Shown here in pieces: positions 1 to 64,000 of a stretch of 64,000 nucleotides of DNA. Under the pieces are notes generated by a model. It did not search any database. It saw nothing but the letters and a program-made list of their open reading frames with translations, and had not been told where the DNA came from. Location: the NCBI GenBank assembly GCA_022823165.1, contig JAJDXR010000091.1, forward strand, positions 1 to 64,000, given 5' to 3'. The DNA is from Anaerolineae bacterium. Lineage in GTDB: Bacteria > Chloroflexota > Anaerolineae > Aggregatilineales > Phototrophicaceae. Position 1 is the stretch's first letter. Each line of letters opens with the position of its first letter. The translations under genes were made by a program, and so were the position numbers.

Positions 1-2
1 CC

Positions 3-662
3 AGCACGCCGATTCCGACAGATACTCCCGTGCCAACCAATACGCCAATAGCGCCGACGGCTACACCCGTGTCGAGCTTGATTCAGACCTTGATTAGCTA
101 TACGCAGGAGAATTACGGCGATGCCCATGTCGAGCGCTGGAAGCGGGCATTGGCGGCATTAGGGCATGGCAGCCACGCCAACCCGATGACGCTGCAAGAG
201 GCGAAAGACATGGCGGATACTTACAGTCGCAGCCGCTGGCAGCCGGTCGTGGACGCGCTGGAGAACTTGCAGCCGTCGCCCACGGATACGCCTGTGCCGA
301 CAGCCACGCCGCTGCCGACGAACACGCCTGTCCCGACGAACACGCCTGTCCCGACGAATACGCCCGTTCCAACAAACACGCCCGTCCCAACGAACACGCC
401 GGTACCGCCGCCAACGGATACGCCTGCGCCAACAGCCTACACCGTGCCGCAGAGCCTCATCGACACCTTGATTGGCTATCAAGGGGAGACGCAGCACGGC
501 GATGCCCATGTCGAGCGCTGGACGCGGGCATTGGCGGCGCTGGGGCATGGCAGCCACACTAACCCGATGACGCTGGACGAGGCGAAGGACATGGCTGATC
601 AGTTCATGCGCTCGCGCTGGCAGCCGGTGGTGGACGCGCTGGAGAAGCTGGCGGGCAATTAG
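3..662 (+). CDS. PT-rich secreted protein, C-terminal part (partial, starts before window)
   Basis: The reading frame is open from the first bases, so the gene begins upstream. The visible part has proline-threonine linkers (repeated PTNTPV units, roughly 272-452, and another at the very start) joining two copies of a ~65-residue domain (about 75-270 and 453-650). The copies share DAHVERW, RALAALGHGSH, NPMTL-EAKDMAD and SRWQPVVDALE. PT linkers of this kind are typical of exported Chloroflexota proteins, so this is probably the C-terminus of a cell-surface or secreted protein. I do not recognise the repeated domain by name; its sequence suggests a small helical bundle. The stop codon lies right after the second copy. 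Confidence 0.8.
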   Translation, partial: STPIPTDTPVPTNTPIAPTATPVSSLIQTLISYTQENYGDAHVERWKRALAALGHGSHANPMTLQEAKDMADTYSRSRWQPVVDALENLQPSPTDTPVPTATPLPTNTPVPTNTPVPTNTPVPTNTPVPTNTPVPPPTDTPAPTAYTVPQSLIDTLIGYQGETQHGDAHVERWTRALAALGHGSHTNPMTLDEAKDMADQFMRSRWQPVVDALEKLAGN

Positions 663-741
663 CCAGGCTGGGGCAATCGATTTGTTTCGCGCCGGCGCTG
701 TGTTATCGTTATGCCTTAACGCGAAGGACAGCCGGCAAGCT

Positions 742-1341
742 ATGAATCACCAGCCCGATGCGCTCGAAAAACTTCGGCAGGCGGCCGAGACGCGCGATCC
801 CGAGCGCTGCCAGTTTTTGCTCAAGACGTTGTTTATGGAGCTGGATTTTTATCTGGCGCTGGCGGTCGTCATTGAACGGGCGCGGACTTTTTTGGAGACC
901 TTTGAGACCTATTATCCCGACGGCGTCTTCGCGCGGCGAATTCTGATGCAGATGGTCAACACCGGCGCCGCCCCGGCCCGTTTGCCGCCGGAGGCGTTGC
1001 GCGACTTCGAATACCCCGGGGCGGCCAATTTCATGAAAGCGCTGTCTGACCTGGCGCATGCTTTGCAGCCGGGGCCGCTGCCGCCGCGCATCGGCTATCT
1101 GGTGAGCGCGACTGTCAACGCCATCATGGCGGAGTTGGTCGAGCACTATTACGGGCCGCGTCCGGGGGCTTGGGCCACGGTGCGCGCCGCCCCCGAGGCG
1201 CCGGCCGCGAGCGCGATCGCCTACGCCTTCTGGACGGACGAAGACATCGCCCTGCTCGACAGCGACGCCTGGCTGCAAGTGGCGGATAGTATTGAGCGGC
1301 ATTTGCAGCGCCAGCATAGCTTTATCAAAGGCGAGGACTAG
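742..1341 (+). CDS. Hypothetical protein, 199 aa
   Basis: I prefer the ATG at 742 to an in-frame TTG at 682; the preceding AAGGA-like stretch is weak. The protein is soluble and mixed-helical, with no signal peptide or membrane segment, and has an acidic C-terminal stretch ending in KGED. I do not recognise a family. It lies between the PT-rich protein and a PhyH dioxygenase on the same strand, 26 nt before the latter, so co-transcription with it is likely. GC-rich third codon positions and the lack of a competing real gene on the other strand support coding. Confidence 0.6.
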   Translation: MNHQPDALEKLRQAAETRDPERCQFLLKTLFMELDFYLALAVVIERARTFLETFETYYPDGVFARRILMQMVNTGAAPARLPPEALRDFEYPGAANFMKALSDLAHALQPGPLPPRIGYLVSATVNAIMAELVEHYYGPRPGAWATVRAAPEAPAASAIAYAFWTDEDIALLDSDAWLQVADSIERHLQRQHSFIKGED

Positions 1342-1367
1342 CGAAAAGGACTGGCAGGAGCAATGGC

Positions 1368-2210
1368 GTGAGCCTGGACGAATATGGCGCAAAATCGCCG
1401 CCCGCTGGCTTGTACGATTTCAGGCATCAAGTAAGGACCGGCATCGCCGGTTTCGGAGCGGCCAGCGATGCGGATATTGAAGCATTTCAGGCGCTGGGTT
1501 TTTTGGCGATACACAAAGCCATTGACCCGGCGGCGATTCGAGCCGGGCGCGCTGCCCTGCGCGACTTGATCCTGCGGCGCGACCTGGACAATATCATGGT
1601 TGAGTCGGTCGTGGGTGAGCGCTTTGACCGGCTGACTGACGAAGAGCGGCTGGACAGCGTACGCAAGCTGATGCCGATCATCGACTACGACGATCGGCTC
1701 AGGGCGCTTGCCGCGCTGCCGGAATTGTCAGCCCTACTGGAGCGGCTCATGGGCGAGCCGCCGGCGCTCTCGCAAAATATGGCTATGCTCAAGCCGCCGC
1801 GAATCGGACGCGAGAAACCCTGGCATCAGGACATGGCCTACTTCGACTATCCCGCCGACACAGCTATCATCGGCGCCTGGATCGCCCTGGATGAAGCGCT
1901 GCCGGAAAACGGCTGCATGATGGTCATCCCCGGCAGTCATCACGAGGGGCCGATGCCGCATTGGACGCGGCGCGACTGGCAGATCTGCGACAGCGATGTG
2001 CAGGTGGGCAAGATAACAGCTGTGCCCCTACCACCCGGCGGCTGCCTGCTCTTTCATTGCCTGCTGCATCACGGTACGCCGCCGACCCGCTCACAGCGCC
2101 GGCGTTGGGCGCTGCAGTTTCATTATCGGCCGCGGAGCGCCAAGGCGCAACCGGACAGCGACCTGCGCCTCAGCGTCTTTGGTACAGAGGGCAAAGACGT
2201 CACTTGCTAG
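1368..2210 (+). CDS. Phytanoyl-CoA dioxygenase (PhyH) family protein
   Basis: This is a predicted Fe(II)/2-oxoglutarate-dependent hydroxylase of 280 residues. The iron site is visible as H153-x-D155 (PWHQDMAYFD) and the distal histidine near H235 (LLHHGTPP). An arginine around 246 is placed to bind 2-oxoglutarate. The GAWIALDEALPENGCM and IPGSHHEGP segments are typical of the double-stranded beta-helix core. The start is a GTG with AGGAG about 10 nt upstream; no ATG gives the full N-terminus. PhyH relatives hydroxylate many small molecules, so the substrate cannot be read here. A second PhyH gene lies at 59599-60444. Confidence 0.88.
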   Translation: MSLDEYGAKSPPAGLYDFRHQVRTGIAGFGAASDADIEAFQALGFLAIHKAIDPAAIRAGRAALRDLILRRDLDNIMVESVVGERFDRLTDEERLDSVRKLMPIIDYDDRLRALAALPELSALLERLMGEPPALSQNMAMLKPPRIGREKPWHQDMAYFDYPADTAIIGAWIALDEALPENGCMMVIPGSHHEGPMPHWTRRDWQICDSDVQVGKITAVPLPPGGCLLFHCLLHHGTPPTRSQRRRWALQFHYRPRSAKAQPDSDLRLSVFGTEGKDVTC

Positions 2211-2232
2211 GCTTAGCCCCCGAGGATCGCCC

Positions 2233-2508
2233 GTGTTCTTTATCCTGTTCGTACTTGTGAATATACTGCTGATGGGGACGCTTTTTGCAGTCGGCGTCTA
2301 TCAATTTATGCAAATCGAAGCCAAGCGCAAATGCCGCAAACTGCTGGCCGAGGCGGCGCTGGACGAGGGCGAACTCAGCGCGTTGATGCGGGCAGAACGC
2401 TATGACGAAGCTTTGTCGCGTTTGATGCAGCGGGCCGATGTCGACCGCTTCACGGCCGAGTCAGCTTTGGAGCAGCTGCGGCAGAGCGGCGCGGGCAAGC
2501 CGTCGTGA
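2233..2508 (+). CDS. Small single-pass membrane protein, 91 aa
   Basis: I chose the GTG at 2233, which sits just before a hydrophobic segment (VFFILFVLVNILLMGTLFAV) and has a GAGGA-like site upstream. Earlier in-frame starts would overlap the dioxygenase end. One N-terminal transmembrane helix is followed by a charged helical cytoplasmic tail (KRKCRKLLAEAALDEGELSAL). No known family is recognised. It follows the dioxygenase by 22 nt and is probably co-transcribed with it. Confidence 0.6.
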   Translation: MFFILFVLVNILLMGTLFAVGVYQFMQIEAKRKCRKLLAEAALDEGELSALMRAERYDEALSRLMQRADVDRFTAESALEQLRQSGAGKPS

Positions 2509-2562
2509 TGGGCTGGTGACTGAGCGCGCAGCGGCTATCCGGCGGCGCGCAAGCAAAAGACG

Positions 2563-3642
2563 CTAGGAATTGTGCCTGATGTTGAGGATGTCGCCGTCCA
2601 GTACGCGGTATTCCTTGCCTTCAAGCCGCTGCTTGCCGGCGTTCTTGATGGCGAACTCGCTGCCCAGCTCGGCCAAATCAGCATAGCGAAAGACTTCGGC
2701 GCGTATAAAGCCGCGCTGCAAATCGCTGTGGATGACGCCAGCCGCTTGCGGCGCCGTCGCGCCCTCTGGGAAGCTCCAGGCGCGCACCTCGTCTTGGCCG
2801 ACGGTGAAAAACGACCGGATGCCCAGCAAATCGTAAGAGAGGCGGATCACCTTGGATCGGGACAGCTCGCTGATGCCGTATTCCTCCATGAAGAGCGCGG
2901 CATCGGCGGCGTCTAGCTGGGCGATTTCCGCTTCCAGCGCGCCCTGGATGTTGACCAGCCCGGCATTGGGATAGGGCAGGTCGCTTAATGCGGAGGAATC
3001 CAGCGCGTCGTCTCCGCTGTTGATGACAGCCAGAACTGGCTTGCGCGTCAAAAAGCCGAAGCCGCGTATCAACTTGTCCTCGGCCCGGCTCAAGCGCAAG
3101 CTGCGCAGCGGCTGCTCAGATTCCAGATGCGCCTTGAGTTTTTTGAAGAGCGGCGCTTGGTCGGTCAAGCTCTGCTTAGCCTTTTTGCCTTTGACCCGGC
3201 GCTCGTCGGCGATCCGCTGCAACCGCGACTCGACGCTGAGTAAATCCATCAGCAGAAACTCGCTGTCGATTGTTGCCAAATCGCGCGCCGGATCGACAGC
3301 GCCGCAGGGATGCGGCGCGCGCTGATCGTCAAAGCCGCGCAGGACATGCAGGAAGCCGTCCACTTGCGCCAGTTCATTGCGGAATTGGCCGGGCAAGGCT
3401 CCGCCGCCGATGCCTTCGTCCAGGCCGGCGATATCGACGTAGGTGATGTGCGTGTAAGTGGTTTTACGCGGCTGATAGATATCGCTCAAGTGGTCGATTC
3501 GTAAGTCGGGAACGCGAACCGTTGCCGTGTTAATCTCGAATTGACCGTTGGTTGCCGCGCTGGTCAGCGACTCGCCGCCGGTCAAGGCGTTAAAAATCGT
3601 GGTTTTCCCGCTGTTGGGCAGGCCGATGATCCCCAGGCGCAT
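2563..3642 (-). CDS. ychF: Redox-regulated ATPase/GTPase YchF
   Basis: This is a universally conserved Obg-related P-loop NTPase that binds ribosomes and prefers ATP in characterised members. The 359-residue product starts with MRLGIIGLPNSGKTT (Walker A/G1), has the DIAGLDEG G3 region near residue 70-80, and AVINSGD in the G4 position. It ends in a TGS-like domain (the VIHSDLQRGFIRAEVF region). The start at 3642 has GGAG eight bases upstream; a longer in-frame start at 3669 would add residues before the canonical N-terminus. It appears monocistronic. Length and motif order match the family. Confidence 0.95.
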   Translation of the reverse strand: MRLGIIGLPNSGKTTIFNALTGGESLTSAATNGQFEINTATVRVPDLRIDHLSDIYQPRKTTYTHITYVDIAGLDEGIGGGALPGQFRNELAQVDGFLHVLRGFDDQRAPHPCGAVDPARDLATIDSEFLLMDLLSVESRLQRIADERRVKGKKAKQSLTDQAPLFKKLKAHLESEQPLRSLRLSRAEDKLIRGFGFLTRKPVLAVINSGDDALDSSALSDLPYPNAGLVNIQGALEAEIAQLDAADAALFMEEYGISELSRSKVIRLSYDLLGIRSFFTVGQDEVRAWSFPEGATAPQAAGVIHSDLQRGFIRAEVFRYADLAELGSEFAIKNAGKQRLEGKEYRVLDGDILNIRHNS

Positions 3643-3761
3643 ACTGATTTCATCTCCGCTGGATGGCAAAAGTCAGCATTCTATCGGCAATCGGACGATC
3701 GCGGCAGGGTCAAGTGGAGGCAGCCTTTTGGGCTGCGTAGACATTGCGCCCCGCGTTTGAA

Positions 3762-4955
3762 TCAAGCGGATGCGATATGCGCAAGGATGCGCTCGGCGCG
3801 GGCGCGCCAGGTGTAATGCGCCCGGACGCGCGCGCAAGCCTGGGCGCCGAGCCGGTCGCGCAAATCGCGGTCGCCTTTAAGGCGTTTGATGGCAGCAGCC
3901 CAAGCGGTGATGTCATCCGGCGGCGGCAGCAGCGCCGTTTGCTCGTGCGTTACGACATCGGCCCAGGCAGGCAGATCCGAGGCGATGATGGCGCGGCCGG
4001 CCGCCATATATTCAAAGAGCTTCAGCGGTGAGACATAGTGGGCAAAATGAGTCGTGAAGGGGTGCGGCATAGCGCAAATGTCAAAGGCGCGCAGGTAGAG
4101 CGGCACATCAGCCGGCGGCGCCTGCCCGGCGTAAAGGAAGCGCTCGGCCGGCAAACCGCGCGCAAGCCAGCGCTCGCGCAGCGTCTGCGCCATGTCGTCC
4201 GGTCCGCCGACCAGCGCCAGATGCGCTCCGACCACGGTCGCCAGCACGTCGACCAAAAAGCCAACGCCTTTGTCCATACCGAGCGTATGCAAGCGCCCCA
4301 TATAGCCGACGATGAAGGCGTCCGCATTCCAGTTCAATTGTCGGCGCGCCTCGGCCTGCGACGGCAGATCGGCAAAGCGAGCGCGGCGGATGCCGTCGTG
4401 GGCGACAATCGACCGAGCTGGGGGCGCGCCTCGCTCGGCGATTAAGTCTTGCCGCAGGCGCTCAGTGATGGCGATGAGGCTGCCGACGCGGGAAGCGACG
4501 CTATTCTGCAAGGCGGCGCCGCGGCCGGCCGGCGCGAATTGATGAGCCTCGTAGGCGAGCGAAGGCCGGGGCTTGAGCCGCGCCAGCAGCGCAAGAAGCA
4601 GCTCATCACGGCTGTAATAGATATCGGCGCGGCTGAACAGCAGGGGAAAGAAGCTCGCCAGCGTGTAGCTCAGCAGCAGCAGGTAGAAGGCGAAGCGCGC
4701 GCCGACGCTCTCGGGCGGGAAAAGCGGAAAGAGGTCAATGCAGGGGATGCGGCGGATGGTGAAAATCGGCGCGACGCCGTAATAGGCGAAGGGGTCTTTC
4801 ACTTGGCGCAACTGGCGGGTATTCCAGCGGCGGGCGACCCACAGCGTCACGTCGCAGCCAGTGGCGGCGAAGGCTTCGCAATTCTGCATGATTTGCAAGC
4901 CGTGCGCTTTTTCAGTCGGCAGCCGCATCAGCGAGATATAGAGGAGCTTGGGCAT
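3762..4955 (-). CDS. GT4-family glycosyltransferase
   Basis: This 397-residue protein has the two Rossmann-like domains of GT-B enzymes. The N-terminal half begins MPKLLYISLMRLPTEKAHGLQ, where an acceptor-site loop is expected. The C-terminal half has VGYMGRLHTLGMDKGVGFLV and the nucleotide-sugar binding stretch SPLKLFEYMAAGRAII, with the conserved Glu of the EX7E motif. It probably transfers a sugar in surface polysaccharide or glycolipid synthesis; donor and acceptor are unknown. No other polysaccharide genes lie beside it, apart from a transporter upstream on the same strand. Confidence 0.88.
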   Translation of the reverse strand: MPKLLYISLMRLPTEKAHGLQIMQNCEAFAATGCDVTLWVARRWNTRQLRQVKDPFAYYGVAPIFTIRRIPCIDLFPLFPPESVGARFAFYLLLLSYTLASFFPLLFSRADIYYSRDELLLALLARLKPRPSLAYEAHQFAPAGRGAALQNSVASRVGSLIAITERLRQDLIAERGAPPARSIVAHDGIRRARFADLPSQAEARRQLNWNADAFIVGYMGRLHTLGMDKGVGFLVDVLATVVGAHLALVGGPDDMAQTLRERWLARGLPAERFLYAGQAPPADVPLYLRAFDICAMPHPFTTHFAHYVSPLKLFEYMAAGRAIIASDLPAWADVVTHEQTALLPPPDDITAWAAAIKRLKGDRDLRDRLGAQACARVRAHYTWRARAERILAHIASA

Positions 4956-5027
4956 GCTCTCGGTTTCACCCCCACCTCTAGCCCCTCCTCCATTCAGAGG
5001 GCGGGAAAATTCGTCAGAAGCAGCCGG

Positions 5028-6263
5028 CTAGGTCTTTGACTGCCGCGGCAGGAGCAGGCTGAGTAGGCCCGCGACCGCGATCATGACGGCCACGATTTGG
5101 AAGGTCAGCGACAGCCCGATCTGCTCGGAGATAATGCCGATAGCCAGCGAGCCGATGGCGCCAGTGGCGAAGATGAAACCCAGGATCGCGCCCGAGGCGA
5201 AGCCCTTGCGCATTGGTATCAAATCCTGCGCCATGACCACGATCAGGCTGTGCGCGCCGCCGGACAGGCCGCCCGCGGCGATGGCCAGGAAGAAGGCGAA
5301 TGAACCTTCGTAGGCGGGCAGCAAGAAGAAAGCCGGCGCCGAGAAGAGCATGCTCAGCATCATCACCTTGCGCCGGTCGAAGCGGTCGGCCAGGCGCCCG
5401 AAGACCAGGCCCGAAATTGCCGATGCGATCCAGAAGGAGCTGGTAATGGCGCCGTAAGCGGCCGGGTCCCAACCCTTCTGCTCGAAGAGGACGGGCACAA
5501 AGGCGACCGAGCCTTGCTGCCCCAAACCGCGTAGCAGCACGATCACGCCCAGGATGACGAAAGCCAGGAAGGGAAAGTGCTGTTTCGATTCATTTTCGCG
5601 CTCGGACTTGCGTTTGCCCTGCGCGGCACGATGCTCGTGGTGGCGGGGTATGCTGGTTGCCATCAGCAGCGCCGCCGGGATCGCCAAGGCGGACAGCAGG
5701 ATAATAGGCGTGACATTGTCCTGGATGCCGAAGTGATGCACGCTTACAATTGCGCCCATTCGGCCCAACAGGTCGGGATTGGCCGCTTCCAGCAAGATGC
5801 CGGCGATTGCGGGCCCCAGCGCCAAACCCGTCTGCCCCATCAAGAAGAAGATCGCCATGTGGAAGGCGGAGCGCCCGGGCTGGGATTCGGCCGCGTGCAG
5901 CGCGCCCACCGGGTGCAGGGCGCCGCTGCCGACAGTCGCCAGGACCATCGGGAAGAACATCAGCCAGTATTGTCGCGTGCCTGCGGCCAGGATGACGGAC
6001 AAGGTGAACATGAAGACATGAAACAGCAGCCCGAAAGAACCCAGCCAGCGTCCGCCGCTGCGGTCGGCGCGGATGCCGAAGTAAGGCTGCGTCAAGGCGC
6101 CCATCAACTGCGCCAGGCTGACGGCCAGGCCGATTTGGATGTTGTTCATGGGCATGATGCCCGCGGCCAGGAAGGTCAAGAGCACCGGCGTCATGGAGGC
6201 GAAGACGTCGTTGGTGAGGTGGCCGATGCAGACCGACCAAAGAAGCCGGCTATGACGCGGCAT
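5028..6263 (-). CDS. MFS transporter, fosmidomycin-resistance (Fsr)-like
   Basis: This is a 411-residue inner-membrane transporter with about 12 hydrophobic segments. The N-terminal CIGHLTNDVFASMTPVLL and GSGALHPVGALHAAE stretches are characteristic of Fsr-like major facilitator proteins. A charged loop between the two halves (near residue 215-230, rich in K, R and E) matches the usual central cytoplasmic loop. The RxxDRxxRR motif in the second half (FGRLADRFDRRKVMM) is the classic MFS loop motif. Substrate is unknown; relatives act as drug or metabolite efflux pumps. Confidence 0.88.
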   Translation of the reverse strand: MPRHSRLLWSVCIGHLTNDVFASMTPVLLTFLAAGIMPMNNIQIGLAVSLAQLMGALTQPYFGIRADRSGGRWLGSFGLLFHVFMFTLSVILAAGTRQYWLMFFPMVLATVGSGALHPVGALHAAESQPGRSAFHMAIFFLMGQTGLALGPAIAGILLEAANPDLLGRMGAIVSVHHFGIQDNVTPIILLSALAIPAALLMATSIPRHHEHRAAQGKRKSERENESKQHFPFLAFVILGVIVLLRGLGQQGSVAFVPVLFEQKGWDPAAYGAITSSFWIASAISGLVFGRLADRFDRRKVMMLSMLFSAPAFFLLPAYEGSFAFFLAIAAGGLSGGAHSLIVVMAQDLIPMRKGFASGAILGFIFATGAIGSLAIGIISEQIGLSLTFQIVAVMIAVAGLLSLLLPRQSKT

Positions 6264-6372
6264 AGGCTGCTACTCCCGCTAGAATGGCGGCAATGATAAC
6301 TGCTGCGAAGGTGGTTGAGAATGCAGATTGCTGGAATAAGCGGTGATACGTGCGGATGCTCTGGCCAAAGCC

Positions 6373-6708
6373 CTAGATATTGAGATTCCGTAGTATTCTC
6401 CTGACTTCGCCCGAGCTTATTCCGGCTTTGTCAGACTTCGAATAAATGTGGATAAACAGCAAAGTGTCTGCGTCTTGGGGAATGTAAAGAACGCGAAAGC
6501 CACCGCTCTTGCCACGCCGCGCAGAGCTGTTTCTCGCCCTGAGCTTATACACCTCAGAGCCCGTACCCGACAGACGGTCGCCGCGATAGCCCGAATCCAT
6601 AACTTCAGCGACCAAGTCGCGCAAATCGTCGAGGATACGGCGGTATCTCTTTTTCAACTGCTTGACATCTTGGTCAAAGTCGGCGGTGGTTTCTACCGTG
6701 ACGGGCAT
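6373..6708 (-). CDS. RelE/ParE-like toxin
   Basis: This 111-residue basic protein begins with PVTVETTADFDQDVKQLKKRYRRI, the usual helix-rich start of RelE-type toxins. It continues with GDRLSGTGSEVYKLRARNSSARRGKSGGFRVLYIP and LLFIHIYSKSDKAGIS, which match the RelE/HigB beta-sheet core. Family members cleave ribosome-bound mRNA or poison gyrase; which applies here cannot be told. It lies 12 nt downstream of an acidic protein that should be its antitoxin. Confidence 0.8.
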   Translation of the reverse strand: MPVTVETTADFDQDVKQLKKRYRRILDDLRDLVAEVMDSGYRGDRLSGTGSEVYKLRARNSSARRGKSGGFRVLYIPQDADTLLFIHIYSKSDKAGISSGEVRRILRNLNI

Positions 6709-6720
6709 CTTGGAATCTAA

Positions 6721-7062
6721 CTAATTGTCTTCCAACTCATCAAACAAGTCTTGAATGGGTCTGGTGTCCCCCGCCAATGCTTCCTTGAAGCCCTGCTTGA
6801 TGCCCGCCAAGATCTCTTTGCGGGTAGGCGTTCGATAGGGCCCATCATCGTCGTCGTCAAGCGGGGTCGGCTGGTAGTCGCCCGCTTTGTATTCGGCTTC
6901 CGCCTCCTTAAGCGCCGCCACTATTTCTTCGTCGGTTGGCTCGCCGAAAATGGCTTCAAAGACCTCCGGATCCTTGAGCGCCTCGACGATCTCTTCTACC
7001 GTGTCGCCAAGCTGGCGGATATCGGTTAGCTCGGGCGCGGCGACTTTCGTTTTCTCTTGCAT
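6721..7062 (-). CDS. Putative antitoxin partner of RelE-like toxin
   Basis: This 113-residue, strongly acidic protein (LDDDDDGPY, FDELEDN C-terminus) is directly upstream of the RelE-like gene. Position and charge suggest it is the antitoxin, with the acidic C-terminal half wrapping the basic toxin. I see no standard DNA-binding fold, and the N-terminal helix (LGDTVEEIVEALKDPEVFEAI) is not a known antitoxin type. AAGGA precedes the ATG. The pair is transcribed away from the PIG-L gene, so both promoters should lie in 7063-7203. Confidence 0.6.
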   Translation of the reverse strand: MQEKTKVAAPELTDIRQLGDTVEEIVEALKDPEVFEAIFGEPTDEEIVAALKEAEAEYKAGDYQPTPLDDDDDGPYRTPTRKEILAGIKQGFKEALAGDTRPIQDLFDELEDN

Positions 7063-7203
7063 GCTCGTATCCTTCTGAACAACTCCACCGGCGCGAAACT
7101 TTCGGTTCGCGGCCTATTCGCTCATCATTGACGTATTCAGAGTATAGACGATAATTCGTCACTCAGAAACTTCCGCCAATTACAGCGTATTGAAGGAAAG
7201 ACT

Positions 7204-8031
7204 ATGGCAGTTGATTACGACCGGCTGGAGCCGATTCCGCAGCGGGAAGAACCCTATCACATCGTGGTAACCGCAGCCCACCACGACGATATCGAATTCG
7301 GGGTGGCCGGCAGCGTGGCGCGCTGGATCCGCGATGAAGGCGCCAGCGTCACCTATGTCATCATCACCGATGGCGGCTCAGGCAGCAACGACCCGGGTAT
7401 GACGCGCGAGGCGCTGGTGGCGCTGCGGCGCGCCGAGCAAGACGAAGCCGCCGCCCGCGTGGGTGTAAGCGATGTTCGCTACCTGGGTTATCCCGATGGC
7501 AGCCTGCAAGCGACTTTGGAACTGCGGCGCGATATCACGCGCATCATCCGCGAGACCAAGGCCTATCGCGTGATCTGCCAGGACCCGACCACCGTCTTTG
7601 TCCATGCCAGTTACATCAACCATCCCGATCATCGCGCGGCCGGCGAAGCCACAATCTACGCCGCTTTTCCCAGCGCCGAAACGCGGCCGATCTTCCCCGA
7701 GTTGCTGGCGGAAGGTTACGAGCCACACAAAATCGGCGAGCTGTATCTGAATTTGACCCAGGCGCCGACGCACTTCCACGACATCAGCTGCGCCATCGAG
7801 TTCAAGATGTCGGCGCTGGGCGCGCATGCCTCGCAGATCGGGGCGGGAGAAGATTACGAGAACGGCGCCAGGAAGTGGGTGATGCAGAGCAATCGCGACG
7901 GCGGCAAGATGGTCGGCGTCGAATACGCCGAGTACTTTCGCGTCTTGAAGTTCGATGCCGAGCGCAAGAGCTGGTACGAAGAGGAGATGGAGCGGCGACA
8001 GCGAGAGTCCGCAAATGAATGCGGCAGATAA
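7204..8031 (+). CDS. PIG-L family (LmbE-like) deacetylase
   Basis: This is a zinc-dependent N-deacetylase fold of 275 residues. The metal motif appears as AHHDDIEFGVAG near residue 28-38, a variant of the usual HPDDE with His in place of Pro. A second metal site motif is INHPDHRAAGEA around residue 140-150. Family members deacetylate GlcNAc-type sugars such as mycothiol precursors or chitin oligosaccharides; the substrate here is unknown. GAAGGAAAG lies just upstream of the ATG. FAH-family and epimerase genes follow on the same strand, which suggests sugar or sugar-acid metabolism. Confidence 0.88.
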   Translation: MAVDYDRLEPIPQREEPYHIVVTAAHHDDIEFGVAGSVARWIRDEGASVTYVIITDGGSGSNDPGMTREALVALRRAEQDEAAARVGVSDVRYLGYPDGSLQATLELRRDITRIIRETKAYRVICQDPTTVFVHASYINHPDHRAAGEATIYAAFPSAETRPIFPELLAEGYEPHKIGELYLNLTQAPTHFHDISCAIEFKMSALGAHASQIGAGEDYENGARKWVMQSNRDGGKMVGVEYAEYFRVLKFDAERKSWYEEEMERRQRESANECGR

Positions 8032-8070
8032 AGCCCCCGGATAAAGCGAACCGGGAGAACAGGGGAGAGC

Positions 8071-8304
8071 ATGACCGCGCGCGCCAAGCTGATAATACTC
8101 GCAATTCTCATTCTGACATTAACGGGCGGCTTGCTGCTTGCCACCAGCTATACGCAGGACCTTAGCCAGCGCCTGGGGGGCATCGCGCCGACGCTCAGCC
8201 CTCTGGACGAGCTGGTTCTCGACTTCCTCTGCGCATTTCGCGACCAAATCCTAACTGGGGTGGGGCATGCGCGCGTCACGGTCTATTGCACTGTCGGCAT
8301 CTGA
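8071..8304 (+). CDS. Small membrane-anchored protein, 77 aa
   Basis: An excellent ribosome site (GGGGAGAGC) precedes the ATG. Residues 6-26 form a hydrophobic helix (AKLIILAILILTLTGGLLLA), followed by a short extracytoplasmic region with two cysteines (C49 and C73). No family is recognised. It could be a signal-anchored or secreted microprotein. It lies between the PIG-L and FAH-family genes in the same orientation. Confidence 0.6.
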   Translation: MTARAKLIILAILILTLTGGLLLATSYTQDLSQRLGGIAPTLSPLDELVLDFLCAFRDQILTGVGHARVTVYCTVGI

Positions 8305-8408
8305 TTCGCCAATTCTTATGGCTCGGGTATAGCGGTCGGCAATTGCCGCATCCGCTCCCTTGCCGCTACAATAACCGCGAGAATCATACGAAGCGAAAAA
8401 GGTTGGAC

Positions 8409-9284
8409 ATGAAACTCTTAACCTATCAGTCAAGCAAAGGCATCCGGCTCGGCGTCGTGACGGCGCGCGGCGTGCTGGATGTGGCGGCGGCCGCTGCGGC
8501 CACTGGAATCGACTGCCCGGCCAGTCCCGATGATTTATACGCGCAAGGCTCGGCGGCGCTGCCAGGGCTGGCGGCCTTGCTCGCGGCGGCGGACGACCCG
8601 GCGCTTTATCGCGAGGAGTCGGACTTGACTTACGGGCCGGCGGTGCCCAACCCGGGCAAGATTTTGTGCGTCGGCTTGAATTACCAGAAGCACGCGGCGG
8701 AATCCGGCATGGCGGCGCCTGAGGAACCCGTGCTATTCAGCAAGTTCAATAACACCATCGCCGCCCCGAACGAAGACATCCCGCTGCAAGCCGATTGGGA
8801 GACGGTCGACTACGAATCGGAGTTGGGCGTGGTCATGGGCGCGACCGTACGCAACGTCTCGGTCGAAGATGCGCTGGATGCCGTTTTCGGCTACTGCAAT
8901 ATGAACGACCTCAGCGAGCGCGACTTCCAGATGCGCAGCGGGCAGTGGCTGCTGGGCAAGACGCTGGACAAATTCCTGCCCCTGGGTCCCTACGTGGTCA
9001 CGGCTGACGAAGTCCCCGACCCGCAAAATATGTCGATCAAAGGCTGGCTGAATGGCGAACTGCGGCAGAGCAGCAATACGGCCGACATGATCTTCAGCGT
9101 GGCCGAGGTCATTGCCTACGCCAGCCGCATCATGACGCTGGAACCCGGCGATGTCATCAGCAGCGGCACGCCCGAAGGCGTCATCCTGGGCATGGATCCG
9201 CGCGTGTGGCTGAAGCCCGGCGATGAATACATCGTCGAAGTCGAAGGCTTGGGCAAGCTGGCCAATCGCATGGTCAAGGCTTAG
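8409..9284 (+). CDS. Fumarylacetoacetate hydrolase (FAH) family protein
   Basis: This 291-residue protein starts MKLLTYQSSKGIRLGVV. It contains the core GKILCVGLNYQKHAAESG, the metal ligands in DYESELGVVMG and the WLLGKTLDKFLPLGPYVV and SSGTPEGVILG segments of the FAH superfamily. Members include fumarylpyruvate hydrolases, 2-keto-3-deoxy acid dehydratases and oxaloacetate decarboxylases, so the exact reaction is open. I used the ATG at 8409; an earlier in-frame ATG at 8286 would add a tail unlike the family. An NAD-dependent epimerase gene starts 2 nt after its stop, so the two are translationally linked. Confidence 0.9.
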   Translation: MKLLTYQSSKGIRLGVVTARGVLDVAAAAAATGIDCPASPDDLYAQGSAALPGLAALLAAADDPALYREESDLTYGPAVPNPGKILCVGLNYQKHAAESGMAAPEEPVLFSKFNNTIAAPNEDIPLQADWETVDYESELGVVMGATVRNVSVEDALDAVFGYCNMNDLSERDFQMRSGQWLLGKTLDKFLPLGPYVVTADEVPDPQNMSIKGWLNGELRQSSNTADMIFSVAEVIAYASRIMTLEPGDVISSGTPEGVILGMDPRVWLKPGDEYIVEVEGLGKLANRMVKA

Positions 9285-9286
9285 CC

Positions 9287-10234
9287 ATGGCCGCTACTTA
9301 TCTGGTCACGGGCGGCATGGGCTGCATCGGCGCCTGGGCGCTGACGCATTTGCAACGCAGCGGCGCGCGCGCGGTCAACTTCGACTTGAGCGACGATCGC
9401 CACCGTATCAACTGGCTGATGAGCGCCGAAGAACAGGCGGATATCACATTTGTGCAGGGCGATTTGCGTGATACCGAAGCCGTTAAAGCGGTCTTCGCCG
9501 AGCAGGACATTACCCATGTGATCCACCTGGCGGCGCTGCAAGTGCCTTTCTGCCGCGCCAACCCGCCCTTGGGCGCCGAGGTCAACGTCACTGGCACGGT
9601 CAACATCTTTGAGGCGGCTCGCGCGCAGGGTATCGGGCATATCGCCTACGCCTCGTCCATAGGCGTTTATGGTCCGCCGTCGGATTTTCCGCCGGGATTG
9701 ATCGCGCATGACGCGCCCAAAAAACCGCGTACGCTCTATGGCGCTTACAAGGTCTGCAACGAGCAGACGGCGCTGGTCTACTATGAAGATTACGGCATCA
9801 GCAGCACAGCCCTGCGTCCCTATACTGTCTATGGCGTGGGGCGCGATCAAGGCATGACCAGCGAACCGACCAAAGCATTGGCGGCGGTCGCGAAGGGGCA
9901 GCCTTACCAAATACCCTTCAGCGGCACGATGCAATTCCAGCTGGCTTCCGATGTGGCGCGGCAATTCATTTTGGCGGCCGAGCAGCCGCTGGACGGCGCC
10001 TGCGGCTTCAATTTAGGCGGCGGCGATCCCGTCACTGTCGCCGATTTTGTGGATGCCGCGCTGGAGGTCTTGCCCGCGGCCCAAATCGAGGTGGCGGACA
10101 ATCCGCTGCCCTTCCCGGCCGGCTTTGATGACAGCGAATTGCGGGCGAGTTTCGGCGCCGTCTACGAAACACCTCTGGCGGAGGGCGTCGCGCAGACGAT
10201 CGCGCATATTCAGCGGCTGGGGGATGGGATCTAG
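9287..10234 (+). CDS. NAD-dependent epimerase/dehydratase (extended SDR)
   Basis: The product is 315 residues. The N-terminal TYLVTGGMGCIGAWAL is the Rossmann GxxGxxG motif. The catalytic Ser-Tyr-Lys set is visible in YASSIGVYG and TLYGAYKVCNE (YxxxK). GALRPYTVYG-type residues and the C-terminal substrate domain fit nucleotide-sugar epimerases and uronate dehydrogenases. It lies 2 nt behind the FAH-family gene, which suggests a shared sugar-acid pathway. The substrate is not resolved. Confidence 0.88.
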   Translation: MAATYLVTGGMGCIGAWALTHLQRSGARAVNFDLSDDRHRINWLMSAEEQADITFVQGDLRDTEAVKAVFAEQDITHVIHLAALQVPFCRANPPLGAEVNVTGTVNIFEAARAQGIGHIAYASSIGVYGPPSDFPPGLIAHDAPKKPRTLYGAYKVCNEQTALVYYEDYGISSTALRPYTVYGVGRDQGMTSEPTKALAAVAKGQPYQIPFSGTMQFQLASDVARQFILAAEQPLDGACGFNLGGGDPVTVADFVDAALEVLPAAQIEVADNPLPFPAGFDDSELRASFGAVYETPLAEGVAQTIAHIQRLGDGI

Positions 10235-10244
10235 CCAGCCGGCG

Positions 10245-10829
10245 CTAGCTGCCGGCGCTCTCCGGAAATAGCTGCGTTAATTCGAGTTCAAAACCGGGCA
10301 AGACGTCTTCGCCGGAGAGAAGGCCATCACGGGCGACGAATTCAATATCCAGTCGCGAGCTATCAGCGGCGCGGCAGACATCGACGCCTTTTTCGGCGGG
10401 CCGTACTATCCAGACCAGACTGGCGCCGTATTCCAAGTAGATTTGCGCTTTGCGGCGGATTTGCCGCAGCGAGTTAGAGGGTGAGACGATTTCGATGGCT
10501 AAATCAGGCATGGTTGAGAGGAATCCATCTTCAGGTTGTCCGCTCAAGCGCGCGTGGCTGACGAAGGCGACATCCGGCGCCAGCAACGTACTTCGGTCGT
10601 CGGCGGGGTAAAAGCCGAGTTCAACGTGCACTTCTCCTAAGTCGCGTTCCTCTACATGCATTCCGATAATCCGATCAATGCGACTGGCGAGCCTGCTGTG
10701 GACGCGCTGTACCGGTGACATTTCAAATAGCTCTCCGTCAATCAGGTAAAAGCGGCGGCGATTGAATTCCGGTGTGCGCGCCAAATGCTGGACGCTATCG
10801 ACCGTGTGCAGTTGCTGTTGGATAGCCAT
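10245..10829 (-). CDS. Uma2 family endonuclease (DUF820)
   Basis: This 194-residue PD-(D/E)XK-fold protein has the core residues in LLAPDVAFVS (Asp), LAIEIVSPSN (Glu-x-Val) and RRKAQIYLEYGASLVWIV. Uma2 proteins are very abundant in Cyanobacteria and Chloroflexota, and their role is uncertain (proposed nuclease or mobile-element function). It is convergent with the epimerase, with a 10-nt gap. A second Uma2 gene lies at 25508-26089; the two are not close copies. Confidence 0.88.
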   Translation of the reverse strand: MAIQQQLHTVDSVQHLARTPEFNRRRFYLIDGELFEMSPVQRVHSRLASRIDRIIGMHVEERDLGEVHVELGFYPADDRSTLLAPDVAFVSHARLSGQPEDGFLSTMPDLAIEIVSPSNSLRQIRRKAQIYLEYGASLVWIVRPAEKGVDVCRAADSSRLDIEFVARDGLLSGEDVLPGFELELTQLFPESAGS

Positions 10830-10861
10830 GCTGCCCTTGCCTTGCGCTTGCTGTCAGCCTA

Positions 10862-10947
10862 GCATACCATATTCGCCGGCTGCCTCCGAAACCGCGTTGG
10901 CTCCAGTCTGCGACATTGGCGCGGTGGAATACGTACAGGAAAAGTAG
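10862..10947 (+). pseudogene. Remnant of a CDIGAVEY-type C-terminus (choice-of-anchor Q-like protein)
   Basis: A short frame ending in a stop at 10945-10947 reads ...PAASETALAPVCDIGAVEY and a few more residues. The CDIGAVEY ending is the hallmark C-terminus of large parallel-beta-helix surface proteins in Chloroflexota and relatives. No gene body of that kind lies upstream; the region is occupied by the oppositely oriented Uma2 gene. I infer a deletion or recombination scar left by a lost surface-protein gene. Confidence 0.5.
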
Positions 10948-11026
10948 GGGTGGTTAAGCCGAACACAAGTCGCTTTTCTCTGCGCCCTCAGTAGATGCAA
11001 GTAAGTCATGCAAATTTCACAGCATC

Positions 11027-11050
11027 GGGTCAGCCAAGCCTGACCCCTAC
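11027..11050 (-). repeat. REP-family palindrome, reverse copy
   Basis: On the minus strand this reads GTAGGGGTCAGG then CTTGG and CTGACCC, a hairpin variant of the dispersed GTAGGGGCGA...TCGCCC repeat. It pairs with a forward copy 25 bp away, so the two form a divergent couple. Confidence 0.75.
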
Positions 11051-11075
11051 CGGGTTCAAAATATAGTCGAAATTT

Positions 11076-11099
11076 GTAGGGGCGAGCCTTGGCTCGCCC
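11076..11099 (+). repeat. REP-family palindrome, forward copy
   Basis: This reads GTAGGGGCGAGCC, then TTGGCTCGCCC. The GGGCGAGCC and GGCTCGCCC arms can fold into a hairpin. It is identical in type to the copy at 33134-33157. Confidence 0.85.
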
Positions 11100-11166
11100 G
11101 CACAAACACGAAAATTCGCTATTTTATGATGATGTACCTATATTCTCATTACTTACTCGCACTTAC

Positions 11167-11186
11167 TTCTGTGTCTCTGTAGTGAA
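11167..11186 (+). repeat. CTCTGTG-type dispersed repeat fragment
   Basis: The stretch TTCTGTGTCTCTGTAGTGAA resembles the sequences at 50745-50774 and 59563-59592. It ends 24 nt before the sppA start codon. It belongs to a second short-repeat family in this window. Its function is unknown. Confidence 0.55.
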
Positions 11187-11210
11187 AAGAAAAATGGAAA
11201 GTCTAAAGCC

Positions 11211-12884
11211 ATGTCCAAAACGATGAGAATGTTCCAGCAGCTCAGCACCGGCCTGCTTAACATGCAGCGGGCGCGCGTCAAGGCAATCGACTATGTCATG
11301 ATCAAGATTCCAGCGTCCTTCGCGCCCATTCCCAAAGAGCGCAACCTTTTGCAGCGCCAGATCCTGGGCGCGCCGCCCATGAGCCTGCTGGAATTTGTGG
11401 CGGCGCTGGAGCGCATCGGCGAGGACCCGCGGCCGCTGGGTGTGATTCTCTATTTCCGCGGCTTGTCCGCCAGCACAGCCGACTTGCAGACCATGCGCGA
11501 CGCTATTCTGCGCCTGCGGGACAAGGGCAAACGCGCCCTCAGCTACGCGCCCGGCTATCGCACGATGGAGTACTACGTGGCCAGCGCCTGCGACGAAATC
11601 TTGTTGCCGCCCGGGGGCATGCTGGAGACCTCGGGGCTTTTCAGCCAGCAAGTCTTTCTCAAAGAGGGCTTGGGCGCGGCTGGCCTGCAATGGGACTCGG
11701 TGGCGATTTCTCCCTACAAAGGCGCCGCCGATATGCTGACGCGCGCAGAACCCTCGCCGGAGGGCCGCGAACAGACCAATTGGCTGCTGGATTCGATCTA
11801 CGAGACGGTCATCGACGGCATCGCCGCCACGCGCAAGATGAAGCCGGACGAAGTAACCTACATGATCAACGCCGCCTTGCACATGAGCGACGCCGCGCTC
11901 GACAAAGGCTACGTCGACGGGGTCATGAACGAGGAGCAGCTGCCGGAATACCTGGGCGTCAGCAAGGTCACCCTGTGGGAAGAAGCGGATGGGCAGGTCT
12001 ACCTGCCCGAGCGCGACTTCAGCGGCAAATATGTGGCGGTAGTGTATGGCGGAGGCATGATCGTCGATGGCGAAAGCGCCAACCCGCCCGGCGATACGCC
12101 GCTGCCGATTCCCTTGGTCGGCGGCGAGCGGCTGGGCGATGTCACCTTGAATCAGCAGGTGCGCAATTTAATGCGCGACCCGCAATGCGGGGCGCTGGTG
12201 CTCTATATCGACAGCGGAGGCGGCTCGGCTACGGCCTCGGAGTCGATGGCGTCGGCGCTGGCGCAATTCGCCAAATCGCGGCCGCTGGTGGTTTATATGG
12301 GCGGCGTCGCGGCCTCGGGCGGATATTACATCGCCACGCCGGCGCACTGGATCGTGGCGCAAGCGGGCACCATCACCGGCTCGATCGGCGTGCTCATGGG
12401 CAAGCTGGTGAATAGCGACATGCTGAGCAAGCTGCGCTTCAACGCTTTCTCGTACTTGCGCGGCGACAATGCCGACCTGCTCAGCGGCGAGAGCCATTTC
12501 AGCGCTGACCAGCGCGATATGATCCGCGCCAGCGTCGACCACATCTACGAGCAATTCCTGGGGCGCGTGGCGGAAAGCCGCGGCAAAACCAGCGCCGAGA
12601 TTGACGCTATTGGCGGCGGCCGCGTCTGGACCGGGCAGCAAGCGCTGGCGCATGGACTGGTGGATGAGCTGGGTAATTTGCAGACGGCCATAGACAAGGC
12701 GCGCGCCCTGGCCAAGTTGAGCGCGTCGGCGCCGTCGCTGCTGATCCGCGATAAAGGCAAGCCTATCGGCGTACAAGCGGCCGAGCAAAATCCGGCCGCG
12801 CTGGTGCAGTATGCGGCGGAGGGCGTCGAGCAGTTGAGCAATCGCGCCCAGTGCCTGATGCCCTTTGAGTGGCGGGTGAAGTAG
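11211..12884 (+). CDS. sppA: Signal peptide peptidase SppA (long form)
   Basis: This 557-residue tandem-domain S49 serine protease degrades cleaved signal peptides in the membrane. The long form uses a Lys in the N-terminal domain and a Ser in the C-terminal domain. K170 in SPYKGAADMLTRAE and S369 in GGVAASGGYYIA are in the right places, and IDSGGGSATASE and AGTITGSIGVL are typical. I see no strong N-terminal membrane anchor, so attachment may be peripheral. A GGAAAG site precedes the ATG. Downstream, the DUF488 cassette separates it from a PepF peptidase gene. Confidence 0.92.
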   Translation: MSKTMRMFQQLSTGLLNMQRARVKAIDYVMIKIPASFAPIPKERNLLQRQILGAPPMSLLEFVAALERIGEDPRPLGVILYFRGLSASTADLQTMRDAILRLRDKGKRALSYAPGYRTMEYYVASACDEILLPPGGMLETSGLFSQQVFLKEGLGAAGLQWDSVAISPYKGAADMLTRAEPSPEGREQTNWLLDSIYETVIDGIAATRKMKPDEVTYMINAALHMSDAALDKGYVDGVMNEEQLPEYLGVSKVTLWEEADGQVYLPERDFSGKYVAVVYGGGMIVDGESANPPGDTPLPIPLVGGERLGDVTLNQQVRNLMRDPQCGALVLYIDSGGGSATASESMASALAQFAKSRPLVVYMGGVAASGGYYIATPAHWIVAQAGTITGSIGVLMGKLVNSDMLSKLRFNAFSYLRGDNADLLSGESHFSADQRDMIRASVDHIYEQFLGRVAESRGKTSAEIDAIGGGRVWTGQQALAHGLVDELGNLQTAIDKARALAKLSASAPSLLIRDKGKPIGVQAAEQNPAALVQYAAEGVEQLSNRAQCLMPFEWRVK

Positions 12885-12996
12885 GGCGATTCAGTTCGCG
12901 CGATTCCTGCGAACATTTGAGCGGATTTCATTGACAAGCTCTGCAAATGAGATAGAATTGCGGGTGTTGTCGGTTATTTCCAGGGGAAGCGCATCC

Positions 12997-13509
12997 ATGA
13001 ATGAAATCTTCACCATCGGCTACGGTGGCCGCGATACGAGTGATTTCATTGCCTTATTGAACCAATACGACATTGATACGCTTGTCGATGTGCGCTCACA
13101 ACCCTACTCGCGATACGCGCCGGATTTCAACAAAGAACGGCTGTCCGCTATCTTGAGTCGCAGCGGTATCGCCTATCAATTTATGGGCGATTCGCTCGGC
13201 GGCAGGCCGGACGACAGCGAATGTTATACCTACAGTCCGCAGCGCAAGAAGAAGCTGTTGGACGCCAGGAAATGCGAGACGAGAGACTTCTACCAGCGGG
13301 GGATTTCACGATTGAAACGAGCGCTGTCGGCAGGTCGAAGAATCGCGCTCATGTGCAGCGAGCTAGAGCCGCACGACTGTCATCGGGGTTACGTGCTCGG
13401 CAAAACGCTTGACGACGATGAAACGACGGTCGTGCACATTGGCCGGTATGGCGAACCACTGACGCAATCGCAGATTCGAGAGACGAACTATCAAGAAGCT
13501 CTTCTCTGA
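12997..13509 (+). CDS. DUF488 family protein, first of pair
   Basis: The 170-residue product starts MNEIFTIGYGGRDTSDFIALL at an ATG preceded by AGGGGAA. DUF488 landmarks are present: the TIGY opening, D31-V-R33 in LVDVRSQPYSR, and the C-terminal C120-x-E122...C128-H129-R130 motif (MCSELEPHDCHR). The conserved Cys/His/Arg residues suggest a catalytic or nucleotide/nucleic-acid binding pocket, but biochemical function is not established to my knowledge. It is the first of four tightly spaced co-directional genes (two DUF488, two dual-OB-like) set between sppA and pepF. Confidence 0.88.
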   Translation: MNEIFTIGYGGRDTSDFIALLNQYDIDTLVDVRSQPYSRYAPDFNKERLSAILSRSGIAYQFMGDSLGGRPDDSECYTYSPQRKKKLLDARKCETRDFYQRGISRLKRALSAGRRIALMCSELEPHDCHRGYVLGKTLDDDETTVVHIGRYGEPLTQSQIRETNYQEALL

Positions 13510-13540
13510 TACTCCACCCCACTCTCAGACGGACAATCTA

Positions 13541-14086
13541 ATGACAACTGAGCTGCAAACGATATTTACCATTGGCGTGTACGGCTCTACTGAAGAGTCG
13601 TTTTTTGGCGCGCTCGTCGAGAATGAGATCGAGCTTTTCATTGACATTCGCGCGCGGCGTGGGATGCGCGGTTCGAGATACAGCTATGCCAACAGCAAGT
13701 ATTTGCAAGAGAAGTTGAAAGACTTGGGGATTTACTACGCGCATCTAAAAGAGCTTGCGCCGAACAAAGAAATTCGCGGCATTCAGCAGTCAGCGGATAA
13801 AGAAGGCCGGACAGCCAAGCGCCAGCGCGCGGTGCTGAGCAAGGATTACATTCGAGCGTACAAACGCGACATTCTGAACATCTACAAACGCCAGCCAGAG
13901 TCTAAGTTCAACGCCGAGGCGATGCTTGCCCTAGTCAGGCAAACGTCGCAGTATCCTAGCGACCGGCCGCTTAGGCGCATCCTCCTGTTCTGCGTGGAAC
14001 AGCAGGCGGAGGCATGCCATCGCTCGCTGGTCGCCGAAGCGTGGGAACGACAGCAAGATGTTCGCATTGAGCACATATCCGGTTGA
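13541..14086 (+). CDS. DUF488 family protein, second of pair
   Basis: This 181-residue protein is divergent from its neighbour but keeps the frame of the family: FTIGVYGSTEESFFGAL at the start, D35-I-R37, and C151-x-E153...C159-H160-R161 (FCVEQQAEACHR). It has a central basic insertion (residues 84-118, rich in K and R) that the first copy lacks, which could contact nucleic acid. It lies 31 nt after the first copy and 12 nt before the next gene. The pair looks like two subfamilies kept together rather than a recent duplication. Confidence 0.85.
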   Translation: MTTELQTIFTIGVYGSTEESFFGALVENEIELFIDIRARRGMRGSRYSYANSKYLQEKLKDLGIYYAHLKELAPNKEIRGIQQSADKEGRTAKRQRAVLSKDYIRAYKRDILNIYKRQPESKFNAEAMLALVRQTSQYPSDRPLRRILLFCVEQQAEACHRSLVAEAWERQQDVRIEHISG

Positions 14087-14098
14087 CGGACGGCACAA

Positions 14099-14725
14099 GT
14101 GGCGCACGTTTTGATTGTTGGCAAGACGAATATGGGCAAGCAGCTATGCTTGGGCGGAATCGTGCTGGAGAATCGCCGCAGCGTCCGCCTGCTACCCAGC
14201 AAGGGTACAGGCCATCCACTTGACAAACCGATAGACTTGGGCGATGTCTGGGACATGGTTTTCAATGAAGTTCCAGCTTCAGAGATCGCAGCGCCTCACA
14301 CGGAAGATGTACGGGCAATTAGCGGACGGCGTATCGGGCGCTACTCTGGCAATGAGTTGCTCAAGAAGCTTGTTGATTGCATTACAGTACGGACGATTGA
14401 CCCACAAGAATTATTCGACTCCCATATTCGATTCACGAGAAACGCGCGCGGATATGTTTCGCCAAGACACAGCCTGCCGCAATATAGCACAGGCTTCTGG
14501 CGATTTCGTCTACCTCTATTGCGTATCGCCGAAGATGACGGGTCTCGATTCTGGGTTTTGAGCGAGCGTGGAAGGATAATTCTGGACGTAAAATATGTAG
14601 GGTTGGAAGAAGAAGTTCCAGAGGAAATATCGCCCGGCGCATTGCTACGCTTTTCTCTTGCGCATCCGTTTCCCGACGATCCGCAAAAGCGCTGTTTCTT
14701 GCAGCTCTCGGGTTGGTTCCTCTAA
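14099..14725 (+). CDS. Dual-OB-like protein, first paralogue (208 aa)
   Basis: This starts at a GTG, giving MAHVLIVGKTNMGKQLCLGG. Predicted all-beta character and the shared landmarks EIAAPHTED, LPQYSTGFWRF, LDVKYVG and a C-terminal LQLSGWFL match the following gene, also exactly 208 residues long. The pattern recalls the dual-OB-fold domain family; that assignment is from memory and needs a profile search. The GKTNMGKQ start is not a proper Walker A. Tight spacing to the DUF488 pair suggests a DUF488/OB complex acting on nucleic acid or nucleotides. Confidence 0.75.
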   Translation: MAHVLIVGKTNMGKQLCLGGIVLENRRSVRLLPSKGTGHPLDKPIDLGDVWDMVFNEVPASEIAAPHTEDVRAISGRRIGRYSGNELLKKLVDCITVRTIDPQELFDSHIRFTRNARGYVSPRHSLPQYSTGFWRFRLPLLRIAEDDGSRFWVLSERGRIILDVKYVGLEEEVPEEISPGALLRFSLAHPFPDDPQKRCFLQLSGWFL

Positions 14726-14744
14726 GCAATTTAGGGAGACTCTG

Positions 14745-15371
14745 ATGGATGACGTACTGATAGCGAGCAAAACTAGCAACGGTCAGGAAATATTCTTAGG
14801 TGGAGTAAATCTCACCACCAAAAGAAATGTCCAGCTTGGTCCTGGTCATGTTGGCTACGCTCATCAAAATGACATACAGATGAATATCGGCGAAGTCTGG
14901 CAACTCGAGCTGGGGCGTTTCTCGGAAATGGAAATTTGTGCGCCTCATACTGAAAACTGGAATATCATGTGGAAGGGGTTGCACACCAAAACAGTTCCAC
15001 GTACTGAACTCAGACACTTTATCCTGAATCACTTAGACGCGCCGTACGTACAACCGAGCGCGCTATTTGATGGCTTGGTTGAATTCAACGAAAATGGCAA
15101 AGGGTTTATTGAGGTCGAGGGAAGTCTTCCAAACTATAGCGTCGGTTTGTGGCGATTTCATGATCCGCTACACCACGATTATGACAACAATGAAAACGAA
15201 GACGGTAACTATTATCACTCTGAGAGTAGAGATTTTCGCGTAAAGTACACAGGTGTGTCAAATCCTGAGCGCGTTCTTCCTCCCGACACAATCTTACGAT
15301 TTTTCCTGTCTCAACCCTACGAGTTCATGGGCAAAGACGTTTATTGGCTGCTTTTGTCCGGCTGGTTCTAA
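14745..15371 (+). CDS. Dual-OB-like protein, second paralogue (208 aa)
   Basis: Starting at an ATG with TTAGGGAG upstream, this protein aligns along its length with the preceding one: LIASKTSNGQEIFLGGVNL, MEICAPHTEN, LPNYSVGLWRF, FRVKYTG and LLLSGWF. It carries an acidic/Asn-rich insertion (HHDYDNNENEDGNYYHS) before the fifth shared block. The gene is clearly more AT-rich than sppA or pepF on either side, which fits horizontal acquisition of the cassette. Its stop is 16 nt before the pepF start. Confidence 0.75.
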   Translation: MDDVLIASKTSNGQEIFLGGVNLTTKRNVQLGPGHVGYAHQNDIQMNIGEVWQLELGRFSEMEICAPHTENWNIMWKGLHTKTVPRTELRHFILNHLDAPYVQPSALFDGLVEFNENGKGFIEVEGSLPNYSVGLWRFHDPLHHDYDNNENEDGNYYHSESRDFRVKYTGVSNPERVLPPDTILRFFLSQPYEFMGKDVYWLLLSGWF

Positions 15372-15387
15372 CACAAAGGAGCATTCC

Positions 15388-17184
15388 ATGCCCACAGTCC
15401 CAGTGCGCGCAGACGTGCCCATCGAATCCACCTGGAATCACGAGAGCGTCTTCCCCTCCTTCGACGCCTGGCGGGACGAGTACCAAGACGCCGTCGCCGC
15501 CTTGGGCGACATCGCGCCCTTTCAGGGGACGCTGGCGCAAAGTCCGGCGCGCCTGGCTGAGTGGTTCGATGTACAGTCGGCCCTCGCCCGCCGCGTCTGG
15601 ACGCTGTATATGTATCCGGTCATGTGGCAAGCCTGCGACGGCAATAACGAAGCCATCAAGGGCATGGTGGGGCAGGCGCAGGGCTTGGCCGGACAATTCA
15701 TGGCGGCCGTCGCCTTTGCCGAGCCGGAAATGCTGGCGATGGACGAGGCGACGCTGCTCAGCTGGCTGCAGCGCGACGAGCTCCGCCTGTATCAGCAGCA
15801 TATCGACGACCTGCTGCGCAAGAAGAAGCATGTGCTGTCGGCCGAGGTCGAAGCCGTCCTGGGGCTGCTGAGCGATCCGCTGGGCCGCATCGAAAGCATC
15901 CGCAGCGCGCTCAATGATATGGACTTGACCTTTGAGGCGGCGGTCGACAGCGCCGGCGCGCCACAGCCGCTGGTGCAGAGCACGATCAACAATTTGCTGG
16001 CGGATAGCGACCGCGAGGCGCGCAAGAACGCCTGGCGCAATTACGCCGACAGCTACCTGAAGTTTAACAACACGCTGGCGACGACCTATCTGGCGTCGGT
16101 GAAGAGCAATGTCGTGCGGGCGCGGCTGCGGGGATACGAGAGCGTCCTGCAGGCCAAGCTGTCGCCCAGCAATATCCCGGTCGAGGTCTTCCATAATCTG
16201 ATCGATACCTACAAGCAGCACATCCCCACCTGGCATCGCTACTGGGATGTGCGGCGGCGGGCGCTGGGTTACGACACGATCCATCCCTGGGATATCTGGG
16301 CGCCGCTGACCGCCAATGATCCCGCGCTGAGCTTCCCCGAGGCGGTCGACATGATTGCCGAGGGCATGGCGCCGCTGGGCGCCGACTACGTCGACATCAT
16401 GCGCCGCGGCTGCCTGGAAGAGCGCTGGGTGGATTACGCCATCAACGAAGGCAAATCCGAAGGCGCTTTCTCCTTCGGCGCCTACGACAGCATGCCCTTC
16501 ATCATGATGAGCTTCGACGGCAACCTCAGCTCAATGAGCACCCTGGCGCACGAGCTGGGCCACTCGATGCACAGCTACTACACCCGCGAGACGCAGCCAT
16601 TCGTGTACAGCAACTATTCCATGTTCGCGGCTGAGGTTGCCTCCAATTTCAATCAGGCGCTGGTGCGAGCGCATCTCTTCGCGCGCAACAACGACCGCGC
16701 CTTTCAGCTGGCGCTAATCCAGGAGGCGATGGACAACATCCACCGCTACTTCTTCATCATGCCGACCCTGGCGCGCTTTGAGCTTGAAGTGCATACGCGC
16801 ATGGAAAATGACGAGCCGCTGACGCCGGAGATGCTGAATCAGATTATGTCGGATTTCTACGCCGAGGGCTACGGCAAGACCATGAGCGATGATCCGCAGA
16901 GGACCGGCATCACCTGGGCGCAGTTTGGTCACCTATACGAGGCCTACTACACCTTCCAATACGCCACCGGCATCTCTGCCGCGCATGCCCTTGCCAACGC
17001 CATCCTGGCCGGCGACGACCCTGACACGGTGACGCGCTATCGGGCTTTCCTGCGCGCCGGCGGCAGCGACTATCCGATACCGGCGCTGCAGGCGGCCGGC
17101 GTCGATATGTCGACTCCGCTGGCGGTGGAGGAGACCTTCGCCGTGCTGGAGGGGCTGGTGGATCGGCTGGAGGGCTTGATTTAG
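15388..17184 (+). CDS. pepF: Oligoendopeptidase F family protein (M3 metallopeptidase)
   Basis: This 598-residue cytoplasmic zinc peptidase degrades short peptides. The active site HELGH is at residues 388-392 (LAHELGHSMHSYY) and the third zinc ligand is E416 (MFAAEVASNFNQ). The N-terminal helical domain and the C-terminal YATGISAAHALANAI helix are standard for PepF. AAAGGAG lies 6-7 nt before the ATG. A second, divergent M3 peptidase gene lies at 55542-57377. It may once have directly followed sppA. Confidence 0.93.
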   Translation: MPTVPVRADVPIESTWNHESVFPSFDAWRDEYQDAVAALGDIAPFQGTLAQSPARLAEWFDVQSALARRVWTLYMYPVMWQACDGNNEAIKGMVGQAQGLAGQFMAAVAFAEPEMLAMDEATLLSWLQRDELRLYQQHIDDLLRKKKHVLSAEVEAVLGLLSDPLGRIESIRSALNDMDLTFEAAVDSAGAPQPLVQSTINNLLADSDREARKNAWRNYADSYLKFNNTLATTYLASVKSNVVRARLRGYESVLQAKLSPSNIPVEVFHNLIDTYKQHIPTWHRYWDVRRRALGYDTIHPWDIWAPLTANDPALSFPEAVDMIAEGMAPLGADYVDIMRRGCLEERWVDYAINEGKSEGAFSFGAYDSMPFIMMSFDGNLSSMSTLAHELGHSMHSYYTRETQPFVYSNYSMFAAEVASNFNQALVRAHLFARNNDRAFQLALIQEAMDNIHRYFFIMPTLARFELEVHTRMENDEPLTPEMLNQIMSDFYAEGYGKTMSDDPQRTGITWAQFGHLYEAYYTFQYATGISAAHALANAILAGDDPDTVTRYRAFLRAGGSDYPIPALQAAGVDMSTPLAVEETFAVLEGLVDRLEGLI

Positions 17185-17243
17185 GGTACTGATAAGCACC
17201 CGCACAAGTTGTGCTGGGGAACGCGCGGTCTCAGGCCACACAC

Positions 17244-17268
17244 GTAGGGGCGACCCGATGGGTCGCCC
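17244..17268 (+). repeat. REP palindrome, left flank of RAYT
   Basis: This reads GTAGGGGCGACCC, GAT, GGGTCGCCC, with perfect 9-bp hairpin arms (GGGCGACCC and GGGTCGCCC). It is the exact inverse of the right flank. Confidence 0.9.
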
Positions 17269-17301
17269 ACCTTGCCCAGCACTCTACAGATGGGAAACAA
17301 C

Positions 17302-17838
17302 ATGCAGTCGTTTAGATTCCGCCGTTCAATCCGTCTTCGGGACTACGATTATACGCTCGCAGGAGCATATTTTGTTACGCTTTGTACCTTAAACAGCGTA
17401 TGCATGTTCGGTGACATCGTAGACGGTCAAATGCGGCATAATGACTTGGGTACGCTTGTAGGTCGCGAATGGCAACGTACTGCGCGCGTACGCCCATCTG
17501 TCGACTTGGATGCATTCGTTGTCATGCCAAATCACATTCATGGAATCTTGTTTATCCTTGATGATTCAAATGCCTCGGGCTCATCACACTCGAGCAAGTC
17601 ATTTCCGCCGCGGTCGTCAACCCTGCAATCGGGATCGCTTGGCTCGATCATAGGGCAATTCAAGTCGACGGTCACCAGACGAGCCAGACGCCAAGCAACA
17701 ACATACTGCGGGGCGATCTGGCAACGCAATTACTACGAGCATATTATTCGAAGTTATCAGTCCTTGAACTACTTGCGCAAGTACATTGTAGAGAATCCAG
17801 CCCGGTGGTCTGATGATCGTTTATACGTCGGCTATTAG
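17302..17838 (+). CDS. REP-associated tyrosine transposase (RAYT, Y1_Tnp)
   Basis: The 178-residue protein begins MQSFRFRRSIRLRDYDYTL. The HUH metal motif is MPNHIHGIL and the catalytic tyrosine lies in WQRNYYEHIIR, both in their usual places; LGSIIGQFKSTVTRRAR is the DNA-binding region between them. I chose the ATG at 17302 because GGGAA lies 7 nt upstream; an in-frame ATG at 17290 is possible. All catalytic residues appear intact, so it may still act on the flanking REP hairpins. Confidence 0.9.
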   Translation: MQSFRFRRSIRLRDYDYTLAGAYFVTLCTLNSVCMFGDIVDGQMRHNDLGTLVGREWQRTARVRPSVDLDAFVVMPNHIHGILFILDDSNASGSSHSSKSFPPRSSTLQSGSLGSIIGQFKSTVTRRARRQATTYCGAIWQRNYYEHIIRSYQSLNYLRKYIVENPARWSDDRLYVGY

Positions 17839-17860
17839 AGTCCGCGGCTGTGATATTTGT

Positions 17861-17885
17861 GGGCGACCCATCGGGTCGCCCCTAC
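17861..17885 (-). repeat. REP palindrome, right flank of RAYT
   Basis: On the minus strand this is base-for-base identical to the left flank at 17244-17268. It begins 22 nt after the transposase stop codon. Confidence 0.9.
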
Positions 17886-17981
17886 GACATCCCAATATTA
17901 CGCAGCGCTAGTCAATTTACGATTCGAATTTAAGCGGTTACACTTGCCTGAAGTCATCCAAACGTTGGGGAGACTTAACCC

Positions 17982-19298
17982 ATGCCCAAAATTGCATTTA
18001 TCGGCGCCGGCAGCTTCGGCTTTACGCGCAAGCTGGTTAAAGACATATTAACCTTCCCCCTGCTTGAAGGCAGTGAGATCGCGCTGATGGACATCGACGC
18101 CGAGCGGCTTGATTTCGCCAGGCGCGCCATCAATCGCATCGTCGACGCGGGCGAGTACCCCGCCAGCGTAACCGCCACTATGGACCGCGTCGAAGCCTTG
18201 CGCGGCGCCGACTATGTCGTCGTGACCATCCTGGTCGGCGCCACTGATATCTGGCGGCACGATATTGAGATCCCGATGAAATACGGCGTCGATATGAATG
18301 TCGGCGATACACGCGGCGTCTCGGGCATTTTCCGCTCGCTGCGCACCATCCCGGTGCTGGTCGATATCGCTCGCGATATGGAGCGTTATTGCCCGAACGC
18401 GCTGATGCTCAATTACACCAATCCCATGGCTATGCTCTGCCGCGCCATGGATATCGAAACGGACATCAATGTCACCGGCTTGTGCCACAGCGTGCAAGGC
18501 ACGTCCAAGATGCTGGCGAACTGGATCGGCGCGCCCTATGACGAGATCAATTACACCTGCGCCGGCATCAACCACACCGCCTGGTTCATCGATTACACCT
18601 GGAAGGGCAAGGACGCCTACCCGCTGATCCGGCGCGCCATCAGCGAGAATGAGGACATCTACAACGAAGAGCAAGTGCGCAACGAGATGTATCTGGCGCT
18701 GGATTATTACGTCACCGAATCCAGCGGGCACAATTCCGAATATAACTGGTGGTTCCGCAAGCGCCCCGACTTGATCGAGAAATACGCCACTCACGGCGCC
18801 AACTGGAATCCAGGCGAGCATGCCTATATCCTGAAAGAATACCGCCGGCGCGAGCACAACTGGCGCGATGATATCCACGCCTGGTTCCAAGCTGACGAAA
18901 TTGACCTGGAGCGCGGCCATGAATACGCCGCCTACATTATCAACGCCATGGAAGGCGGCAAGCCTTTCAAGTTCAACGGCAACGTGCCCAACAGGGGGCT
19001 GGTCGACAATCTGCCTGCGAACGCCTGCGTCGAGGCGCCGGTTTGGGCTTCGCGCGATGGGCTGGAAGCGGTGGCCGTCGGTCCCCTGCCGCAATCGGTG
19101 GCGCCGCTGACCAACCTCTACTCGCAGATTGAAGAGATGGCGGTCGAGGGTATCCTCAAGGGTGACAAGCGGCTCATCTACCAGGCGGTGGCTTACTCGC
19201 CGCTCTCGGCCGCTGTCTGCTCGCTGCGGGAGATTCAGTCTATGGTGGATGAGCTATTCGCGGTGAACGAAGCCTACCTGCAGCCAGCAATGGCTTGA
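17982..19298 (+). CDS. Glycoside hydrolase family 4 (alpha-galactosidase/glucuronidase type)
   Basis: GH4 enzymes cleave glycosides by an NAD- and Mn-dependent redox-elimination mechanism. This 438-residue protein starts with the Rossmann motif [12 protein letters not shown]. It has the metal ligands C168 (GLCHSVQGT) and H198 (GINHTAWF), plus the NYTNPMAML stretch. The sequence is more like the alpha-galactosidase/alpha-glucuronidase branch than the 6-phospho-glucosidase branch, so substrates are probably unphosphorylated. It likely works with other carbohydrate genes nearby. The RAYT element sits just upstream. Confidence 0.9.
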
Positions 19299-19372
19299 GG
19301 TTCAGCCCTAAACCACAGCAAACCCGGGGAGTGGTGACCATCGCGGATATAATTCCCTTCACGTCGAGAGCC

Positions 19373-19396
19373 CTAGGGTGACCCGGTGGGTCGCCC
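19373..19396 (+). repeat. REP-family palindrome
   Basis: This reads CTAGGGTGACCC, then GGTGGGTCGCCC, a slightly decayed member of the REP family. It lies in the gap after the GH4 gene. Confidence 0.7.
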
Positions 19397-19534
19397 GCAG
19401 ACTCGCGATTACAACATCGGGCGCTTCGCTGGGTCGCGTAGACGCTGACCGCCAAGCGCCTTAGTCCGTTCCATTATCTGTCGCACAACTTTCTTGGCCT
19501 TACTTCCGAGTCTCCGCGGCATTACCACTCCCGA

Positions 19535-19678
19535 ATGAGCGACCTTGTGTATGTGGCGTTAGTTTTCACGGGCTTTTGCCTGCTCGTGGCGCGAAGGTAT
19601 ATTCCAGACATATCGTGGCGAACGCGGAAGCGAAAACTGGATCGAGATAATGGCTGCGCGAGGGATAAATCGTGTTAA
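19535..19678 (+). CDS. Possible small membrane protein, 47 aa
   Basis: A 47-codon frame starts MSDLVYVALVFTGFCLLVAR, with one hydrophobic helix and a basic tail ending in DKSC. Its stop overlaps the GTG start of the following membrane-protein gene by 7 nt, as in translationally coupled pairs. The general look (short N-terminus, one helix) recalls KdpF-like small subunits, but no kdp genes are present. No clear ribosome site is visible, so this is tentative. Confidence 0.35.
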   Translation: MSDLVYVALVFTGFCLLVARRYIPDISWRTRKRKLDRDNGCARDKSC

Positions 19679-20178
19679 ATCTCTGGAACCCGGATAAACA
19701 CCTGCGGATTCGCAACCCGCGCCTGAGGCTGGCGCTGCGCATGATCTGCTACAGCATGGTCGTCAGCAGCGCCGGCGGTCTGCTCTTCAGCTTGGCCTTT
19801 CTTCTGGATCTGCCTAATGCCTACGCGGAGAACCTGTCTCAGGCGCTAATTCTGGCGCTGTTCTTTGGCGTGGGCACGGCGCTGTTTCAGCGGCTGTTGG
19901 CTGCGATTCTGATGGGCGCGGCGATGGCGACTATCAGCGGCCGATTCTTTGCAAGGGGCGCCAAGCCGCGGCTGTACAAGTTCGTCATGGCGCTCACAGC
20001 CGCCGCCATCGTCCACTTGTTTGCGCCGATTCAGTTGGTCAGATTCTATCTGTCGGAACTCACTGCCGGCGAATACGAGCCCTTTGTGGAAGTGGCCTCC
20101 GTATTGGCCGTCTACGCCGGCGCCGTTTATTTGAGCCAGGTCATGGCGGGGCAATACCTGCGCGAGATTGCGACCTGA
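19672..20178 (+). CDS. Hypothetical multi-pass membrane protein, 168 aa
   Basis: This starts at a GTG overlapping the end of a 47-codon frame. It has four hydrophobic segments (around residues 25-47, 60-92, 103-125 and 138-157) separated by short polar loops, and a basic N-terminus (NPDKHLRIRNPRLRLALR). No family is recognised. It is convergent with the C39-like peptidase gene. Confidence 0.6.
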   Translation: MLNLWNPDKHLRIRNPRLRLALRMICYSMVVSSAGGLLFSLAFLLDLPNAYAENLSQALILALFFGVGTALFQRLLAAILMGAAMATISGRFFARGAKPRLYKFVMALTAAAIVHLFAPIQLVRFYLSELTAGEYEPFVEVASVLAVYAGAVYLSQVMAGQYLREIAT

Positions 20179-20239
20179 TAGCGAAGGCGCGACTTGTCCG
20201 CAAAGCGAAGACCCGCCCGCGCGAAGTAGGGGTAAGCGC

Positions 20240-21274
20240 TCAACTCGCCGCCGTCCGCAGGCGATCCCGCGCTTCCCGCGCCGGGCTGAAATTGGGATTG
20301 AAGGTCAGCGCCGTGATGTAATTCTGCAGGGCTTTGTCCAACTCGCCGCGGCCCTCGCGCGCCAAGCCCAGGTAGTAGTAGGTTTCTTCGACGTACTGGC
20401 CGCCGCCGTCGTTCTGATTTTGTCGCGCGATGCGGATCATGTCATCGTAGCGCTCGGTGTGGTAGTAGGCTTCCCAGGCGCCGAATTGATACCAGAACAT
20501 ACGCCAGGGCAAACCGAGGGAGATGGCTTTGTCGTAGGCTTGGGCGGCGGCGTCGTGCATGCCCAGATTGACAAAATTCGTGCCCATATTGAACCAGGCA
20601 TGGGCGTCGTTTTGATTGTCGATGGCTTCGGCCCGCGCCATCTCCAGCGCTTTGATGTGATTATGCCATTCATCGGCGTCATCGCCCAGCAGCTCCATCA
20701 GCGCTTCTTCGCGCTGGGCTTCGTATAGCACGATGTAGGTGTAATTGAAGTGCTGCCAGTAATGCTCGATGTCGTCGTAGCTGTAGCGGGTATTGGGACC
20801 TTTGAAGCTGTCCATGGTATTGACTTCGTTCAGGGAGTCGTCCCAGCCGCTAAGCAGCAGATAGTGCCCCATCCAATCGTAGCCGTCGGGTTCGTAACCG
20901 AATTCGATGAGCACCGGGAAGCCGTTGACCATCAAGGTCTGCGCTTGCTCCAGGGTGCCGCCGGAGCGGGCAAGGGCGCGCACGGGCATCTCGGGAATTT
21001 GCGTGTTGACGAATTCCGCCAGTTGCCAGGGGCTGACATTTTTGTCTTCATGGTTCGGCTTCAGCCACTTGGCGGCGCGCGATTGATCATCGTCGTAGCC
21101 GAAGTGAACCAGCGCATTCGTCAGCGTGGCCGGCGCGCAATTGTTCCAGCCTTGATATTCGCTGCCCAGGGTATTGAGGCGGAAAATGCCGGGCAGCTCG
21201 GCGCTGTCTTCGGTCGCCTGCGCGCTGACCGTCATGCTGACCAGCAGCAGCAAAATCACCACGAGTGCTTTCAT
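20240..21274 (-). CDS. Secreted C39-like cysteine peptidase with C-terminal TPRs
   Basis: This 344-residue protein has a cleavable signal peptide (KALVVILLLLVSMTVSAQA) and a papain-like C39 family domain. The catalytic Cys is in WNNCAPATLTNAL and the His in MGHYLLLSGWDD. Residues from about 215 onward form tetratricopeptide repeats (DAHAWFNMGTNFVNLGMHDA and YYYLGLAREGRGELDKALQN). It is probably an exported protease or peptide-processing protein whose TPRs bind partners. Neither an ABC transporter nor a bacteriocin gene is adjacent, so bacteriocin maturation is unlikely. Confidence 0.85.
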   Translation of the reverse strand: MKALVVILLLLVSMTVSAQATEDSAELPGIFRLNTLGSEYQGWNNCAPATLTNALVHFGYDDDQSRAAKWLKPNHEDKNVSPWQLAEFVNTQIPEMPVRALARSGGTLEQAQTLMVNGFPVLIEFGYEPDGYDWMGHYLLLSGWDDSLNEVNTMDSFKGPNTRYSYDDIEHYWQHFNYTYIVLYEAQREEALMELLGDDADEWHNHIKALEMARAEAIDNQNDAHAWFNMGTNFVNLGMHDAAAQAYDKAISLGLPWRMFWYQFGAWEAYYHTERYDDMIRIARQNQNDGGGQYVEETYYYLGLAREGRGELDKALQNYITALTFNPNFSPAREARDRLRTAAS

Positions 21275-21351
21275 AGTTCCAATTCAAATGTCAATCCAGC
21301 ATCAACTCCATTATACATGGATTTGACGCGCTGAATCAGAGCTAGGCAAGG

Positions 21352-22704
21352 CTATTGCCAGCCCTCTTCCATCTCAACGCTGAGCTGCCCGAAGCAGGAA
21401 ACAACCGGCGCTGGTTCAATGACGGGCTCGCGCTCGCCGGCTTCGATCATCCGTCGAATCAGACGCGAGCGCAGCACGTCCGCCACGCCGCGATGCGATT
21501 CACAGCCGGCGCGATTGTGCAGCTCGTTGGGGTCGGCCAGCAGATCGTACAGCTCCGTCTCGTGATAGACATCGCTGTCCATATCCTCCCAACCGTCTCT
21601 ATCCGGCGCGGTCACGGCGTATTTCCAGCGCCGGCTGCGGATGGCGCGCCCCACCTGCGATTCGCTAATCTGAATGAAGACCTCGTCCGGCCAGTCGGCC
21701 ACGTCGCCCGTCAGCAAAGGCAGCAGCGACCGCCCTTGCATCTGCGCCGGCACGGGGATGCCGGCCGCGTCAAGCAGGGTCGGCGGCAGGTCCAGCAGGC
21801 TGACCATCTGCGGCAGGCGTCCGCCGCCACTGAAGGGCCCGCCATGAAACATAGTGGGTACGCGCAGGGAAGCATCGTGACAGGAGCGTTTGTATTCGGC
21901 GTTGCGCGTCTTGAAGTGGCAGCCGTGATCGGAGGTGAAGAGGATGATGGTATCGTCCAGCATGTCCAGGCTGATCAGCGCGTCCACCAGCCGCCCCAGC
22001 GCCTCGTCCAGCCGCTTGATCATGCCCAGGTAGCCGGCCATATGCTGATGCGCCGAGCCGCCCAGCGCAGCCAGATCGGGCGGCATCCAGCGCGCGCGGT
22101 AGCGTTCGTAATAGCCGACCGGCGGCGGATAGTCGTCGCGGTGGTTCTGGTGGTGCGGCTCGATGAAAGAGGAGAACAGGAAGAAGGGCCTGTCCTGATG
22201 CTCGCTGACATAACGAATCATGGCGTCGGTCTGGGCGTCGACGCGGTAACCGGGCAGCTTTTGCGCCGCGCCGTCCTGGTCGTACATGACCAGGTCATAG
22301 GCGTCGGAGGTGAATTCGAGCAAGTTTGAGGCCAGCCAGTAATCATAGCCGCCGCGCTGCGCGGCTGATACTGGCCCCTGCGCTTCATCGGAGAGATGCC
22401 ACTTGCCGATGTAGGCGGTATCATAGCCGGCGTCGCTGAAGTAATGCGCCAGCGTAGGGCTCTCGCGCGGCAGGGCGATGCCATTGCGGTAACAGCCGGT
22501 TTCAGTGGCGTACAATCCTGTTTGCAGGCAGGCGCGGGCGGGACCGCAGACCGGCTGGCAGGTGATGGAGTAATGCACATCGGTACCGGCGCGAGCCAGG
22601 CGGTCGAAATTGGGACTCAGGTCCAGTGGATTGCCGTGCAGGCCGGTGCTGTCCCAGCGCTGCTGGTCGGTGAAGAAGACGATGACGTTGGGGGATTTTG
22701 ACAT
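21352..22704 (-). CDS. Sulfatase family hydrolase (type I, formylglycine)
   Basis: This 450-residue member of the alkaline phosphatase superfamily has N-terminal metal site PNVIVFFTDQQRWDS. The formylglycine site is C53-G-P-A-R (CxPxR), with Ala where Ser is commonest. The second metal site DTIILFTSDHGCHF is also present. No signal peptide is seen, so it may act in the cytoplasm. Such enzymes desulfate glycans or organosulfates; the substrate is unknown. Activation would need a formylglycine-generating enzyme, which is not in this window. Confidence 0.9.
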   Translation of the reverse strand: MSKSPNVIVFFTDQQRWDSTGLHGNPLDLSPNFDRLARAGTDVHYSITCQPVCGPARACLQTGLYATETGCYRNGIALPRESPTLAHYFSDAGYDTAYIGKWHLSDEAQGPVSAAQRGGYDYWLASNLLEFTSDAYDLVMYDQDGAAQKLPGYRVDAQTDAMIRYVSEHQDRPFFLFSSFIEPHHQNHRDDYPPPVGYYERYRARWMPPDLAALGGSAHQHMAGYLGMIKRLDEALGRLVDALISLDMLDDTIILFTSDHGCHFKTRNAEYKRSCHDASLRVPTMFHGGPFSGGGRLPQMVSLLDLPPTLLDAAGIPVPAQMQGRSLLPLLTGDVADWPDEVFIQISESQVGRAIRSRRWKYAVTAPDRDGWEDMDSDVYHETELYDLLADPNELHNRAGCESHRGVADVLRSRLIRRMIEAGEREPVIEPAPVVSCFGQLSVEMEEGWQ

Positions 22705-22741
22705 GCGCGTATTCGGGCGAATTCAGTTTAGCGTTAACTCA

Positions 22742-23149
22742 TCAGGGCAACTGAGCGACAATGATTGCAAAAGCCGCGATAATCACAGCCGCAAGGGCAA
22801 TCGCTGTGCCGATGAGCCACATCAAAAAATGCCGGAGGCGTTTTTCTCCCGCAGTATTGACCGCGTTGATTTTCTCTTCCAGGTCGGCATGATTTTCACC
22901 CATCTGCCGCTGTAAATCGGCGCCTTGGTCAGCGATTTGTTGCTGCAAGTCAGACCGCGTCTCGACAACCAGCGTTTCCAAGCGCGCGATGTCAGCTTTC
23001 GTAGCAACGTGCGGCTCTTCCGTTTCGCGAGCGCTTTCAATTCGCGAAATACGCTGTTCAATCTGTCCGACGCGCTCCACGACTCGGGCATGAGAAATCT
23101 GCTCTAAAGCCTCTACACGCTGCGCCAAGCTCTCGCTTGATTCCGCCAT
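22742..23149 (-). CDS. Coiled-coil protein with C-terminal membrane anchor, 135 aa
   Basis: A GGGGAGA site precedes the ATG. Residues 8-100 are a long heptad-like coiled coil (AQRVEALEQ, VGQIEQRISRIESA, ETRSDLQQQIADQGADLQRQ). Residues 108-133 are a single transmembrane helix (MWLIGTAIALAAVIIAAFAI). This resembles DUF1640/bacterial coiled-coil anchors. Two other short coiled-coil membrane proteins in the window (54647-55060 and 58275-58535) have different topology. Confidence 0.7.
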   Translation of the reverse strand: MAESSESLAQRVEALEQISHARVVERVGQIEQRISRIESARETEEPHVATKADIARLETLVVETRSDLQQQIADQGADLQRQMGENHADLEEKINAVNTAGEKRLRHFLMWLIGTAIALAAVIIAAFAIIVAQLP

Positions 23150-23329
23150 TATTCTCCCCGTTCAAGAGAGCTATTATCCTGCATACTACTATACCGCGAA
23201 TACAGCCTGCACTCAAGCCAACGGTTGCATTTCCGCGCCCCTGCTTGTTGACTTGGCGACCGGTGGCGAATAGCCGCATTCTACGATAAACTGCGCGGAC
23301 GCTGGCATTTTAACGCAAACGGACTGCCC

Positions 23330-24259
23330 ATGAAAAAAGTACGCGGCTTTCTGGAAAGCAGAAACTACCCGCCCGGCGAGCTCTTCGACTTGCCCACATC
23401 GGAGAAGCGCTTCCCCGATGGCGCGCAATACCGCGTCGAAATCCCCAGCACCGAGGGACCGCGCGCGCTGGAAGCGGTGCTTGAAGAAGCCGACCGGCTG
23501 GGCGTGACCATCCACCGCGTCTCGCAGGGCAGCGGCATCTGGATGCTGACCGACGCCGAAATCCGCGCGATGTGCCGCCTGGGCGTGGAGGCCGGCATTG
23601 AGGTCAGCCTGTTCGTGGGGCCACGAGCGGGCTGGGGAACCAGCGCGCAAGTGCGAGCGAGCGCAGGGGTAAACTTGGGCGCCCGGCTGCGCGGCATGGA
23701 CGAAGTGGTCTACGCCACCGAGGATATCATCCGCGGCTGCGACTTGGGATTGCGCTCGGTCCTGGTCGCCGATGAAGGGCAGCTGTGGCTGGTCAACGAG
23801 ATGAAGGAAGCGGGAGAATTGCCGGCCGATCTGGTCGTCAAGATTTCGGTGCAGATGGGGGCGGCCAATCCGATCTCGGTCAAGCTGCTCCAGGATTTGG
23901 GAGCGGGCACTTACAACACGCCGACCGACTTGACGCTGCCGCAGCTGGCGGCCATCCGCGCGGCCATCGACATTCCGCTGGATGTCTATGTCGAGGCGCC
24001 TGACGACTTCGGCGGCTTCGTGCGCCACTACGAAGTACCGGAGATGATTCGCGTGGCGGCGCCGATGTACGTCAAGCTGGGTTTGCGCAACGCGGCCAAT
24101 ATCTATCCCAGCGGGCTTCACATCGAGGACTTGGCGGTCAAGCAATCACGGGAGCGCGCGCATCGCGCGGCGCTGGTGATGGATATCATCGAGCGCTATG
24201 CTCCCGAGGCAGTCATGGGCGCGGTCGGCGCGGCGGATTTGGGGATACCGGCGCTGTGA
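23330..24259 (+). CDS. U32-like peptidase family TIM-barrel protein
   Basis: This 309-residue protein is annotated in related genomes as U32 family peptidase. It shows alternating beta-alpha segments (RVSQGSGIWMLTDAEI, EVSLFVGPRAGWG, DVYVEAPDDFGGFVRHYE, YVKLGLRNAANIYPSG) typical of a TIM barrel. The classical U32 signature is not obvious, and proteolytic activity is unproven. The gene precedes an enolase-superfamily dehydratase by 79 nt, so a role in sugar-acid or aldolase-type metabolism is at least as likely. Confidence 0.7.
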   Translation: MKKVRGFLESRNYPPGELFDLPTSEKRFPDGAQYRVEIPSTEGPRALEAVLEEADRLGVTIHRVSQGSGIWMLTDAEIRAMCRLGVEAGIEVSLFVGPRAGWGTSAQVRASAGVNLGARLRGMDEVVYATEDIIRGCDLGLRSVLVADEGQLWLVNEMKEAGELPADLVVKISVQMGAANPISVKLLQDLGAGTYNTPTDLTLPQLAAIRAAIDIPLDVYVEAPDDFGGFVRHYEVPEMIRVAAPMYVKLGLRNAANIYPSGLHIEDLAVKQSRERAHRAALVMDIIERYAPEAVMGAVGAADLGIPAL

Positions 24260-24282
24260 GCCCTAAAATTAACCGTAGCTTC

Positions 24283-24307
24283 GTAGGGGCGACCGGGTGG
24301 GTCGCCC
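24283..24307 (+). repeat. REP-family palindrome
   Basis: This reads GTAGGGGCGACC, GGGT, GGGTCGCCC. It sits between the U32-like gene and the enolase-superfamily gene, 31 nt before the latter's start codon. Its transcript could fold into a hairpin in the message. Confidence 0.85.
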
Positions 24308-24338
24308 AATATCGGCGCAACAGATAGGAATTACCAAG

Positions 24339-25496
24339 ATGAAAATCAGCAATGTCAGCACAATGGTTATGGGGACGCCCTGGCGCAATCTGCTCTTCGT
24401 CAAGGTCGAGACGGACGAGGGCCTGGTCGGCTGGGCGGAGGCGCGGCCGGTGGGTGGAGTCGGTCCCGTGATTGGCTATCTCAACGAGAACGTACCCGAT
24501 TTCGCCCTGGGGCAAGACCCCTTCAACACCGAGTCCATGTGCTACCGCATGCTGCGCGAGACTTATGGGCGCGCCGGCGAGATCGCCATGACTGGCATCG
24601 CCCTGCTGGAGATTGCCTGCTGGGATATCGTCGGCAAGGCGCTGAACCAGCCGGTGTATCGCTTGCTGGGCGGGGCCATGCGCGACAAGATCAAAGCCTA
24701 CGCCAACGGCTGGTACCGTGTCGAACGAACGCCGGAAGCCTGGTATGACGCGGCCAAGGAAGTTATCGGGAAAGGCTATCGCGCGCTGAAATTCGACCCC
24801 TTCGGCAGCGGCTTCTATGAATTTACCCGCGAGGAAAAGCTGCTATCGGTTTCACTGGTGGAGGCGGTTTACGATGCCGTCGGCCCCGATGTCGAGTTGC
24901 TGATCGAGATGCACGGGCGCTTCAACCCGGTGACGGCGGTGGAAATCATTCGCGACCTGGCGGAGTTTCGGCCGGCCTGGGTGGAGGAGCCGGTGCCGCC
25001 CGAGAATCTGCGCGCGCTGCGTGATGTGCGCGAAGTGGCGCTGGGGCTGGGCATCCCGGTGGCGACCGGCGAACGCATCCACACGCCTTACGAGTACCGC
25101 GAACTCTTCGAGCTGGGCGCGGCTGACATCATCCAAACGGATATCACGCATTTCGGCGGCATCATGAATATGAAGAAACTGGCCGGCACAGCCGAGATGT
25201 ATTATGTGCTGGTCGCGCCGCACAATGTCGGCGGTCCTTGCTCGACGATGGCGTCGCTGGCGGTCGCGGCGACCACGCCCAACTTCAAGATACAAGAGTA
25301 CTTCAATGACTTTGCCGATCCGCCGGTCAAAGCGGTTGGGATTGGCGTACCGGAAGTGGTGGACGGCTACTTCGCGCTGCCGACTAAACCAGGGCTGGGC
25401 GTCGAGATCGACGAGGAAATAATCGCCGAGTTTCCTCAACGGGAGACGGATTTCAATCTATTCAGCGATGACTGGCACCGGCGGGATTTGAAATAG
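24339..25496 (+). CDS. Mandelate racemase/muconate lactonizing family dehydratase
   Basis: This 385-residue enolase-superfamily enzyme probably dehydrates a sugar acid. Metal ligands are E190, E216 and E245 (LIEMHGRF, WVEEPVPPEN and VATGERIH). K151 in ALKFDPFG and H295 in VAPHNVGG would be general bases, and H192 suggests the galactonate-dehydratase-like subgroup. I used the ATG at 24339, which gives the usual MKIxxV start. It lies in the same orientation as the U32-like gene and may be co-transcribed with it. Confidence 0.9.
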   Translation: MKISNVSTMVMGTPWRNLLFVKVETDEGLVGWAEARPVGGVGPVIGYLNENVPDFALGQDPFNTESMCYRMLRETYGRAGEIAMTGIALLEIACWDIVGKALNQPVYRLLGGAMRDKIKAYANGWYRVERTPEAWYDAAKEVIGKGYRALKFDPFGSGFYEFTREEKLLSVSLVEAVYDAVGPDVELLIEMHGRFNPVTAVEIIRDLAEFRPAWVEEPVPPENLRALRDVREVALGLGIPVATGERIHTPYEYRELFELGAADIIQTDITHFGGIMNMKKLAGTAEMYYVLVAPHNVGGPCSTMASLAVAATTPNFKIQEYFNDFADPPVKAVGIGVPEVVDGYFALPTKPGLGVEIDEEIIAEFPQRETDFNLFSDDWHRRDLK

Positions 25497-25507
25497 CGAA
25501 GTTGCTG

Positions 25508-26089
25508 TTAAGCGGATTCCGCCGCGCTGAACTCGATGCCGCGATATGCGTCCGCAAGCGGGAATTGGCAGTTCAAAGCATCAAGCGGAATCACGGCTCC
25601 AGATTGGTTGAAGACACGCACATACCAGCCCTCATCGGCGCGGGTGCATAAATCGGCGCGGACGCGGTCCTGGTCGATGATGAGATAGGCTTCTATTGAC
25701 GGCACATCCAAGTAGTAGCCGAGTTTGTCGACCCGGTCGTAAGTATTGGAAGAAGGCGACGTTACCTCGACGACGAAAACCGGATTGAGTAATGTGACTT
25801 CCTTTTTGTCTTCCATTCGCGGCTCACCATTCACGATGCTGAAGTCTGGATATACGTAGCGGGTTGGGTCAATCCGTACGCGCATGTCACTATTGCAAAG
25901 AACATAAGTTGAGAAATCGAGTAGCGTATAAAGCAGACCGCCGATGTTAGTTTTGATTCGCGTGTGCTTTAGCGTTCCGCCGGTCATTTCGATAATGTCT
26001 CCATCAATGTACTCATGCTTGCATTCCTGCCGCTCCTCCCATTTGAGGTACTCGGCGACAGTCATTTTGCGCTGGGTCTGGATTGCCAT
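25508..26089 (-). CDS. Uma2 family endonuclease (DUF820), second copy
   Basis: This 193-residue Uma2 protein starts MAIQTQRKMTVAEYLKWEE, with GAGG upstream; a TTG at 26101 would add four residues. Core PD-(D/E)XK residues appear in YVYPDFSIVN and FVVEVTSPSSNTYDRVDKLGYYL, with the family's terminal YLIIDQDR strand. It lies next to the triplicated MNT-HEPN array, a typical accessory-region neighbour. Confidence 0.88.
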   Translation of the reverse strand: MAIQTQRKMTVAEYLKWEERQECKHEYIDGDIIEMTGGTLKHTRIKTNIGGLLYTLLDFSTYVLCNSDMRVRIDPTRYVYPDFSIVNGEPRMEDKKEVTLLNPVFVVEVTSPSSNTYDRVDKLGYYLDVPSIEAYLIIDQDRVRADLCTRADEGWYVRVFNQSGAVIPLDALNCQFPLADAYRGIEFSAAESA

Positions 26090-26236
26090 GTCGAACCTCA
26101 ATCGCCTAATAGTTGGAGACAGTATAACACGCGCTAGCGCGCGCTGATTTCAAGACCTTGATTTGCTTTGATCCAGTGAGGCCAGCATCGCGGTGACGGC
26201 TGCTTTCAAGGCTGGCAGGTCTTCTTGCGCGAACAA

Positions 26237-26506
26237 TCAAACTTGCTCCAGGAGAATTTCGTGATACCGATGTATAAGCACATCTCGGAATCCCGCGTAT
26301 TCGCTCCATATCACGTCAGGATGCGCAGAAGTCAATTTTGGGTCCAAGCGTTTAACTGCTTCGCCGATTATCATGAAGGCTAAAATCACACAGTCCTGCA
26401 GCAACCTGTCTGTGATGAAATTATCCCGCCCAGCAGCAGTGCATTCTTCAATGCGCGCAATACGGTCAAGAATGTCGTTGCAGTACAACAGTTGACTTCG
26501 TTTCAC
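26237..26506 (-). CDS. HEPN toxin (HepT-like), module 1, truncated by nonsense codon
   Basis: This is the toxin of the third-transcribed module. It keeps the RNase motif R-x4-H-x-Y (RDVLIHRYH) but stops at a TGA after 89 residues. Reading through that TGA continues in frame into QEDLPALKAAVTAML, matching the other two copies, and stops at 26150-26152. The read-through length is 118 codons, the same as in the intact copies. The stop therefore looks like a recent nonsense mutation that removes the C-terminal helix. The MNT gene immediately upstream is intact. Confidence 0.85.
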   Translation of the reverse strand: MKRSQLLYCNDILDRIARIEECTAAGRDNFITDRLLQDCVILAFMIIGEAVKRLDPKLTSAHPDVIWSEYAGFRDVLIHRYHEILLEQV

Positions 26507-26811
26507 AGTGCCTGCATCTCACTTGTCACAGTTTTCCGCAACTCTTTTCGCAAGGCCTGTTTTGGCACAACGTCTACTTTTCGCCCCAGCAACTCTTCCA
26601 AGTTTCGTGATAGGCGGATGATGTCTGTCAGACGGAAGTCGCTTTCAAAGTCGACCAGGAAATCGATATCGCTGTCGGCGCGCATCTCCCCGCGTACGCA
26701 GGAGCCAAATACGGATACCTGGCGCGCGCGGTATTTCTGAGCCAGCTCCATGATCTGCGGGCGCAGGCGGCGGATGTCTTCCAAGGTGTGTATCGTGCTT
26801 GCCTCAGCCAT
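26503..26811 (-). CDS. MNT-domain nucleotidyltransferase antitoxin (MntA-like), module 1
   Basis: This 102-residue minimal nucleotidyltransferase has the full GSX10DXD motif (GSCVRGEMRADSDIDFLVDF). In characterised HepT-MntA systems this protein adds AMP to the tyrosine of the toxin's RX4HXY motif and so silences it. The first ~60 residues nearly match modules 2 and 3, but residues after DFLVDFE differ (SDFRLTDIIRLSRNLEELL). Its stop overlaps the HEPN start by 4 nt. Confidence 0.9.
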   Translation of the reverse strand: MAEASTIHTLEDIRRLRPQIMELAQKYRARQVSVFGSCVRGEMRADSDIDFLVDFESDFRLTDIIRLSRNLEELLGRKVDVVPKQALRKELRKTVTSEMQAL

Positions 26812-26876
26812 GTAACACGCTCTAGTCCTGAATGCGGATACGCCACGAGTATATCACGCGCTGGCATGCGCGGAAT

Positions 26877-27233
26877 TCATGCGCCTGATTGGCCTTCTTC
26901 CAATGCGGCCAGCATTGCGGTGACGGCTGCTTTCAAAGCCGGCAGGTCTTCTTGCGACGCCCGCCAGGCGATGATTATTTCGGTGTTGTGGTACTGATGT
27001 ATCAAGAAGTCCCGGAAACGGGCATAATCGCGCCAGTTTATGTGCGGTTGCTGAGCCAAGAGATCATCATTCAATTGCTTTATCGCTTCACCGATGATTG
27101 TAAAGCAAAATACCACCGCATCTTGCTTTTGCTTGGAGCGCATAAATGCATCATGCCCATCCGAAGTATAGGATTCTATTCGCTTGATGCGGTCAAGTAT
27201 GTCTCTACAATACAGACTCTGAACTCTCGTCAC
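26877..27233 (-). CDS. HEPN toxin (HepT-like), module 2
   Basis: This intact 118-residue HEPN RNase candidate has R-x4-H-x-Y as RDFLIHQYH. Its C-terminal ~35 residues (TEIIIAWRASQEDLPALKAA) are the same as in module 3. The N-terminal half (LYCRDILDRIKRIESYTSDG, MRSKQKQDAVVF) is distinct. The gene overlaps its MNT partner by 4 nt (ATGA-type), so the two are translationally coupled. Confidence 0.92.
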   Translation of the reverse strand: MTRVQSLYCRDILDRIKRIESYTSDGHDAFMRSKQKQDAVVFCFTIIGEAIKQLNDDLLAQQPHINWRDYARFRDFLIHQYHNTEIIIAWRASQEDLPALKAAVTAMLAALEEGQSGA

Positions 27234-27538
27234 AATGGCTGCGCTTCCTTAAGAACAAAAGGTTTCAACTCCTCACGCAGCGCGCTTCGGGGCACGACAT
27301 CGACGTTGCGGCCAAGTAAATCTTCCAATCCGTTCATCAAGCCGGCAATATCAAGTAGCCTGTAATTGTCCTCAAAGTCGACCAGGAAATCAATATCGCT
27401 GTCGACGCGCATTTCCCCGCGTACGACGGAGCCGAAGACAGCTACCTTATGCGCACGATACTTCTGAGCCAACTCCATAATCTGCGGGCGCAGGCGGCGG
27501 ATGTCTTCCAAGGTGCGTATCGTGCTTGCCTCAGCCAT
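27230..27538 (-). CDS. MNT-domain nucleotidyltransferase antitoxin, module 2
   Basis: This 102-residue MNT protein has GSVVRGEMRVDSDIDFLVDF as its active site. N-terminal residues MAEASTIRTLEDIRRLRPQI are shared with the other modules. The C-terminal third (NYRLLDIAGLMNGLEDLLGR, SALREELKPFVLKEAQPL) is module-specific and probably faces the cognate HEPN. Confidence 0.92.
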   Translation of the reverse strand: MAEASTIRTLEDIRRLRPQIMELAQKYRAHKVAVFGSVVRGEMRVDSDIDFLVDFEDNYRLLDIAGLMNGLEDLLGRNVDVVPRSALREELKPFVLKEAQPL

Positions 27539-27604
27539 GTAATACGATCTAGTCCTGAACGTAGATACGCCCTTCAGTATATCACGCGCTGGCAGGCGCT
27601 GAAT

Positions 27605-27961
27605 TCATGCGCTTGATTGGCCTTCGTCCAATGCGGCCAGCATTGCGGTGACGGCTGCTTTCAAAGCCGGCAGGTCTTCTTGCGACGCCCGCCAGGCGAT
27701 GATTATTTCGGTATTATGATACTGATGTATGAGTACATCGCGAAAGCGCGCGTATACACGCCAAGGAACCTGCGGATGCAATGCAGTCAGGTTATCGTCA
27801 AGCCGTTTAATCGCTTCCCCGATGACCAGAAAGCAGAATTTGACCGCATCCTGATGCAAATTGGATTGCATAAAAGCGTCATAACCGCACGAGACATATT
27901 CCTCAATGCGCACGATTCGACCCAGTATATCGTGGCAGTAATCGGCCTGTGGTCTTGTCAC
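27605..27961 (-). CDS. HEPN toxin (HepT-like), module 3
   Basis: This intact 118-residue HEPN protein has RDVLIHQYH as its RNase/adenylylation site. The N-terminal half (ADYCHDILGRIVRIEEYVSC) differs from modules 1 and 2, while the last third matches module 2 almost exactly, also at the DNA level. Confidence 0.92.
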   Translation of the reverse strand: MTRPQADYCHDILGRIVRIEEYVSCGYDAFMQSNLHQDAVKFCFLVIGEAIKRLDDNLTALHPQVPWRVYARFRDVLIHQYHNTEIIIAWRASQEDLPALKAAVTAMLAALDEGQSSA

Positions 27962-28266
27962 ACTTCTTGCGCTTCGTTTAATACGGTATCTCTTAGAAAG
28001 GGGCGCAGCGCTCTGCGAGGCACGACATCAACTTTGCGGCCTAGCAAGTCCTCCAAGCCAACCAAGAGCCCGGCGTGATCCAACAGCGAATACTCCTCCT
28101 CAAAGTCGACCAGGAAATCAATATCGCTATCCGCGCGCATTTCCCCGCGTACGCAGGAGCCGAAGACCGATACACTGCGCGCGCGGTATCTGTGAGCCAG
28201 CTCCATGATCTGCGGGCGCAGGCGGCGGATGTCTTCTAATGTGTGAATTGTGCTTGTCTCAGCCAT
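27958..28266 (-). CDS. MNT-domain nucleotidyltransferase antitoxin, module 3
   Basis: This is the first gene of the array in transcription order, encoding 102 residues. GSCVRGEMRADSDIDFLVDF carries the catalytic Asp pair. The C-terminal part (EYSLLDHAGLLVGLEDLLGR, LRPFLRDTVLNEAQEV) is module-specific. Its stop overlaps the HEPN start by 4 nt. The CoxE-like VWA gene lies immediately upstream on the same strand. Confidence 0.92.
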   Translation of the reverse strand: MAETSTIHTLEDIRRLRPQIMELAHRYRARSVSVFGSCVRGEMRADSDIDFLVDFEEEYSLLDHAGLLVGLEDLLGRKVDVVPRRALRPFLRDTVLNEAQEV

Positions 28267-28323
28267 GGTGATGCTGTCAGCTTCAGTCCGGCCTATGTCT
28301 TCCAGTGTATCACAGCGTCAGCG

Positions 28324-29706
28324 CTAGCCCTCAGCCAGAATGCGATCGACGGCATCAGCCAGTTGGCGCAGGTTATTGACCATAAAGACCCGGTCGGCGT
28401 ACATGCTGTATTCCCACATGTCACTGTCGCCGCTGCCCCATTGCCGGCGCGGTTCGGGGCAGAACCAGATCAGCCGCCGGCTCTTGCGCTGCATATCGCG
28501 GGCGATATCGAGGCGCGGATCGTTGTAATTGTTGCGCCCATCGCCAAAGCAAATGACGGTGCTGCGGCTGTCGATCAAGCGCATATATTCTTTATGGAAG
28601 CTGTTTAGGCTGTTGCCCAAGTCGGTGCTGTAATAGCCGGGCGGGTTTTCCGCCATGATGCGGGTGACGGCTTCGCGCGGCGGCAGCTCCGCCAGCGTGG
28701 TGCTGACGTCAACCAGGTCGTGAATGAAGATAAAGCTGTGCGTACGCCGTACTTGATCGCTCAGTTCATAAACCAGCGTGAGCAAAAATTCGACGGCGTA
28801 GCGCATGGACGTGCTCAAGTCGCAGATGAGAATCAGGCTGGGTTTTCGGTGGCGTTTGCGGAACTGCACATCCAGCGGTACGCCGCCGTAGCGCATATTC
28901 TTGCGGATGGTTTTGCGCGGGTCAAATTGGCCCGATTTGGCGCGTTTCTGCCGCAGCGCCGCCCGCGTCCGCAGGCGAGCCGCCAGCCGCCTCACTTCGT
29001 CGCGCACATCTTCAATGTCTCCGCTGCTGAGCCGCTGCAATGGCGCATCCAGCAGGTCCGGGCGCTCGCGTGGTTCCTGCTCAGCCATCTGCTCCGCCAG
29101 CGAGGAACCCACATGCTGCGAGATCTGCTCCGACAAGCCCTGCATGTTTTCACGCAGCATTTCTTCCAACTGCGCCAGCGCCTCTTCGCTCATCCCCATT
29201 TCCGCCAATGCTTCCAGCAATTCATCCAGCATCCGTTCCAGTTGAGTTAAACCCGCCTGTCGATTCATACGCCGTTCAAACCAGTTGCGCATGTACATCT
29301 CGTCGCCTTGCGCCAGGCCCGCAGACTCGCCCAGCTTCTGCAACTCCTCGTCGCTGAATTCGCGCCCTTCAAGAAGTCGCCGCAAGAGGTCGCGCAGGGC
29401 ATCCACATCACCCATGAGCGACTGCAGCGCCTCTTGCAAGAGCTGCTCCTGCTCTGGCGAGAGCTGCTCCAGGATGTTCTGCAGCGGCGGCTTGTTATTT
29501 TTGAAGAAGAGTGGGAAGAAGTAATCGAAGATGGGTTGATCGCGCTGATTCTTGACCAGAGTCGCCTTCATTGAGTTCTTAAACGCACCCTGATCACGAA
29601 CGCCGCTGTGATCAACCGCGAACATGGCGTCCTGGCTCTCGGCCAGGGACACGCGAATACCGGCAGCGCGGAGAGCGCGGACGAATTCGATCATTCGATT
29701 CTGCAT
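28324..29706 (-). CDS. CoxE-like VWA domain protein
   Basis: This 460-residue protein has a helical N-terminal region (to about residue 250) and a C-terminal von Willebrand A domain. The MIDAS metal motif DLSTS starts at D296 (LILICDLSTSMRYAV). CoxE-type proteins often work with MoxR AAA+ ATPases to assemble or activate metalloenzymes; no MoxR gene is adjacent here. I chose the ATG at 29706 with an AAGGGTGG site upstream; an earlier in-frame start at 29742 is less likely. The molybdoenzyme at 31417 is a conceivable, unproven client. Confidence 0.85.
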   Translation of the reverse strand: MQNRMIEFVRALRAAGIRVSLAESQDAMFAVDHSGVRDQGAFKNSMKATLVKNQRDQPIFDYFFPLFFKNNKPPLQNILEQLSPEQEQLLQEALQSLMGDVDALRDLLRRLLEGREFSDEELQKLGESAGLAQGDEMYMRNWFERRMNRQAGLTQLERMLDELLEALAEMGMSEEALAQLEEMLRENMQGLSEQISQHVGSSLAEQMAEQEPRERPDLLDAPLQRLSSGDIEDVRDEVRRLAARLRTRAALRQKRAKSGQFDPRKTIRKNMRYGGVPLDVQFRKRHRKPSLILICDLSTSMRYAVEFLLTLVYELSDQVRRTHSFIFIHDLVDVSTTLAELPPREAVTRIMAENPPGYYSTDLGNSLNSFHKEYMRLIDSRSTVICFGDGRNNYNDPRLDIARDMQRKSRRLIWFCPEPRRQWGSGDSDMWEYSMYADRVFMVNNLRQLADAVDRILAEG

Positions 29707-29796
29707 GGGCGCCACCCTTGCTACCAAGCTCAACAGAGCCACCTGCTTAAATGGTAAACGATTTCACTGATCACAGCAAAATCTGCGCCTGCCAGG

Positions 29797-31212
29797 CTAG
29801 CAACCGGAGGCGCTTCTGGCGCGCGCAGCAACAAAAGCCGCGACCGCGCGCCTCACATCCTCCGTCGTGGTCGTCCAGGAGCAGACGCTGATGCGGATGA
29901 CCGGCTCGCCCCGCCAGTTTGACCCGCCGCACCAGCATTCGCCGCTGGCCTGCAGCAGCGCCAGCGTACGCTCGGTTAACTCGGGACTGTCGCAAGCGAT
30001 CAGCGCTTGATTAAACACCACCTCGTTCAGTACGCGAAAATCATGCGCGCTTAATTCCTCGGCAAATTGTCGCGCTCGTCGGCATAGTTGCGCCACCAAT
30101 TGATCGACGCCGTCTCGTCCCAGCGATTTCAGCGCCGCCCACAAGTCGACGCCGCGCGCCCGCCGCGACATGTCCGGCGTATACAGCATGCCATCGCGGC
30201 CCGTGCCGACATGCAGGTAACTGTCGCTGGCTTGCAGCGCGCTGACCAGCGCTCCGCGATCGCGGCAGAGGATGATGCCGCAGTCATAGGGACTGTTCAG
30301 GGTTTTGTGCGCATCGGCGGACCAGGAATCGGCCAATTCAATGCCGGCTGCAAGATGCGCGGTCGATTCACACCCGCGCGCCCACAAACCAAAAGCGCCG
30401 TCAATATGCGCCCAGGCGCCAGCCTGCCTCGCCGCAGCGCAGAGCGGCCTAAAAGGATCGAATGCGCCGCTGTTGACATTGCCCGCCTGCAAGACCAGCA
30501 GCGTACGGTCGTCCAGCGGCGGCAGACGACTGGCGTCGAGGCGTCCCTGGGCATCCGCCGGCACGGTTTCGATCTGCGCCGCCCCTATGCCCAGTATCGC
30601 CAGCGTCTTTAGCACCGTGACATGCGCGCCCTCGCTGAGCACCGCGCGCAGCTGTGGCGCGCCGAACAATCCCTGCGCAGCCACATCCCAGCCCAGCCGG
30701 CGCAGCAGCGTATTCCGGCCCGCCAGCAATCCGCAAAGCGTCGCCGCCGATGTGCCGCTCACCAAGCCGGCCGCGCTGCCCGCGGGCAGCTTCAGCAGCT
30801 CGACCAGCCAGCGCTCGCAGACCGCTTCCAGCGTCGCCGCAACCGGCGACATTACCTCAAGCGCCGCGTTTTGATCCCAGACATCCGCCAGCAGCCGCGC
30901 GCCCAAGGCGGCCGGCAAAAGCCCGCCATTGACGAAACCGAAGTAGCGCCCGCCGCCCTGAGCGCTTGTGGCGGGCGAGCCCAGTTGGTGCAGCCGCTCA
31001 ATCACCGCAGCGGCAGGCGTCGCTTGCTCAGGCAGCGGCTCGTCAAAGGCGGCCAGCGCGGCCAGCGCTCCCTGGTCGGGGAAAACCCGGCGATGGCGGG
31101 CAGTCTCCAGATACTCGCCGCCGTACTCCAGCGCCAGACGAAAGGCCTCTCGGCTATTTTGCTCGGCGTCCAGCCGCCGCCAGAGCGGTTCCCGCTCGCT
31201 TGCTTTGCTCAT
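29797..31212 (-). CDS. PLP-dependent group II decarboxylase-like protein
   Basis: This 471-residue protein is of the aspartate-aminotransferase fold, related to aromatic amino acid, glutamate and cysteine-sulfinate decarboxylases. The PLP lysine is K303 in SADAHKTLNSPYDCG, and D271 in HIDGAFGLWA binds the pyridine nitrogen. GLVSGTSAATLCGLLAGRN replaces the usual TSGGSEAN-like stretch. The substrate is not clear. It is transcribed in the same direction as the CoxE gene but with a 90-nt gap. Confidence 0.88.
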   Translation of the reverse strand: MSKASEREPLWRRLDAEQNSREAFRLALEYGGEYLETARHRRVFPDQGALAALAAFDEPLPEQATPAAAVIERLHQLGSPATSAQGGGRYFGFVNGGLLPAALGARLLADVWDQNAALEVMSPVAATLEAVCERWLVELLKLPAGSAAGLVSGTSAATLCGLLAGRNTLLRRLGWDVAAQGLFGAPQLRAVLSEGAHVTVLKTLAILGIGAAQIETVPADAQGRLDASRLPPLDDRTLLVLQAGNVNSGAFDPFRPLCAAARQAGAWAHIDGAFGLWARGCESTAHLAAGIELADSWSADAHKTLNSPYDCGIILCRDRGALVSALQASDSYLHVGTGRDGMLYTPDMSRRARGVDLWAALKSLGRDGVDQLVAQLCRRARQFAEELSAHDFRVLNEVVFNQALIACDSPELTERTLALLQASGECWCGGSNWRGEPVIRISVCSWTTTTEDVRRAVAAFVAARARSASGC

Positions 31213-31375
31213 ACGTTCATCCTTGTGAATTGCATTGCATAGTTAAAGGTCAAGCAACGCGCCGGAATCAGCTGCGCTCACTTGGCTTGGCGCCTCAATT
31301 ATGTCGGGAATCGCCAGCTCGCGATTGTAATCGGCCTGTAATCTCATAGAAATAGAATTGCAGCTAATGCTGGGC

Positions 31376-31381
31376 TATAAT
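31376..31381 (+). promoter_or_regulatory. Possible -10 box (TATAAT) for the molybdoenzyme gene
   Basis: A perfect TATAAT lies 36 nt before the start codon at 31417. No convincing -35 element is at the expected distance; TTGCAG at 31358 is too close (12-nt spacer). The region between the divergent decarboxylase and oxidoreductase genes must hold both promoters. Confidence 0.4.
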
Positions 31382-31416
31382 ACCTGTATCGGTGTTCGAC
31401 GGAGAACGTAAGAATC

Positions 31417-33114
31417 ATGGATACTCTGCGCAAACCCTCAATGTGGCTAGGCGCTTTAGTCGGCGGCTTGCTGACCATGGCGCTGATGTCGGTGCTCTTT
31501 CTGGCGGATATGCTTGCCGGATTGCCATTTATTCCGTTTGATGTGTTCGACTTTGTCTCGCGCCAATTACCGGGGCCGCTCCTGACCTTCGGCATCGACG
31601 CCATGGTGGAGATGATCATCACCTTCAATTTGGGTGAAACTTCGGCCGCCGCCAAGACCGCCGAGCAGGTGATGGGCTTGGGCGCATTTATTGCTTTGGG
31701 AATCGTGGCCTTCGCCGGCCTCTTCGCGCTGATGAACCGCAGTCTTACTTCAGCGCGCAACCTCGCGCCTGGCTTGGTCCTGGGCCTGGCAATGGGCGCC
31801 GTGATGATGCTGATTTCCTCGCAGGTCAATCTGACGGCGACGGCGCCGGTGCCGGTGCAGATAGTCTGGGTCGTGCTGGCTTTCGCCGCTTGGGGGCTGG
31901 CCGCGAATTGGATCTACAACGACCTGGCGCACAGCGATGGCAAGACCAAAATCGACGAAGAAACCGGCGAATCGATCACGGTAGAGCCGCTTGACCGGCG
32001 TCAATTTATGCTGCGTATCGGCGGCGCCAGCGCGGTTATCACAGTAATCGGCGCGGGCTTGGGCGCTATGCTGGGCTCCCGACCGGGTGAGGGGCAGGTG
32101 GTGGGCGAGTTGCCCACTGGCGCCGGCGCTGACGGCGAGCTGCCCAATATGAACGACGATATGCTGCCCGCGCCGGGCACCCGCCCCGAGTATACGCCGC
32201 TGGACGACCACTATCGCATTGACATCAGTTCGCGCCCGCCCGTGATTGATTCCAACGAATGGCGGCTCGAGGTCAGCGGCTTGGTCGATAATCCGGTCAG
32301 CCTGTCGCTGCAAGATCTCTACGACAATTTCGAGCGCGTCGACCGTTTCATCACCCTGTCCTGCATCAGCAATCGCATCGGCGGCAGCTTGATCAGCACC
32401 ACCAAGTGGTCGGGCTTTCGCATGAGTGAATTCCTCGACTTCGTCAAGCCGCGCGCTGGCGCTGTGGCTATGAAGATCACCGGCGCTGACAATTTCGATG
32501 AATACGTCATGCTGGATGTGGTGGAAGCCGAAGAGCGCGTTATGTTCGCCTACGAATGGGACGATCAGCCGCTCAAGCAGAAGCACGGCTTCCCGCTGCG
32601 CATCTACATCCCCGACCGTTACGGCATGAAGCAGCCCAAATGGATCAAGAGCATTGAATTTGTCGATGCCTGGGCTGAGGGCTATTGGGTGCGGCGCGGC
32701 TGGAGCGTGGACGCTATCGTAAACACCACCTCGGTAGTCGACGCCGTCGCCACCGATTCCATCCTCAAAGACGATACCGGTTACCTGGTGCCGATTGGCG
32801 GCATCGCTTACGCGGGCGCCAAGATGATTTCGCGGGTCGAAGTCAGCGTCAACGGCGGCGACTGGGAGCTGGCCGGCTTGCGGCAGCCGCTCTCGGAATT
32901 GACTTGGGTCATCTGGCGCTATGACTGGCGCTTCCAGGAAGGCGACCACCGCTTTGAAGTGCGCGCCTACGATGCGGATGGCGTTTTACAAAGCCTGGAA
33001 AACCGCGGTACCCGGCCCGATGGCGCCACCGGCGTCCACTCCAAGAAGGCAGTCATGCCAACTTTGCAAGCTCTGGAGAATCCGCCTGAGCCTGAAGCGG
33101 AAGCCGAGGGCTGA
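31417..33114 (+). CDS. Membrane-anchored molybdopterin oxidoreductase (sulfite oxidase/YedY-type)
   Basis: This 565-residue protein has four hydrophobic helices in the first ~165 residues. A further hydrophobic stretch preceded by RRQ (PLDRRQFMLRIGGASAVITV) resembles a Tat-like or membrane-anchor signal. The catalytic domain starts near residue 270, with the molybdenum-binding cysteine C316 in TLSCISNRIGG. The C-terminal immunoglobulin-like dimerisation domain (ISRVEVSVNGGDWELA) is present. It probably oxidises or reduces a small sulfur or nitrogen compound outside the membrane; partner cytochromes are not nearby. The upstream spacing (CGGAGAACG) gives a normal ribosome site. Confidence 0.9.
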   Translation: MDTLRKPSMWLGALVGGLLTMALMSVLFLADMLAGLPFIPFDVFDFVSRQLPGPLLTFGIDAMVEMIITFNLGETSAAAKTAEQVMGLGAFIALGIVAFAGLFALMNRSLTSARNLAPGLVLGLAMGAVMMLISSQVNLTATAPVPVQIVWVVLAFAAWGLAANWIYNDLAHSDGKTKIDEETGESITVEPLDRRQFMLRIGGASAVITVIGAGLGAMLGSRPGEGQVVGELPTGAGADGELPNMNDDMLPAPGTRPEYTPLDDHYRIDISSRPPVIDSNEWRLEVSGLVDNPVSLSLQDLYDNFERVDRFITLSCISNRIGGSLISTTKWSGFRMSEFLDFVKPRAGAVAMKITGADNFDEYVMLDVVEAEERVMFAYEWDDQPLKQKHGFPLRIYIPDRYGMKQPKWIKSIEFVDAWAEGYWVRRGWSVDAIVNTTSVVDAVATDSILKDDTGYLVPIGGIAYAGAKMISRVEVSVNGGDWELAGLRQPLSELTWVIWRYDWRFQEGDHRFEVRAYDADGVLQSLENRGTRPDGATGVHSKKAVMPTLQALENPPEPEAEAEG

Positions 33115-33133
33115 TTTCAGCAACGGCAACACC

Positions 33134-33157
33134 GTAGGGGCGAGCCTTGGCTCGCCC
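33134..33157 (+). repeat. REP-family palindrome
   Basis: This reads GTAGGGGCGAGCC, then TTGGCTCGCCC, identical to the copy at 11076-11099. It is directly followed by ACTCTGTGTCCTCGGTG, a fragment of the second repeat family, so the two families are fused here. Confidence 0.85.
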
Positions 33158-33264
33158 ACTCTGTGTCCTCGGTGCTAGAAATCTTGCGGTGCCGCGGCTC
33201 CCGACTGTTGCGGACGCGCCTCAAACTGCTACACTGTAATGGGTTCGCAATTGCAGGGAGTCGT

Positions 33265-33696
33265 ATGTTGGACGAGGCATCAACCCAAGTCCGCGTGCTC
33301 AAAGCCGGCCCGAAGGACCTGGTCGACTTGTCGGATTTCATCAAGCCGTTCGTGGCCAGTGGTGATTTGCTGCCGCGCACCTTTGACGAATTGGAAGACC
33401 TGCTGGAGACCTCATTCATCGCCCGAGTCAATGGGCGCATCGTTGGTTGCGCCGCGCTCGAAATCTACAGCAAGAAGCTCTGCGAGATCCGCAGCCTGGC
33501 GGTTGATCCCGGCGCGCAGGGCTTGGGCATCGGCAAGCAGTTGGTGGCCGCCTGCGTCGAGTTGGCGCAGCGCGAGGGCATCTACGAGATTATGGCCATC
33601 AGCGTGGCCGAGAACTTCTTTAAGTCTTGCGGCTTCGACTTTACCCTGCCCAATTTGAAAAAAGCCTTCTTTCTCCAGACCCGCGATTCAATGTAA
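33265..33696 (+). CDS. GNAT acetyltransferase (ArgA-like)
   Basis: This 143-residue GNAT protein starts MLDEASTQVRVLKAG with GCAGGGAG upstream. The acetyl-CoA binding loop is GAQGLGIGKQLVAAC after the EIRSLAVDP strand. The order KLCEIRSLAVDPGAQGLGIGKQL is like the N-acetylglutamate synthase-type GNATs used in arginine synthesis, and the C-terminal FFKSCGFDF turn fits too. No other arg genes are nearby, so the substrate remains inferred. Confidence 0.82.
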   Translation: MLDEASTQVRVLKAGPKDLVDLSDFIKPFVASGDLLPRTFDELEDLLETSFIARVNGRIVGCAALEIYSKKLCEIRSLAVDPGAQGLGIGKQLVAACVELAQREGIYEIMAISVAENFFKSCGFDFTLPNLKKAFFLQTRDSM

Positions 33697-33849
33697 TTGC
33701 GCTCGATAAGCCTGTGGCATACCTGGTGAAGTTACTTTGCGCCGAGCAGCAGACGCCCTCAGGCTGCTTGCGCCACTTGAGTTACTCACTGACCCGTTAC
33801 TCCTTGTCAATGCCTTGGCTAGGGAACGGGGAGGGGTTGTGACGCTCTC

Positions 33850-34584
33850 ATGAAGATCGAAGTTTTGACCCTATTCCCCGACATGTTCAGCGCTGTCATG
33901 TCCGAGAGCATGATGTGGAAGGCGCGCGACCGCGGCCTGCTCGATTTTCACGCGCGCGACATCCGCGACTTCACTCAAGACAAACACCGCCAGGTTGATG
34001 ACGCGCCCTACGGCGGCGGCGGCGGCATGATCCTCAAGCCGGATGTGTTGGTGCGTACCATCGAAGCGGTCAAGGGCGCCACCGATACGCCCGTCATCCT
34101 GCTCTCGCCGCAGGGACGCCGGCTGACGCACGAGCTCGCGACCGAGCTATCGCGGCTGCCGCGCCTGATTCTGGTCTGCGGGCGCTACGAAGGCGTCGAC
34201 GAGCGCGTCCGTGAACTGGCTATCAGCGACGAAATCAGCATCGGCGATTATGTGCTGACCGGCGGCGAGCTGGCGGCCATGGTGCTGATCGACGCGGTCG
34301 TGCGGCTGATCCCCGGCGTGCTCGGCGCTGATGGCGCGCAACATCGCGACAGTCACGCCGATGGCCTGCTGGAAGGTCCGCATTATACACGCCCGCCCGA
34401 GTTTCGCGGCTTGGGCGTACCCGATGCGCTGACCAGCGGAAACCACGCCGGAGTCGATCGTTGGCGGCGCCGGCAGGCGATAAAGCGCACCTGGCAGCGG
34501 CGACCTGATTTGCTGGAACGCGCCGATCTCAGCGACGCCGACCGCGCCTACCTGGCGGAGCTGGAAGCGGGGCAGGTGGATTAG
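33850..34584 (+). CDS. trmD: tRNA (guanine-N1-)-methyltransferase TrmD
   Basis: TrmD methylates G37 of tRNAs that read CNN codons, using SAM and a trefoil-knot fold. The 244-residue product has the family signatures [13 protein letters not shown] and [21 protein letters not shown], and ends with the helical C-terminal domain ([18 protein letters not shown]). The usual partners rpsP, rimM and rplS are absent here. Its last 56 nt overlap the end of a convergent ABC-ATPase gene. Confidence 0.95.
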
Positions 34585-35326
34585 GGCGCGCCGTCTCGCT
34601 CAAGCCGGCTTGATCGCCCTCGGCGAATGCCAGCGCGCGTTTATCGCCGCTCTCGGGGTCAAGCATGGCGTCGACGCTGTCCTCGCGGATGACACGCCCT
34701 TCATCCAGCAGCAACACGCGGCTGCCGATGCGGCGCGCCTGCTCAATCGAATGCGACACCCAGATCATGGTCAGATTGGTCTGCCGGCGCAGCTGCGTCA
34801 GTGAGTCTTCCACGCGGCTGGTGGCGATGGGGTCGAGCGACGAGGTCGGCTCATCCAAGAGCAGCAAGGTCGGATTCAGCGCCAGAGCGCGGGCGATGGC
34901 CAGCCGCTGCTCCTGCCCGCCGGACAAATCAGCCGCCGCTTTATCCGCCAGCTGGGCATCCAGCGACACCTGCGCCATCAGCTTGAGGACCTGGTCTCGG
35001 CTCAGGGCCTTGCCCTGCAAGCGCGCCCCGAATGCGATGTTGTCGGCCACGCTGCCTTCAAAGGGCGCCGTCTTCTGGAACATCATGCCCACCTGGCGCC
35101 GCAGCTCGGTGACGGGCAGGTCGTAAATCGACTGGCCATCGAGACGGATGCTGCCGGCGTCGATGTCGGTCAGTCGGTTGACGCAGCGCAGCAGCGAGCT
35201 TTTGCCGCTGCCGCTGGGCCCGATGACTACCAGCAGCTCGCCGGCGGGTGCCTCGAGCGATACATCGCGCAAGACGGTCGCGCCGCCGCGGTTGAGGCTC
35301 AGATTGCGGATGGAGAGTTTGGACAT
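34529..35326 (-). CDS. ABC transporter ATP-binding protein (PstB/FetA-like)
   Basis: This 265-residue ATPase has Walker [10 protein letters not shown] (residues 37-45), signature LSGGQEQR, Walker [14 protein letters not shown] and H-loop [22 protein letters not shown] fits the PstB/FetA branch. A proline- and arginine-rich tail of about 20 residues ([18 protein letters not shown]) is encoded antisense to the trmD 3' end, so the coding regions overlap convergently. No permease lies next to it; the partner must be elsewhere, or the gene is an orphan. Confidence 0.88.
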
Positions 35327-35443
35327 TAGTGTGTTCTCAAATGAAGCATACCAGGTTTGTCGCTAATAGAGTGTAAGGCTCAAAATGTGTCGATCAATTG
35401 GGTTGGAGCTATAAGCGAGAGATGTAACTTTAAATCAGAATAA

Positions 35444-35474
35444 CAGAGAAAGAAAAGCCCGCGTCGTGCGGGCT
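35444..35474 (-). terminator. Rho-independent terminator (minus strand)
   Basis: Stem arms 35456-35462 and 35468-35474 (AGCCCGC and GCGGGCT on the plus strand) close a 5-nt loop. On the minus strand the hairpin is followed by TTTTCTTTCTC. It lies just downstream of the minus-strand frames at 35499-36198, whose transcript it should end. Confidence 0.75.
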
Positions 35475-35498
35475 ATCGTCATAGTAAGCACGGCCGGA

Positions 35499-35711
35499 CT
35501 ATTGGCGGGGCTGACTTGGCTCATCATCAAATATGCGCATCTTGCTGACTTTGTCTATATGTTCCAGAATTGGCGTAGGAATGGACCCATCCGAGCCGAT
35601 TACGAGAGTATCAGCTTTACGAGAGCCATCAGAAACGCTTGGAAGTTTCGCTGAACTATCGCTACGGCGTACCGTACATTGCAGCGGCGGTCTGTTGATC
35701 TTGTCCATCAT
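35499..35711 (-). CDS. Possible small protein, 70 aa
   Basis: This frame begins inside the end of the following gene (overlap of 50 nt) and stops 25 nt before the terminator hairpin, which favours a real message. The product starts MMDKINRPPLQCTVRRSDSS and has an IGSDGSIPTP stretch, but no known domain. A plus-strand frame (35466-35654) with a hydrophobic start covers the same bases and could be the real one. Confidence 0.35.
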   Translation of the reverse strand: MMDKINRPPLQCTVRRSDSSAKLPSVSDGSRKADTLVIGSDGSIPTPILEHIDKVSKMRIFDDEPSQPRQ

Positions 35712-36198
35712 CCAGCCTCCTTCTCAGCATAAACCCTACAGACGCAATATATGAGCTAGACAGATGCACCGGTATTCCATACCGGGCGCCGCTAATGGTG
35801 ATTCTGTAACATCCGTCTCCACGATAAATTATATCGCTCAGTTGCAGATATGTAAACCATTCGAACTGTTGCGGGGGAATCGACACGGGGAAGAATACTT
35901 CTTCCGTCCCATTAGAGTCGACTTTCATTAAACTAGTGCTGAAATCTGGCGCTGTAAGTGACGCGGCAAAATAGACATCGCCAAAGGTTGCCGCATCCAT
36001 TCTTCCCCATTTGCACAACAAGACAATGGGTTTAGAGAGCTCAATAATCTCGCCGGGCCGCGCAGGCATACCCCCATATTCCAAGATATGCACAGGGAAG
36101 CCATAGTCGAGTACACGATCATCGCAGGGATCCGTCTTTATATCATCGACTAGCTGCGCCCAAAGAATATCCATATGTCTCATCCGCCGATTTCGCAA
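35662..36198 (-). CDS. Hypothetical protein, 178 aa
   Basis: This is a soluble-looking protein with many beta-prone stretches (HMDILWAQLVDDI, VHILEYGGMPARPGE, PIVLLCKWGRMDAATFGDVYFAA, EEVFFPVSIPPQQFEWFTYL) and no signal peptide. No family is recognised. It is more AT-rich than its neighbours, which hints at recent acquisition. A Rho-independent terminator lies about 190 nt past its end. Inner ATG starts (MRHMDIL or MDILWAQ) are possible. Confidence 0.6.
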   Translation of the reverse strand: MRNRRMRHMDILWAQLVDDIKTDPCDDRVLDYGFPVHILEYGGMPARPGEIIELSKPIVLLCKWGRMDAATFGDVYFAASLTAPDFSTSLMKVDSNGTEEVFFPVSIPPQQFEWFTYLQLSDIIYRGDGCYRITISGARYGIPVHLSSSYIASVGFMLRRRLDDGQDQQTAAAMYGTP

Positions 36199-36450
36199 AT
36201 GGTAAGTCTCAACAGGCTACCATAGGGACGATTAAATCTTAATTAGCTGAAGCTGCATTACGATTTGTCCTTACTGGTATGCCAGCATTCCCTTTTCCAT
36301 CAAATGCTCGCCTTGTTGGAGGGACCATCGTTGTCGTTTACGATGGGTATCCATGCTTGCTGTAGATTGCGCTTGCGATCTACATGCCAAACTCCCGCCG
36401 AGCATGGTAGACTGGTGGATAATCACAGGCAGTTTAACGAGGGTGGGCAA

Positions 36451-37389
36451 ATGCAAATGACCATGACCTGTGCCGAGGAATCGCGCGCCGTAGCCGAAAA
36501 TCTGGCAGGCACGTTCAAGCCGGCCGATACCTTCTTCCTGATCGAAAGCAGCCTGCCCGATTACGGCGGCTGGAACGGCGACGCGGTCAAGTCAGCGGCG
36601 TCCGGCGGGCCTTTCGCCCCCGGCCTGGCGCACCTGCAATCCGCGCCGCGAGCCAAGGCGCTCTTCATCCGCAAACCGCAATCGCAGGGCAAGAATTTCT
36701 ACATCGCGCTGACGAACCAGACGACGCCTCGCATCTATCACACAACGCTCGTAGACACCGACGAATTGCTGCAACTGGATATCAGCAGCCTGGCTGCGGA
36801 CGCGACCCCGCGCATCAATGGGCGCGCTATGGACGAAATCGACGAGCTCTACGCCGTCTGCACCAATGGCCGGCACGACCCCTGCTGCTCCGCGCATGGT
36901 ACGCCGGTCTATCACGAACTGACCGCGCAAGCGGGCCATGAGCGCGTCTGGCAGACCACGCATATCGGCGGCCATCGCATGGCGGCTACGCTGATCGCCT
37001 TCCCGGCTGGCATTGTCTACGGTCATGTCGATCCGTCCGATGTCGAGGCGCTGGTCACCAATCAGCGCGCCGGTTATCTGCTGACGCACAAATATCGCGG
37101 TCGCGGCGCTTATGCCGGGCAGGCCCTGGATGCCGCGGCGCATCAAGCGGCCGGCGCAGCTGAAGCCATCATCCGCGAAGGCGCGCGCCTCTATCGCCTG
37201 GACGACCTGCGCCTGCGCGAAGTGAATGATCTCGGCGCCGATCGCCGGCGCGTAACCTTCCTGGACGCTGACGGCGGTTTGCACTGCGCCGAAGTGACGA
37301 CCGGCATGTCCGCGCCGCGTTTGACCTCCTGCGGCGATACGCCCAAACCCATGCCGCAGCACCGCGTGGTCGTCGTCTACCCGGACTAG
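36451..37389 (+). CDS. Sucrase/ferredoxin-like domain protein
   Basis: This 312-residue protein begins MQMTMTCAEESRAVAENLAG, with GAGGGTGGG upstream. It is of the sucrase/ferredoxin-like family, a thioredoxin-type ferredoxin fold. The cysteine motif CTNGRHDPCCSAHG (around residue 148-161) and the downstream HIGGHRMAATLIAFP are the signatures. The cysteines could hold a [2Fe-2S] cluster. In some genomes members are linked to redox or sucrose-related roles, but the true function is unclear. Confidence 0.85.
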   Translation: MQMTMTCAEESRAVAENLAGTFKPADTFFLIESSLPDYGGWNGDAVKSAASGGPFAPGLAHLQSAPRAKALFIRKPQSQGKNFYIALTNQTTPRIYHTTLVDTDELLQLDISSLAADATPRINGRAMDEIDELYAVCTNGRHDPCCSAHGTPVYHELTAQAGHERVWQTTHIGGHRMAATLIAFPAGIVYGHVDPSDVEALVTNQRAGYLLTHKYRGRGAYAGQALDAAAHQAAGAAEAIIREGARLYRLDDLRLREVNDLGADRRRVTFLDADGGLHCAEVTTGMSAPRLTSCGDTPKPMPQHRVVVVYPD

Positions 37390-37410
37390 CCGCCGCGGGC
37401 CAAGTAGCCA

Positions 37411-39309
37411 ATGCCGAGCGCGCAGATGACGCTGCCCCCAGCCAAGACGCCCTGGATTGTAGGACTGCTGCGCTTGGCAATCCTGGTCTTTGTCACGCTG
37501 TCGCTGGTGGCGCTGAGCCTGGCCATCGCGCTGATCGGCCTGCAGATGGCGCTGGAAGACCGCACCGCGCCCGGCGTCAGCATCGCCGATTTGGACATCG
37601 GCGGCCTGACCCGCGCCGAAGCCATCGCCGAGCTTTCAGCGCAGTACAGCAGCGTCGAAGCAGCCGTCTACACCTTTCGCGCTGGCGAGCGCCGCTGGGT
37701 GGCGACCGCGGCCGATCTCGGCTTGAGCCTGGCGGCTGAGCAGCAGGTCGAGCGCGCCTTCGCCATTGGTCGCGCCGCAGACGGCCGGCGCAGTATGCGT
37801 GAGCGGGCCGACGCCTGGTTCAGCGGCGTGAACCTGCCCCTGAGCCTGGCCTTCAATGAGGGCGCGGCGCGGGACTTCCTGGCTGGGCTGGCGCAGGGAA
37901 TCGATCGCGAACGCCAGGACGCCGCACTCAGCCTTGACGGCATTCATGTGCAGATTAACCCGGGTGTCAGCGGGCGCCAACTGGATCAATCAGCCGCGTT
38001 AAAGGCGCTGACCGAGCTGGTGCTGGCGCAGTCGGATCAGCGCGATGTTGATCTGACAATTCACGAAAGCCCGCCGCGCCAATGGAACCTCAGAGAAGCG
38101 GCGGCGCAGATTGAGATTGCGCTGTCGACGCCTTTGCAACTGGTGGGCGACCTGCCCGACGGCCACATGCTGTCGCCCTGGGTGGTCTCGCGCGAGCAGA
38201 TCCTGGCTGGGCTGAGCGTGACGCTGAGCGGCGCCGGCGAGGACAGGCGCTATGACGTCAGCGTCGATCTCAGCGCCTTCGCGCCCTTCCTGAAGACGCT
38301 GGCGCCAACCCTGGGCAAATCTTCCGCTGAAGGCCGCTTCGACTTTGACCCGGCCAGCGGCCGGCTCAACCCGATTACGTCCGCGCGCGAAGGGCGCGAA
38401 CTGGATGTCGCCGAGACCGTCAGGCGGCTGGAGGCGGCGGTATTCGACCCGCTGAATCGGCGGGTGGCTATGTATTTCAAGACGCTGCATCCGCGTTATC
38501 CCCACGGCGTGACCGCTGCCGAGCTGGGCATCAGCGAACTGGTAGCCGAGGCCACGACTTATTATTGGGGCTCCTGGCAGAATCGCCGCAGCAATATCGC
38601 CCTGGGCGCGGGCAAGCTGCACGGCATCATCGTCGCGCCCGGTGAAGAATTCTCTTTCAATCATCATCTGGGCGATATCACCCCGGAAGCAGGCTACCTC
38701 GAAGGCAGCGTCATCTTGGGCGGCGCTACTGTCACCGGCGTTGGCGGCGGCATCTGCCAAGTCAGCACCACCATGTTCCGGGCGGTCTATAGCGGTGGTT
38801 ACGCCGTCACCGAGCGCAATAATCACGGCTACCGCGTCGGCTACTACGAATACGCCGGCGCCGGGCCGGGCCTGGACGCCGCCATCTGGCAACCCGACAT
38901 TGATCTGCGCTTCCAGAATAATACGCCCCACCACTTGCTGATCGAGAGCTCCTTCCTGGGTACGCAAGACGCGCTTCAATTCCGGATTTATAGTTCGCCC
39001 CATTGGCGGACGGTCATTGAGCAGCCGATAATCCGCGACATTTTGCCAGCGCCTCCGGACGCTTTCATCGAAGCGGACGACCTGGCGCTGGGGCAGATTC
39101 GGCAAATCGACTACTCGGCCGATGGCGCTGATGTCTGGGTCTACCGCAACGTTTATGATACTGCCGGCAGTTTGATTTCCCGCGATCATGTCTTCACGCG
39201 CTATCAGCCCTGGCAGGCCGTCTTTGAAGTGGGCCCGGGCGATCCGCGCCTGAAAGTCGAGGAAGACGCCGAAGACGACGGCATCGCGCCGGTCGGCGAG
39301 AGCGGCTGA
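37411..39309 (+). CDS. VanW family protein with peptidoglycan-binding repeats
   Basis: This 632-residue protein has one N-terminal transmembrane helix (residues 17-46). PG_binding_4-like repeats follow in the middle (APGVSIADLDIGGLTRAEAI). The VanW domain lies around residues 405-520 (APGEEFSFNHHLGDITPEAG, GGGICQVSTTMFRAVY, YEYAGAGPGLDAAIW). VanW proteins are associated with vancomycin-resistance operons, but in Chloroflexota they are ordinary cell-envelope proteins; no resistance genes are nearby. It starts 21 nt after the preceding gene. Confidence 0.9.
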   Translation: MPSAQMTLPPAKTPWIVGLLRLAILVFVTLSLVALSLAIALIGLQMALEDRTAPGVSIADLDIGGLTRAEAIAELSAQYSSVEAAVYTFRAGERRWVATAADLGLSLAAEQQVERAFAIGRAADGRRSMRERADAWFSGVNLPLSLAFNEGAARDFLAGLAQGIDRERQDAALSLDGIHVQINPGVSGRQLDQSAALKALTELVLAQSDQRDVDLTIHESPPRQWNLREAAAQIEIALSTPLQLVGDLPDGHMLSPWVVSREQILAGLSVTLSGAGEDRRYDVSVDLSAFAPFLKTLAPTLGKSSAEGRFDFDPASGRLNPITSAREGRELDVAETVRRLEAAVFDPLNRRVAMYFKTLHPRYPHGVTAAELGISELVAEATTYYWGSWQNRRSNIALGAGKLHGIIVAPGEEFSFNHHLGDITPEAGYLEGSVILGGATVTGVGGGICQVSTTMFRAVYSGGYAVTERNNHGYRVGYYEYAGAGPGLDAAIWQPDIDLRFQNNTPHHLLIESSFLGTQDALQFRIYSSPHWRTVIEQPIIRDILPAPPDAFIEADDLALGQIRQIDYSADGADVWVYRNVYDTAGSLISRDHVFTRYQPWQAVFEVGPGDPRLKVEEDAEDDGIAPVGESG

Positions 39310-39399
39310 GCATCGTCTACATGAGGTCTGAACCTGTATAAGGGAAGGCCTGCTGCGGGCGAGAGCCGGCAAGCCCGCGTCCGCCCGTAAGCATCTCGT

Positions 39400-39897
39400 C
39401 TAAGCGACCGGCATGGCGCGGGCCGGCTCCACGAAGCCCTTGAGGATTTTCTCCAGCGCCATGGTGTGGCTGCAAACGCCGCGCTGCGCGAAGAAGGAGG
39501 CGGTGCTGGTCCAGGCACCATGATCATAGCTGACGCGGTGTTCCTTATTGTAACCTTCGAAGCGGCAATCGAATTCCACGATGCGGATGCGGTCGCGCTC
39601 ATGTGAGTAGCGATTGGCCTTCTCAACATCGCTGACGATATTTTGTCCCGGCGCGTAGGGCGCCGGAGGACGCTTCAGCAGGGGTTTAAGCAAAATTTCC
39701 AAAGCCATAATATGCGGGCAGATCTGGTAATGCGAAAACCCGGAGCAACTGCAGGACCAGCCGCTTTCATCAAGGCTGACGCGATGGCTGCTGTTGTCGC
39801 CCTTAAAGTCCACCCCGAGGCTGATGAAGGTGGCGCGTTCGGGCTGGTTGGCGTATTCGCTGGCTTTCTGGATTTTGTTAATCATACTTGCGTCCAT
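39400..39897 (-). CDS. SWIM zinc-finger protein with duplicated, degenerate second finger
   Basis: The 165-residue protein has an AAAGGA site before the ATG at 39897. It is an internal duplication: each half has a beta segment (SHRVSLDESGWS and EHRVSYDHGAWT) and a SWIM-like finger. The first is C49-x-C51 with C60-x-H62 (CSCSGFSHYQICPH); the second keeps C142-x-H144 but has S131 and A133 in place of the first two cysteines. SWIM domains bind nucleic acid or proteins; a role is not assigned. It is convergent with the VanW gene. Confidence 0.8.
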   Translation of the reverse strand: MDASMINKIQKASEYANQPERATFISLGVDFKGDNSSHRVSLDESGWSCSCSGFSHYQICPHIMALEILLKPLLKRPPAPYAPGQNIVSDVEKANRYSHERDRIRIVEFDCRFEGYNKEHRVSYDHGAWTSTASFFAQRGVCSHTMALEKILKGFVEPARAMPVA

Positions 39898-40257
39898 TTC
39901 GTTCCTTTCACCTATAAGACGCCGTATATTTATGTAAAAAAACGCGCTAGCGACTTCGTCAGTCACACCGCGCGTATATTGACCTTGCCGTATGAAACAT
40001 TGTCATTGTCCATCGTTGGCGGCATCCTGTTTCATCTACTTTCAGTCTATTTGAGGCGCTGGGAAAAGTCAATCAGAAACCGGCCTGAATCAGGCTGATT
40101 CTGTCTATCTTGCACAAGGTGGCGGCGCGGAGTTTTGCCTCGGCCAGGCGGGCTTGCGGGGTTTTCGCCGGCGCGCCGACAGGAAGTGAAGCGTTATCAA
40201 TTCCTGGCCGGTTCGGTCAGATTTGCTGGCAAATCGCTCGCGCGCTGCTCGGCGGCT
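39898..40257. other. Gap without a recognisable gene (360 bp)
   Basis: I see no convincing gene, tRNA or REP copy here. A small hairpin-forming stretch (GCCTGAATCAGGC) is near 40085. A GCGCGGAGTTTTGCCT stretch near 40125 recurs close to 41195, on the other side of the cofE gene. Confidence 0.4.
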
Positions 40258-41070
40258 TCAGACTGTGGCTTGGACTGATGCTGCAACCGGCGCCAGACCC
40301 AGCGTCAGCGACTCGACGTAGATGCAGTGTCGCCAGGGTATTGATACATCGGCGGCGGAGAGGGCGGCATCGCTCAATTCCACCTCCGCGCCGCGGATGA
40401 GGGCGAAAGGCGTCGCCTCGTTCCGTTCGCCCATGACCACCTGGGCGCAAGCCGCCAGCGAGTCGGCCACGCCGATTTGCGTCACCGCCATGGGGTTGCC
40501 GAAGAGGTCTATTTTGCCGCGTTCGTCATTGATGGGCTGGAAGCCGGCCATGGCGATGGCGATGCCAGTTGTGCCGTAGCGCCCGGGCATCAGCCAACTG
40601 TCGCTGAGGATGACGCCGATACGGCAGCGCAGCCGTTTTTGCAGCGCCTGCCGCAGATTCTCGGCGGTCTCAAATGGCTGCAAGGGCAGCAGCACTACCT
40701 GGCCGCTGGGGATATTGGAGCGGTCCAGACCGGCATTGGGCGAGATGACCCCGCCTTTCGCCGTCAAGAGGAATCCCAGCTCGATACCGCCGAAGATATG
40801 CTCGGCTTCATCGAGGACCAGCTGAGCCACGGCGGCATCCATGCCATATCGCCCCGCCAATGCTTCGGCCCGGGCGCCGGCCTCAACCTCAGCCAGGCTG
40901 ACCGTGCGCCCACTGGCGATTGACGCGTATTTGCTGGATACCGCCAATACATCGCCAGTTTGCAGCGATGCCCCGGCGGCTTCGAGGCTTTCGACCAGCG
41001 TACCCGCCAGGTCAAAGGGCTGGTCTCGCACAGGCGCGCGGATCGGGGTGACGGTCAGGGATTGTGGCAT
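40258..41070 (-). CDS. cofE: Coenzyme F420-0:L-glutamate ligase (CofE-like)
   Basis: CofE adds glutamates to F420-0 using GTP. The 270-residue protein shows TGDVLAVSSKYASIASGRTV at the N-terminus, ISPNAGLDRSNIPSGQVVLLP in the middle, and IGVILSDSWLMPGRYGTTGIAIAMAG. These match CofE in order and length. F420 use is common in Chloroflexota. No other F420 synthesis gene (cofC, cofD, fbiB-type nitroreductase) is in the window. Confidence 0.85.
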   Translation of the reverse strand: MPQSLTVTPIRAPVRDQPFDLAGTLVESLEAAGASLQTGDVLAVSSKYASIASGRTVSLAEVEAGARAEALAGRYGMDAAVAQLVLDEAEHIFGGIELGFLLTAKGGVISPNAGLDRSNIPSGQVVLLPLQPFETAENLRQALQKRLRCRIGVILSDSWLMPGRYGTTGIAIAMAGFQPINDERGKIDLFGNPMAVTQIGVADSLAACAQVVMGERNEATPFALIRGAEVELSDAALSAADVSIPWRHCIYVESLTLGLAPVAASVQATV

Positions 41071-41312
41071 TGGAATTCCATCCTTGATTGCGCTAACCCT
41101 TAGGCTATACCTTACCAGTATATATCCCTTGCAAAGTCTGGCGAATGCGCCGCCCTGGCGAATTACTGGACAAGCCTGCGCCTCGTCAATGCGCGGCGCG
41201 CGGAGTTTTGCCTAAGCCTTTTCCTGATTTGCCAGCGGCTTCGGCGAAGGTTGCGGCGCGCTGATGACGGCAGAACTTTGTCACTAAGCGCAGTCGCTGT
41301 CCATTGGCAGGA

Positions 41313-43835
41313 TCAGCTCTCTGTCACCCCCAGGATCAAGACGCGGTCGCGCTCGGGCTCGGCCAGCGCCAGGCTGCGCCCGTCCGGGCTGAAGGCCAGG
41401 GCGCTGGACGCCATGTCAAGCGTGATGGCTTTGCTGAAGGGGCTGAGCGCGTTCGCCAGTTGCAGCCGAGCGCGACCGCCCGGCATTTCAATTGACAGCG
41501 CCATCAGCGCTTCCGCGCCGGACAATACCTGCGGCCGAAATGCGAAGCCCTTGAGCAGCGCCCCGGCTTGATGATAGAAACGCTTCGCGATGCCGCTGAT
41601 CACATCAAGCTGGTACAAGCTGTCGCCGCTGCTGTAGACGAAGTCGCTCAAGCTGCCGGCGGGCGAGGCCAGTACGGAACTGTGTCCGCGCAAGGGAATC
41701 AGAGGCTTCGCCAACTGCAATTCGCCGCCGGCGGCGAAGATCCAGAGGGCGGCGCGCCTAGCCCGGCTTGATTCGCCGCTAACCGCCAGCCAGCGGTCGT
41801 CGGCGCTGAAAGCCAGGCTGGTCAGAGAATAGGGAAAATGCTGGCGCATTTGCAAGCGGCTGTCTTCCACGGAGGACTCGTCGATCGTCCAGACTTGCAG
41901 CGTTCCCGCGCGGCGCGCCAGCCGCAGCGCATCAGCGCCACTGACCGCCGCCAGCTTGTCCCCGGCCCGCGACCAGGCCAGCGCCTGAATCGGCCCCTCC
42001 AGCCGCCCCATTTGCCGCGCCTCGGCCGAGGCCTCTTGCAGGTCCAGCAGGCGAACATTGCCGCTCTTATCTCCCAGCGCCAGCCAGCGCTCATCGGGGC
42101 TGAAAGACAGGGCGCTTGACTCTCCCGCTCCCGCCGGGGGGCTCAGGGTCACCGCAGTTGAGCTGAAGTCGGCTGCGCTAAAGACCCTTACCGCGCCGTC
42201 CGCGCCGCTTACCGCCAGCAGGCGCTGCCGCGCTGACCAAGCCAAAGCGCGCGGCGCGGCCACCGGCAGCATGCCAACCAGATTGACAGCGTCGACATTG
42301 CCGCTGTGAATCAGACGGCCGGACGCGGGCATCGGTGTTTCCCAGGATTTTGGGCGCGACTCAGCGACTGGAGGCGCGCCGGGAACTGGTTCAAGGTAGT
42401 AATAATTGTAATTGACATCGCTCTCGACCGTCCAACCGACCAGGCCGTCGACTTCAACCTGCCACCAGACCCAGGGTCCGTTGCAAGCGGGACCATCCAG
42501 CACGGCGGCGATGGTTTGGCGCGGCGCGATCTCGCCGATTTGCCGGGCGTCGATGCCGGGCCGGGCGCGCAGGCGATTGGGCAGCGTCTCGGAGACGACG
42601 CGCGCTTTGCCACTGCCAACGCCGATGCGCGGCGGCAAGAAGCCGCGGAAGCCGGGCGGACAAAAGTGGATCACGCCGCTGCTGACCAGCGCGGGATCGA
42701 GGACAGGCAAGTTGTCACAGTGACCGGCCAGCTCCACCACGGCGCGGTTGACCCAACCGGCGCGGATCATCAGCCAGTCGCCGGCGAGGTTGCTGCCCAG
42801 CAGCGCATGCGGCCTGCCGCCATCTTCCAGGCGCGCGACGATTGCGGCGGTGGGCGTTTCCCGCACGTTGGCGTAGTCGTCCAGCGGACGCAGGAAGCAG
42901 CCGGTCGCGCCACCGGCCTCGGCGTTCACCAGCGGGATGTTGTAGCAAGCCCCCGTCAACTGCGCCCCCTCAATGCTCACCCAGCCTGCCGCCAGCTGCA
43001 GCCAATCGCCGCCAGCGCCGCGGCCGATGACCGAGCGGTCATCCGCAGCTGTGAGTCCGCCAATCACTGGGGACGCCTGGTCGCCGCTCGCTCGCAGCGG
43101 GACATCCGCATTCGTAATCGCGCATACGTCGGTTTCGCTGCGGCGCTGCGCCGAACTGCCGCTGCCGTCGGCGGGACAGCCGCTGGCGAAATTGATCCGA
43201 TAGAGGCCGAAATCAAAGGGGCAGATATCTATGTGATCAGGCAGGCCGTCGCCGTCAGCATCCGCCAGCAGCGCGCAGCCCTCGGCCAGCGCCGCGCCGG
43301 CTTGCTTCTCGCAGCGATCAGCGCCGTCCGGCATGCCATCGCCATCGCGATCGGTCGCGGAAATCAACGGGCAGCCGGTAGCTGCCGGCCCCCCGGCGAC
43401 ATAGGGGCAGTCGTCGGCGCTATCCGGCATGCCGTCGCCATCGCTATCGGCGTCGGCTCGCGCGACCCACTGCGTCCCCGCGCCCAGATTAGGCAGGCGC
43501 TCGTCGCAGGCTTGCATCAGCGATCCATCGGCGGCGACATGAACAGCGAAGGCGGCGCCCGCCACTGAAAACTCGAGGCGATAGACATCAAGCGGGTCGG
43601 GCAGGGGAAGTCCCCTCAGCAGCTCACAGCCCAGCGCGGTTGTATCGGCCGCGGGCAGGGGCGTCACCGACGGCTCGCCGGCAGCTTGCAGGGGCGGGTA
43701 CAGGCTGCGGGCTCGGTCGACCAAATCCGGCGCCTGGCCAGCGCCGGACATCGCGCAGCCCAGTGCAATAATTGTGATAAGGACATGCGAGACTATCCGC
43801 AAGCTAATTCTCCCGACGCGCCGGCCCGCCCACAT
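41313..43835 (-). CDS. TSP3-repeat, SH3b-like and WD40 surface protein
   Basis: This 840-residue protein has an N-terminal hydrophobic leader (SHVLITIIALGCAMSG) that looks like a lipoprotein signal with imperfect lipobox. Next come three thrombospondin type-3 calcium motifs (DSDGDGMPDSADDCP, DRDGDGMPDGADRCE, DADGDGLPDHIDICP), then SH3b-like cassettes with DYANVRETPTAAI and WVNRAVVELAG. The last ~300 residues form a WD40 beta-propeller (ALAWSARQRLLAVSGADGAV, LSFSPDERWLALGD). It is likely an extracytoplasmic scaffold or sensor. Confidence 0.85.
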   Translation of the reverse strand: MWAGRRVGRISLRIVSHVLITIIALGCAMSGAGQAPDLVDRARSLYPPLQAAGEPSVTPLPAADTTALGCELLRGLPLPDPLDVYRLEFSVAGAAFAVHVAADGSLMQACDERLPNLGAGTQWVARADADSDGDGMPDSADDCPYVAGGPAATGCPLISATDRDGDGMPDGADRCEKQAGAALAEGCALLADADGDGLPDHIDICPFDFGLYRINFASGCPADGSGSSAQRRSETDVCAITNADVPLRASGDQASPVIGGLTAADDRSVIGRGAGGDWLQLAAGWVSIEGAQLTGACYNIPLVNAEAGGATGCFLRPLDDYANVRETPTAAIVARLEDGGRPHALLGSNLAGDWLMIRAGWVNRAVVELAGHCDNLPVLDPALVSSGVIHFCPPGFRGFLPPRIGVGSGKARVVSETLPNRLRARPGIDARQIGEIAPRQTIAAVLDGPACNGPWVWWQVEVDGLVGWTVESDVNYNYYYLEPVPGAPPVAESRPKSWETPMPASGRLIHSGNVDAVNLVGMLPVAAPRALAWSARQRLLAVSGADGAVRVFSAADFSSTAVTLSPPAGAGESSALSFSPDERWLALGDKSGNVRLLDLQEASAEARQMGRLEGPIQALAWSRAGDKLAAVSGADALRLARRAGTLQVWTIDESSVEDSRLQMRQHFPYSLTSLAFSADDRWLAVSGESSRARRAALWIFAAGGELQLAKPLIPLRGHSSVLASPAGSLSDFVYSSGDSLYQLDVISGIAKRFYHQAGALLKGFAFRPQVLSGAEALMALSIEMPGGRARLQLANALSPFSKAITLDMASSALAFSPDGRSLALAEPERDRVLILGVTES

Positions 43836-43980
43836 TCTAACCGACGCCCGCCCAGGCGGCAGAAGCGGAATCGCCGCGCTGCGAAAGACGCAAAGATACC
43901 CTGTATCAAAGGCCTGAAAACTGGTAAATTGCGAGCTTACCTTGAGGTTATGCCGCCGCCCGTTGTCCGCTGGAAGTGCT

Positions 43981-45105
43981 ATGCCGCGTTTGCCTGAATT
44001 GTATCAACTGGACAATTTCATCGATACCTTCGCCCTCGGTCACTACGCGCGTGTGCTGGACGCGCTGGACCGGCGCAACGGCAATCATGTCGCCTTCAAA
44101 GTCATGCGGCCCGAGCATCTGGACCGCGATGGCGACATGCGCTGGGAGTACCGCGCCTTCGGCAATGAGGCGGACATCCTGACGCGGCTCTGGCATAGCC
44201 CCAATATCGTCAAACTCTACGACTGCGGCTTCATCTCCGACGGCGAGGAAGCGCCGCGCGATGGCGAGATCACATCGTTTCAGAGCGATGTGCGCGGATT
44301 CATCGAGTCGATGTCGCGCTTCGCCGCGGCCGGCTGGCGCCCCTACCTGGCGCTGGAGAATCTGCCGCGCCATCACAGCCTCTTCTATTTGATGAAACCT
44401 AACAGCGCCAACAGTCGCCGGCGCCTGCCCAGCGAAGAGGGCCTGGCGCTGGCGCTGCAATTCAGCGAACTGCTCAGCCTGGCGCACGCCAATAAAATCG
44501 TCTATCTCGATCACAAGCTGGAGCACGTCTATTGGGACGGCATTCACCTGAAGGTCATCGACTTCAACAGCTCGCGCGCGCTGGAAGACGACCGAACGCA
44601 ATCGCCGCAGCAATATAGCAAAGATGTGCACAATATGTGCGTCGGCGTACTCTATACCATCTTCACTGGCATGTCGCCGCAGAAAGGCTCGCTGCGCCCC
44701 CAGCCCAGCAGCCGCGACGCTGTCGAAGCCCGCTACACCGATATCCACAGCCTCGACTTCAGCATGGAGCCCAGCCTCAGCGAAGGCATTGCCGAGCTAC
44801 TGCAGCGCGGCGCCTCTGAAAGCATCGAGACGGTGCAGGAATTCATCAACGGCTTGCAGCGGGTCGCCACCCAGCACGGCTGGCAATTCTCCGATTACTA
44901 CACCAGCGCCGCCAGCAGCGAGGCGCGCATCCAGCTGCGGGCTGGCCTGGAGCGCCTGCGCCTGGGCCAGGAGAATGTGCGCGAGGCCCGCGACCTCATC
45001 CGCGAGGCGATGATCGACGACGGCATCAGCCGCGATATGGAAGAGGAATTGCGCCGGCTGGTGGTCGCGCTCAACGAGATGCTGAATCACCGCGTGGCGC
45101 CTTAG
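43981..45105 (+). CDS. Atypical protein kinase-like protein
   Basis: This 374-residue protein is a divergent Hanks-type kinase. The Lys of the VAIK motif is K40 (HVAFKVM), the alphaC Glu is E63, the catalytic loop is YLDHKLEHVYW (D177, K179, with His182 instead of Asn), and the metal Asp is in IDFNSSR (D194, DFN instead of DFG). Loss of the Asn and Gly makes activity uncertain, perhaps unusual. The C-terminal ~80 residues are helical (RLRLGQENVREARDLIREA). No transmembrane segment is present. It ends 12 nt before an MmeI-like restriction-modification gene. Confidence 0.82.
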   Translation: MPRLPELYQLDNFIDTFALGHYARVLDALDRRNGNHVAFKVMRPEHLDRDGDMRWEYRAFGNEADILTRLWHSPNIVKLYDCGFISDGEEAPRDGEITSFQSDVRGFIESMSRFAAAGWRPYLALENLPRHHSLFYLMKPNSANSRRRLPSEEGLALALQFSELLSLAHANKIVYLDHKLEHVYWDGIHLKVIDFNSSRALEDDRTQSPQQYSKDVHNMCVGVLYTIFTGMSPQKGSLRPQPSSRDAVEARYTDIHSLDFSMEPSLSEGIAELLQRGASESIETVQEFINGLQRVATQHGWQFSDYYTSAASSEARIQLRAGLERLRLGQENVREARDLIREAMIDDGISRDMEEELRRLVVALNEMLNHRVAP

Positions 45106-45117
45106 GTTGTCAAGCGC

Positions 45118-45537
45118 ATGACGCCGCAAGAATTCGTCAACAAATGGGCGAACTCCCCGCTGGGTGAAAAACAGATCGCGCAAGCCCATTTTCTCGATGT
45201 TTGCCGCCTTGTCGGCGTCGAGATGCCCGCTGATGGCAAGACTGAAGCCGGAGAAGAATTCGTCTTCGAGCCCTCGCTTAAACTGCGTAGCGGCCATGGA
45301 TTCGCTGATGTATATTACGAAAACCATTTTGCCATTGAATACAAAACGGCGGACAAATACAAAGATCTTAACGCCGCCTACGAGCAGTTGCTCAAATACC
45401 GTGAAAAACTGAACAATCCGCCGCTAATGGCGGTGACCGACTTCAAGCGCTGGGAAATACATAGCAACTTCCCAAATACCGAAAAGCGCGTTTATAATTT
45501 CAGCCACAGTGAAATCGCCAGCAGTTCCGAGGCCTAG
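45118..45537 (+). CDS. MmeI-like restriction-modification enzyme, N-terminal nuclease part (split gene)
   Basis: This 139-codon segment carries the MmeI-type N-terminal domain: MTPQEFVNKWANSPLGEKQI and the endonuclease site D64-x9-E74-x-K76 (FADVYYENHFAIEYK). It ends at TAG (45535-45537). The same reading frame continues past the stop for 858 more codons as the methyltransferase part (45538-48111), whose first residues AWLRAIFHAPQRLHPGRN match where the family's sequence would go. One substitution therefore splits the nuclease from the rest, so the intact protein would have ~997 residues. Confidence 0.88.
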   Translation: MTPQEFVNKWANSPLGEKQIAQAHFLDVCRLVGVEMPADGKTEAGEEFVFEPSLKLRSGHGFADVYYENHFAIEYKTADKYKDLNAAYEQLLKYREKLNNPPLMAVTDFKRWEIHSNFPNTEKRVYNFSHSEIASSSEA

Positions 45538-45645
45538 GCTTGGCTGCGCGCCATTTTCCACGCGCCGCAGCGCCTGCATCCCGGCCGCAATACCGCGCAG
45601 GTCACCAAAGAAGCGGCTGACGCCTTTCAACTCGTCGCCGATAAC

Positions 45646-48111
45646 ATGCGCGACTGGAATGCCGCGCCGACGCGCATCGCCTATTTCCTGACTAAACTCG
45701 TATTTTGCCTCTTCGCCGAAGATGTGGGCTTGCTGCCGACCATGTCCGGCCAGCCGCAGGGAATCTTCAGCTACATTATTGAGCACTCGCGCGGCAAACC
45801 CAGCGTTTTCAAACAGTATGTTCAGAATCTCTTTGTCGCCATGAACGAAGGCGGAAACATGTTCATGCGCGACATCCCCTACTTCAACGGCGCGCTCTTC
45901 AAAGTGGTGACAGTCGAAGAACTCAAGCAGGAAGCCCTGGATGAATTGGCGACAGCGGCGAAGCTGAATTGGGCGTCGATTGAGCCCTCCATTTTCGGTA
46001 CGCTATTCGAACGCAGCCTTGACCCCAACAAACGCAGCCAGCGCGGTGCGCATTACACCTCGCGCGAGGATATTCTACTCATAGTCGAACCCGTGCTTAT
46101 GCAGCCTCTGCGTTACGCTTGGGATACCGTTCAGTTGGAAGCCGCGCCCATCCGCGAACGTTACGACAACGCGAGGACGGGCCGCGCCAAAACCAATGCG
46201 CGCAGCCAATTGCTGGCGAAGCGGGACGAAATCCTCGCGCGCGTCCGCGGGACTACCGTGCTTGACCCGGCTTGCGGCAGCGGCAACTTTCTCTATGTCT
46301 CCCTGCAGCTGCTGATGGATTTGGAGAAAGAAATTATCTATCATCCGCTTTGGGCGGGCTTGCAATTGGCGGCGCGGCAAGTGCATCCGCGCCAGATGTA
46401 CGGCATTGAAATCGATCCCATCGCCCAAGCCCTCGCCAGCATCGTGGTCTGGATCGGCTACATCCAGTGGCGCATCAACAACGGCTACGGTCAGGAGTTC
46501 GCCGAGCCGATACTGGAAGAGCTGGAAGACAATATCGTCTGCAAAGACGCGATTCTGCCGCCGGCGCAGCCCACCGCGCGCCCCCAACCCCCGGCCGGTG
46601 AAACCCGTAGGGGCGTGTCGCTGACACGCCCGCCTGACGACGCGCTGGAAACGGGCGTTTCGGCGAAACGCCCCCACACAACATCCGCGCGGGGGGTCGA
46701 ATGGCCCGCCGTCGATGTCATCGTCGGCAATCCGCCTTTCTTGGGCAATCGCAAATTGCGCCCAGAGCTAGGCGATGACTATGTGGATTCTCTTGTACAG
46801 CATTTCGAGTCTGATTTTGGTCACCATACACCAGACTTAGTTTGCTATTGGCATCAAAAGTCTTTGAATCACTTGCTAGCAGGCAAGGTCAAGAGAGTTG
46901 GTTTGCTTGCAACAAATTCTATTCGAGGCGGCACAAATCGTCATGTACTCAACAAGATCGTCGAAAAAGCGCAAATCTTCAACGCTTGGTCAGATCGAGA
47001 GTGGATTCTCGATGGCGCGGCGGTGCGCGTTTCTATGATCTGTTTCGACAATGGCGCGGAAGATGAAGTTCGGCTAGATGACATTCCTGTAAAGTCTATA
47101 TTCTCAGATTTGACGGCTGATATCGACATTACAAGCAGAACCGTGCTTGTGGAAAACCAGAGTTTATCGTTTCAAGGCGTAGTTAAACGCGGGCCATTTG
47201 ACTTAGACGCGTCAGCAGCGCAATTCATGATATTGAATGAACCAAGAAATAAAGAGGTGCTGAAACCCATTGCGAACGCAATTGACGTAACAAGGCGTTC
47301 TCGCAACACATGGATTGTTGATTTTGGTGTCGCCACTCCTGTTGAAGTAGCGCAAACGTATACCCTGCCGTTTAAGCATGTGTACGACAACGTAAGACCA
47401 ATGCGCTTAAAGACAAAACAGCGAGAATCTCGTGACTACTGGTGGTTGCATTGGAACAGTCGTCCAAGAATGCGCGAAAAGTTGGTCCCGCTAACCAGAT
47501 ATATTGTGACTCCGATAGTCTCAAAGCATCGACTCTTCGTTTGGATGTCGAAAGACATCCTTCCTGATAAGCGTCTTACAGTGTTTACCCGTGATGATGA
47601 CTATTTCCTAGGAGTGCTCCATTCCAGAGTACATGAAGCGTGGACACTGCGCACTTGTACGTGGCATGGCAAAGGCAACGATCCCCGCTACACGCCCACC
47701 ACCACCTTCGAGACATTTCCCTTCCCCTGGTCGCCCGGGCGCGAAGACCAATCCCACCCCGCCCACGTTCGCATCAGCGCCGCCGCCAAACAGCTGCACG
47801 AAGAACGCGAGGCCTGGCTTAATCCGCATACCCCTCATGACGACTGTAGGGGCGAGCCATTGGGTCGCCCGCGTCTCAAAGACCGCACCCTCACCAACCT
47901 CTACAACGCCCTGCAAGTCTGGCGTGGGCTGGACGATATCAAGACCAAACCCGCCGCCGCCGACTTCGCGCCGCGCCTGGACCAACTCCACCGCGAGCTG
48001 GACGAAGCCGTCTGCGATGCCTACGGCTGGGACTGCGCTGTGCTGGATGACAAGGAAGAGATTCTGCGCCGTCTGCTCGCCCTCAATCTGGAACGGGCCG
48101 CTTCCCAATAA
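45646..48111 (+). CDS. MmeI-like restriction-modification enzyme, methyltransferase/TRD part (split gene)
   Basis: This is the rest of the broken gene; the first internal ATG at 45646 gives 821 residues, but no ribosome site is near it. It contains the helical spacer, the SAM motif I VLDPACGSGNFLYVSLQLLMD, and the amino-methyltransferase motif IV NPPF (IVGNPPFLGNRKL), followed by a target-recognition region. Two segments look inserted: the region encoding TRRGVSLTRPPDDALETGVS, and CRGEPLGRPR near the C-terminus. Both derive from REP-type palindromes read in frame. Type IIL enzymes act as single-chain restriction-modification proteins; here restriction is probably lost and methylation may remain. 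Confidence 0.85.
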   Translation: MRDWNAAPTRIAYFLTKLVFCLFAEDVGLLPTMSGQPQGIFSYIIEHSRGKPSVFKQYVQNLFVAMNEGGNMFMRDIPYFNGALFKVVTVEELKQEALDELATAAKLNWASIEPSIFGTLFERSLDPNKRSQRGAHYTSREDILLIVEPVLMQPLRYAWDTVQLEAAPIRERYDNARTGRAKTNARSQLLAKRDEILARVRGTTVLDPACGSGNFLYVSLQLLMDLEKEIIYHPLWAGLQLAARQVHPRQMYGIEIDPIAQALASIVVWIGYIQWRINNGYGQEFAEPILEELEDNIVCKDAILPPAQPTARPQPPAGETRRGVSLTRPPDDALETGVSAKRPHTTSARGVEWPAVDVIVGNPPFLGNRKLRPELGDDYVDSLVQHFESDFGHHTPDLVCYWHQKSLNHLLAGKVKRVGLLATNSIRGGTNRHVLNKIVEKAQIFNAWSDREWILDGAAVRVSMICFDNGAEDEVRLDDIPVKSIFSDLTADIDITSRTVLVENQSLSFQGVVKRGPFDLDASAAQFMILNEPRNKEVLKPIANAIDVTRRSRNTWIVDFGVATPVEVAQTYTLPFKHVYDNVRPMRLKTKQRESRDYWWLHWNSRPRMREKLVPLTRYIVTPIVSKHRLFVWMSKDILPDKRLTVFTRDDDYFLGVLHSRVHEAWTLRTCTWHGKGNDPRYTPTTTFETFPFPWSPGREDQSHPAHVRISAAAKQLHEEREAWLNPHTPHDDCRGEPLGRPRLKDRTLTNLYNALQVWRGLDDIKTKPAAADFAPRLDQLHRELDEAVCDAYGWDCAVLDDKEEILRRLLALNLERAASQ
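46607..46631 (+). repeat. REP palindrome inside the R-M coding sequence
   Basis: This reads GTAGGGGCGTGTC, GC, TGACACGCCC. Arms GGGCGTGTC and GACACGCCC form a hairpin. The insertion keeps the reading frame. Confidence 0.85.
46653..46676 (-). repeat. REP-like palindrome inside the R-M coding sequence (inverted partner)
   Basis: On the plus strand it reads GGGCGTTTCG then GCGAAACGCCCCCA, the inverted relative of the copy 22 bp upstream. Together they form an inverted REP couple within the gene. Confidence 0.75.
47846..47870 (+). repeat. REP palindrome inside the R-M coding sequence, near 3' end
   Basis: This reads GTAGGGGCGAGCC, AT, TGGGTCGCCC, with imperfect arms. It encodes an extra CRGEPLGRPR-like segment between conserved C-terminal blocks. 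Confidence 0.82.
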
Positions 48112-48139
48112 GTATTCTCTGTGTCATTTGAATGGGCGG

Positions 48140-49276
48140 TCAGTGTCTACGCGACCCAATCGTTCCCGGCAGCGTATAGTCAGCCCGCGTAATCACCGGC
48201 TGCAGCGCCAGCAGCCGCCGCACCGTCGCCTCCATCTCCGCCGGCAGCGCTACCGTATTGCCGCGCTCGCCATCCCGCGCCAGCTTCGTGCCCGCCTGCG
48301 CATCGCTTGCAAACGCGCCGACCGCTTGCGACAGCGCCGCCTCCGGCAAGCCCAGCAGCCGCAGCAGGCTCAACAAGACAGCATCGCGCTCGCGCTGCAA
48401 GTCTTCGTAGCGGATGGCTGACAGCGCCGCGTTCCGCTGCCGCGCGTCGAGGTAGCGCTCCAGCATATACAGCCAGCCTAGCGCGCGGCCTTCCAGCCCC
48501 AGGTAGCTGCGCAGCGACGGCTGCGCCAGCCTTTCGATGTCTTCCGCCGCGCACTGATAATAGGCCGCTTGCTGCTCAATGATTTGCTCGCGGCTGTAGC
48601 GCGTGGGCGAATCGCCGCGATTGACGCGCAGACGCTGAAAAGACGCCAGCCAGTCGATGACATTGCGGTACATAAAGAGGTGCTGCGCTTCCGGCAGCGC
48701 CTCCACATAACACTCCAGCACGGCCATGGCCTGGTTGCGAAACTTGATGGCGACTTGCGCCGCCTCGCCGCAGATGGCCGGGCGGACCAGCCAGGCGACG
48801 CAAGCGCGCAGCAGGTCGCGCTGCTCGGCGCGCGGCCTTGAGCGCATGCCGATAAAGGCGGTCAGCGCGTCCGGCTCGGACAGGGAGAGCAGGCCATCGA
48901 TTTCGTTCAAGGCGCGGCTCAAGACGGTGGAGCCGCAGCGGCCGATATTGTGCAGGCAGAGCAGTTTCGGCGGCGGGGCGACCTGCTCAGCCAACTGCAG
49001 AAAGTCCGAGTAAGGCAGGGCGACCAGATATTCAGCTTGATCGAATTGCGCCTGGTACATAAAAGGCGCCGCCAGCGGGTCAACGCCGGCGGGCAGACAA
49101 GTGAATATGGCGCGCTGTTTGTCATGGTCGAGGCAGTAGAGGCTGTAGCGGGGATCGTCGATGAGCGAGTCGGCGTTGAGGCTGCCGCCGTGGGCCAGCT
49201 CAAAATCAGCCATCGAGGTCAGTACGCCCATATGCTCTCGATGTCGGGAGAGAATCCGTAGTTTGCTCGCGCCCAT
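48140..49276 (-). CDS. Sulfotransferase-like protein
   Basis: This 378-residue protein has a P-loop-like 5'-phosphosulfate-binding motif at residues 108-119 (LHNIGRCGSTVL) and the FKFRNQ- and RNVIDWLASFQRLRVN-type segments that bind the 3'-phosphate of PAPS in sulfotransferases. The acceptor is unknown. Its ATG overlaps the upstream gene's stop (TAATG), so it is the last gene of a three-gene operon with a conserved unknown and an enoyl-CoA hydratase. Confidence 0.78.
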   Translation of the reverse strand: MGASKLRILSRHREHMGVLTSMADFELAHGGSLNADSLIDDPRYSLYCLDHDKQRAIFTCLPAGVDPLAAPFMYQAQFDQAEYLVALPYSDFLQLAEQVAPPPKLLCLHNIGRCGSTVLSRALNEIDGLLSLSEPDALTAFIGMRSRPRAEQRDLLRACVAWLVRPAICGEAAQVAIKFRNQAMAVLECYVEALPEAQHLFMYRNVIDWLASFQRLRVNRGDSPTRYSREQIIEQQAAYYQCAAEDIERLAQPSLRSYLGLEGRALGWLYMLERYLDARQRNAALSAIRYEDLQRERDAVLLSLLRLLGLPEAALSQAVGAFASDAQAGTKLARDGERGNTVALPAEMEATVRRLLALQPVITRADYTLPGTIGSRRH

Positions 49277-49899
49277 TACCCCTCCGCCTGCTGCCGCTGA
49301 TAATAGCGCGCTTCGGCCTCGACGAATTCGACCGCGCCGGCGATGCTGGGGTTAGGCGGCGTATCCGTCGGCATCTCATGCACGGTCGCCGATACAAGCC
49401 GCGGAGCGCCGCGCAGGTCAACGACAGCTTCGCCGACCTGCCCGGATTTCACCGCGGCCAGGCTCAGTATCTTGCCATCGAGGCGCGTCGATGCGGCCGG
49501 TTCAAGCAGGACTTGCAGGCGCTCGTCGGGCGCGACCGCTCGCAGAGCGACGATGACCTCCTTCCCCGAGGCCCTGCGATAGCCCCAATGATTATGTCGA
49601 TCGACCAGCGCCAGCGTGACCTGCTGAGCCAGCCTGGCGCGGCTGTCCGAGTCCAGCGCTCCCTCGACATTGGCGGCGTGGTAGCCCATGCCATCCAGCA
49701 CGATCAGCGCCGAGCGCCCGCCGGTGGCGCGGCAATGCCAGACCGAGTCGGCGCAGCTCCCGCCCAGATCGAGCAGCAGCGCGCCTTGGCCCTCCGCCGC
49801 TTGTAAGCGCTGCAAGAAGGTAAACAGTCGCGGCAGCAGCGCCAGATCGCCGGCGATGCCCGCGCTGTAGCGCAGGCTCAGGCTCAGCGGTTTTTCCAT
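49276..49899 (-). CDS. Conserved hypothetical protein, 207 aa
   Basis: I do not recognise a family. Visible motifs are LLLDLGGSCADSVWHC near residue 41-56, LIVLDGMGYHAANVEGAL and VDRHNHWGYRRASGKEV. The GLD/HAANVEG arrangement could suggest a calcineurin-like phosphoesterase remnant, but the metal ligands are not convincing. It overlaps the enoyl-CoA hydratase gene by 16 nt and the sulfotransferase gene by 1 nt, so the three are translationally coupled. Confidence 0.6.
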   Translation of the reverse strand: MEKPLSLSLRYSAGIAGDLALLPRLFTFLQRLQAAEGQGALLLDLGGSCADSVWHCRATGGRSALIVLDGMGYHAANVEGALDSDSRARLAQQVTLALVDRHNHWGYRRASGKEVIVALRAVAPDERLQVLLEPAASTRLDGKILSLAAVKSGQVGEAVVDLRGAPRLVSATVHEMPTDTPPNPSIAGAVEFVEAEARYYQRQQAEG

Positions 49900-50660
49900 T
49901 CGGCCCGCCGCTTTTCGATGAAGGCGCGCATGCCTTCGGCTTTGTCTTCCGAGCCGAAAGCGATCAGGAAGTTGCGCCGTTCCAGCGCCAGGCCTTCGCT
50001 CAGCGAGGTCTCGTAGGCTTTGTTTATCGCCTCTTTGGTCAGGCGGATGGCGACCTGGGAGCGGCGCGCCACTTTCTGGCCGATGCCGATGGCCACGTCC
50101 ATGTATTCATCCAGCGGCGCCACGTGATTGACCAGGCCGCAATCCAGCGCTTCCTGCGCGCTTAGCGCCCGGTCGGTCAGCATGATTTCCATGGCCAGCG
50201 CCTTGCCCACCGCGCGGGTCAGGCGCTGGGTGCCGCCGGCGCCGGGGATGATGCCCAGGTTGATCTCCGGCTGGCCGAAGACCGCCGTTTCCGAAGCCAC
50301 GATCATGTCGCAGCTCATAGCGACTTCGCAGCCGCCGCCCAGCGCGTATCCCGATACCGCCGCGATGACCGGCTTGCTGATGCTCTCGATATCAAAGCGG
50401 TCGACCAGCGAGCGCGACATCAGCATATCGATCTGGGTTTTGCCATCCATCTCCTTGATGTCGGCGCCGGCGGCGAAGGCTTTGTCGTCGCCGGTCAGGA
50501 TCATAGCGCCGATTTCGCTATCGGCGTCGAAAGCCGACATCGCCGCCATCACCTCGTCCATCAGCGCCGAGTTGAGCGCGTTCAGCGCCTTGGGCCGGTT
50601 GAGCCGCACACGTCCCACACCCTGCGCCGGTTGATCGACAATGATGTTCTCGTAGCTCAT
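49884..50660 (-). CDS. Enoyl-CoA hydratase
   Basis: This 258-residue crotonase-family enzyme adds water to a 2-enoyl-CoA, as in fatty acid or amino acid degradation. The catalytic glutamates are E112 ([12 protein letters not shown]) and E132 ([19 protein letters not shown]), both present, supporting true hydratase activity. The oxyanion hole is in [10 protein letters not shown]. It is first in an operon with a hypothetical protein and a sulfotransferase-like protein; the metabolic connection is unclear. Confidence 0.92.
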
Positions 50661-50744
50661 GCTGTCAACTCCTTTGTCAAATCAGGGCGAATAGCGGGAG
50701 TGTCTATTGTAGTGGCTGTGGTTTCTCTTAGACCCAAACATAAA

Positions 50745-50774
50745 ACTCTGTGCCCTCTGCGTCTCTGTGGTGAA
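50745..50774 (+). repeat. CTCTGTG-type dispersed repeat
   Basis: The stretch reads ACTCTGTGCCCTCTG, then CGTCTCTGTGGTGAA. It matches in style the copies at 11167 and 59563, and lies in the 242-bp gap between the hydratase and GT9 genes, where I see no gene. Confidence 0.65.
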
Positions 50775-50902
50775 TTAAACTGCGCCAAGCTCGGCATTGC
50801 AAATTATGTCCACCTTGTTAGCCACTCCCTGAATAGCCGCTCAATGCTAGCACAGACCATAGCACGGCGTGAAGCGATCCGATTCAAGGACTGTCATTTT
50901 CG

Positions 50903-51952
50903 TTAGTCGCGGCTCGCAACGATTTCTCTTACCGCTGATTCAACGCTAAGGCAGATGTCCTGTCCTTCGCGAGGATTTGTCCGGGATACCGAATAAGCGG
51001 TGACCGCCTTGCCATGTACACTGACGGCAATGGAACCCGGCGCGTAGGGCGCGTAACGCCGCGGGTCGGTGGGTCCCATGAGCATGACGGTTTTGGCGCC
51101 GCTGGCCGCCGCCAGATGCGTCAAGCCGCTGTCGTTGCCGATATAGACCAGCGAATCCGCCGCCAGCGCCCCGATCTCGGCGAAGCTGAGCTGGTCAATC
51201 CATTGGGCATGCCGCGCCTTAAGACCCCGCGCGACCTCAGCGACCAGCTCGACATCGCCCGGCCCGCCCAATAGAATCACGCTCGCGCCCCAGGCATCTG
51301 CCACCCGATTGAGCATCTCCGCGAACAGCGGCAGCGGAAAGCGCTTGCCTTCAAAACGCGCCCCCGGATTGACGCCGCCGCCCGGATGCGCCACGATGAA
51401 GGGTGGCGCCACCTGCTGGTTTGCCAGGCGCGTTCTGACCGTGGCGCGCGCTTCGTCTATCAGCGGCAAGTTGGCGTAAGCGTGGACTTGGCGCCCGGCC
51501 ACGGCGCTGACGACGCGCAGGTAAATCGCGCATTCATGCTCGAGCGCATTGGGATCGACTGGAACGCGCAGGTTGTAGCCGAAGCCGCGCCCGCCACTAT
51601 CGAGACCAGCGCGGATGGCAATTCCGGACAGGCGCGCCGCCAGGCTCATCAAGGGCGAGCGTACCAGTGATATCGCCATATCGTAACTGCCGGCTCGCAG
51701 CAGCCCGACCAGGCGCATGAATCCGGCTGCTGATTTCAGCGGCATATCGGCGCCGGCAGCGACGATCTCGTCCAGGGCGGGGTGATGCGCGATGGCCCGC
51801 GCCGACCAGGGACCCGCCACCCAGCTGATATGCGCGGCGGGGAAGGACTCTCTCAAGCCGCTGAGCGCAGCCGTGGCCATGACCGCATCGCCAATGCAGC
51901 AGGGACGAATCAGGACGATTCGCTTTGGATTTGAGCTGGCGGTCGCTTCCAT
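50903..51952 (-). CDS. GT9-family glycosyltransferase (heptosyltransferase-like)
   Basis: The 349-residue form starts MEATASSNPKRIVLIRP, with GGAG 12 nt upstream; a TTG at 52042 would add 30 residues. GT9 features are RIVLIRPCCIGDAVMATAAL at the N-terminus, FIVAHPGGGVNPGARFEGKRFP and the LVYIGNDSGLTHLAAASGA signature. GT9 enzymes add heptose to lipid A core in Gram-negatives; in this lineage the acceptor is more likely another surface glycan. A cytidylyltransferase of the RfaE2 type lies at 57793. Confidence 0.88.
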   Translation of the reverse strand: MEATASSNPKRIVLIRPCCIGDAVMATAALSGLRESFPAAHISWVAGPWSARAIAHHPALDEIVAAGADMPLKSAAGFMRLVGLLRAGSYDMAISLVRSPLMSLAARLSGIAIRAGLDSGGRGFGYNLRVPVDPNALEHECAIYLRVVSAVAGRQVHAYANLPLIDEARATVRTRLANQQVAPPFIVAHPGGGVNPGARFEGKRFPLPLFAEMLNRVADAWGASVILLGGPGDVELVAEVARGLKARHAQWIDQLSFAEIGALAADSLVYIGNDSGLTHLAAASGAKTVMLMGPTDPRRYAPYAPGSIAVSVHGKAVTAYSVSRTNPREGQDICLSVESAVREIVASRD

Positions 51953-52121
51953 GCTCAGGGGATACTCCACATTCCTCAGCTGGAACAAGCTGCGCCCAAT
52001 GTAATCCAGAGCGCCGTCGCCGACCAGTGCTGCTTGTGCCAATGCGAACTGTCGCTCAGTTTCGCGGGAGTGGTGAATATCGTGGCTATAATCTCCTATG
52101 CGTACACAGCACAGCTATTTT

Positions 52122-52281
52122 GCCACCGAGTACACCGAGTGAGTTTGAGGGCACAGAGTCTGTTGTATTTGCCAAGGCTTTCGCTATTTGCGCCCCCAAC
52201 CTTCATTTGGAAACTGCCGCAGCCATAATGCTTCTAAACTGCTTTACCCGGCGTCCTCTTTTTCTCGGTGTACTCGGCGGC
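52122..52281. repeat. 160-bp element bounded by 18-bp inverted repeats (MITE-like)
   Basis: The left end GCCACCGAGTACACCGAG (52122-52139) is matched by CTCGGTGTACTCGGCGGC at 52264-52281, inverted, with 17 of 18 bases agreeing. The interior has GGGCACAGAG, related to the CTCTGTG repeats, and no gene. It lies in the 410-bp gap before the DUF4013 gene. This looks like a non-autonomous mobile element or a decayed repeat couple. Confidence 0.65.
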
Positions 52282-52451
52282 TAATTTATCACGACATACT
52301 TGGTCTTGATGAGGACGCAGAGTTTTCTAGTTCACCTGGCGGAGTTATCAAGTCCGCGGAAATAATCACTCCCGGTTACGCCGCACTTGGAAGCAGCAAG
52401 CAAGTCATGCGACAATAAACTCCCATAAAAGCGAGTCCAAAGTCAGCGGAT

Positions 52452-53174
52452 ATGGACTTCATACGCGCCTTTACCTACATTTCCGAAGACAGACGCCGGC
52501 TGGGCAAACTGGGCGCGACGGCCATAGTCGCCTTGCTCTGCGCCGTGCCGGGCATCGGGCTGATCAGCCTCTGCGCCCTGCTCGGTTACCTGGTGGAGTT
52601 AATACACAATGTCGGCAACGATTACCCGCGCCCACTGCCCGAGTGGGGCCGCATCGGCGAGAAGATAAGTAAAGGGCTGCCGGTGCTGCTGGCGATTATC
52701 GTTTATCATTCGCCGCTGTTCTTCGGCCTGCTGTTTCTCTTTGTCTTCCGGCATGTCATCGCCGTAAGCCTCTTCGGCGGTATCACTTTCTTGAGCATCC
52801 TGGGCGGGCTGGCGCCGCTGATGGGCTTGTATTTGGCATTGGTCTGGTCGCTGTTGGCGGCTGGCTTGGCGCGCTATGCCGACGCCTGGGAAGCCGCGTC
52901 CTTATACCAGTTGAGTCGATTGCTGCGCAGCTTGCACAAGCACAGTACGCTGGCGCTGCAATGGTTGATCGCTTCCCTGGCGGCTAACATCATCTTGCTG
53001 GCTCTGCTGCCGGTGGCTCTGCTCGGCCTGCTGCTCTTTGTGCCGGTGCAAGGGTACTTGGCGGGCAGCTATGGACGCCGCTTGCGCGCTGAGCGGATGG
53101 CGCTGCGCCGCGGTCATGCGCCGGGCTTTGCCGGGCTGGACGGCGGGCGATTCCCAGGGGCGCGCAGAGACTGA
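52452..53174 (+). CDS. DUF4013 family membrane protein
   Basis: This 240-residue polytopic membrane protein starts MDFIRAFTYISEDRRRLGKL, followed by hydrophobic segments near residues 24-45, 75-100, 107-140 and 172-200. The PRPLPEWGRIGEKISKGLPV loop is typical of DUF4013. Function is unknown; relatives sit among membrane-stress or transport genes. The ribosome site is weak. Confidence 0.8.
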   Translation: MDFIRAFTYISEDRRRLGKLGATAIVALLCAVPGIGLISLCALLGYLVELIHNVGNDYPRPLPEWGRIGEKISKGLPVLLAIIVYHSPLFFGLLFLFVFRHVIAVSLFGGITFLSILGGLAPLMGLYLALVWSLLAAGLARYADAWEAASLYQLSRLLRSLHKHSTLALQWLIASLAANIILLALLPVALLGLLLFVPVQGYLAGSYGRRLRAERMALRRGHAPGFAGLDGGRFPGARRD

Positions 53175-53557
53175 CCGTCAATCGCTCCTGGGCCGTTCTT
53201 CAGATGGCTGCATTACTTTCCTGGTGTTGCTGAGATTATTCCTGGCGTGGCGGAGATGCCAAGCGCGCGGAATTAACCAGGCCGTTTCCGTCAGGCGCGC
53301 CGGCTGGCGCGCTTAGCCTCAACTCAGTTGGGAATCCTGTGTAGGAGCTGCCTGCCGCGGCTATAATTGCATATAGATAGACTGCGCTTGGACGCGCATG
53401 CAGACTCGTCAATGGCCGCTCCCGCCCGATGCGCAGCTGGCTGGCCGCACTGGATTGTCATAAGTATGTTATTGTTTATCCTTGTCTAGCTCTTCGTTAT
53501 GCCACAGTTGACGCGGAAGGAGTAAAGATCAGGTTAAGCAGGGGAGAATAGGATTTT
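53175..53557. other. Gap without a recognisable gene (383 bp)
   Basis: Between the DUF4013 and PIN-TRAM genes I see no gene. A GGCGCGCCGGCTGGCGCGCT stretch near 53297 could form a hairpin. A TATAAT at 53362 might be a -10 element for the downstream gene, without a clear -35. Confidence 0.4.
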
Positions 53558-54613
53558 ATGAGTTCATATCTTATTTGCCGCTTTATCGGCCTGATCGTAT
53601 TCGCCTTCATCGGCAGTCGCCTCGGCGCGGCGCTGGCGCATCTCACCGAATTTGGCGGTGAAGAAAGTAGGCTGATATTTGCCGGATTAGGCGCTGTGGT
53701 CGGCATAATCGCGATGCCCTGGTTCACTATAGCGCCCTTTCGCTTCTGGCGGCGTCAGGCCGGCGAAATGACCATACCGAGCTTGATGCTGGCGATTCTT
53801 GGCGGTTTAGTTGGCTTGACTGTGGCGCTGATGCTGGCTTTTCCGCTGTCGCTTCTGGGCGAACCGCTGGGGACTGTGCTGCCGGCAATTGTATCCCTGG
53901 TCTGCGGCTATCTGGGCATGAATCTGTTCAATACAAGGTCAAGCGAAATCACGGATGTCATCAGCGAGAAAGTCATGGGGCGGCAGCGGCGCTTGCAGCC
54001 CTACGCCAACCGCCAACTGCTTCTGGATACCAGTGTCTTGATTGACGGCCGCATCGTCGAAATCGCAGAAACCGGCTTCATCGGCGGGACGCTGGTGATC
54101 CCGCGTTTTGTGCTGGGCGAGCTGCACCGCGTGGCCGATTCTTCCGATCCCCTGCGGCGCAATCGCGGTCGGCGCGGGCTGGCCAAGCTCAACGAATTGC
54201 AGCGCAACAACGATTTGCCCGTCAAAATCATCGATGACGACCCGCCGGATTTCGTCGGAGTGGACGCCAAACTGGTGGCGCTGTCGATCCAGCTCAACGC
54301 CTCGCTGGTAACCAACGACTTCAATCTCAATCAAGTCGCTGACGCCCAAGGCGTCGATGTGCTGAATATCAACGCGCTGGCAAATGCTGTGCGCTCGGTC
54401 TATATCCCCGGCGAGAAATTCGCCATCCGCATCATCCAGCCAGGGCGCGATCCCAATCAAGGCGTCGGCTACCTGGATGACGGCACGATGGTGGTGGTGG
54501 AATCGGGACAGAAATATATGGATCGCAAGATCAGCGTGGAAGTGACCAAGCTGATCAACCGCCCGACAGGCCGCATGATCTTCGCCGTGCCGCAAGCCAA
54601 ATCCGGGCGCTAA
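53558..54613 (+). CDS. PIN-TRAM membrane protein (YacL-like)
   Basis: This 351-residue protein has about four N-terminal transmembrane helices (to ~residue 125). A PIN nuclease domain follows, with acidic residues D157, E189, D236 and D254 (LLLDTSVLIDG, VLGELHRVADS, GVDAKLVALS, LVTNDFNL), and a TRAM domain around residues 286-347. YacL-type proteins are conserved in Firmicutes, Cyanobacteria and Chloroflexota; RNA cleavage is the presumed role. All four metal ligands are present. Confidence 0.92.
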   Translation: MSSYLICRFIGLIVFAFIGSRLGAALAHLTEFGGEESRLIFAGLGAVVGIIAMPWFTIAPFRFWRRQAGEMTIPSLMLAILGGLVGLTVALMLAFPLSLLGEPLGTVLPAIVSLVCGYLGMNLFNTRSSEITDVISEKVMGRQRRLQPYANRQLLLDTSVLIDGRIVEIAETGFIGGTLVIPRFVLGELHRVADSSDPLRRNRGRRGLAKLNELQRNNDLPVKIIDDDPPDFVGVDAKLVALSIQLNASLVTNDFNLNQVADAQGVDVLNINALANAVRSVYIPGEKFAIRIIQPGRDPNQGVGYLDDGTMVVVESGQKYMDRKISVEVTKLINRPTGRMIFAVPQAKSGR

Positions 54614-54646
54614 AGGCGGATGCGGAAACCTGCCAGAATTTGCGAT

Positions 54647-55060
54647 CTAGTCTGAGACTTGCTGCCAGATGGCGCTTATCTCGGCGGATGCTAGTTCTTC
54701 ATCGTCATATGCGACGATGAACATACTGCCAATGGCGTCAAGTTTGCCATCCAACTTTGTCAGATTTGTCTCAATTACTGTTATGCGAGACTCGAGATTG
54801 GCGATGCGAGAATCCAGTGAGCCAATGCTGCGATTGACATCCTCAAATCTGGGGTTCACCAATAGCAGAAACGTACCCGCAATCGTTAGGAGCGCCAAGA
54901 TTGTGCCAATGATCGAGAAGAACTGATTCCCTCTGATTTCCATTGGCGCTTGCCTTGTGTTATCTGCTCTTGCTGTTACCAGCCAGCGTCGCCCATGCAA
55001 TTCCTCGAAACTGGTTGCTTTGCCAGAGGATTCAACCGCCGAACGTTCGCTCTCGCTCAT
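54647..55060 (-). CDS. Single-pass membrane protein with coiled coil, 137 aa
   Basis: A polar N-terminus is followed by one transmembrane helix (FFSIIGTILALLTIAGTFLL, around residues 47-67). A coiled coil follows (NRSIGSLDSRIANLESRITV, TNLTKLDGKLDAIGS). The ribosome site is weak. No family is recognised. Two short neighbours on the minus strand (this and 55111-55398) separate the PIN-TRAM and pepF genes. Confidence 0.6.
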   Translation of the reverse strand: MSESERSAVESSGKATSFEELHGRRWLVTARADNTRQAPMEIRGNQFFSIIGTILALLTIAGTFLLLVNPRFEDVNRSIGSLDSRIANLESRITVIETNLTKLDGKLDAIGSMFIVAYDDEELASAEISAIWQQVSD

Positions 55061-55110
55061 TATTCGCTCTATCTTGCACCAGTTAACATTGTGATGGCGT
55101 CAAACATAGT

Positions 55111-55398
55111 TTAGTCTGCTTTCACAATCAAGTTATGATGTTCAAGCACTTTAACAATAGCGCCTATATCGTCTGCCTTGGCGAGCTCCTCTATGTCGGC
55201 CTTCGTAGGTAGAGCGCGAAGTTTCTCATCCAATAGCTCGTTCACGATTGCTTTGATAAGATTTATTTGTGACTTTGTCAATGTGGCGGCCTCTTCCACT
55301 TCAGACCTCCTATTTTTATCCACTTCCGATTCTGATGTTGCAATATCTGTTTGCGTATAGTCTACCACAAAGTTCGCTCCATTGACATTGGTCAGCAT
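55111..55398 (-). CDS. Hypothetical small protein, 95 aa
   Basis: This is a charged, probably helical protein (EVEEAATLTKSQINLIKAIV, LDEKLRALPTKADIEELAK) with no membrane segment. It may be co-transcribed with the coiled-coil protein downstream, 50 nt away. The region is AT-richer than its surroundings, so this could be a recent insertion. No function is recognised. Confidence 0.5.
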   Translation of the reverse strand: MLTNVNGANFVVDYTQTDIATSESEVDKNRRSEVEEAATLTKSQINLIKAIVNELLDEKLRALPTKADIEELAKADDIGAIVKVLEHHNLIVKAD

Positions 55399-55541
55399 GT
55401 GGTCAGCTTTTCAGGACCACTACAGATAGAAAAACTGCGAGGCGCATATTCCTGTTGCGCGCCTGTCGCCCCTACACGATTTGCGCGCTTCTGCTAGGAT
55501 TGCGCCGTTAACTTAACCACAGATACCCAAGCGAGCATACG

Positions 55542-57377
55542 ATGAGCGAAGCCCTGCAAGAACGCCTGACTGGCGCGGAAGATGTCATCTGGGATTTGTC
55601 CGTTTTCTACCAAAGCCTGGACGACCCGCAGATCGAAACCGACATACATAAACTCAAGGACTTAATGGACGCCTTCCAGGAGCGCTGGCGCGGCCGACTG
55701 GCGCAGATGAGCGCGGCCGACTTCGTCAGCGCCTACGCTGATCTGGAAGCGATTTACGACCTCAGCGGCCGACTAGGCTCATACGCCATGCTCAACTTCT
55801 CCACCGACACCGGCAATCCGGACTACATGGCTCACGTGGCCAGGATCCAGGATTTGGACGCCGAGCTGAACCAGAAGATCGTCTTCTTCTACATCGAGTG
55901 GAACGCCCTTGATGACGAGCGGGCGGAAGCCATCCTGGCCAACCCGCAGCTGGAAAAATGCCGCTACTACCTCGAAGCGGAACGCCGCAACAAACCCTAC
56001 TACCTGTCGGAAGCCGAAGAGCAGATCGTCATCGAAAAGCAGGTCACCGGCAGCGCCGCCTGGACGCGTTTCTTCACCCAGCTGACCAGCGCCTTCCGCT
56101 TCGACTGGCTGGGCGAGCAGGTCAACATGACCTTCGTCCTCAACAAGCTGCGCGACAGCGACCGCGATGCGCGCGAGATGGCCTGGCGCGCGCTGACTGA
56201 CAAACTGGAAGAAAAGTCCCTGGAGCTGACCTTCATCTTTAACACCCTGGCGCTGGACAAAGCCAACAGCGACCGCCGCCGGGGTTACGCCAGTTGGATC
56301 TCGTCGCGCAACTTGAGCAACAAAGCCAGCGACGAAGTCGTCGAGGCGCTGGTGTCCACCGTGACCGGCAATTACGGCATAGTCGCGCGGCACTACCAGC
56401 TGAAAAAGGCGCTGCTGGGTTATGACGAGCTCTACGACTACGACCGCTACGCGCCTCTGAATCTCAAAGCGAGCGAAGAATTCTACGTCTGGGAGCAGGC
56501 CCGCGCTATCGTGCTGGAAGCCTTCGACAATTTCAGCCCACGCATGAAATCCGCGGCTCAGCGTTTCTTCGACAATAACTGGATTCACGCGCCCGTCCTG
56601 CCCAATAAACGCGGCGGCGCCTTCGCCTCGCCCACAGTCGCCTCAGCCAACCCCTACGTCTTTCTCAACTACCTGGGCGATACCCGCGATATCACCACGT
56701 TGGCGCACGAGTTGGGGCACGGCATCCACATGTTCCTGTCCGGGCGCGAGAGCGGATTATTCGCCCTCTACACGCCGCTGACCACCGCCGAGATGGCCTC
56801 GACTTTCGCGGAAATGCTGGTCTTCCAGGACCTGATGGCCGCCGAAGACGACCAGGAAATCAAGCTGTCCATGCTGACCGAGAAAATCGAGGACACCTTC
56901 GCCACTGTCTTCCGGCAGATTTCCATGAATCGCTTCGAAGACAAGATGCACAGCGCCCGCCGCAGTGAAGGCGAATTGACCGCCGAGCGCTTTAACGAGC
57001 TATGGCTGGAGACACAGCGCGATATGTTCGGCGACAGCGTCATCATCACTGACGAATACGGCAGTTGGTGGAGCTACGTGCCCCACTTCCTGCATACGCC
57101 CGGCTACGTCTACGCCTATTCCTTCGGCGAGCTGCTGGTGCTGGCGCTCTACCGCATCTATCAGGAAGAGGGCGCCGGCTTCGTGCCCAAATACATCGAC
57201 CTGCTGGCCGCCGGCGACTCCGACTATCCCGATCGGCTGCTAGAGAAAGTCGGCGTCGACATCAACGACCCCGGCTTCTGGCAAAAGGGCATTGATGTAA
57301 TCGAGGAATGGGTGGCGCAAGCCGAAGCGCTGGCGCGCCAACTCTATCCCGACAAGTTCGCCCGGACAGGCGCATGA
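55542..57377 (+). CDS. Oligoendopeptidase, M3 family (second copy)
   Basis: This 611-residue zinc peptidase has HELGH at residues 389-393 (LAHELGHGIHMFL) and the third ligand E417 (LTTAEMASTFAEMLV). It is only distantly like the PepF at 15388, so the two are different subfamilies rather than a recent duplication. It overlaps the next gene by 4 nt (ATGA) and should be co-transcribed with the DUF3052 and nucleotidyltransferase genes. Confidence 0.93.
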   Translation: MSEALQERLTGAEDVIWDLSVFYQSLDDPQIETDIHKLKDLMDAFQERWRGRLAQMSAADFVSAYADLEAIYDLSGRLGSYAMLNFSTDTGNPDYMAHVARIQDLDAELNQKIVFFYIEWNALDDERAEAILANPQLEKCRYYLEAERRNKPYYLSEAEEQIVIEKQVTGSAAWTRFFTQLTSAFRFDWLGEQVNMTFVLNKLRDSDRDAREMAWRALTDKLEEKSLELTFIFNTLALDKANSDRRRGYASWISSRNLSNKASDEVVEALVSTVTGNYGIVARHYQLKKALLGYDELYDYDRYAPLNLKASEEFYVWEQARAIVLEAFDNFSPRMKSAAQRFFDNNWIHAPVLPNKRGGAFASPTVASANPYVFLNYLGDTRDITTLAHELGHGIHMFLSGRESGLFALYTPLTTAEMASTFAEMLVFQDLMAAEDDQEIKLSMLTEKIEDTFATVFRQISMNRFEDKMHSARRSEGELTAERFNELWLETQRDMFGDSVIITDEYGSWWSYVPHFLHTPGYVYAYSFGELLVLALYRIYQEEGAGFVPKYIDLLAAGDSDYPDRLLEKVGVDINDPGFWQKGIDVIEEWVAQAEALARQLYPDKFARTGA

Positions 57378-57784
57378 CGGCAGGGTATTCGGGGACGCCC
57401 CTGGTCAAGAAGCTGGGCATCAAAAGCGGCAACCGCGCCGCGCTGCTGGGGGCTCCAGAGCGCTATCTCGATTTGCTGGGCGATTTGCCCGCTGACGTGT
57501 CCATCGACCGCGAACTGGCGGATGCCGACTACGACTTCGTGCAGGCTTTCTACCGCTGGCGCGCCGACTACGAAGCCGACTTCACGCGCCTGAAAGCCGC
57601 CATCCACAAGGACGGCATGGTCTGGATATCCTGGTACAAAAAAGCAACCAAAATGCCCACCGATATCAGCGAAGACGTCGTGCGCCAGGTGGCGCTGGCC
57701 GGCGGCTTGGTCGATGTCAAGGTCGCCGCCATCGACGCCCAGTGGTCAGGGCTGAAGCTGGTCTACCGCCGCAGGGATCGCTGA
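57374..57784 (+). CDS. DUF3052 family protein
   Basis: This 136-residue protein starts TAGYSGTPLVKKLGIKSGNR, with the LGIKSGNRAALLGAP turn and the strands VWISWYKKATK and GLKLVYRRR characteristic of DUF3052. Function unknown; members are often found next to stress or ligase genes. The ATG overlaps the preceding stop. Confidence 0.85.
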   Translation: MTAGYSGTPLVKKLGIKSGNRAALLGAPERYLDLLGDLPADVSIDRELADADYDFVQAFYRWRADYEADFTRLKAAIHKDGMVWISWYKKATKMPTDISEDVVRQVALAGGLVDVKVAAIDAQWSGLKLVYRRRDR

Positions 57785-57792
57785 GTGCTGTA

Positions 57793-58278
57793 ATGGGCGA
57801 AGTGCTAAAGCTCTCCGAGGCGCAGGTCGCGCGCGACTCCCTGCGCGAAGCCGGCAAGTCGCTGGTCTTCACCAATGGTCACTTTGATCTGCTGCATGTC
57901 GGCCATCTGGATTATCTGGAAAAGGCCAGCCAGCTGGGCGATGCGCTTTTCGTCGGCCTGAACGGCGACGCCTCAACCACGCGCTTAAAGGGGCCGGGCC
58001 GTCCGCTCGTGCCGGATGCCGAACGGGCGCGACTCGTGGCGGCGCTGGTCCCGGTCGCGGCTGTGATCATCTTTGAAGAAGACACTGCCGATAGCTTGCT
58101 GCGCGCTCTGCAGCCGGATATCTATGTCAAGGGCGGCGACTATGCCGACAAGCCGCTGCCCGAGCGCCCGACCGTCGAGGCTTACGGCGGGCGCGTCGAG
58201 CTTATTGAGTACTTGCCGGGACGCAGTACCAGCGGGCTGATCCGGCGGATACTTTCGTTGCCTACATCTTTATCTTAG
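57793..58278 (+). CDS. rfaE2: Nucleotidyltransferase, RfaE2/HldE-C-like
   Basis: This 161-residue cytidylyltransferase-fold protein has the signature GHFDLLHVGHLDYLEKA (HxGH), followed by FVGLNGDASTTRLKGPGRPL and YLPGRSTSGLIRRIL, which match the C-terminal half of HldE, the enzyme that makes ADP-heptose. The kinase half is absent, as expected for stand-alone RfaE2. The GT9 glycosyltransferase at 50903 is a plausible consumer of the product. It ends overlapping a small minus-strand gene by 4 nt. Confidence 0.85.
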   Translation: MGEVLKLSEAQVARDSLREAGKSLVFTNGHFDLLHVGHLDYLEKASQLGDALFVGLNGDASTTRLKGPGRPLVPDAERARLVAALVPVAAVIIFEEDTADSLLRALQPDIYVKGGDYADKPLPERPTVEAYGGRVELIEYLPGRSTSGLIRRILSLPTSLS

Positions 58279-58535
58279 GAGAGAGGAGCTTCCGATTGAT
58301 CATCCTGGAAGCGCTCGGTTCGCTCTTCCAGCCGCGTCAGACGTTCAACAGTTTCCAATCGAAAATCCTGGACAGTATTTGTCAGCGCATTAACCTTGTC
58401 ATCCACGCGCTGATTGTCATTTTTCATTTCCTTGCGCAACCCATCAACTTTGGAGTCCAGTCTCAACCATAATCCCAAAGCGGCTGCAATTGTAACCACA
58501 ATCTGTAACATCGTGTCTGTCGAGATGTTTTCCAT
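58275..58535 (-). CDS. Single-pass membrane protein with coiled coil, 86 aa
   Basis: The ATG at 58535 has GGAG nine bases upstream. Residues 6-24 are a short membrane helix (MLQIVVTIAAALGLWLRL), and the rest is a coiled coil (DSKVDGLRKEMKNDNQRVDD, FRLETVERLTRLEERTERFQ). A longer start at 58574 is possible but has a poorer ribosome site. No family is recognised. Confidence 0.6.
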   Translation of the reverse strand: MENISTDTMLQIVVTIAAALGLWLRLDSKVDGLRKEMKNDNQRVDDKVNALTNTVQDFRLETVERLTRLEERTERFQDDQSEAPLS

Positions 58536-58730
58536 CGCATCGTTCTCCAAGTCATGGCTTCTGCACGGTGGCAATTTAGATATTGGATCACCACTATTAT
58601 TGCAAGGATTTTATTCAGTGTCCAATCTCGCAACCAAAAAGGGACGCTAATTTGCATCCCTTGACGATAGTTTAGCTATGTATTGCCATCTATTTCTCGA
58701 TGGCGTTTAGGATTGCTCGGTCAATCTATC

Positions 58731-59357
58731 TTAGGTCAGCCGGTTGTAGAACTCGACCACCATCTGAATGTCGATCGGCGTTTGCACTTCGCCTTCTTCG
58801 GGGACGCGATCCAGCGTCACGCGGAAGTTGTCTTTGTCGACCGTCATGTAGGGCGGGAAGTAAGCCGACTGCTGGATCCATTCCTGGATGTGCACATTCT
58901 TCTTCATCTTGTCGGTGACTTCAATGACATCATTGGCGCGCACCTGATACGAAGGCAAATTGACGCGGCGGCCGTTGACCAAAATATGCCCGTGCCCCAC
59001 GATCTGCCGCGCCGACCAGATGGTCGCCGCCAAGCCGGAGCGGTAGACGATATTATCCAAACGCCGTTCCAGCAGGCTGAGCAAGTTGACGCCGGTGGGC
59101 CCCGCCATCAGCGCCGCCTTCTTGTAGTAATTGCGCAGTTGCCGTTCTCGCACATTGTAGATGAAAGACAGCTTCTGCTTCTCGTCCAGCTGCAGCGCGT
59201 AATTGCTGCGGCGGCCGGAACGGAAGGACTTCTCGCGGCCGTGTTCCCCGGGCGGGTAGGCGCGGTTTTCCAGGATGCGCGAATACTTGGGGCGCGGCAC
59301 CAGCAACTCGCCGAAGCGGCGCTGGGGTTTGGCTTTGGGTCCGTGATACGATGCCAT
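58731..59357 (-). CDS. rpsD: 30S ribosomal protein S4
   Basis: This 208-residue S4 protein binds 16S rRNA during small-subunit assembly. The S4 RNA-binding domain is seen in [20 protein letters not shown] and [20 protein letters not shown]. The N-terminus lacks the zinc-binding cysteines, so it is the C-minus form. AAGAGGAA lies about 10 nt before the ATG. It stands apart from the usual rpsM-rpsK-rpoA cluster, which is common in this phylum. Confidence 0.96.
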
Positions 59358-59487
59358 AGGCTAACAATTCCTCTTCAAATGCGGGGCGCATTAAGCCCGC
59401 TGATTCTCAGAAATCGGGCATACAGTGTAGCGGAATGCGGGCGCAATGCTAGGGCGAGTTTGCCGGGGCGCTCGCGCGGTAGGAAAT

Positions 59488-59512
59488 GTAGGGGCGACCT
59501 ATCAGGTCGCCC
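59488..59512 (+). repeat. REP palindrome
   Basis: This reads GTAGGGGCGACCT, AT, CAGGTCGCCC. It forms a divergent couple with the inverted copy 21 bp downstream. Confidence 0.85.
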
Positions 59513-59533
59513 GAATTTGCAAGTCGAGTTTTC

Positions 59534-59558
59534 GGGCGACCCGCCGGGTCGCCCCTAC
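59534..59558 (-). repeat. REP palindrome, inverted partner
   Basis: On the plus strand it reads GGGCGACCC, GCC, GGGTCGCCCCTAC. It is directly followed by the CTCTGTG-type repeat at 59563. Confidence 0.85.
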
Positions 59559-59562
59559 TAAT

Positions 59563-59592
59563 ACTCTGTGTCTCTGTGCCTCTGTGGCAAAA
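59563..59592 (+). repeat. CTCTGTG-type dispersed repeat
   Basis: The stretch has three CTCTGTG units (ACTCTGTGTCTCTGTG then CCTCTGTGGCAAAA). It lies at the end of the PhyH gene, adjacent to a REP couple, the same association seen at 33134-33174. Confidence 0.65.
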
Positions 59593-59598
59593 CCCAAA

Positions 59599-60444
59599 CT
59601 AAGCCGGCTGATTCTCCAGCCGTCCCAGCCAGTAATGCACGTCGAAGGTCTCATCGCCGGTCAGGAAGCGCCACAGCTTGATGCGATTGACGATCTCCAG
59701 CCGGCCTGCCGCCGCCTCAAACCAGGGTTCCTGCTTGGACAGGATGCCCTGCACGTCGTCCGTGCGCGGGAAACCGCTGTGGATTTCTTTGGGCGCGGCA
59801 TAGTCAGCCGGCAGGTCGTCGGTATTCCACAGCCGCAGTTGCCGCACGACCGGGTTCAGCCGCAGCTTGAACATATAACGCCGGCGGTCGGTCTGGTTCT
59901 GGCGGCCGCAATGCCAGATGCCGTGGTGCAGCGCCAAGACCGAGCCGGCATTGCAGACCATGGGGATCTGCCCGCGCATATTCTGGTAGGCGGCTACATC
60001 CATCTCGTTGACGCGCCGGAAGTGGCTGCCCGGCAGCAGCAGCGTCCCGCCCATCTCCAGCGGCACATCATGCGGGAAATACATCAGCTGAATGTCGAAA
60101 TGCCTGCGGCAATCGATGATCGAATCGGCGTGCAATCCTTGGGCTTTGCCCTCGTTCGGCTCGCGCACATGAATGGCGTCGTGATCAAAAAGCGGGTCAT
60201 CGCCAACCAGGCTGGAGATCAAGCCCCGAATCTGCGGCAGGTCCAGCAGCTGCCGAATCGGCGTGCCGTGATAACACTGCGACAAGGGCGTACCGGCCGG
60301 ATGTCCCTTGATCTCTTGTCGGTCGATGCCGCGCATAACCGCCTGGTTGATCTCGTCCGGAACCAACTCGTCGAAGCGCAAATAGCCGCGCGCCACAAAC
60401 TCAGCCATCTGCTTCGATGAAAGTAGATACTTCTTGTCAATCAT
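59599..60444 (-). CDS. Phytanoyl-CoA dioxygenase (PhyH) family protein, second copy
   Basis: This 281-residue dioxygenase has H105-x-D107 (GLHADSI) and a distal histidine in HHGIWHCGRQN (likely H178), with an arginine near 189. The LEMGGTLLLPGSHFRRVNE core is typical. It is only distantly similar to the gene at 1368. The substrate is unknown. Confidence 0.9.
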   Translation of the reverse strand: MIDKKYLLSSKQMAEFVARGYLRFDELVPDEINQAVMRGIDRQEIKGHPAGTPLSQCYHGTPIRQLLDLPQIRGLISSLVGDDPLFDHDAIHVREPNEGKAQGLHADSIIDCRRHFDIQLMYFPHDVPLEMGGTLLLPGSHFRRVNEMDVAAYQNMRGQIPMVCNAGSVLALHHGIWHCGRQNQTDRRRYMFKLRLNPVVRQLRLWNTDDLPADYAAPKEIHSGFPRTDDVQGILSKQEPWFEAAAGRLEIVNRIKLWRFLTGDETFDVHYWLGRLENQPA

Positions 60445-60522
60445 GCCAAAACTCCCTTAAATGCTGCAAAAGCTACCGACAGCGCTTAGCTGTTCTCAAA
60501 GCGACTTGTAACAAATTGCCAA

Positions 60523-60801
60523 TCAAATTTCCTCCAGCTTTTCAAAGAGAAAGCCGTATTTCATAAACGAGGTGCTGTATTCTTCGCCCGGGTAAGGCGG
60601 AATCAGCACCGGCTGCTGTATCAAGCGCCAGCCGTCTTTTAACGCGTCCAAGCCCGTTGTGTAGGGCGGCTCGGTATTATCGCCGGTGGTGAAGGACTCT
60701 TTGCCGGTGCCGTCGTAGATGGACCAGCCCAGCACACGGCTGTCCAAAGCCGATGTATGCAGATAGAGCGTCAAGACTTTTTGTCGTAATGTCCCAGCCA
60801 T
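60523..60801 (-). CDS. Hypothetical protein, 92 aa
   Basis: A strong ribosome site (AAGGGGAAG) precedes the ATG, so translation is likely. The product begins MAGTLRQKVLTLYLHTSALD and includes GWSIYDGTGKESFTTGDN and GLDALKDGWRLIQQP. No membrane segment or known domain is visible. It may be a small regulatory or structural protein. Confidence 0.65.
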   Translation of the reverse strand: MAGTLRQKVLTLYLHTSALDSRVLGWSIYDGTGKESFTTGDNTEPPYTTGLDALKDGWRLIQQPVLIPPYPGEEYSTSFMKYGFLFEKLEEI

Positions 60802-60894
60802 GTCTTCCCCTTCGCTTGCGACGCCAACACGACGAGAATCCTACCTCATTACGGCGGAAGCGACAATTGATTGCCGGGGATTTGTCTGGGCTGT

Positions 60895-61353
60895 TTAGTC
60901 GTCGTCCTCTTCGACAGCGATAGCGGTTTTCGGTTTGGGGGGATTTTTGGGCTTTTCTCCGTCCGTGTCATCCATTGGGATGACAACTTTTGCGTCCGGT
61001 AACTTCGAGCGTTCGCGGAAGTACTTGATGACGGCGTCGCCAATCACGCGGGCTTTGGCGGCCATGGCCGCGCTTTTCACCGCCCAGCCGACCAAGGGAA
61101 TGATGCCGACGACTTCGGCTATCACGCCGCCGGCAATAGCGCTGCCCACCGCCCCGGAAATAATCGACAGCAGGTGATCCATATCAAAGGCGTTGACGCC
61201 GTAAGCGCCCGCCACCTGGTGGATCATGGCGGTATCAGCCGCGGTCAGGAAGAAGGCGCTGCCGGGGATCCAGCCAGTGAGGGCGGCGCCGGTGGTCCAA
61301 TTGGATACCAGCTTCCGCGCATCGCGGTCGGCATCTTGCAATGATTTCGACAT
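60895..61353 (-). CDS. DUF697-like membrane-associated protein, 152 aa
   Basis: The ATG at 61353 has GGTGGAG upstream; a longer start at 61398 lacks it. Residues from about 25-110 are hydrophobic and glycine-rich (IPGSAFFLTAADTAMIHQVA, HLLSIISGAVGSAIAGGVIA, IIPLVGWAVKSAAMAAKARV), resembling DUF697-type domains that insert in or sit on membranes. The C-terminus is an unusual basic-proline stretch ending in acidic residues (KNPPKPKTAIAVEEDDD). The function is unknown. Confidence 0.65.
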   Translation of the reverse strand: MSKSLQDADRDARKLVSNWTTGAALTGWIPGSAFFLTAADTAMIHQVAGAYGVNAFDMDHLLSIISGAVGSAIAGGVIAEVVGIIPLVGWAVKSAAMAAKARVIGDAVIKYFRERSKLPDAKVVIPMDDTDGEKPKNPPKPKTAIAVEEDDD

Positions 61354-61467
61354 GTTTCTCCACCATGGATTGGTTAAACTATTGCTATTGTCATACACCT
61401 ATCATTACGCAAATCGAGAATTGAAGTTGCTCAGCGCCTCCTCGAAAAGCCTGGCTGAGATGATTGC

Positions 61468-62715
61468 ATGAAGATCCTGTTGCTCAGCGACCGGATTCCG
61501 CCGGAAGGCCGGGGCGGGGCGGAAGCTGTCGTTTGGTGCCTGGCGCAGGCACTGGCGGCCGCCGGGCACGAGCTGCATGTCGCCGCCAGCACCCCCGGCC
61601 CGCCCTTTGAAGAGCTGCGCGACGGCATCCCGACCTATCACCTGAGCGCCAGGTACCCCGAGCGTTTTCGCGCCTGGCTTTCCTTGTGGAATCCGCAGAC
61701 AGCCGGCGCCCTGCATCGCTTGTTGGCGCGCTTGCAGCCGGATGTCGTCAATGCCCACAATATCCACTCCTTCCTGACCTATCACGCCCTGACACTGGCG
61801 AGGGCCGCCGGCTGCGGGGTCGTCTTCAGCGCCCATGACGCCATGCCGCTGGTTTACGGCAAGCTGCCGGCGTCTTTCGACGATCGCGACCCGGCGCAGC
61901 CCGGCGGCTTGCGCTTGCCTAGCGGTTACAACCTGCGCGCCAACCGCTTCCGCTACAATCCCTGGCGCAATATAATTATCCGACGCGCGCTGGAGCGACA
62001 GGCGCAGCTCCGCACCGCGCCCAGTCAGGCGCTGGCAGCCGCCTTCGCCGACAACGATATGCCGCCGATGGAGGTCGTTCACAACGGCATTGACCCGGCT
62101 GACTGGCAGCCGCCCGATGAAGCCGTCGTCGCGGAGCTGCGCGCGCGGCTCGGCTTGGCGGGCAAACGCGTCATTCTCGTGGCCGGCCGCCTGACCACGG
62201 AAAAGGGCTTACGGCAGACGCTGCTCGCGCTCGATCGCCTGCGCGACCGCATGCCTGAAGTCCGGCTTCTGCTTCTAACATCGCGCGATATCGCGGGGCA
62301 GCTGCCTACCGACTTCAATCATCTGCGCCCTTACCTTATAATCGGCGGCTGGCTGAGCGGCGCTGAACTGCGGGCGGCTTATCAGCTGGCGGATGTGGTG
62401 GCCGTGCCGTCGATTTACATGGATCCCTTTCCCACCGTCAACCTGGAGGCCATGGCGGCCGGCAAACCGGTGGTAGCCACCTGCTTTGGCGGCTCCCCGG
62501 AAGTCGTCCTGGACGGAGAGACTGGCTACATCGTGAATCCGCTCAAGGTTGATGAATTCGCCGCTTGTCTGCAGCGGCTGCTGACTGACGATGCGCTGCG
62601 CGCAGCCATGGGTGAACGCGGCCGCGAACGCATTCGGGCGCATTTCTCTCTGACGCGGCAGGTCAGTCAGATGACGGAGATCTATCAACGAGCTATGAAA
62701 GCGAGCCGCCAGTGA
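61468..62715 (+). CDS. GT4-family glycosyltransferase
   Basis: This 415-residue enzyme begins MKILLLSDRIPPEGRGGAEA and has the GT-B donor-site motif DPFPTVNLEAMAAGKPVVAT and FGGSPEVVLDGETGYIVNP. It probably makes a surface or secreted glycan. The next gene starts at a GTG overlapping its stop (GTGA), so it is co-expressed with an esterase and a GNAT protein. Confidence 0.9.
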   Translation: MKILLLSDRIPPEGRGGAEAVVWCLAQALAAAGHELHVAASTPGPPFEELRDGIPTYHLSARYPERFRAWLSLWNPQTAGALHRLLARLQPDVVNAHNIHSFLTYHALTLARAAGCGVVFSAHDAMPLVYGKLPASFDDRDPAQPGGLRLPSGYNLRANRFRYNPWRNIIIRRALERQAQLRTAPSQALAAAFADNDMPPMEVVHNGIDPADWQPPDEAVVAELRARLGLAGKRVILVAGRLTTEKGLRQTLLALDRLRDRMPEVRLLLLTSRDIAGQLPTDFNHLRPYLIIGGWLSGAELRAAYQLADVVAVPSIYMDPFPTVNLEAMAAGKPVVATCFGGSPEVVLDGETGYIVNPLKVDEFAACLQRLLTDDALRAAMGERGRERIRAHFSLTRQVSQMTEIYQRAMKASRQ

Positions 62716-63575
62716 AACCTGCAGCCAGCTCGGTGCTGTCGAGCGAGACTCATCTGCTTACTTCCGCCGCCGGGCGAACATACCGTATTACTGTTGCGCT
62801 GCCGCTCGCTTACGACGCCGCTCCCGCCGACGCTTGGCCCTTTGCAGGCGCGCCGAACCGCTGGCCCACCGTCTATGTGCTCGATGGCAATTGGTACTTC
62901 GGAATGGTGACTGACATCATCCGCCCCATGTCTTGGTGTGGCGGCGCATCGGACGCGATCGTGGTCGGCATCGGCTACGAAGAAGCGGAGGATGCGCGTG
63001 AAGCCTTCCGCAGCGCTTTCACGCGCCGCAATCTGGATTTGACGCCGGCCCGCGACCAAGCCGAAGAGCGGTCGATGGCGCAGCGCTTTGCTCGGCCAGC
63101 GCCCACCGGCGGCGCCGAAGCCTTTCATCGCTTCATCTGCGCCGAGCTTACCGCCTTCATCGAAAGTCGCTACCGCGCCGACTCCTCGCAGCGCACGCTG
63201 ATTGGGCATTCGTACGGCGGGCTCTTCGCCGCCTACAGCTTGCTGCGAACTCCAAAGCATTTCCGCGCCTATGTGATCGGCAGCCCCACGTTGGCCTATG
63301 GCGATTGTTATGTATTTCAGCAAGAATCGCAATTCGTCCGCGCCAACGAAAGCCTGCCGGCAAAGGTTTTCATTTACGCCGGCGACGAAGAATTTGTTGA
63401 CGATACGACATTGACGGATACGATACGTTTCTCCACCATCCTGCGCAGCCGCGACTACCTGGACCTGGAATTGGCGAGCGAGTATTTTCCGGCCCACGAT
63501 CATTGCGCCGTTGCCGCGCCCGGCATACACGCCGGTCTGAAGTTCGCTCTTGGCCGGCGCGAAATCGAGGAGTAG
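62712..63575 (+). CDS. Alpha/beta-hydrolase, esterase D/IroE-like
   Basis: This 287-residue alpha/beta hydrolase shows the nucleophile elbow GHSYGG (LIGHSYGGLFAAYS) and a C-terminal catalytic His in FPAHDHCAVAAPGIHAG. The ITVALPLAYDAAP and TVYVLDGNWYF segments resemble the Fes/IroE/esterase D group, which hydrolyse siderophore or acyl esters. In a glycosyltransferase operon it may deacylate a glycolipid. The start is a GTG overlapping the previous stop. Confidence 0.85.
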   Translation: MKPAASSVLSSETHLLTSAAGRTYRITVALPLAYDAAPADAWPFAGAPNRWPTVYVLDGNWYFGMVTDIIRPMSWCGGASDAIVVGIGYEEAEDAREAFRSAFTRRNLDLTPARDQAEERSMAQRFARPAPTGGAEAFHRFICAELTAFIESRYRADSSQRTLIGHSYGGLFAAYSLLRTPKHFRAYVIGSPTLAYGDCYVFQQESQFVRANESLPAKVFIYAGDEEFVDDTTLTDTIRFSTILRSRDYLDLELASEYFPAHDHCAVAAPGIHAGLKFALGRREIEE

Positions 63576-63583
63576 ACAGCGCG

Positions 63584-64000
63584 ATGCAAGCTCATCGATA
63601 TTCAACAGCCGACGACCTCTACCGCGCCCAAGCCGCCCTGATGCAATGGACGCGCGAAGCCGGCGACTGCAATTATCTGCACAAGGGCGATGTCGGCCAC
63701 CAGCTCTTCAATACCTGCTACGGCTATGACAAAAGCGAAGTCTTCCGCTACTGGCTGGGCGTCGAGGACGAGCTGATCGCCTTTGTTCTGCTGGCGCCGC
63801 ATTGGGAGTTTTTTAATCTGCAAGTGGCGCCCAGCGTACGCGGCAGCGCCGAGCATATCGCCCTGTTCGAATTCTGCGAGCGCGAGTGCCTGCGCCTGGC
63901 CAAGCTATTCAATACCCGCCTCAAAGACTTGTACGTCGAAGTCTTCGACTGTGACCCCGCCTATAGCGCCTTCGTTGAGGCGCGCGGCTATCAGCGGGAA
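63584..64000 (+). CDS. GNAT-like acetyltransferase (partial, runs off window)
   Basis: The frame begins MQAHRYSTADDLYRAQAALM and continues past the window end. GAGGAG precedes the ATG by about 12 nt. WLGVEDELIAFVLLAPHWEFF followed by a helical segment and LYVEVFDCDPAYSAFVEARGY matches GNAT-type folds. The acetyl-CoA site is not evident in what is visible. It is the third gene of the glycosyltransferase/esterase operon. Confidence 0.7.
   Translation, partial: MQAHRYSTADDLYRAQAALMQWTREAGDCNYLHKGDVGHQLFNTCYGYDKSEVFRYWLGVEDELIAFVLLAPHWEFFNLQVAPSVRGSAEHIALFEFCERECLRLAKLFNTRLKDLYVEVFDCDPAYSAFVEARGYQRE

Follow-up and report, generated by a model that had tools for sequence, protein, structure and literature searches.

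Between an sppA-like protease gene and a pepF-like oligopeptidase gene, a 64,000-nucleotide stretch of Anaerolineae DNA (the whole stretch analysed, here called the window) carries four short genes, two for DUF488 proteins followed by two for dual OB-fold proteins (DuOB). The locus raises the question of which of these genes belong together, how one of the families came to be present twice next to a pair of the other, and what such a cassette could do. The features, with their positions in the window, are the following.

11211-12884, plus strand: sppA-like protease gene bordering the exchange site on its upstream side, outside the system.
12931-12958, plus strand: candidate sigma70-type promoter of the cassette, TTGACA-N16-TAGAAT, 11/12 match.
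12997-13509, plus strand: DUF488a (P0001), 170 aa, Pfam DUF488, PDC-M45B-like.
13541-14086, plus strand: DUF488b (P0002), 181 aa, Pfam DUF488, PDC-M45C/M19A-like.
14099-14725, plus strand: DuOB1 (P0003), 208 aa, GTG start, dual OB-fold protein, Pfam DuOB.
14745-15371, plus strand: DuOB2 (P0004), 208 aa, second DuOB, of another allele class.
15388-17184, plus strand: pepF-like oligopeptidase gene bordering the exchange site on its downstream side, outside the system.

Open reading frames and neighbourhoods were called with simple scripts, and their coordinates bear out the four co-directional genes with gaps of 31, 12 and 19 nt given in the preliminary description; the pepF-like gene starts 16 nt past the end of DuOB2. 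The candidate promoter lies 38 nt upstream of the DUF488a start, and most congeners with the same DUF488a type have a similar element (TTGACA-N16-TANAAT) in the same position. Given the good match and the retention of the element in congeners despite the diverged spacer, the cassette is probably served by a promoter of its own. The last gene had been described as AT-richer than its flanks, which holds for DuOB2 (GC 0.455) except that it is not alone: DUF488a and DUF488b (0.538 each) and DuOB1 (0.520) are also AT-richer than sppA (0.634) and pepF (0.628). Searches of the window's own genome found DUF488 and DuOB at the cassette only, and the closest database matches of the cassette are records titled as from sponge symbionts. 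Beyond the border genes, inspection by eye points to a likely REP-associated transposase-like ORF just past pepF (17272-17838), with a 64% relative in the same place in the congener L159, and to a Uma2-like gene upstream of sppA (10245-10829), the copy number and identity of which differ among congeners (two copies in L108).

Both DUF488 proteins score over the curated cut-off (22.2 bits) of Pfam DUF488 (PF04343), P0001 with 77.7 bits (1.4e-21) and P0002 with 39.0 bits (1.4e-9). The profile search that had been proposed for the two 208-residue proteins places both in Pfam DuOB (PF22557, 'Dual OB-containing domain'; cut-off 27), with 60.0 bits (4.5e-16) for P0003 and 28.4 bits (2.1e-6) for P0004, and the blocks EI-APHTE, LP-YS-G-WRF and LSGWF noted earlier are found in both. 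The D-x-R and C-x-E...CHR motifs previously read in the two DUF488 proteins are likewise present, the latter as C-x-E-x5-C-H-R (C120/E122/C128-H129-R130 in P0001 and C151/E153/C159-H160-R161 in P0002). In an alignment of 56 DUF488a/DUF488b pairs, whose DUF488a positions are 22 higher than those of P0001, both paralogues keep D-x-R, C-x-E-x5-C-H-R and a histidine further on at 96-100%; the nearly invariant residues are D31, R33, C120, E122, C128, H129, R130 and H147 in DUF488a, and D35, R37, C151, E153, C159, H160, R161 and H178 in DUF488b. Thus, both proteins have the conserved active-site cysteine and following arginine by which the rhodanese-phosphatase superfamily is recognized. We know of no assigned biochemistry for DUF488 or DuOB, and a sequence search of the PDB found no solved relative of either family. 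In a paper on the DUF488 clade, DUF488 proteins with a conserved Cys and Arg are reportedly predicted to process DNA ends in conflict systems; the Pfam names DuOB and DUF488-N3a probably come from that paper too. The window's proteins differ from the family of that paper in that both fall under the curated cut-off of DUF488-N3a (PF22751; 18.5 and 22.1 bits against 27).

AlphaFold2 models, built from alignments with one plasmid-record row left out of each, reached a pLDDT of 96.4 for DuOB1 and 94.2 for DUF488a. The top PDB matches of the DUF488a model are PRL-1, MKP5 and DUF442 phosphatases together with tetrapyrrole methylases, at E values of only about 1e-2; the predicted fold may be in line with the rhodanese-phosphatase superfamily. 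For the DuOB model, nearly all of the first 24 Foldseek matches in the PDB are, judged by their titles, HIN-type DNA-binding tandem-OB domains (best E 5e-5, probability mostly 0.9-1.0, TM only 0.3-0.39, about 10% identity). Comparison with a viral fold library gave no significant match.

The gene neighbourhoods define the unit. A DuOB search of 400 genomes of the phylum gave 45 matches, and a second one of 396 genomes of the class, with a profile built on the DuOB clade to which the window's proteins belong, gave 50. Among 72 DuOB neighbourhoods chosen without regard to DUF488, two DUF488 genes were found in 56, one in 2 and none in 14, some of which lie at the end of a contig. In the opposite direction, a DUF488a profile from ten closer sequences, run against one genome per species, yielded 80 loci, 59 of which hold DUF488a-DUF488b-DuOB; these 80 loci span Chloroflexota, Poribacteria, Aminicenantes, Latescibacterota, Blastocatellia, Bacteroidota, Phycisphaerales and a Bacillus. 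The unit comprises one gene of each of three kinds: DUF488a, DUF488b and DuOB. Hence the earlier view that the DUF488 and DuOB partners belong together is supported by their adjacency in most genomes, and the accompanying proposal of a two-component complex present in duplicate proved wrong in detail, the second DuOB belonging to an independent allele class. A recent tandem duplication of both genes was rejected because DuOB1 and DuOB2 are each closer to single DuOBs of other genomes and because DUF488a and DUF488b are distinct paralogues that form separate families everywhere. Given that the arrangement recurs in several phyla and that dN/dS is about 0.1-0.16, it is not a matter of chance. 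Other DuOB contexts were also encountered: one DuOB family (f35), seen in L065-L068, lacks a neighbouring DUF488 gene and constitutes a DuOB branch standing alone, and L057 (3664-4797) and L048 (7440-9023) contain, respectively, a DuOB-glyoxalase-like fusion and a DuOB followed in frame by NHL-type repeats.

Within the genus of the window, sppA is present in 32 of the 34 genomes, and 31 sppA-pepF loci, the window included, could be compared. DUF488a-DUF488b-DuOB occupies 12 of these (one cut by a contig end and one together with a restriction-modification pair), the triad with a second DuOB 3 (the window, L157 and L180), and DUF488a-DuOB 1 (L104); 5 others hold DUF488a alone (one copy broken) and 3 a lone DUF488b-like gene (one degenerate). 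DUF488a genes with intact motifs also occur without a partner. A Type II methylase and restriction-enzyme pair (PADLOC MTase_II 7e-30, REase_II 3e-65) stands alone in four loci (L165, L167, L172 and L173) and beside the triad in L106, in all five on the strand opposite to sppA. L163 has only 224 bp between sppA and pepF, and two loci were unreadable. All genomes read have a lower GC content in this interval than in sppA. The insertion suspected in the preliminary description is thereby corroborated, the sppA-pepF interval being a variable insertion site among congeners.

The DuOB gene varies at this site in a way that the adjacent genes do not. Median pairwise protein identity across the 14 genus loci with a full set is 79% for sppA, 82% for pepF, 79% for DUF488a and 63% for DUF488b, against 43% for DuOB, and the 20 DuOBs of the genus fall into 11 classes at 60% identity. 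In the pair L105/L108, identity is 96% for sppA, 82% for DUF488b and 93% for pepF but just 46% for DuOB; in L106/L107, the values are 91, 89 and 92%, and again just 46% for DuOB. The converse is seen in L162/L168, with DuOB 98% identical against 90% for sppA and 77% for DUF488b, and a synonymous divergence (dS) of 0.067 in DuOB compared to 0.70 in sppA. At the DNA level, change points in the swap pairs fall near the ends of the DuOB gene. The genus genomes are drafts, mostly MAGs, so that misassembly is a conceivable cause of any such border; several pairs share the same swap borders, and one DuOB allele recurs in L105 and L161. The DuOB gene alone is replaced through recombination, repeatedly, within the genus. 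DuOB1 and DuOB2 are 34% identical to each other, compared to 83 and 71% (the latter in L104), respectively, to the closest single DuOBs of other genomes; the DuOB1 class comprises six genomes (five besides the window) and the DuOB2 class three, single copies being found in L105 and L104. Because each class occurs singly elsewhere, the window combines two DuOB alleles with a single DUF488 pair, and two alleles together are found in three genomes.

All five genes have dN/dS of 0.09-0.16, and DuOB2 is constrained as well (dN/dS 0.179/1.32 compared to L104); such low values imply that the cassette genes are maintained. Positive selection on DuOB was considered and rejected, the median dN/dS within the DuOB1 class being 0.14, that is, purifying. 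DuOB diversity arises through exchange, not through rapid point change.

Taking these lines of evidence together, we consider it about an even proposition that the four genes are a DUF488a-DUF488b-DuOB operon, PDC-M45-like but divergent, with an extra DuOB, encoding a defence complex that acts on DNA ends and in which DuOB is the exchangeable recognition subunit. Under this model, DUF488a and DUF488b would pair up as a heteromer of cysteine-dependent, rhodanese-phosphatase-type enzymes acting on a phosphate or ribose group at nucleic-acid ends, and DuOB, with its two tandem OB folds, would bind DNA and decide what is attacked, as the fold, the fusion to RecQ helicases and the allele exchange suggest. 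In many relatives, the RecQ part fused to DuOB or DUF488a would open DNA or travel along it. In the window genome, two different recognition subunits probably share one enzyme pair. The role would most likely be defence against foreign DNA, to which the listing of PDC-M45 as a candidate defence system, the site shared with R-M, a cas1-cas2 neighbour, carriage by prophages and the subunit exchange all point. Against this explanation, we count the lack of PADLOC gene enrichment around the Chloroflexota loci (figures below), the weak whole-chain fold matches, the DuOBs of the genus being without RecQ in a genome with no RQC-type RecQ found, the lack of a sign of positive selection, and the draft state of the genus genomes.

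The helicase fusions bear on the substrate and on the leading alternative. In 38 of the 80 loci chosen by DUF488a and in 26 loci of the DuOB survey, a RecQ helicase (DEAD, Helicase_C, RecQ_Zn, RQC and HRDC domains) carries DuOB as its N-terminal part, and this fused form of DuOB is the commonest in the class. DUF488a is fused straight to RecQ, without DuOB, in four loci (L222, L246, L248 and L252), one locus (L221) encodes a DUF488a-NERD-UvrD fusion protein without DuOB, and in L062 a separate RecQ gene follows DuOB. The DuOBs of the window's genus are free, and a search of the window's own genome found no RQC-type RecQ. These fusions tie the system to DNA strands or ends and, along with the OB fold, make the nucleic-acid role proposed earlier for the cassette likely. 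The normal DEAD-RQC-HRDC layout of the fused helicases and the purifying selection would also suit a housekeeping repair or recombination module, in which the DUF488 pair and DuOB(-RecQ) process damaged or dirty ends of the cell's own DNA and the patchy distribution reflects gene loss. This explanation draws further support from the surroundings: compared to 20 random stretches of the same genomes (133 proteins), 20 Chloroflexota loci (130 neighbour proteins) showed no enrichment of PADLOC matches at 1e-10, with 41 families matched near the loci and 86 in the random stretches. Nevertheless, we consider it unlikely, because repeated exchange of DuOB alone is unlike a housekeeping repair operon and because the cassette alternates with a Type II R-M pair at one site, is missing or reduced to a solo gene in close relatives, and is carried by prophages and a plasmid.

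Mobile relatives add a variant composition. A search of plasmids with DuOB1 gave one match, and a search of a phage collection gave none. On the Rhodothermus marinus plasmid pRMAR01 (L103, 8905-12678), DUF488-DUF488-DuOB immediately precedes the cas1-cas2 genes of a CRISPR cluster, and viral contigs contain five triads and 13 DuOB-DUF488b pairs. In three prophage-type pairs that were checked, a gene for an mSLOG-DUF4326 protein (Pfam) follows, which has no match among the PADLOC models. This prophage-type variant was observed in L276 (6345-8028), where a phage terminase and portal adjoin it, and in L273, L275 and L283. Burroughs and Aravind (2023) reportedly place DUF4326 in the same clade as DUF488. 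With mSLOG-DUF4326 encoded by the third gene of the prophage variant and this reported kinship, the rule may be two enzymes of the DUF488/DUF4326 clade plus DuOB. The same observation would suit a defence system based on nucleotide or NAD/ADP-ribose signalling, in which a nucleotide signal rather than DNA gains or loses a phosphate through the DUF488 pair, with DuOB as the binding partner: mSLOG-DUF4326 fills the second enzyme slot in prophages, and DUF4326 has been proposed to process terminal phosphates on ADP-ribose (PMC9503650). We regard such signalling as quite improbable given that RecQ helicases, and not sensors or NADases, are the most frequent fusion partners, and that DuOB resembles DNA-binding tandem-OB domains. 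If the signalling scheme and the DNA-end-acting complex are counted together, a defence role overall is probable, at roughly two in three. A selfish addiction or allelic-conflict module of the toxin-antitoxin kind, in which DuOB exchange would reflect allele incompatibility instead of viral target recognition, would accord with the short operon with its own conserved predicted promoter, the patchy presence at one site and the allele exchange itself, but is very unlikely because all three proteins are conserved with catalytic residues kept in both DUF488s, solo DUF488a genes have intact motifs without a partner, and two DuOB alleles coexist in three genomes.

Returning to the DNA-end-acting defence complex, its closest known counterpart is PDC-M45, a candidate system in PADLOC-DB v2 in which model A is DuOB and models B and C are DUF488, and which thus comprises the same three families in one operon. 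P0001 matches M45B (1.5e-41), and P0002 matches M45C (3e-14) and, slightly better, M19A (7.9e-15). P0003 and P0004 matched none of the PADLOC models, M45A included, even at E 1; relatives such as L033 match M45A at 1e-89. The PDC class is credited to a 2024 preprint by Payne et al. (cited in PMC13356809). Because the DUF488/DuOB trio is this PADLOC candidate, it is already catalogued and is no new system; the literature searched for anti-phage or enzymatic data on PDC-M45 or the triad contained no report. The cassette differs from PDC-M45 in that its DuOBs lie beyond the M45A models and DuOB is doubled, and relatives in the class carry DuOB-RecQ. As far as we checked, the DuOB clade of the window beyond the PDC-M45A models, the second DuOB as an independent allele, and the exchange of DuOB alone at a site shared with R-M are new; the same applies to DuOB-RecQ as the commonest form in the class, with priority for the fusions uncertain.

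Two further systems offer parallels for DuOB itself. The HIN-200 domains of innate DNA sensors (MNDA, p202, IFI16 and AIM2) consist of two tandem OB folds, as DuOB is predicted to do; however, the TM values stay below 0.5, with neither a PDB sequence match nor evidence of shared descent. At TM 0.3-0.39, this resemblance is a likeness of kind rather than proven descent. The pattern of exchange has its parallel in HsdS of Type I R-M, where recombination swaps a single subunit and leaves its partners in place, much as it replaces DuOB alone here. From this pattern, we infer, more tentatively, that DuOB could serve as the exchangeable subunit that recognizes the target in an antiviral complex processing DNA ends, with the constant DUF488a/DUF488b pair re-aimed in the manner of HsdS by swapping or stacking alleles and with DuOB elsewhere aiming RecQ. 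The division of labour into a constant enzyme pair, an exchangeable DuOB and an optional helicase thereby becomes testable: the conserved DUF488 residues are candidates for mutation, and the natural DuOB swaps are models for the question of what sets the target. HsdS and DuOB differ in that they have no known sequence relation, that the whole DuOB gene is exchanged, and that target recognition by DuOB is putative. If the parallel is true, bacteria would re-aim the DUF488 pair via DuOB alleles much as R-M systems swap HsdS.

Follow-up and report, generated by a model that had tools for sequence, protein, structure and literature searches.

REPtrons, as presented in excerpts of PMC2817692 (Nunvar 2010) and PMC3116915 (Bertels and Rainey 2011), consist of a Y1/HUH transposase gene (RAYT) between two inverted REPs, accompanied by dispersed REPs and REPINs; the RAYT evolves fast, and its position is fixed among orthologs. 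Subclass 2.4 of these transposases (Quentin 2018, PMC6006769; group 4 of Bertels) is characterized by the motifs NH[IFV]H, WQ and YIxNNP, and in its REPs the stem typically begins with three G-C pairs. Work on groups 2 and 3 reports a critical role of the loop where palindromes are perfect, and a role of GTAG in cleavage (PMC8266576), and RAYT loss or switch accounts for genomes that are rich in REPs and lack a RAYT (PMC3686654). The locus analyzed here shares the listed features of REPtrons and is classed as a RAYT/TnpA_REP REPtron, with subclass 2.4 as the nearest subclass, in a Chloroflexota host. It lies in a window of 64,000 nucleotides (the whole stretch of DNA that was analyzed; part of a 68-kb contig, 60% G+C) of a genome of 4.1 Mb in 94 contigs.

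The window RAYT gene and the REPs around it

The following features were located in the window:

17302..17838, + strand: RAYT (TnpA_REP) gene, Y1/HUH transposase of 178 aa, assigned from motifs, family match and predicted fold
17244..17270, + strand: upstream flanking REP GTAGGGGCGACCCGATGGGTCGCCCAC, foot GTAG, stem GGGCGACCC/GGGTCGCCC, loop GAT
17859..17885, − strand: downstream flanking REP, exact 27-nt copy of the upstream REP, foot outward
11027..11050, − strand: variant REP with head GTAGGGGTC, variant form GTAGGGGTCAGGC
11076..11099, + strand: dispersed REP of type AGCC-TT, the commonest in the genome, perfect 9-bp stem
19373..19396, + strand: decayed REP with head CTAGGGTGA, head degraded, CTAGGGTGACCC
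24283..24307, + strand: dispersed REP, one inner pair mismatch
33134..33157, + strand: dispersed REP of type AGCC-TT, perfect 9-bp stem
46607..46677, no strand: REPIN pairing a TGTC-type REP with an unlike one of TTTC type, feet outward, stems at 46607 and 46653 perfect over 9 bp, within an MmeI-like methyltransferase ORF
47846..47870, + strand: REP in the same MmeI-like ORF, one inner pair mismatch
48135-48156, + strand: 22-nt element consisting of 3 nt, a 4-bp stem, loop and stem
55467..55475, − strand: half copy, REP head alone
59488..59558, no strand: REPIN of unlike REPs (ACCT and ACCC types), 71 bp, feet outward, stems at 59488 and 59534 perfect over 9 bp

The two flanks of the RAYT gene are inverted and lie about 640 bp apart with both GTAG feet outward, and their stem base, GTAG-GGG/CCC, provides three G-C pairs after the foot. 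The initial annotation had described the gene as bracketed by a perfect inverted REP couple of 25 bp, which is confirmed except that the match extends over 27 nt; the places where it saw "at least eleven" relatives are indeed REPs, but they number ten plus a half copy. The head GTAGGGGCG is found 11 times in the window, where 0.48 copies are expected (none of 100 shuffles reached 11). One head, at 44338 on the − strand, has no hairpin and was taken as chance, and an Rfam search of the window returned 0 matches. The MmeI-like ORF (45646-48111; Pfam MmeI_Mtase, MmeI_hel and MmeI_TRD) contains its REPIN and the additional REP in frame and is translated through them.

The RAYT protein, for which an in-frame TTG at 17272 is an alternative start giving 188 aa, contains PNHIH (N77-H80), W140 Q141, and Y161 within YIVENP. 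All 17 aligned relatives keep N77, H78, H80, W140, Q141, Y161, N165 and P166 unchanged; in a set of 41 sequences, H78, H80 and N165 are invariant, and N77, Y161 and P166 are kept at 90% or more. The sole NCBIfam match is NF047646, the REP-associated tyrosine transposase (E = 1.7 × 10−16), at 60.4 bits versus a curated cut-off of 80, and the match to Pfam Y1_Tnp (20.3 bits) is likewise under the curated cut-off of 23. A profile of RAYTs (A2, drawn from 80 named loci of many phyla and leaving out L179, L193 and L194, which have stop codons, as well as 37 others not chosen) matches PDB 4er8, the E. coli TnpA_REP (E = 1.8 × 10−6). The predicted model (pLDDT 83.6) superimposes on 4er8 with Z 12.1 (126 residues, rmsd 3.3) and on IS608 TnpA with Z 12.4 (103 residues, rmsd 2.3), and the nearest named records are Chloroflexi and Anaerolineae MAGs. 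The earlier assignment to the RAYT and REP families is supported by the NF047646 and 4er8 matches, the predicted fold and the invariant motifs; PNHIH, WQ and Y161-NP are retained in relatives.

The genome has two RAYT copies in all. The second (C13:4350-4847) is 47% identical to that of the window and sits between its own matched REP pair, which has the same head and a different upper stem and loop. The window copy lies between putative genes, named from ORF reading, for an M3-type peptidase and a GH4-type glycosidase. Of 30 loci surveyed, the 9 that extend to the peptidase gene were informative; among these, a RAYT is present between the two genes only in the window genome (G000) and in G077, the other 7 having different sequence with small ORFs there. 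Between G000 and G077, the RAYTs are 65% identical and the neighbours 87 and 92.5%; both REPs are unchanged, and the adjoining spacer is hardly alignable. Because dN/dS of the RAYT is 0.17 and its dS is 1.49 compared to 0.64 and 0.67 for the neighbours (2.2-2.3-fold), the RAYT is, judging from these rates, under constraint, but its history is not just the one its neighbours have had; simple vertical inheritance at a uniform rate does not fit.

Repeats across the genome and the family

In the 4.1-Mb genome, GTAGGGGCG occurs in 388 copies compared to 64 of the reversed control pattern. Hairpins were analyzed in a sample of 816 kb, which consists of the window and 40 other stretches and covers 20% of the genome; it was picked by hand from long contigs and contigs with listed matches and is non-random. 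Of the 61 heads in this sample, 45 are followed by a CGCCC tail after 10 or 11 nt, and all other gaps from 4 to 21 nt account for 3 in total. With pairing not required beforehand, all four inner pairs match in 36 of the 45 tailed heads, and inner pairs exchange freely (at the second pair, C-G 20 times and G-C 19 times), whereas the reversed head occurs 12 times in the sample and in no case has a stem. The compensated stem variation reported earlier for the window is therefore confirmed, and the statement that conservation beside a fixed head lies in the hairpin rather than in the sequence is correct. REPs located at most 200 bp apart form seven pairs with feet outward (68-190 bp), two tandem pairs and none with feet inward, nine further close pairs being one hairpin read on both strands. 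The same arm in both hairpins was seen in 0 of the 7 dispersed REPINs. Among the matches listed, literature text matching GTAGGGGCG concerns only other subjects, and none of that on REPINs or RAYTs in Chloroflexi is about the present system.

Across 98 genomes of the family (58 with a RAYT at E ≤ 10−5, 40 without), the median ratio of head count to control is 2.46 in genomes with a RAYT and 0.50 in those without (p = 6.6 × 10−9), and inside the genus it is 6.8 (27 genomes) vs. 2.4 (7 genomes; p = 8 × 10−4); the genomes are related by descent, so that the p values given here and below are optimistic. A lack of enrichment of the repeat in RAYT-bearing relatives, which had been set as a refuting outcome, did not occur. 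For REP copies in relatives lacking a RAYT, the other outcome named against the association, the answer is divided: 34 of the 40 RAYT-less genomes do not exceed twice the control, but 6 do with no RAYT detected (G066, G071, G074, G078, G045 and G046), with head counts of 574 in G046, 344 in G045 and 202 in G066. Of the 58 RAYT genomes, 12 are not enriched (ratio below 1). In G063 (8.5 Mb, same genus), 11 RAYT matches were found and GTAGGGGCG is unenriched (22 vs. 42 for the control); one RAYT flank there reads GTAGGGGCACGG, perhaps another REP class.

Exact hairpin types were counted in the 34 genomes of the genus, with copies at RAYT genes subtracted. Dispersed copies are more numerous in genomes with the cognate RAYT than in other genomes for CTTGCC (p = 0.008), ATTC (p = 0.016), CGAG (p = 0.013) and TTTC (p = 0.009), and the excess is less clear for AGCC-TT (p = 0.083); 0 of 20,000 permutations reached the combined rank sum over the five types. 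In the 816-kb sample, hairpins identical to the flanks of either resident RAYT are found only at the RAYTs, the upper stems and loops of the window's dispersed REPs are unlike the RAYT flanks, and the commonest dispersed type, AGCC-TT (114 copies), flanks neither resident RAYT. Other genomes, too, have types that are abundant with no cognate RAYT found (TTTC, 133 copies in G083; CGAG, 51 in G067), and G066, where no RAYT was detected, has 41 copies of AGCC-TT. In the CTTGCC lineage, 0 or 1 dispersed exact copy is present in four of five species, the flanks being matched in all. The earlier view that source and products are both visible here has partial support, in that RAYT presence tracks enrichment, but is not supported for the window: its dispersed REPs have other tips, in the sample the flank types occur only at RAYTs, and the main type flanks no resident RAYT. 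The type counts fit the model of orthoswitch and loss, as given in the part of PMC3686654 consulted, better than a simple source-and-product picture.

The genus also has a second element of 22 nt. Its sequence CWGTGTCTACGCG is present in 116 copies in the window genome and in 31 of the 34 genomes of the genus, with a maximum of 244, compared to 3 or fewer of the reversed control in any of the 34; in addition to the window copy, it was read at L080, L087, L090, L094 and L282-L321. In 49 of 59 distinct copies read, the fixed 11-nt loop, [A/T]GTGTCTACGC, is enclosed by a stem of 4 bp or more; seven different 4-nt stems occur, and the stem covaries freely. Exact excision of 22 nt (the 3 nt, both stem arms and the loop) yields an 18-mer present uninterrupted elsewhere in the sequences analyzed in 17 of the 49, excision of 23 nt in 2 of 49, and the other 38 boundaries tried in none; joined stems of at least 8 bp result from 14 of 49 excisions vs. 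2 of 690 random cuts, and the restored 9-bp REP stems include AGCC-TT, TTTC-GTT, ACTC-GGT and the type of the window RAYT itself. From the restored 18-mers and rejoined stems it is therefore concluded that the unit appears to be precisely inserted one base before the REP loop, and in other repeats. No target duplication was seen among the copies read, Rfam gave 0 matches (20 of 40 loci searched), and literature text matches to GTGTCTACGCG concern unrelated subjects only; the nearest analogue is SDR5, a module that in cyanobacteria is inserted in HIP1 and is mentioned in an excerpt of PMC4390886. If mobile, the 22-nt element would represent a precise insertion of very small size to which no enzyme has been assigned.

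Matched flanks at fixed loci and their interpretation

Next to the 71 RAYT genes for which flanks were analyzed, GTAG hairpins with feet outward number 53 upstream and 46 downstream, and those with feet inward 5 and 3. At the 40 loci with hairpins on both flanks (19 one-flank and 12 no-flank loci were dropped), the arms are identical on both sides in 32 (shuffled mean 4.6, 0 of 10,000 as high) and the arm plus loop in 21 (shuffled mean 1.8, 0 of 10,000 as high). On the RAYT tree, hairpin type (20 labels) requires 29 changes compared to a shuffled mean of 52 (0 of 200 as low), an agreement that is favoured by near-copies of RAYTs. The proposed check of RAYT type against REP head showed that the head is constant and that it is the upper stem and loop that co-vary with RAYT lineage. 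At 80 named loci spread over many phyla, 57 flank hairpins were detected, 48 of which begin with GTAGGGGC; at 42 of the 80 no REP was found.

Many RAYTs of the genus occupy a few common syntenic loci, as judged from flanking genes among the loci listed. At one of these, locus A, between genes read as encoding a solute-binding protein and a permease, the orthologs have hairpins of seven types (ATTC-TGT, ACTC-TGT, AGCC-TT, TTGC-TGT, CTTGCC-TT, ACCC-TT and ACAC-TT). The flanks match in 9 of 10 representatives (mean of 1.6 by shuffling, 0 of 20,000 as high), with three repeated CTTGCC rows collapsed to one and one-flank rows excluded. With their fixed head and switching upper stem and loop, these syntenic loci extend the "orthoswitch" of Nunvar 2013 to a new group.

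Among 30 instances of locus A, a RAYT or a remnant is present in 16 and none in 13, and one (L256) is cut by a contig end. The RAYT-less slots span 77-173 bp in seven cases and are longer or unmeasured in six; the seven short slots, judged by eye, do not align to occupied flanks, and no clean empty site of the unit was found at the window locus or locus A. The window genome has no RAYT at locus A, and its sole exact ATTC-TGT REP lies there (C1:9213-9237; L262 1413-1437), 64 bp before the permease gene; in G087, G086 and G084, the distance for the downstream flank is 65 bp. This lone REP is probably a RAYT footprint, although it could have arisen by chance.

Two further observations concern damaged or missing RAYTs. 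The gene has a stop codon or is truncated at L179 (G069:C5), L193, L194, L260 (G084) and L273 (G081), and at L260 and L273 the flank REPs are still present. At the RAYT-less loci L257, L263, L270, L278, L279 and L281, a different inverted repeat of the CCCCTCCC...GGGAGGGG type, an additional palindromic family of the genus, precedes the permease gene.

Very probably, the unit is a REPtron in which a domesticated Y1/HUH RAYT is held between two matched REPs, in effect a REPIN whose spacer is the gene. By analogy with groups 2 and 3, as treated in excerpts of PMC8266576, the RAYT would bind the folded, single-stranded REP; GTAG would position cleavage, with selectivity residing in the loop and upper stem; Y161 would attack at a CT-like dinucleotide; and REP doublets would be mobilised in trans, the RAYT gene itself staying in place. 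As a RAYT lineage drifts, both flanks would shift along with it (orthoswitch), and older REP types would persist as remnants, which may explain why the most abundant type in the genome is found at neither RAYT. Since it is the loop and upper stem that vary by lineage, while foot and stem base are constant, we infer a division of labour in which the foot and base would be common to all lineages and the tip specific to each. Points against the REPtron reading are the family scores below the curated cut-offs, the exceptions to enrichment in both directions, the scarcity of dispersed CTTGCC copies, the abundance of types with no cognate RAYT found, the raised dS of the window RAYT and the failure to find a clean empty site.

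Flank matching might instead result from DNA repair, that is, template switching or gene conversion between arms or inverted copies, rather than from recognition. The flanks at one locus are inverted and about 640 bp apart, and dispersed copies, too, pair perfectly in 36 of 45 cases, but the REPINs, which are closer (68-190 bp), are unlike in 7 of 7, whereas RAYT flanks are alike in 32 of 40, and hairpin type follows the RAYT tree; we regard this explanation as unlikely. A serious possibility, if short of probable, is that whole RAYT-REP alleles are swapped between species by homologous recombination in common flanking genes, the RAYT and its two flanks being replaced together, a process compatible with the REPtron reading. 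The raised dS of the window RAYT is in its favour, as are the neighbours at loci A and B, whose identity ranges from about 60 to 97% by species pair with upstream and downstream genes in disagreement, and locus B, where two RAYT clades occur with two hairpin types. However, swapping leaves the origin of the matched types unexplained, and intermediates with mixed flanks exist (ACAC/AGCC at L160, ACAC/ACCC at L036).

An ordinary IS200/IS605 insertion sequence would have a similar fold, and yet this identity is scarcely credible for a gene with an inverted REP pair with outward feet, no near-identical mobile copies (the two are 47% identical), loci fixed in the genus and NF047646 as the only NCBIfam match. 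That the dispersed REPs are host elements, such as terminators or RNA stabilisers, spreading or persisting without a RAYT would agree with the REP-rich RAYT-less genomes (G046, G045 and G066, with the counts given above) and with the main type of the window genome having no cognate RAYT; it is very unlikely in view of the strong RAYT association over 98 genomes and the REPIN orientation (7 outward vs. 0 inward). Conceivably, the matched flanks serve the RAYT as a private address and not as the template of dispersed REPs; the RAYT would rewrite both flanks jointly, or select their joint change, while its locus stays fixed, perhaps to regulate itself, and REP spread would be a loose by-product. 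The CTTGCC lineage fits this reading, which is on the whole unlikely, as it combines near-absence of dispersed copies in 4 of 5 species with matched flanks in all.

Comparison with described systems

T. roseum belongs to the Chloroflexota. Its GTAG-23 is the only case from this phylum noticed in the available part of Di Nocera 2013 (PMC3733652), whose GTAG families resemble the present repeats in their GTAG-tagged hairpins, head-to-head dimers, REPtrons and intragenic REPs. Subclass 2.4, as far as covered in the excerpt of PMC6006769, shares with the present unit NHIH, WQ, GTAG with three G-C base pairs, and the location of REPs inside genes of some relatives, here at L058-L061; it differs in having YIxNNP where YIVENP is found here, and a median length of 194 aa compared to 178 aa. 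Like the orthogroups and orthoswitches of Nunvar 2013 (PMC3686654), the loci analyzed here have syntenic RAYTs with differing REP classes, and REPs that are abundant without a cognate RAYT; the cases in the portion consulted are from Pseudomonas and Stenotrophomonas, whereas here the host is a member of the Chloroflexota, the head stays the same, and switching is confined to the upper stem and loop. More than 12 orthologous RAYT alleles are available at locus A, where the upper stem comes in seven types and the head does not vary; they form a natural series in which to look for the protein residues that read the hairpin tip, in RAYTs outside groups 2 and 3, the ones studied in vitro in the part of PMC8266576 consulted. 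Compared to the REPtrons in the excerpts of PMC2817692 and PMC3116915, the present ones are distinguished by the Chloroflexota host, the GTAGGGGCG head, and the occurrence of several RAYT lineages that share one head within one genome.
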